Assembly (NCBI GenBank): GCA_021731215.1
Contig: JAKFXU010000434.1
Location: forward strand, 1 to 16,909
DNA: 16,909 bases
Origin: Rhodoferax sp.
GTDB taxonomy: Bacteria; Pseudomonadota; Gammaproteobacteria; Burkholderiales; Burkholderiaceae_C
Direction: 5' to 3'
Part shown: one piece after another, positions 1-16,909 of the stretch
Layout of the letters: the number at the start of each line of letters is the position of its first letter
Numbering within the stretch: the first letter of the stretch is position 1
Made by a program: the position numbers and the translations under genes
The notes under the pieces: generated by a model
What the model was told of the DNA's origin: nothing
Seen by the model: the letters and a program-made list of their open reading frames with translations, nothing else
The model's database searches: none

Positions 1-885
1 GCCGCCCTGCATGATGTGATGACGGCCTTGCAGCGACGCGTGCCCCACATCCCGGTGGTGGTCGCGCCGGCCTCGGTGCAAGGCAGCAATGCGCCGCAGG
101 AGTTGATGCAGGCCTTGTCAAATCTATATCTTCTAGCCCCTGGCGCAGCGGAGCGGGCGCCTGAGGCAGGCAAGAAAACCAGGCGCAAGGCCAGTGCTGT
201 CGGCCCGCTGATTGACGTGATTCTGCTGGTGCGCGGGGGCGGCTCAATCGAGGATATGTGGGCCTTCAATAACGAGCAACTGGCGCGCCAGCTGGCGCAA
301 AGTCCGGTCCCCGTGGTCTGCGGTGTCGGGCACGAGACCGACTTCACCCTGGCGGACTTTGTGGCCGACCTGCGGGCACCGACCCCCACGGCGGCGGCCG
401 AACTGGTGGCGCAGCCGCGCGAGCTCTGGCTCGGTGCGATCGATGGCGTGTCGCGTCGCTTGCAGGATGCGGTGTTGCGCACCATTGATCAGCAGGGTCA
501 GCGGCTTGATTTGACCGCCTCCCGACTGGGCCGACCGTCGGCGCTGGTCGGGCGGCAACACTTGCGCCTGGCCGCCAGCGCGCAGCGGCTGCAATCTTCT
601 TCGTTGCATTTTTTGAAACAAAAACAACTGGAGCTGCAGCGACTGCAGAGCACGCTGCCGGACGCCCTGCAGCGCGGCCTGCAGCGCCGGGACGAGCGCT
701 TGCAGCGCGCCGCGCTGCGCCTGGGTTTGCTGGACCCGAGCCTGGTCTTGCAGCGCGGCTATGCCTGGCTGAGCGACCGCGACGGCAAAACCGTGACCAG
801 TGTGCGCCAAACCCGGCCTGGCCAGCGGCTGCGGGCCACCCTTGCTGACGGCGCGGTTGATTTGACGGTGGCGGACCTGCCTTGA
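1..885 (+). CDS. xseA: Exodeoxyribonuclease VII large subunit, 5' end missing
   Basis: This is the large, catalytic subunit of exonuclease VII, which with XseB degrades single-stranded DNA in the cytoplasm. The gene is open from base 1 in frame 1, so its true start and N-terminal OB-fold lie outside the window. The visible part holds the family's conserved core: an AALHD segment at the very start, a LVRGGGSIEDMWAFN block and a VGHETDFTLADFVADLRAPTP block, followed by a helical Gln/Leu/Arg-rich C-terminal region and a closing LQRGYAW segment typical of the family. It ends with TGA, 50 bp before sodB. Relative to the E. coli protein as I remember it, about 20 extra basic, Ala-rich residues sit just before the DVILLVRGGGS strand. 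Identification is secure; only the missing start is uncertain. Confidence 0.96.
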   Translation, partial: AALHDVMTALQRRVPHIPVVVAPASVQGSNAPQELMQALSNLYLLAPGAAERAPEAGKKTRRKASAVGPLIDVILLVRGGGSIEDMWAFNNEQLARQLAQSPVPVVCGVGHETDFTLADFVADLRAPTPTAAAELVAQPRELWLGAIDGVSRRLQDAVLRTIDQQGQRLDLTASRLGRPSALVGRQHLRLAASAQRLQSSSLHFLKQKQLELQRLQSTLPDALQRGLQRRDERLQRAALRLGLLDPSLVLQRGYAWLSDRDGKTVTSVRQTRPGQRLRATLADGAVDLTVADLP

Positions 886-895
886 GCAAAGTTTC

Positions 896-901
896 TACAA
901 T
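896..901 (+). promoter_or_regulatory. Candidate -10 element of the sodB promoter
   Basis: TACAAT lies 34 bp upstream of the sodB ATG in the short gap after xseA and matches the sigma-70 -10 consensus at five of six positions. No good -35 is present at 16-18 bp spacing; that position falls inside the end of xseA. It is plausible as an independent sodB promoter, but the gene could also be reached by read-through from xseA. Confidence 0.35.
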
Positions 902-935
902 CTGCTATTCCGAACAACAAACTCACGAGGACATC

Positions 936-1517
936 ATGGAACACACCCTGCCCGCCCTGCCTTTTGCCATTGACGCCCTGGCGCCGCATTACTCCCAAGA
1001 GACACTGGAGTACCACCATGGCAAGCACCACAACGCCTATGTGGTGAACCTCAACAATCTGCAAAAGGGCACCGAGTTTGAAAGCATGACGCTGGAGGAC
1101 ATCATCAAGAAGTCCAGCGGCGGCATTTACAACAATTCGGCCCAAATCTGGAATCACACTTTTTTCTGGAACTGCATGAAGCCGGCCGGCGGGGGCGAAC
1201 CTGGCGGCGCACTGGCGACCGCTATTAACGCCAAGTGGGGCTCTTATGCGGCGTTCAAGGAAGCCTTCGTCAAGTCTGCCGTGGCGAACTTCGGTTCCGG
1301 CTGGACCTGGCTGGTCAAGAAGGCCGACGGTTCGGTCGACATTGTCAACATGGGCGCTGCCGGCACGCCGCTGACTACCGCCGACAAAGCCTTGCTGACG
1401 GTGGATGTGTGGGAGCACGCCTATTACATCGACTACCGCAACCTGCGCCAGAAATATGTCGAAACCTTCCTCAGTCAACTGGTGAACTGGCGCTTTGCCG
1501 AAGCCAATTTCGACTGA
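936..1517 (+). CDS. sodB: Iron superoxide dismutase (193 aa)
   Basis: This cytoplasmic superoxide dismutase converts superoxide to hydrogen peroxide and oxygen. The four metal ligands are at the positions expected from E. coli SodB: H27, H74, D157 and H161, the last two within DVWEHAYYIDYRN. Q70 in NNSAQIWNH is the active-site glutamine location that marks the Fe type; in the Mn type this glutamine comes from further downstream. Length equals the family norm. The start was set at the ATG preceded by a GAGG ribosome site; an in-frame TTG 54 bp upstream overlaps the end of xseA and adds residues the family lacks. It is followed directly by a strong terminator. There is no signal peptide. Confidence 0.97.
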   Translation: MEHTLPALPFAIDALAPHYSQETLEYHHGKHHNAYVVNLNNLQKGTEFESMTLEDIIKKSSGGIYNNSAQIWNHTFFWNCMKPAGGGEPGGALATAINAKWGSYAAFKEAFVKSAVANFGSGWTWLVKKADGSVDIVNMGAAGTPLTTADKALLTVDVWEHAYYIDYRNLRQKYVETFLSQLVNWRFAEANFD

Positions 1518-1533
1518 AGCTGTTCGCGGCAAC

Positions 1534-1566
1534 AAAAAAAGCCACCCTTTTGCGGTGGCTTTTTTG
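1534..1566. terminator. Bidirectional intrinsic terminator between sodB and the DUF192 gene
   Basis: The stem GCCACC (1541-1546) pairs with GGTGGC (1554-1559) around a 7-nt loop. An A-tract precedes it and a T-tract follows it, so it can end transcription from both strands. It starts 17 bp after the sodB stop and lies 60 bp past the end of the convergent minus-strand gene. Confidence 0.85.
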
Positions 1567-1625
1567 TGTCGATTCGGCGCGCGGTCCGGGTTGGCCGGCC
1601 GCACCGGCTTACAAAAATTTCTTCG

Positions 1626-2096
1626 TCATCGGGTCTCAAACGGCTTGCCGCCGAGCTTGAAGCCGGGTTTGATGCCTTTCTTGCCGAACCAGCCCTGGTT
1701 CATTTCCAGCACGTAGCGCACCGGTTGCGTGGAGCAATGCGAATCGGTGCTGTGGGGCTTCATGTCGGCCAGATTGACGATGCGGCCGTCGTCCGCCACA
1801 AAGGCGGCGCTCAGGGGCAGCGGCGTGTTTTTCATCCAGAAGCACTGCACGGTGGCTTGTTCAAAGACGAATAACATGCCCTCTGACGGCGGCATGTCCT
1901 GGCGGAACATCAATCCGGTAGACCGTTGCTCAGGGGACGCCGCCACTTGCGCGTCGATCAGGTGCATGCCGGCCGTGAGTCTGATGCGTTGCAAATCCAT
2001 CTGCGGCGCGTTTTGGGCGTGGCTTGCGTTGCCCAGAGCGGTGGCCAAGCCCAGTAGGCCGATAGCAATGTATTTCATGGCAATATTCTGACGCAT
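1626..2096 (-). CDS. DUF192 (COG1430) family exported protein
   Basis: This is a small protein of the DUF192 family, whose biochemical role is not established. The family core is plain: RSTGLMFR, then GMLFVF, then FWMKNTPLPLSAAFV, DDGRIV, and VLEMNQGWFGKKGIKPG near the end. An N-terminal hydrophobic stretch ending in NASHA-QNA looks like a Sec signal peptide, so the mature domain is probably periplasmic. Two ATG starts are possible: the one used here (156 aa) and one six codons later (2078, 150 aa), which gives a more usual, shorter signal peptide. Neither has a clear Shine-Dalgarno sequence. It lies downstream of the Ala/Lys-rich gene on the same strand, but a terminator separates the two. 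Confidence 0.88.
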   Translation of the reverse strand: MRQNIAMKYIAIGLLGLATALGNASHAQNAPQMDLQRIRLTAGMHLIDAQVAASPEQRSTGLMFRQDMPPSEGMLFVFEQATVQCFWMKNTPLPLSAAFVADDGRIVNLADMKPHSTDSHCSTQPVRYVLEMNQGWFGKKGIKPGFKLGGKPFETR

Positions 2097-2117
2097 TTGT
2101 CAAACCGTTTGAGCCAC

Positions 2118-2147
2118 AAAAAAAAGCCCGCGTAAGCGGGCTTTTTT
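2118..2147 (-). terminator. Intrinsic terminator of the Ala/Lys-rich gene
   Basis: The stem GCCCGC (2126-2131) and GCGGGC (2136-2141) encloses the 4-nt loop GTAA, with A-runs and T-runs on the two sides. It starts 17 bp past the stop of the minus-strand Ala/Lys-rich gene and lies upstream of the DUF192 gene, so the two are probably separate transcripts. Confidence 0.85.
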
Positions 2148-2164
2148 GTTCAAGGCGTCAAGAA

Positions 2165-2503
2165 TTACTTCTTGGCTTCTTCTTTCTTGGCAACGGGCTT
2201 GGCGGCAGCAACTTGTTCTTCTTTGGCTTTCTTGGCGGCAGCAGCTTTTTCTTCTTTGGCTTTCTTGGCAGCAGCAGCTTTTTCAGCTTTGGCATCTACC
2301 TTGGCTTCAGCCTTGGCGGGAGCAGCAGGAGCGGCTGCAACAGCGGGTGTCGCCGGGGTAGCGGCAACAGCCTTGGCAGGGGCAGAGGCGGGAACGGCAG
2401 CGGCGGCAGGCGCAGCAGCTTTGGCAGGCGTTGCGGGAGTGGCTTGCGCGAAAGCGCCGGCAGCGAAGAGACCAGCAACCAAAGCGGCGAGAATTTTGTT
2501 CAT
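2165..2503 (-). CDS. Small Ala/Lys/Pro-rich exported protein, function unknown (112 aa)
   Basis: I do not recognise a functional family. The protein begins with a clear Sec signal peptide (MNKILAALVAGLFAAGAFA, cleavage before QA). An Ala/Pro/Thr/Val low-complexity stretch of about 45 residues follows, and then a highly charged Ala/Lys/Glu C-terminal half made of 11-residue units (AAAAKKAKEEK-like) that should form a long helix. The start was set at the ATG preceded by AAGGAA with 7-nt spacing; a TTG two codons upstream is unlikely. Composition resembles histone-H1-like or AlgP-type Lys/Ala repeats, but the signal peptide argues for an envelope location. Possible roles, such as binding anionic polymers, are guesswork. 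It is divergent from icd. Confidence 0.78.
   Translation of the reverse strand: MNKILAALVAGLFAAGAFAQATPATPAKAAAPAAAAVPASAPAKAVAATPATPAVAAAPAAPAKAEAKVDAKAEKAAAAKKAKEEKAAAAKKAKEEQVAAAKPVAKKEEAKK
2216..2281. repeat. Tandem 33-bp repeat inside the Ala/Lys-rich gene
   Basis: Two consecutive 33-bp units (2216-2248 and 2249-2281) are nearly identical at the DNA level, differing at very few bases, and each encodes an 11-residue Ala/Lys/Glu unit. Partial units flank them. Near identity of DNA rather than protein alone suggests recent expansion by slippage, so copy number may vary among strains. Confidence 0.75.
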
Positions 2504-2723
2504 TTCCAATTTCCTTGAGGTAGAGATATTAGTAAAAAATTTCCTCCCATACTTCTGGAAGGCCTGTCTGTAACGGGGTGGGCGAGCCCCTGGTTGACAG
2601 AAAACAGTAATTATTTGCGACTAGAATTCCACGGCGCCTGCAAACCAGCCTGAAACAGGGGATTTTCGGGGGTTCGGCATCAAAAAATACGTCAATTGAA
2701 TTAATCAACGGAGACTTAAGCCC

Positions 2724-3977
2724 ATGTACCAGCACATCAAGGTTCCCTCAGAAGGCCAAAAAATCAGCGTTAATGCCGATATGTCACTCAACGTGCCTGA
2801 TCACCCGATCATCCCGTTCATTGAAGGCGATGGTACTGGCGTGGATATCACCCCGGTGATGCTGAAAGTGGTGGATGCAGCGGTGGCCAAGGCTTATGGC
2901 GGCAAGAAGAAAATTCACTGGATGGAGGTCTATGCCGGCGAGAAGTCCACCAATGTGTACGGTCCCGATGTCTGGCTGCCGGCAGAAACCCTGGAGGTCC
3001 TGCGCGACTACGTTGTCTCCATCAAGGGCCCGCTGACGACGCCAGTCGGTGGCGGTATTCGTTCTTTGAACGTGGCCTTGCGCCAGGAGCTTGACCTCTA
3101 TGTCTGCCTGCGCCCGATCCAGTACTTTGACGGCGTGCCCAGCCCGGTGAAAGAGCCGCACAAGACCAATATGGTGATCTTCCGCGAAAATTCTGAAGAC
3201 ATCTATGCGGGGATCGAGTTCGAGGCCGAGTCCGACAAGGCCAAGAAAATAATCAAATTTCTGCAAGATGAGATGGGGGTGACCAAGATCCGGTTCCCGA
3301 ACACCTCGGGCATTGGCGTCAAACCGGTCTCGCGCGAGGGCACCGAGCGCCTGGTGCGCAAGGCCCTGCAGTACACGATCGACAACGACAAGCCCAGCCT
3401 GACCATTGTTCATAAGGGCAACATCATGAAGTACACCGAAGGTGGCTTCCGTGACTGGGCCTACGCGCTGGCGCAAAAAGAGTTTGGCGCCGAGTTGATT
3501 GACGGCGGTCCCTGGTGCAAGTTCAAGAACCCGAAAACGGGAAAGGAAATCATTGTCAAGGACAGTATCGCGGACGCATTCCTGCAGCAAATCTTGCTGC
3601 GCCCGGCCGAATACAGCGTGATTGCCACCTTGAATCTGAATGGCGATTACGTGTCAGACGCGCTGGCCGCCCAAGTCGGTGGTATTGGCATTGCACCGGG
3701 TGCCAATTTGTCTGACTCCGTGGCCTGTTTTGAAGCCACGCACGGCACCGCACCCAAGTACGCGGGTAAAGACTATGTGAACCCGGGCTCCGAGATTCTG
3801 TCGGCCGAGATGATGCTGCGTCACATGGGCTGGACAGAAGCGGCTGACCTGATCATCAGTTCGATGAAAAAATCGATCAACAGCAAGAAGGTAACCTACG
3901 ACTTCGCCCGCTTGATGGAGGGCGCAACACAAGTCAGTTGTTCTGGCTTCGGCCAGGTCATGATTGAAAATATGTAA
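2724..3977 (+). CDS. icd: NADP-dependent isocitrate dehydrogenase (417 aa)
   Basis: This TCA-cycle enzyme oxidatively decarboxylates isocitrate to 2-oxoglutarate with reduction of NADP. Every key residue of E. coli Icd is present with a one-residue shift: S114 in RSLNVALRQ (the serine that AceK phosphorylates), R120, R130, R154, Y161, K231, D308 and D312. The NADP-specificity residues K345, Y346, Y392 and R396 are also there. Length matches the homodimeric bacterial type. ACGGAGA about 9 nt before the ATG supports the start. The gene is alone between the divergent Ala/Lys-rich gene and a double hairpin terminator. The 220-bp upstream gap must hold its promoter, but I could not identify a convincing one. 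Ser114 implies that AceK-type control at the glyoxylate branch is possible. Confidence 0.98.
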
Positions 3978-3994
3978 TTGCAGTTTGACTGCAG

Positions 3995-4058
3995 CCGGTG
4001 AGTTCAGAACTCGCCGGCGCCTCAACCGCTCTGGCTTGCTGGCTTTGAGCGGTTTTTT
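3995..4058 (+). terminator. Double-hairpin terminator after icd
   Basis: The first stem is CCGGTGAGTT (3995-4004) with AACTCGCCGG (4008-4017), a 10-bp pairing with one G-U and a 3-nt loop. The second is AACCGCTC (4024-4031) with GAGCGGTT (4047-4054), running into a T-tract at 4053-4058. The second has the form of an intrinsic terminator and ends the icd transcript before clpS. Confidence 0.8.
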
Positions 4059-4138
4059 CTTGGTACTGCTTGAATGTGGCCAAACCGTCGCCAATGTGCT
4101 TTGGCGCTGCAGCGCTTCGGTACCCCCGATAGAATGAA

Positions 4139-4504
4139 ATGATGGCAACCAAATTTCCTGTAATTCCCGCCGTCGCGCCGGTTCATCAACCCGAGCGGGA
4201 CGGTGGCGGCTCAGTGGTGCTTGAGCGGCGAACGCAGAAGACCAAGCCGCCGCAGATGTACCAGGTGGTCATGCTCAATGATGACTACACGCCCATGGAG
4301 TTTGTGGTAGTGGTGATCCAGGAATTTTTTGGCAAGGATTTGGAGGCGGCAACCCAAATCATGCTCAAGATCCATCTGGACGGCAAAGGAATTTGCGGCG
4401 TTTACTCGCGCGACGTGGCGGCCACCAAGGTGGATCAGGTTCTGGATGCGGCAGCGAAGGCCGGCCACCCGTTGAAATGCATCAGCGAGCCGGTTGATTT
4501 CTAG
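4139..4504 (+). CDS. clpS: ClpS, N-end-rule adaptor for ClpAP (121 aa)
   Basis: This cytoplasmic adaptor recognises proteins with N-terminal Leu, Phe, Tyr or Trp and hands them to ClpA for degradation by ClpAP. The binding-pocket residues are visible: N47, D48 and D49 in the [13 protein letters not shown] block, M53 as the gatekeeper equivalent, and H79 in the [16 protein letters not shown] block. The flexible N-terminal tail of about 35 residues is typical. Two adjacent ATG codons start the gene (4139 and 4142); neither has a Shine-Dalgarno sequence. A -10-like TAGAAT sits only 3 bp upstream. It is followed by clpA after 81 bp, its functional partner and usual neighbour. Confidence 0.97.
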
Positions 4505-4585
4505 GCAGTTGATGGCATGTATGGAGAAATGATATTGAAATCGGATTACAGTCAAACCTCACAGCAAGGCTAAAAAGGAAATCAC

Positions 4586-6913
4586 ATGATTGCCCAAGAA
4601 TTGGAAGTCAGCCTTCATATGGCGTTTGTCGAGGCGCGCCAGCAGCGTCACGAGTTCATCACGGTAGAGCACCTGCTGCTTGCGTTGCTGGACAACCCCA
4701 GCGCGGCCGAGGTGCTGCGGGCCTGCTCGGCCAATATTGACGATTTGCGCAAGTCGCTGGCAAACTTCATCAAGGACAACACGCCGCAAGTGGCCGGTTC
4801 AGACGATGTGGACACGCAACCGACGCTGGGCTTTCAGCGCGTGATTCAGCGTGCCATCATGCATGTGCAATCCACCGGCAGCGGCAAGAAGGAAGTTACC
4901 GGGGCCAATGTGCTGGTGGCGATCTTTGGCGAGAAGGACTCGCACGCCGTGTACTACCTGCATCAGCAGGGCGTGACGCGCCTCGATGTGGTGAACTTCA
5001 TTGCGCACGGCATCAAGAAAAGCGATCCGCCCGAGCCGACCAAAGCGGGCGAGAGTGCGGCCGAGAGTGAAGAGGGCGGGGCGGAGAAAAATGAGAAAAC
5101 ATCGCCGCTGGAGCAGTACACGCAGAACCTCAATCAGTTGGCCAAGGATGGCAAGATTGACCCGTTGATCGGGCGCGAGTACGAAGTCGAGCGCGTGATC
5201 CAGATCTTGTGCCGCCGTCGCAAGAACAACCCGCTGCTGGTGGGTGAGGCTGGCGTCGGCAAGACGGCCATTGCCGAGGGCCTGGCCTGGCGCATTACGC
5301 AGAAGGACGTGCCCGAAATTCTGGCCGAATCGATGGTCTATTCGCTCGACATGGGCGCCTTGCTGGCCGGCACCAAATACCGGGGCGACTTCGAGCAGCG
5401 ACTCAAGGGCGTCTTGAAGTCCCTCAAGGACAAGCCCAATGCGATTTTGTTCATCGATGAAATTCACACCTTGATCGGTGCCGGTGCGGCCTCCGGCGGC
5501 ACGCTGGATGCGTCGAACCTGCTCAAGCCGGGCCTGAGTTCCGGCGCGCTCAAATGCATTGGCGCCACTACCTTTACCGAATACCGCGGCATCTTCGAGA
5601 AGGACGCGGCGCTGTCGCGCCGCTTCCAGAAAGTCGATGTGGTCGAGCCCACCATCGAGCAGACCGTGGAAATCCTCAAAGGCCTGAAATCCCGCTTTGA
5701 AGAGCATCACAACGTCAAGTACGCGGTGGCGGCATTGCAGGCGGCGGCGGAGTTGAGCGCCAAGTACATCAATGACCGTCATTTGCCGGACAAGGCGATT
5801 GACGTGATTGACGAGGCGGGCGCGGCACAACGCATTCTGCCCCCGTCCAAACGCAAGAAGATCATCAGCAAGACCGAGGTTGAGGAAATTGTGGCCAAGA
5901 TTGCCCGCATTCCCTCGGCCAATGTCTCCAATGACGATCGTGGCAAGCTCAAGACGCTGGAGCGCGACCTCAAGAACGTGGTGTTCGGGCAAGACAAGGC
6001 GATCGACATGCTGGCCTCGGCCGTGAAAATGGCGCGCTCGGGCCTGGGCAAGGGCGACAAGCCGATTGGCGCTTTTCTGTTCAGCGGCCCGACCGGGGTC
6101 GGCAAGACCGAGGCCGCCAAGCAGTTGGCCTACATCATGGGCATTGATCTGATTCGCTTTGACATGAGCGAGTACATGGAGCGTCATGCGGTGAGCCGCC
6201 TGATTGGCGCGCCACCGGGCTACGTCGGCTTTGATCAGGGTGGTCTACTGACCGAAGCCATCACCAAGAAGCCGCACTGCGTGCTGTTGCTCGATGAAAT
6301 CGAAAAAGCGCACCCGGACATCTTCAATGTGCTGCTGCAGGTGATGGACCACGGCACCTTGACCGACAACAACGGACGCAAGGCCGATTTCCGCAACGTC
6401 ATCATCATCATGACGACCAACGCCGGTGCCGAGGCCATGAACAAGACCGTCATGGGTTTCACCAATGTGCGCGAAGCGGGCGATGAGATGGTCGACATCA
6501 AACGGCTGTTCACCCCGGAATTTCGCAACCGCCTGGATGCCGTGGTGAGTTTCAAGGCGCTCGATGAGATCGTCATCATGCGGGTGGTCGACAAGTTCTT
6601 GCTGCAGTTGGAAGCCCAGTTGGCCGACAAGAAGGTGGACGTCACCTTCACCGACAAACTGCGCAAACACCTGGCGAAGAAGGGTTTCGATCCGCTGATG
6701 GGCGCGCGTCCGATGCAGCGCTTGATTCAAGACACGATTCGGCGCGCGCTGGCCGACGAACTGCTGTTTGGTCGCTTGATTGACGGCGGCCGCCTGACGG
6801 TGGACCTGGATGACAAGGATGAAAGCAAGACCGAGGTTTTGCTTGATATTCAGCCCCTGCCCAAGCGCGAGGGCAAGCCCAAACCCATGGCGCAAGAAGC
6901 GACGGCAGACTAG
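4586..6913 (+). CDS. clpA: ClpA, ATP-dependent unfoldase subunit of ClpAP (775 aa)
   Basis: This AAA+ hexameric unfoldase feeds substrates to the ClpP protease. Domains in order: an N-terminal Clp_N double-repeat domain (about residues 1-145), a charged linker, AAA module 1 with Walker A GEAGVGKT at 220-227 and Walker [11 protein letters not shown], and AAA module 2 with Walker A GPTGVGKT at 501-508 and Walker [16 protein letters not shown] ClpP-docking loop with MGF at 623-625, in the place of E. coli IGL, and the C-terminal small domain complete it. There is no ClpB-type coiled-coil middle domain, which fits ClpA. AAGGAA lies 5 nt before the ATG. It directly follows clpS, as in many proteobacteria; ClpP must be encoded elsewhere. 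Confidence 0.98.
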
Positions 6914-7122
6914 CCCCCACGCTTGCCACTTCCCCGGGATCGGCCTTGGCCGATAACGCATGTGCTGCGTTGCCCCCTGCGGGGACTAATTTTCCCTCGC
7001 GGGGCTGACCGCCAAGCGGTTCAGAGCCTAGGGGCGGCCCGTCGGAAAATTCACTAGAGCAAGCAGGGGGGCGCCGATGGACGGCGCCCCCCTGCTTGTC
7101 AGCCCCCGTTGCAGCGACTGTC
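6914..7122. other. Hairpin-rich intergenic region between clpA and the convergent iron-binding-protein gene
   Basis: There is no gene here. Several inverted repeats follow one another: ATCGGCC/GGCCGAT (6939-6954, 2-nt loop), CCCC/GGGG around TGC (6974-6984), an imperfect CTGACCGC/GCGGTTCAG pairing near 7004-7023, and the large perfect hairpin annotated separately. ATTTTCC near 6989 and GGAAAAT near 7044 also pair as an outer arm. No hairpin is followed by a good T-tract, so it looks more like a repetitive intergenic element than a simple terminator. Both flanking genes end here. Confidence 0.55.
7060..7098 (-). terminator. Perfect 17-bp GC-rich hairpin at the end of the iron-binding-protein gene
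   Basis: The left arm 7060-7076 and right arm 7082-7098 are exact reverse complements of 17 bp, with the 5-nt loop ATGGA. Each arm contains a run of six G or C. It begins 24 bp past the stop of the minus-strand gene, which suggests transcript termination or 3'-end protection. On the minus strand it is followed by CTCTAGTG rather than a U-tract, so it is not a canonical intrinsic terminator. Confidence 0.6.
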
Positions 7123-8166
7123 TTATTTGAAGCCGACGCGGTCCAGCATCTGCTGTGCCTTGACTTGGTTATTCAGGATAGCGGTGAGCGGAATGGTTTC
7201 GCTTTTGAAGCCGGCTCCGACCATGCTCTTGAGGGCAGCGTTATCGACAGCCACGCCCTTGGCCGTGGGCCACTCATTGTTGCCATTGGCAAAGTAGTTC
7301 TGTGCGAATGGGCTGGCCAGGTACTCCATGAATCGAACGGCGTTATCGCGGTTCTTGGCGTGCTTGGCCACCGCGCCGCCGGAAATATTCAGGTGAGTTC
7401 CCCAACTGGACTGATTGGGAAACACGACCCCGACTTTTTTCATTACGGCCTGGTCTTCGGGCTTGTTCGAGCGCATCAGACGTGCAAGGTAGTAAGTGTT
7501 GGTCACGGCGATAGCGCATTCGCCCGAGGCAACCGCCCTGATCTGATCCGTGTCGCCGCCCTTGGGTGCACGGGCCATGTTGTCCACCATGCCTTTGAGC
7601 CAAGACTCTGTTTTGGCTTCCCCAATGTGTTCCATCATGGTGGAGAACAGACTCAGGTTGTAGGGATGCGAGCCAGAGCGGATGCATACCCTGCCTTTAT
7701 TTTTGGCATCTCCCAGCTCTTCGTAGGTGTCAATGTCTTCCTGCTTGACTTTGACTTTGTCATACACCATCACCCGGGCACGGGTGGAAAATCCAAACCA
7801 GGTGACACCACCGTCGGCACCTGGTTGGGCACGCAAGTGGGCGGGGATGGCATCATTGAGCGTTTTGGATTTGACGGGCTGGAACAGGCCATCGGCATCG
7901 GCTTTCGTCAAACGCGCAGCGTCAACCAGCAAAATCACATCGGCCGGCGAAGCGGCGCCTTCGGCCTTGAGACGGGCGAGAATACCGGCATCGTCCGCGT
8001 CCACGCGGTTGATCTTGATGCCGGTGGATTTGGTAAAGGCGGTATACAGTGCCTCGTCAGTAGCGTAGTGGCGGGCCGAGTAGAGGTTGAGCACCTGCTC
8101 TTGCGCCATGGCGCCAGTGCAGCCGAGCAAAATGGCGCAGGCCAGTGGGATGTGTTTCTTGAACAT
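7123..8166 (-). CDS. Periplasmic iron(III)-binding protein of an ABC transporter, FbpA/FutA family (347 aa)
   Basis: This is a solute-binding protein that captures ferric iron in the periplasm for an ABC permease. A Sec signal peptide (MFKKHIPLACAILLGCTGAMA, cleavage before QEQ) leads into the family signature VLNLYSARHY with Y29 and Y34. The iron-liganding tyrosine pair is Y225-Y226 in NTYYLARL. LLGC at 13-16 resembles a lipobox, but cleavage before QEQVLNLYS is the usual pattern in this family. The start was set at the ATG preceded by AAGGAA; a TTG five codons upstream is less likely. No permease or ATPase gene is next to it: the neighbours are clpA (convergent) and a patatin gene (divergent). 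A promoter with a Fur-like operator lies directly upstream. Confidence 0.92.
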   Translation of the reverse strand: MFKKHIPLACAILLGCTGAMAQEQVLNLYSARHYATDEALYTAFTKSTGIKINRVDADDAGILARLKAEGAASPADVILLVDAARLTKADADGLFQPVKSKTLNDAIPAHLRAQPGADGGVTWFGFSTRARVMVYDKVKVKQEDIDTYEELGDAKNKGRVCIRSGSHPYNLSLFSTMMEHIGEAKTESWLKGMVDNMARAPKGGDTDQIRAVASGECAIAVTNTYYLARLMRSNKPEDQAVMKKVGVVFPNQSSWGTHLNISGGAVAKHAKNRDNAVRFMEYLASPFAQNYFANGNNEWPTAKGVAVDNAALKSMVGAGFKSETIPLTAILNNQVKAQQMLDRVGFK

Positions 8167-8196
8167 GTCGTTTCCTTCCAAAAAAATGGTAGCTTG

Positions 8197-8225
8197 ATAT
8201 TAACACAAACGCGAATCATTCGCAA
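8197..8225 (-). promoter_or_regulatory. Promoter with Fur-box-like operator for the iron-binding-protein gene
   Basis: On the minus strand TTGCGA (8225-8220) and TAATAT (8202-8197) are separated by exactly 17 bp, a good sigma-70 arrangement 31 bp upstream of the start codon. The palindrome GCGAATCATTCGC (8211-8223) covers the -35 end and spacer. Its AATCATT core aligns with the AATnATT core of the 7-1-7 Fur box. This predicts Fur repression under iron sufficiency, which suits an iron-uptake protein. It also sits just before the divergent patatin gene and may affect it. Confidence 0.6.
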
Positions 8226-8228
8226 CAA

Positions 8229-9155
8229 ATGACTTTTACTCAAATGAATTTCAGGCGCCTGTCCCTGCTGCTGGCGGCGCTGTGGCTGGCCGGGTGTGCG
8301 TCCGGGCCGCTGCCGCCGGCCTCACCTGAGGCGCCTCCTGCGCCGCCGGCAGTGCCCAAGAAAGCGCCCAAACTAGGCTTGGTGCTGGGCGGCGGTGCGG
8401 CCCGCGGCTTTGCGCATATTGGGGTGATTCAGGTGCTGGAAGAGGCGGGTATTCGCCCCAATCTGGTGGTCGGCACCTCGGCCGGCAGCCTGGTGGCGGC
8501 CTTCTATGCCAGCGGCAAGAGCGGAGCCCAGTTGCAGCAAGTGGCCCAAACCATGGAAGAAGCCACTTTTGCCGACTGGACCTTGCCCATTTTCAGTCGC
8601 GGCATGTTGCGCGGCGAGGCCTTGGCGCGCTACGTGAGTGCGCAGGTCAATGGGCGTCTGATCGAGAACATGCCCCTGCCCCTGGGCATTGTGGCAACCG
8701 ATCTCAACAGCGGCCAGGGTGTGTTGTTTCAGCGTGGCGACACGGCCACGGCAGTGCGTGCCTCCAGCGCTGTACCGGCCCTGTTTCAGCCCGTCAAAAT
8801 AGCGGGGCGTGAGTATGTGGATGGCGGCCTGGTGTCGCCGGTGCCGGTGCGCTACGCCCGGCAAATGGGGGCGGAATTGATCGTCGCTGTCGATATTTCC
8901 AGCGCGCCGGAAGGCAATGCCGCCAGCGACACCCTGCAGATTCTGTTGCAAACCTTCTCCATCATGGGCAAAAGCATCAACACCTTTGAGCTGCGTGAAG
9001 CCGACCTGGTGGTGCGTCCCGCCCTGGTTGGTGTGGCGAGCTCCGATTTCAGCGCACGCCGGCGGGCGATCGAGGCCGGTCGGGTGGCGATGCAGGCCCT
9101 GTTGCCACAACTGCGAGCGGCCTTGCATGCTCACGAGTTTCAATCGAAGCCATGA
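8229..9155 (+). CDS. Patatin-like phospholipase, lipoprotein (308 aa)
   Basis: This is a patatin-fold serine hydrolase, probably a phospholipase A or lysophospholipase of the RssA/NTE group. The oxyanion-hole motif GGGAARG lies near residues 54-60, the nucleophile is S84 in GTSAG, and the catalytic aspartate is D198 in DGG, which completes the Ser-Asp dyad. The N-terminus is a lipoprotein signal with lipobox LAGC (C23), followed by a Pro/Ala-rich linker, so the enzyme is likely membrane-anchored on the periplasmic side. Two ATG starts fit (8229 and 8244); the second begins MNFRRLSLLL and may be the real one. Neither has a Shine-Dalgarno sequence. Its 3' end overlaps the convergent acyltransferase gene by 16 bp. 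Substrate is unknown. Confidence 0.9.
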   Translation: MTFTQMNFRRLSLLLAALWLAGCASGPLPPASPEAPPAPPAVPKKAPKLGLVLGGGAARGFAHIGVIQVLEEAGIRPNLVVGTSAGSLVAAFYASGKSGAQLQQVAQTMEEATFADWTLPIFSRGMLRGEALARYVSAQVNGRLIENMPLPLGIVATDLNSGQGVLFQRGDTATAVRASSAVPALFQPVKIAGREYVDGGLVSPVPVRYARQMGAELIVAVDISSAPEGNAASDTLQILLQTFSIMGKSINTFELREADLVVRPALVGVASSDFSARRRAIEAGRVAMQALLPQLRAALHAHEFQSKP

Positions 9156-9934
9156 TGACGATGACGTGCCAACTGCCCACGAATGCTCTGATGGGCTTGA
9201 TTGGCCAGCGATTTTCGGGTTTGACCCTGTGAATAGATGCGCTCTCCAATGTGCACATGGGTTCTGATCGTGGTTCTTGCCATCACCTTTCGAAGCGAAG
9301 ACACCAGCGTCATGTTACCGATGAAAAGTGCGGCATCAGTGGGCAAACCGGTAGCTCCATGAACATACCTCAAAGTCACCGGTTGAATGTCGGCCTGGGC
9401 CTTGATCGCACTTTCAAAAATGTTGGAATGAAAGACCGCCAGATCAGAGCCATCGCCGCTCGTGCCCTCCGGGAACGCGACCACCAAATAACCCTGCTTG
9501 AACGCCTTGATCGTGCCCTCAACCATCGCTCGGGTAGACCTCGGTGACGAACGTTCTACAAAGATAGTTTCACATGCCTGCGCCATCGAACCGACCAGCG
9601 GCCAGCGCTGAACTTCGGCTTTGGCGACAAACACGCCGGGCATCAGCGACTGGATGACCAGAATGTCAAGCCATGACAGGTGATTGGCCACCACCAGCCC
9701 AGCGCAGGCAGTGGGCGGCGGCCCATCGCACTGGACCTCAATGTCCAAAATAAGCAACACCCTCCTGGCCCAGCGTTGAATTTGCTGGAGCTTGTCGTCC
9801 CGGTGAAGCTGCGGAAAGTACAACCACAAAACCAGACCACCCCTGATCAATTCAGCCATGAATCGCAGCAGCTTGACAAGCGGGAAGCCGTTAAGACGCA
9901 GGCCGCTCAAAGAAGTCAATCTGGCAATGCTCAT
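9140..9934 (-). CDS. PlsC-family 1-acyl-sn-glycerol-3-phosphate or lyso-ornithine-lipid acyltransferase (candidate OlsA, 264 aa)
   Basis: This membrane-associated O-acyltransferase has the LPLAT motifs: NHLSWLD (the catalytic NHx4D box), an FVERS block and FPEGTSGDG. One or two N-terminal hydrophobic segments (FMAELIRGGLVLWLYF and the VLLILDI region) fit membrane association. The family includes PlsC (phosphatidic acid synthesis) and OlsA (second acylation of ornithine lipid). OlsA is favoured by the nearby olsB and by a Pho-box-like promoter, but sequence alone cannot decide. The ATG at 9934 was chosen because it lies 16 nt after the stop of a small upstream ORF; a TTG at 9997 would give 285 aa. 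The last 16 bp overlap the end of the convergent patatin gene. Confidence 0.82.
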   Translation of the reverse strand: MSIARLTSLSGLRLNGFPLVKLLRFMAELIRGGLVLWLYFPQLHRDDKLQQIQRWARRVLLILDIEVQCDGPPPTACAGLVVANHLSWLDILVIQSLMPGVFVAKAEVQRWPLVGSMAQACETIFVERSSPRSTRAMVEGTIKAFKQGYLVVAFPEGTSGDGSDLAVFHSNIFESAIKAQADIQPVTLRYVHGATGLPTDAALFIGNMTLVSSLRKVMARTTIRTHVHIGERIYSQGQTRKSLANQAHQSIRGQLARHRHHGFD

Positions 9935-9950
9935 GACGCCGGGCGCATGG

Positions 9951-10070
9951 TTAAAAGTGAGCGCGTCGGATCTGAAAACGGGAACGCTGCAAAGCAAGGA
10001 ATTCGAGGACGCCCCAGACCATGCAGGCCGGGATGGCCATGACGCGAAAGAAGGCGGCTTTGTGTAACAT
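9951..10070 (-). CDS. Small hydrophobic ORF upstream of the acyltransferase (39 aa)
   Basis: An ATG-initiated ORF of 39 codons ends with TAA 16 nt before the ATG chosen for the acyltransferase. The peptide has a basic start (MLHKAAFFR), a single hydrophobic stretch (about residues 8-27, VMAIPACMVWGVLEFLAL) and a basic tail (QRSRFQIRRAHF), the layout of a single-pass inner-membrane miniprotein. No strong Shine-Dalgarno sequence precedes the ATG. Tight spacing to the next gene suggests one transcript and possible translational coupling. I do not recognise a family. It could be a leader peptide or a chance ORF; conservation upstream of orthologous acyltransferases would settle it. Confidence 0.45.
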   Translation of the reverse strand: MLHKAAFFRVMAIPACMVWGVLEFLALQRSRFQIRRAHF

Positions 10071-10108
10071 AGTGTGAGAGCTTGCAGCCCTAAAGTTGCT
10101 AGCTACTC

Positions 10109-10147
10109 AAGTTACGCGCCTTATATGACACCTTCGTGTCAGTGCAA
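10109..10147 (-). promoter_or_regulatory. Candidate promoter with Pho-box-like or palindromic operator for the acyltransferase unit
   Basis: There are two overlapping readings on the minus strand. First, TTGCAC (10147-10142) and TATAAG (10125-10120) form a sigma-70 promoter whose 16-bp spacer is an inverted repeat, TGACAC/GTGTCA with a 4-nt loop. Second, CTGACAC (10142-10136), GAAG and GTGTCAT (10131-10125) form a 7-4-7 direct repeat that matches the PhoB half-site CTGTCAT at 5 and 6 of 7 positions; a weak -10, TAACTT, lies 10 bp downstream (10114-10109). Comparison with the stronger boxes at olsB, phoX and ppk favours the second reading, but the site has only two half-sites. Confidence 0.4.
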
Positions 10148-10173
10148 AATTACGACGCCGGCACGCTCAAATG

Positions 10174-10203
10174 TTGCATTCGCGGCCGCAGCGCCTGTAT
10201 GCT
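10174..10203 (+). promoter_or_regulatory. Candidate sigma-70 promoter of the M14 hydrolase operon
   Basis: TTGCAT (10174-10179) and TATGCT (10198-10203) are 18 bp apart, ending 45 bp before the GTG start of the metallohydrolase gene. Each hexamer matches the consensus at four of six positions. It is the best pair in the gap after the divergent acyltransferase unit, but the evidence is only the match. Confidence 0.33.
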
Positions 10204-10248
10204 TCACGGCCATGTTGACGGTCTTGCACCCACGCTCGTTAGGCCAAT

Positions 10249-11262
10249 GTGACCCTGGCTAAACTGCCTGAACTGGTCGCGTTGGAACGCATCATTGAGT
10301 TGGGCGCAGGCCGGCTCGAATCACGCGTTGCCTGTGAAGTGAACTTGCCGGGTGGCGGCAGCTACCCGGTTCACGTCATCACACTGGGCAACCCAGCGCG
10401 CGATGTGCCTGCGGTGGGCTATTTCGGCGGCGTTCATGGCCTGGAGCGAATCGGTGCTGGCGTCGTGATTACCTATCTGCAAAGCCTGGTCATGCGCCTG
10501 CAATGGGACAGCACACTGCACAAGCAGCTTGAATCGGTCCGCCTGATTTTTATGCCCATCGTCAACCCCGGCGGCATGGCGCTTGGCACCCGGGCCAACC
10601 CCAATGGCGTGGACCTGATGCGTAACGCACCGGTGGAGGCACGGGAGCCGGTGCCATTTTTGGTGGGCGGGCAGCGGCTCAGCGCCGGCTTGCCCTGGTA
10701 CCGTGGCCCCAAGGCCAAACCCATGGAGATGGAGAGTCAGGCGGTGTGCGACGTGGTGACGACCGAATTGCTGACGCGCGACTTCAGCCTGTGCGTGGAT
10801 TGTCATTCGGGCTTTGGCAGCAGCGACCGCATCTGGTTTCCCTATGCCCACACGCGCGCACCGATCGCTCACCTGGCAGAGATGCACGCGCTCAAAAGTA
10901 TCTTTGTCCAGTCGCACAGCCACCACCGTTACACCATCGAGCCCCAAAGCCTGCAGTACCTGGCGCACGGTGACCTGTGGGACCACTTGTACCTGCAATC
11001 CTGTGTGCAGCCGCACTGCGTATTTCTGCCGCTGACGCTGGAAATGGGCTCCTGGCTATGGGTGAAGAAGAATCCACGCCAACTGTTCTCGCGCCACGGC
11101 ATTTTCAATCCCCTGATTGAGCACCGGCAGCAGCGCGTGCTGCGCCAGCACCAGTTGTTACTGGACTTTTTGTCGCGCGCGGCCTGCGGCCACCCGCTTT
11201 GGCTACCTCGCGCCGAAACTCGTGCCTCGCACCATGCGCAGGCGCTGCAGGACTGGTACTGA
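10249..11262 (+). CDS. M14-family zinc metallohydrolase, succinylglutamate desuccinylase/aspartoacylase-like (337 aa)
   Basis: This is a probable zinc-dependent carboxypeptidase or amidohydrolase of the M14 superfamily. The zinc site is visible as H63 and E66 in GGVHGLERIG plus H186 in CVDCHSGFG, with the general-base glutamate E265 in LTLEMGSW. A substrate-binding segment NPNGVDLMRN lies at 117-126. There is no signal peptide, so it is likely cytoplasmic. The relatives AstE and AspA remove acyl groups from N-acyl amino acids, which is suggestive next to olsB, but the actual substrate is unknown. The start is GTG; an in-frame TAG two codons upstream of it excludes a longer protein. It is followed after 6 bp by the alpha/beta hydrolase gene, so the two are almost certainly co-transcribed. 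Confidence 0.86.
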   Translation: MTLAKLPELVALERIIELGAGRLESRVACEVNLPGGGSYPVHVITLGNPARDVPAVGYFGGVHGLERIGAGVVITYLQSLVMRLQWDSTLHKQLESVRLIFMPIVNPGGMALGTRANPNGVDLMRNAPVEAREPVPFLVGGQRLSAGLPWYRGPKAKPMEMESQAVCDVVTTELLTRDFSLCVDCHSGFGSSDRIWFPYAHTRAPIAHLAEMHALKSIFVQSHSHHRYTIEPQSLQYLAHGDLWDHLYLQSCVQPHCVFLPLTLEMGSWLWVKKNPRQLFSRHGIFNPLIEHRQQRVLRQHQLLLDFLSRAACGHPLWLPRAETRASHHAQALQDWY

Positions 11263-11268
11263 CGCGCC

Positions 11269-12045
11269 GTGAACAGCGACCTGCACGCCTGGATTTTTCT
11301 GCGTGGGCTGACCCGGGAGCGCAGGCACTGGGGCGGCTTCATTGGTCAATTTCAACACGCTCTGTCCGGCAGCCGGGTGGTGGCGCTGGACCTGCCGGGT
11401 AACGGCCGTCTGTATCAGCAGTGCAGCCCTGTGCGCGTCCAGGACCTGGTGGCTCACTGTCGGGCTCAGCTCGCGTTGCGCGGCATTGAGCCACCCTACG
11501 GTTTGCTGGCCATGTCGCTGGGCGCCATGGTCGCGGCGGCCTGGGCCGACGCCCATCCGCAGGAAGTGGCCGCCAATGTGCTCATCAACACCAGCATGCG
11601 ACCCTTCAGTGCGTTTTATCAGCGCCTTCGGCCCCCAAACTATGGCGCTTTGTTGAGGCTGGCTATGTTGGGCGCAGCGCCTGAAGTGTGGGAACGCACA
11701 GTGCTGCGCATGACGAGCAACCTGGCAACCGACGCGGTGCTACCGCGCTGGCTGGCGCTGCGCCAGCAATGCCCGGTCTCGCGCGCCAACGCACTGCGAC
11801 AACTGATCGCCGCCGCCCGCTTTCGCGCGCCGGCGGTCAAGCCTCTTGCGCCTACATTGGTGCTGGCCAGCGAGCAGGATCATCTGGTCTCTGTTGAATG
11901 CTCCAGAGCACTGGCCAGGCATTGGCAGTGCCCCCTGCACGTCCATGCAAGCGCCGGGCACGATCTGCCGCTGGACGACGGTCATTGGGTTGCGGACCAG
12001 GTGCGGGAATGGCTGATGGCGGGCTCCAGTTCCTCTGTCACGTAA
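11269..12045 (+). CDS. Alpha/beta-hydrolase fold protein (258 aa)
   Basis: This is a serine hydrolase with the alpha/beta fold and unknown substrate. Its likely triad is S83 in LLAMSLGAM (first glycine of the usual GxSxG elbow replaced by Ala), D204 in ASEQDHLV and H231 in SAGHDLPLDD. The oxyanion region WIFLRGLTRERRHW and a short lid around FSAFYQRLRPPNY fit small-molecule esterases of the BioH/MenH type. There is no signal peptide. Start is GTG 6 bp after the stop of the M14 gene, implying translational coupling. The last codons and stop fall inside the first repeat of the Pho-box array of olsB. With the M14 enzyme and OlsB it forms a same-strand unit, so lipid or acyl-amino-acid metabolism is a reasonable guess. 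Confidence 0.85.
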   Translation: MNSDLHAWIFLRGLTRERRHWGGFIGQFQHALSGSRVVALDLPGNGRLYQQCSPVRVQDLVAHCRAQLALRGIEPPYGLLAMSLGAMVAAAWADAHPQEVAANVLINTSMRPFSAFYQRLRPPNYGALLRLAMLGAAPEVWERTVLRMTSNLATDAVLPRWLALRQQCPVSRANALRQLIAAARFRAPAVKPLAPTLVLASEQDHLVSVECSRALARHWQCPLHVHASAGHDLPLDDGHWVADQVREWLMAGSSSSVT

Positions 12046-12090
12046 ATGCCATGAAGTTGCCACAGCGTTGTCACGCATGGCGGCCACTAT
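12035..12090 (+). promoter_or_regulatory. Four-half-site Pho box array and -10 upstream of olsB
   Basis: Four heptamers start exactly 11 bp apart: CTGTCAC (12035), ATGCCAT (12046), TTGCCAC (12057) and TTGTCAC (12068), each separated by 4 bp. They match the PhoB half-site CTGTCAT at 6, 5, 4 and 5 of 7 positions. A weak -10 (CACTAT, 12085-12090) begins 10 bp after the last heptamer, the spacing usual in PhoB-activated promoters, where the box replaces the -35. The first heptamer overlaps the final codons of the hydrolase gene. This predicts that olsB has its own promoter, induced by phosphate starvation, inside the operon. Confidence 0.72.
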
Positions 12091-12119
12091 CTGGTAACGC
12101 AACTAACCAGGAGAGAGCA

Positions 12120-12968
12120 ATGAAAGAACTGCCAAACCCTACCTTCCCCTTGTCCCCGGTGTCCTTGCCCGGGGGCTTGCTTCACCGATTTCATGCACGC
12201 CGCCACGGCTTGAGTCAAGCGCCAGTCCCGCCGATTGAGCGCGGCGGTCTTGCGGTTTCGTGGGCCAGGCACATTGACGAAGTCCGGCAAGCGCAGCGCT
12301 TGAGATTCAGGGTCTTCGCTGACGAGATGGGCGCCCGCTTGGATACAACCTTGCCCGGGCACGATGTTGATTTGTTCGATAACTACTGCGAGCACCTTCT
12401 GGTGCGCGATCAACTCACCAGGGAGGTGGTGGGAACCTACCGGGTTCTGACACCAGCGCAAGCCCGGCGCGTGGGCAGTACCTACAGCGATATCGAGTTT
12501 GACCTGACCCGTCTGCGCAGCTTGCGCGAGCGCATGGTCGAACTCGGGCGCAGTTGCGTGCATCGTGACTATCGCCACGGCGGGGTGATCATGACCTTGT
12601 GGGGTGCGCTGGCTGAGTTCATGGTGCGCAACAAACTCGACACCATGATTGGCTGCGCCAGCATTCCCATGCTGCATAACGGCATTGTTAGCGGTGACGT
12701 GGCAGCCAGCATCTGGCACCAGCTCAAACAGAGCCACCTGGCGCCTATCGAACACCATGTGCACCCGCGCCTGCCGCTGCCAGTTGACCAATTGGACAGC
12801 AGCCTGGCAGTAGATCCCCCGGCATTGATCAAAGGTTATTTGCGCCTGGGCGCCAAAATTCTGGGAGCGCCCGCCTGGGATCCGGATTTCAATACGGCTG
12901 ATCTTCCGATGCTGATGCGCATCAATGACTTGCCTCCCCGTTACCGCAAACATTTCCTGGGGATGTAA
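12120..12968 (+). CDS. olsB: L-ornithine N(alpha)-acyltransferase (282 aa)
   Basis: This is a GNAT-fold enzyme of the COG3176 family that transfers a 3-hydroxyacyl chain from acyl carrier protein to the alpha-amino group of ornithine, the first step of ornithine-lipid synthesis. Family blocks are clear: RLRFRVFADEMGA, DLFDNYCEHLLVRD, EVVGTYRVL, MVELGRSCVHRDYRHGG and an IGCASIPM segment. The ATG is preceded by AGGAGAG; the frame is open further upstream, but that region holds the Pho array, so the downstream ATG is right. Some family members were formerly called hemolysins. Ornithine lipid replaces phospholipid under phosphate limitation in several proteobacteria, which fits the four-site Pho box upstream and the candidate olsA 2 kb away. 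Confidence 0.87.
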   Translation: MKELPNPTFPLSPVSLPGGLLHRFHARRHGLSQAPVPPIERGGLAVSWARHIDEVRQAQRLRFRVFADEMGARLDTTLPGHDVDLFDNYCEHLLVRDQLTREVVGTYRVLTPAQARRVGSTYSDIEFDLTRLRSLRERMVELGRSCVHRDYRHGGVIMTLWGALAEFMVRNKLDTMIGCASIPMLHNGIVSGDVAASIWHQLKQSHLAPIEHHVHPRLPLPVDQLDSSLAVDPPALIKGYLRLGAKILGAPAWDPDFNTADLPMLMRINDLPPRYRKHFLGM

Positions 12969-13022
12969 TGCGGGTGGCCTTCGACGCCATGGGGCCGTGG
13001 AGCAGCGGCTGCACAGCCGTCG

Positions 13023-13110
13023 ATGTCGATGATTTGGTACCGCCATTGTTATCTCGGATTTGCATCTGGGCACCCCCGGTTGCCAGGGCAGTGCCCTCCT
13101 GCGTTTCCGG
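13023..13110 (+). pseudogene. Remnant of an LpxH-like (UDP-2,3-diacylglucosamine pyrophosphatase family) metallophosphoesterase
   Basis: A short reading frame (13033-13149) contains IVISDLHLGTPGCQGSALLRF, encoded at 13045-13107. This is the N-terminal signature of COG2908 calcineurin-like phosphoesterases, including the metal-binding D and H of SDLHLG. Immediately before it, the frame with ATG at 13023 ends in WYR, the usual residues preceding this motif, but in a different frame; a shift of +1 or -2 at 13044 joins them. After LLRF the similarity stops and a TAA follows at 13147, so most of the protein, including the downstream GDxxD and GNHD motifs, is missing. It lies 55 bp after olsB on the same strand, so it probably was the next gene of that operon. 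Confidence 0.62.
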
Positions 13111-13147
13111 CGACTATCGCCATCTATATTGCCACGGAGGGGTCAAT

Positions 13148-13178
13148 AAAAAGCCCGATCCCCTTGCAGGAACCGGGC
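13148..13178 (-). terminator. Intrinsic terminator of phoX
   Basis: On the minus strand, GCCCG (13178-13174) pairs with CGGGC (13157-13153), helped by an inner TCC/GGA pairing. TTTTTATT follows (complement of 13145-13152). It lies 51 bp past the phoX stop. The rest of the gap between olsB and phoX holds the phosphoesterase remnant and nothing else I can identify. Confidence 0.65.
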
Positions 13179-13229
13179 AAACGGCAGGGCCGCGATCAAC
13201 TTCTTATTGTGAGCTGAGGTGTCAACGCA

Positions 13230-15428
13230 TCAGGTGCCGATCTTGCCGCCGTCGTTCTTGGTGATGACGATGGTGGCCGTGCGGGGCCGCTTGCCGGCGC
13301 CGTAACCGGCGTTGCTGGGCCACTGGCTGGTGTACTTGGTCGGGTCGGCGATGTCGGCCATCTTGGTGCCCTCACCGGGGTGCTGGATGTTGATGAACAT
13401 GGCCTTGCCGTCGGGCGTCTCGCACAGACCGGTGATTTCGCAATCCTTGGCACCGACCAGGAAACGTTTGAGCGTATTGGCCGTGGGGGCCTTGCCGACG
13501 TAGGTGTCCACGCTCAGCGTGCTGCCATCGGTCTTGGTGTAGCTCAGTGTCTTCTTGCCGCCGTCGCCTACCTGGCCCGGCTGCGCGGCCAGCATCATGC
13601 TGTTGGTGACGTCGGTATAGGCGCCGTCGTCGGTCTGGATCCACATGATGCCGGTGTAGGGGCTGAACACCAGGCCGTCGGGGCTGGAGAAGTCCTGATC
13701 GCCGGTCAGATTGGACCAGTTGACTTTGGCGGCATCGGCGTCCGTCTGGGCGCCGAAGGCGTACACGTCCCAGGTGAAGCTGGTGGCAGCGGAGCCGGCC
13801 GCGCCTTCCTTCATGCGCAGGATGTGGCCGTTGGGGTTGCCGTTCTGGGCCGTGGCGCTCTTCATGTCGGTGTAAACGCGCGGGTTGGGGCTGTCGGGGG
13901 CCAACTGGCTGGCGCTGGCGGGCTCGACGCGGCGGTTGCTGTTGTTGGTCAGCGTGAAATAGACCTCGCCATTGGCTGGGTTGACACCGCTCCACTCGGG
14001 ACGGTCCATCTTGGTGGCGCCCACCGCGTCGGCGGCGATGCGGGCATTGACGCACACGTCGGCCTGGTCGGCAAACACATAGCCGCCATAGCTGGCAATC
14101 GTGGGGTTGCTGATGGACAGTTCCAGCCACAAGCCCGAGCCGTCGTTGTTGTACTTGGCAACGTACAGTTTGCCGCTGTCGAGGTACTTGTCGCCGGTGG
14201 CCATGGCGCTGATGGGACTGGCATCGGCGGCGTCCCAGTTGGCGGCGCTGACAAACTTGTAGATGTACTCGTTGCGCGCGTCGTCACCCATGTAGACGGC
14301 GAGCGGCTTGCCGACCGCCGGGACGCTGAAGGAGGCGCTCTCATGGGCGTAACGGCCCATCGCGGTGCGTTTCTTGGCGGTGCGGGTCTTGTCGTAGGCG
14401 TCAATCTCAACGATGTAGCCCATGGTGTTGAGCTCGTTGCGGTAGTCGTCGCTGCCGTCGGTGCTGGTGCCGAGCTTGCTATTGTCCCAGCGCGCGTACT
14501 TGTCGGCCGTGCCACCGGTCTGCCAGCCATGGCGCGAGGCGGCGCCCTGGTTGCGGCCGTAGCGTTTGAGCGCAGTGACGCTCTTGTCATTGTTGCGCGC
14601 CGTATCGTCGGTGCTGTTGCGGAAGAAGTAGCCAGCCCAGTTTTCCTCACCGGTCAGGAAGCTGCCCCACGGCGTCTTGCCGGTGCCGCAGTTGTTGAGC
14701 GTGCCGCGGGTGCGGGTGCCGCTGGTCGAGTACTTGGTGACCAGCAGCGCATTGCCGCGCGCCGGACCGGCGAGCTCGATGTCGCTCAGGGGCGTGAGGC
14801 GGAAATTGAACGCCGAGCTTTGCACCGTGGCCCACTTGCCGCTGGTCTTCTTGACCTCGACCACCGAAATACCGTGAATCGCGATTTCCTTGTCCACTTC
14901 GACCGCCGGGCGCGGGAGCGTGGCCGTGCCGCCATTGGCGTGGATGAAGAAAGAAGTCAGTGTCTCATCGGTGGTCGCTTCATGGTTGACCGCCAGCAGG
15001 CCGCGCTCGATAGCGGAGGTGGAAGGCTTGCCGCTGGCATCCAGGCCGAACCATTCCATGCCGTCATGGTGGTCGCCGGCGCGGTTCTCAAAGTCAGTGT
15101 CGGTGCCGTCGTTCTTGTAGGCCGGGGTGGTGGCCGTGAGCGGGTCGCCCAGGGCGTAGATCACGCTGGCGGTGTAGCCGGCCGGCACGGTCACGGTATC
15201 GGCCAGGCTCTTGGCCACGGCGCTGAAACCCAGCAGCGTGGCGGCGGGCGCCGCAGCGACGTCGCCGCAGGCCGCAACGCCCAGGCCACCCAGCATGGCA
15301 GTGCCCACGGTGCCGACGCTGCCGCGCAGCAGACCGCGCCGGCTCAGGCGGGCCTGCAGCACCGAGTCGAAGCTCGGGTTGGCGCTAGTGTTGGAGTTTT
15401 CATCGTTGAAGTCGATTTGATCGATCAT
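13230..15428 (-). CDS. phoX: PhoX-family (DUF839) alkaline phosphatase, Tat-exported (732 aa)
   Basis: This is a secreted Ca/Fe-dependent alkaline phosphatase that releases phosphate from organic monoesters. The N-terminus has a twin-arginine signal, SRRGLLRG with R30 and R31, a hydrophobic segment and VAAC (C54), which could also act as a lipobox. Family blocks follow: LLAVNHE (H149, E150), the LNNCGTGKTPWGSFLTGEENW region with C247 (probable iron-bridging cysteine) and E261-E262, HESASF, GDDARNEYIYKF, MDRPEWSGVNP, and FSSPDGLVFSPYTGIMWIQTDDG. CEITGLCETPDGKAMFINIQHPGE lies near the end. AGGAAA about 7 nt before the ATG supports the start. It is divergent from ppk; a four-site Pho array precedes it. 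A long reading frame on the opposite strand is a codon-bias shadow. Confidence 0.94.
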   Translation of the reverse strand: MIDQIDFNDENSNTSANPSFDSVLQARLSRRGLLRGSVGTVGTAMLGGLGVAACGDVAAAPAATLLGFSAVAKSLADTVTVPAGYTASVIYALGDPLTATTPAYKNDGTDTDFENRAGDHHDGMEWFGLDASGKPSTSAIERGLLAVNHEATTDETLTSFFIHANGGTATLPRPAVEVDKEIAIHGISVVEVKKTSGKWATVQSSAFNFRLTPLSDIELAGPARGNALLVTKYSTSGTRTRGTLNNCGTGKTPWGSFLTGEENWAGYFFRNSTDDTARNNDKSVTALKRYGRNQGAASRHGWQTGGTADKYARWDNSKLGTSTDGSDDYRNELNTMGYIVEIDAYDKTRTAKKRTAMGRYAHESASFSVPAVGKPLAVYMGDDARNEYIYKFVSAANWDAADASPISAMATGDKYLDSGKLYVAKYNNDGSGLWLELSISNPTIASYGGYVFADQADVCVNARIAADAVGATKMDRPEWSGVNPANGEVYFTLTNNSNRRVEPASASQLAPDSPNPRVYTDMKSATAQNGNPNGHILRMKEGAAGSAATSFTWDVYAFGAQTDADAAKVNWSNLTGDQDFSSPDGLVFSPYTGIMWIQTDDGAYTDVTNSMMLAAQPGQVGDGGKKTLSYTKTDGSTLSVDTYVGKAPTANTLKRFLVGAKDCEITGLCETPDGKAMFINIQHPGEGTKMADIADPTKYTSQWPSNAGYGAGKRPRTATIVITKNDGGKIGT

Positions 15429-15474
15429 GGTGGTTTCCTGGGTGTTTCGAAGCGAAAAGATGGCTCGCTACCGA

Positions 15475-15530
15475 ACGATAGGGACGCACTGTGACACCCA
15501 TGTGAAAAACGGGTGATCGATTGGTGACGC
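15475..15530 (-). promoter_or_regulatory. Four-half-site Pho box array and -10 of phoX
   Basis: On the minus strand four heptamers ending in TCAC lie exactly 11 bp apart: GCGTCAC, CGATCAC, TTTTCAC and GTGTCAC. The complementary GTGA of each starts at 15524, 15513, 15502 and 15491 on the plus strand. Matches to CTGTCAT are 4, 4, 4 and 5 of 7. TATCGT (15480-15475) begins exactly 10 bp after the last heptamer and serves as -10, about 47 bp before the start codon. This is the layout of a PhoB-activated promoter. Confidence 0.72.
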
Positions 15531-15614
15531 TGTGAGGGGCGCAGGCCCACCGTGCCGATAGACAATGCTTTTCTTTCACGGTCACACCAATGCAGGGGTG
15601 GCAGCAAGCAGCGG

Positions 15615-15668
15615 CTGTCACACGACTGTCATTAAACCGGTAAACAATCAGTCATCTATTTGTAATAT
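15615..15668 (+). promoter_or_regulatory. Two-half-site Pho box and promoter of ppk
   Basis: CTGTCAC (15615-15621), ACGA and CTGTCAT (15626-15632) form an almost perfect 18-bp Pho box, matching 13 of 14 half-site positions. AACAAT (15643-15648) starts 10 bp downstream and is the expected -10; TAATAT (15663-15668) is a better hexamer but further away than usual. The box is 52 bp before the ppk ATG. With the phoX array it forms a divergent PhoB-controlled intergenic region; nothing else is recognisable in the roughly 80 bp between the two arrays. Confidence 0.75.
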
Positions 15669-15684
15669 ACGGGTCCGCAACGTC

Positions 15685-16909
15685 ATGCCTTCTTCCTCTC
15701 GTCAGTTGCAACTGACACAGGCTTTTCCAGGTGTGGCGCTGCTTGATCGCGACCACAGCATTCTCGCGTTCAACGAACGGGTGCTGGACTGGGCCTACCG
15801 TAAGGACGTGCCCCTGCTCGAGCGCCTGCGTTACCTGTGCATTGTCTCTTCCAATCTGGACGAATTTTTTGAGGTCAGGGCCGAACCCCATTTGGTGGCG
15901 AACCAGCGTCAAGACCACAAGGGTCAATTCACGGTCGAATCGTTTGAGCGCCTGGCCGATGCCGCGCACACCCTGGTGGCGCGCCAGTACGCGCTGTACA
16001 ACGATGACTTGATGCCCGCGCTGGAAAGGCAAGGTGTCAAAGTGGTCGCTCATGGCGAGCGCAATGGGGCACAGCGGCGCTGGGTCAAACAGTATTTCGA
16101 GCGTGAAGTCCGTCCCTTGTTGCTTCCGGTCGGGCTGGATCCGTCGCACCCGTTTCCGCAAGTGGCCAACAAGTCGCTCAATTTCATCGTGCGCCTGGGC
16201 GGGCGCGATGCGTTCGGGCGGGAAAACGACATTGCCATTGTCAAGGTGCCGCGCGTGTTGCCGCGCATGATCCGCATGCCCGACAAGCTGGCTGGAGGCG
16301 CTGACTTTTTTGTCTCGCTGTCGAGCGTCATCCGCGCACATCTGGCGGAATTGTTTCCTGGCCGCGAGGTTGGACAGTTTTCACAGTTTCGGGTCACCCG
16401 CCACTCTGATCTTGCGGTCGATGAAGAGGATGTCAAGAACTTGCGCACCGCCCTGCGCCAGGGCCTGCAACACCGCCATTTTGGCCAGGCAGTGCGGCTG
16501 GAGGTGTCGGCCGGGTGTTCTGAGTATCTTTCAGCTTTTCTGCTCAAACAATTCGATTTGCCGGACCCGGCCCTGTACCGTGTCCCCGGGCCCGTCAACC
16601 TGGTTCGATTGACTCAATTGGTCGATCTGGTAGATGCACCGCAACTGTGCTTTCCTTCTTATAAGGCGTGTTATCCGACCCAGCTCACGCCCGGGGTATC
16701 GTTCTTTGAGCGGCTCAAGCAGGGCGATGTTTTCATCCACCAGCCGTTTGAGAGTTTTGGCGGCGTCCTGGCGTTTTTGCGCGAAGCGGTGCATGACCCG
16801 CAGGTGCTGGCGATCAAGCAGACCATCTACCGCACCGGCACCGACTCCGAGCTGATGGACCTGCTGCGCGAGGCCGTGCGTCGCGGCAAGGAAGTGACCG
16901 TGGTGGTGG
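15685..16909 (+). CDS. ppk: Polyphosphate kinase 1, 3' end missing (408 codons visible)
   Basis: This enzyme makes polyphosphate reversibly from ATP. The frame is open from the ATG to the end of the window. Visible features are the N-terminal FNERVLDWA and RLRYLCIVSSNLDEFFEVR blocks (N57 corresponds to the ATP-binding Asn45 of E. coli), the middle-domain RPLLLPVGLDPSHPFPQVANKSLNF region, and the start of the first catalytic C domain with FERLKQGDVFIHQPFESF and AIKQTIYRTGTDSELMDLL. The sequence stops at GKEVTVVV, before the phosphorylated histidine. The N-terminus is about 12 residues longer than in E. coli. No good Shine-Dalgarno sequence precedes the ATG. A near-consensus Pho box upstream and divergent phoX point to phosphate control. 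Confidence 0.96.
   Translation, partial: MPSSSRQLQLTQAFPGVALLDRDHSILAFNERVLDWAYRKDVPLLERLRYLCIVSSNLDEFFEVRAEPHLVANQRQDHKGQFTVESFERLADAAHTLVARQYALYNDDLMPALERQGVKVVAHGERNGAQRRWVKQYFEREVRPLLLPVGLDPSHPFPQVANKSLNFIVRLGGRDAFGRENDIAIVKVPRVLPRMIRMPDKLAGGADFFVSLSSVIRAHLAELFPGREVGQFSQFRVTRHSDLAVDEEDVKNLRTALRQGLQHRHFGQAVRLEVSAGCSEYLSAFLLKQFDLPDPALYRVPGPVNLVRLTQLVDLVDAPQLCFPSYKACYPTQLTPGVSFFERLKQGDVFIHQPFESFGGVLAFLREAVHDPQVLAIKQTIYRTGTDSELMDLLREAVRRGKEVTVVV

Follow-up and report, generated by a model that had tools for sequence, protein, structure and literature searches.

A predicted PhoB-dependent promoter with four direct repeats upstream of an olsB-type gene in Rhodoferax sp.

Layout of the olsB locus

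The stretch of DNA analysed here (the window) comprises 16,909 nucleotides of contig JAKFXU010000434.1 from a Rhodoferax sp. assembly (GCA_021731215.1). An N-acyltransferase gene of the olsB type (positions 12120..12968, forward strand; 282 aa) lies in it downstream of an alpha/beta hydrolase ORF (11269..12045, forward strand). The product of the former matches the Acetyltransf_5 family above its cut-off (Pfam PF13444, E 7.9e-35), and its best NCBIfam matches are OlsB models. The scores are below the equivalog cut-offs of these models (158.8 versus 350 and 148.8 versus 320 bits), whose tags, RHOCB and BRUA, presumably stand for Rhodobacter and Brucella; the substrate is therefore assigned by inference, and the protein is predicted to form lyso-ornithine lipid. 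The hydrolase was considered as a candidate OlsI and rejected (23.1 bits versus 385).

Directly after olsB lies a remnant of a metallophosphoesterase gene (12968..13125, forward strand) with pieces in different frames; the matched stretch is 13000-13125, and the start at 12968 is our reading of the sequence. Intact versions follow olsB in many relatives (for example, in locus L032), and a second gene of this type, 47% identical, is present elsewhere in the same genome. We take this gene to be plcP and the glycosyltransferase gene found near olsB in relatives to be agt. Family searches matched metallophosphoesterase and GT4-type glycosyltransferase models, and no PlcP model was matched by the plcP-like gene in these searches. 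In the window, an alkaline phosphatase gene, phoX (13230..15428, reverse strand, convergent with olsB; PF05787, E 1e-126), sits between the plcP-like remnant and the polyphosphate kinase gene ppk1 (15685..16909, forward strand), which is incomplete, running to the contig end.

Four heptamers of the Pho box type precede olsB on the forward strand: CTGTCAC (12035..12041), ATGCCAT (12046..12052), TTGCCAC (12057..12063) and TTGTCAC (12068..12074). They are separated by the linkers GTAA, GAAG and AGCG, so that the period is exactly 11 bp. A spacer of 10 bp, GCATGGCGGC, leads from the fourth heptamer to a −10-like hexamer, CACTAT (12085..12090), of the form xAxxxT. A probable ribosome-binding site, AGGAGA (12109..12114), read from the sequence, and the ATG of olsB at 12120 follow. 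The hexamer located 17 bp upstream of the −10 element, ACAGCG (12062-12067), does not resemble TTGACA, and by this reading the promoter has no −35 element of its own. The sequence-only reading of this DNA had placed the four heptamers, the −10-like hexamer and the ribosome-binding site as just described, and the sequence bears this out. It had also stated that the first heptamer doubles as the last codons and stop of the hydrolase gene. The hydrolase ORF ends with TCT GTC ACG TAA (Ser-Val-Thr), and the heptamer does contribute to the last sense codons; the stop (12043-12045), however, falls in the first linker.

The array scores 26.9 with a matrix built from ten Pho heptamers of the E. coli type. 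The best of 300 windows generated by a first-order Markov model and searched on both strands scores 18.1, and none of the 300 reaches the score of the array. The outer two heptamers are strong (9.9 and 9.4) and the inner two weak (3.3 and 4.4). In the genome assembly (3.18 Mb, 507 contigs, 84.67% complete), three TGNCAY units at an 11-bp period without mismatches occur at a single site, the olsB array, in two overlapping registers. With two mismatches allowed, the three-unit pattern occurs at 30 places, compared to 7 for a reversed control. Twenty of the 30 places were turned into loci and, besides the window, contigs C63 (pst), C283, C360 and C51 were inspected further; among the candidates for this pattern on the latter three contigs nothing convincing was found. 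Elsewhere in the window, between an olsA-like gene and an M14 peptidase gene, there is an inverted repeat, TGACAC-GAAG-GTGTCA (10125-10142, reverse strand), which looks palindromic, unlike a direct-repeat Pho box.

The element upstream of olsB relatives

OlsB relatives are present in 126 of 150 genomes of the family. For comparison of upstream regions we used the best 30 loci of the family set, including the genome under study, and the best 80 from named genomes, leaving out 11 of the 80, in which the match begins inside the protein. The 99 loci kept, all with matches from residue 1, contain 95 distinct upstream regions, that of the window included. Since the loci share descent, counts over them do not represent independent events; they were also selected as top matches.

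A four-unit array scoring at least 8 with the heptamer matrix is present within 300 bp of olsB in 76 of the 95 regions. The background for this score is 61 of 4142 tiles on both strands, and 13 of the 95 upstream regions carry such an array on their other strand. The 76 elements were selected by the 40-bp array alone, with no part played by the −10 hexamer. Nevertheless, all 76 have A at 11 positions past the fourth heptamer, and 75 have T at +15; with one representative per cluster at 70% identity the counts are 46/46 and 45/46. The remaining downstream positions are all at or below 0.73 bit. The information content is about 1.0-2.0 bits at the G, C and A positions of the heptamers, compared to 0.09-0.65 across the linkers and 0.06-0.27 across the spacer; because the arrays were picked with the heptamer matrix, the apparent conservation of the heptamers is inflated, while that of the −10 hexamer is unaffected. 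The same spacing prevails among 55 further strong two-unit boxes in these loci, including those heading phoX-olsB gene pairs: xAxxxT stands at 10 bp in 35 of them, while the other offsets between 4 and 21 have 0 to 9 cases each.

A 56-bp model covering the four heptamers and the −10 hexamer was built from 75 elements with the window held out. The window element scores 47.7 bits with this model, and the best match in 99 base-shuffled loci (761 kb) scores 6.1. Outside the 2.45-kb upstream regions, 20 matches of at least 15 bits were found in 1.45 million positions; in L078, L073, L050 and L062 a match lies immediately 5′ of ppk1. With each cluster left out in turn, the element was found at most 300 bp from olsB in 78 of the 95 regions and, counting 16 more in which it lies beyond 300 bp, within 2.4 kb in 94. 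The 95th region, L005, is cut short; in L059, a longer duplicate of it, an array is present with a −10 hexamer at −2072. The weakest near matches score 21.8 to 25.9 bits and include L104 (23.4), with degenerate heptamers.

The 17 regions without a near element fall into two groups. In 11, a same-strand phoX-like gene ends just before olsB and the element lies about 2.05-2.15 kb upstream (L003, L004, L005, counted through L059, L006, L020, L022, L024, L047, L078, L092 and L096). In the other six the element is 410-660 bp upstream. The olsB gene either has its own predicted Pho promoter or follows a phoX-like gene that has one, which suggests that phosphate control is kept while gene order changes. 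Two arrangements were noted in passing. In L012, L042 and L044 an ORF of some 166-203 aa lies between the Pho element and olsB or overlaps them. In L082, L084 and L087, of the Limnohabitans type, a Pho-like 56-bp element (24-32 bits) is found on the reverse strand about 747 bp upstream of olsB, pointing away from it.

In a chosen sample of 20 divergent family members, with OlsB proteins 61-69% identical, the element is present in all 20, at −79 to −95 in 19 and at −2090 in one. The heptamer matrix alone finds an array in 19 of the 20, and xAxxxT stands at 10 bp in each of these 19. A recurrence of the 11-bp heptamer series upstream of olsB orthologues, expected from the sequence-only reading, is thus observed in both samples. 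The third heptamer deviates from the consensus at its fourth position. This base, C in the window and in 17 of 46 cluster representatives, is T in only 6 of the 46; A or C is found there in 40 of the 46, compared to 3 of the 20 divergent members.

The genes around the element vary. The hydrolase adjoins olsB in one of 69 named loci, some of which have little upstream sequence, and the array is therefore independent of the hydrolase. The earlier suggestion of a dedicated internal promoter is supported as regards the promoter, which is conserved and has a fixed −10 hexamer, while “internal” describes the gene order of this genome. Downstream, 62 unique loci have 4 kb or more of sequence past olsB. 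A plcP-like gene is found in 41 of them, a glycosyltransferase gene in 33 and ppk1 in 42; 50 have at least one of the three, 28 have the full set and 12 lack them all.

PhoB and other Pho elements of the genome

At E 0.001 or better, the PhoB model matches 46 regions of the genome, and a single protein exceeds the curated cut-off (322.1 versus 296.2 bits). In its DNA-binding domain this protein closely matches solved PhoB chains, which we take to be those of E. coli; a stretch that is presumably the recognition helix reads RTVDVHVKRLREAL compared to RTVDVHIRRLRKAL. The gene lies on contig C63 together with ORFs that we read as phoR, phoU, pstB, pstA, pstC and pstS. The product of the last, pstS-like one scores far below the PstS family cut-off (39.1 versus 205 bits).

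In this genome, xAxxxT stands exactly 10 bp past the elements that precede olsB, phoX, ppk1, the pstS-like gene and a small gene upstream of the latter. The phoX element (15475..15530, reverse strand) has four heptamers and the −10 hexamer TATCGT, and scores 19.6 bits with the 56-bp model. A two-heptamer Pho box with the −10 hexamer AACAAT precedes ppk1 (15615..15648, forward strand). For ppk1 and the pstS-like gene the 10-bp spacing follows from a two-unit reading; the second ppk1 pair and the third pstS unit do not give xAxxxT at 10 bp. The second pair, CAGTCAT and TTGTAAT, is found at 15649-15666, just 3′ of the ppk1 box; it starts 34 bp from the first unit of the box and therefore does not keep the 11-bp phase. 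The small gene that lies upstream of the pstS-like one is lipoprotein-like and encodes 104 aa (L141, 6055-6369, reverse strand); it has its own three-unit Pho element and the −10 hexamer GAAACT.

Proposed promoter mechanism and known systems

Taken together, the array, its conservation, the kept −10 hexamer at its fixed spacing, the presence of PhoB in the genome and the Pho boxes with 10-bp spacing before phoX, ppk1 and the pstS-like gene make a PhoB-dependent promoter the most likely reading. We conclude from these sequence features that 12035-12090 is very probably a class II promoter of olsB that is predicted to be bound by PhoB and to respond to phosphate. During phosphate starvation, phosphorylated PhoB would line up head to tail on the four direct repeats of 11 bp, probably with two dimers in all. 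The bound protein would replace the missing −35 element and bring σ70 polymerase to the −10 hexamer at 12085-12090, and the transcript would start a few bases 3′ of it, at about 12097. An increased amount of OlsB could then yield a phosphorus-free ornithine lipid able to take the place of phospholipid.

Three other explanations were weighed. The array might serve another response regulator of the OmpR/PhoB family with an 11-bp direct-repeat site, and the 46 regions matching the PhoB model leave room for one. However, this layout is also found before phoX, ppk1 and the pstS-like gene, and the contig with the pstS-like gene encodes the only protein that passes the PhoB cut-off, whose DNA-binding domain closely resembles that of solved PhoB chains; a different regulator is improbable. 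Slighter still is the chance that an ordinary σ70 promoter lies next to a relic repeat, with olsB constitutive or read from upstream hydrolase genes. Read-through is conceivable from an ORF that ends inside the array, and constitutive formation of ornithine lipids is reported for Burkholderia sensu stricto (PMC7814305). Yet the heptamers stand out in information content from linkers and spacer, a contrast inflated by selection, and the hydrolase is beside olsB in just the one named locus.

Least credible of all is that the similarity goes back only to common descent, either of hydrolase coding sequence or of upstream DNA without a function. The closest relative, L032, is indeed identical to the window in the first 28 bases of the array, but the retention of the −10 positions across the 46 clusters at 70% identity already contradicts this explanation; in addition, the hydrolase is rarely the upstream gene, and the element heads the gene pair where a phoX-like gene precedes olsB.

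The PhoB-dependent promoter can be given a more specific form, which we put forward as a doubtful extension. The olsB promoter may be a fixed 56-bp unit (four heptamers, a 10-bp spacer and xAxxxT) that is kept across the sampled family and needs two PhoB dimers. The off-consensus third heptamer in the lineage of the window might lower affinity, so that lipid remodelling would set in only at deeper phosphate starvation than expression of phoX or pst genes. In practical terms, heptamers every 11 bp followed after 10 bp by xAxxxT provide a clear, testable rule by which phosphate-starvation genes can be sought in Rhodoferax and related bacteria. The predicted promoter would also tie ornithine-lipid synthesis in these bacteria to phosphate supply, as in other proteobacteria.

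In E. coli, Pho promoters have a 10-bp distance to the −10 element and lack a −35 element. Yuan et al. reportedly made PhoB predictions in twelve proteobacteria in 2006. A limited literature search found nothing specific to Rhodoferax or Comamonadaceae on either olsB or Pho boxes. The sequence-only reading had described PhoB control of ornithine-lipid synthesis as known in some other proteobacteria, and this agrees with two papers: a prediction in Burkholderia sensu lato (PMC7814305) and regulation by PhoR of olsB expression and aminolipid formation in A. baumannii (PMC11828411). It had also predicted the promoter for a betaproteobacterium, a setting that is not new in view of the former paper. 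In PMC7814305, two matrices were applied to 43 Burkholderia sensu lato genomes: the first predicts Pho boxes before olsB in 21 of them, the second in every one (data not shown there). The paper also states that ornithine lipids replace phospholipids in P. xenovorans in low phosphate (data likewise not shown there). Since Pho control of olsB is already in the literature, the PhoB-olsB mechanism is known, and the Rhodoferax promoter is a further well-supported case of it, well conserved in relatives.

The Burkholderia sensu lato case (PMC7814305) shares the gene, the betaproteobacterial setting and the proposed regulator; it differs in relying on an 18-bp matrix for Burkholderia and allies, whereas four repeats and a −10 hexamer at fixed distance are found here in Rhodoferax and relatives. 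According to PMC11828411, Acinetobacter has a Pho box before olsB and none before olsA; the former feature is held in common, but Acinetobacter is a gammaproteobacterium, and the comparison there is to a two-repeat consensus only. The E. coli Pho box (PMC4415409) is built of direct repeats of 11 bp, in each of which seven bases are well conserved; its motif is CTGTCAT, and PhoB effector domains bind it in tandem. Promoters of this kind, used by PhoB with σ70, resemble the olsB promoter in the direct repeats and CTGTCAT-type motif. The olsB array differs from them in its four repeats in series, the xAxxxT form of its −10 hexamer and its weaker inner heptamers. Finally, marine bacteria have plcP gene clusters with predicted Pho boxes, with plcP beside glycosyltransferase genes in some types (PMC4796936), and are alike in having Pho-linked genes of lipid remodelling; in the family studied here, in contrast, olsB is often followed by a plcP-like gene, a glycosyltransferase gene and ppk1, with plcP reduced to a remnant in the window.
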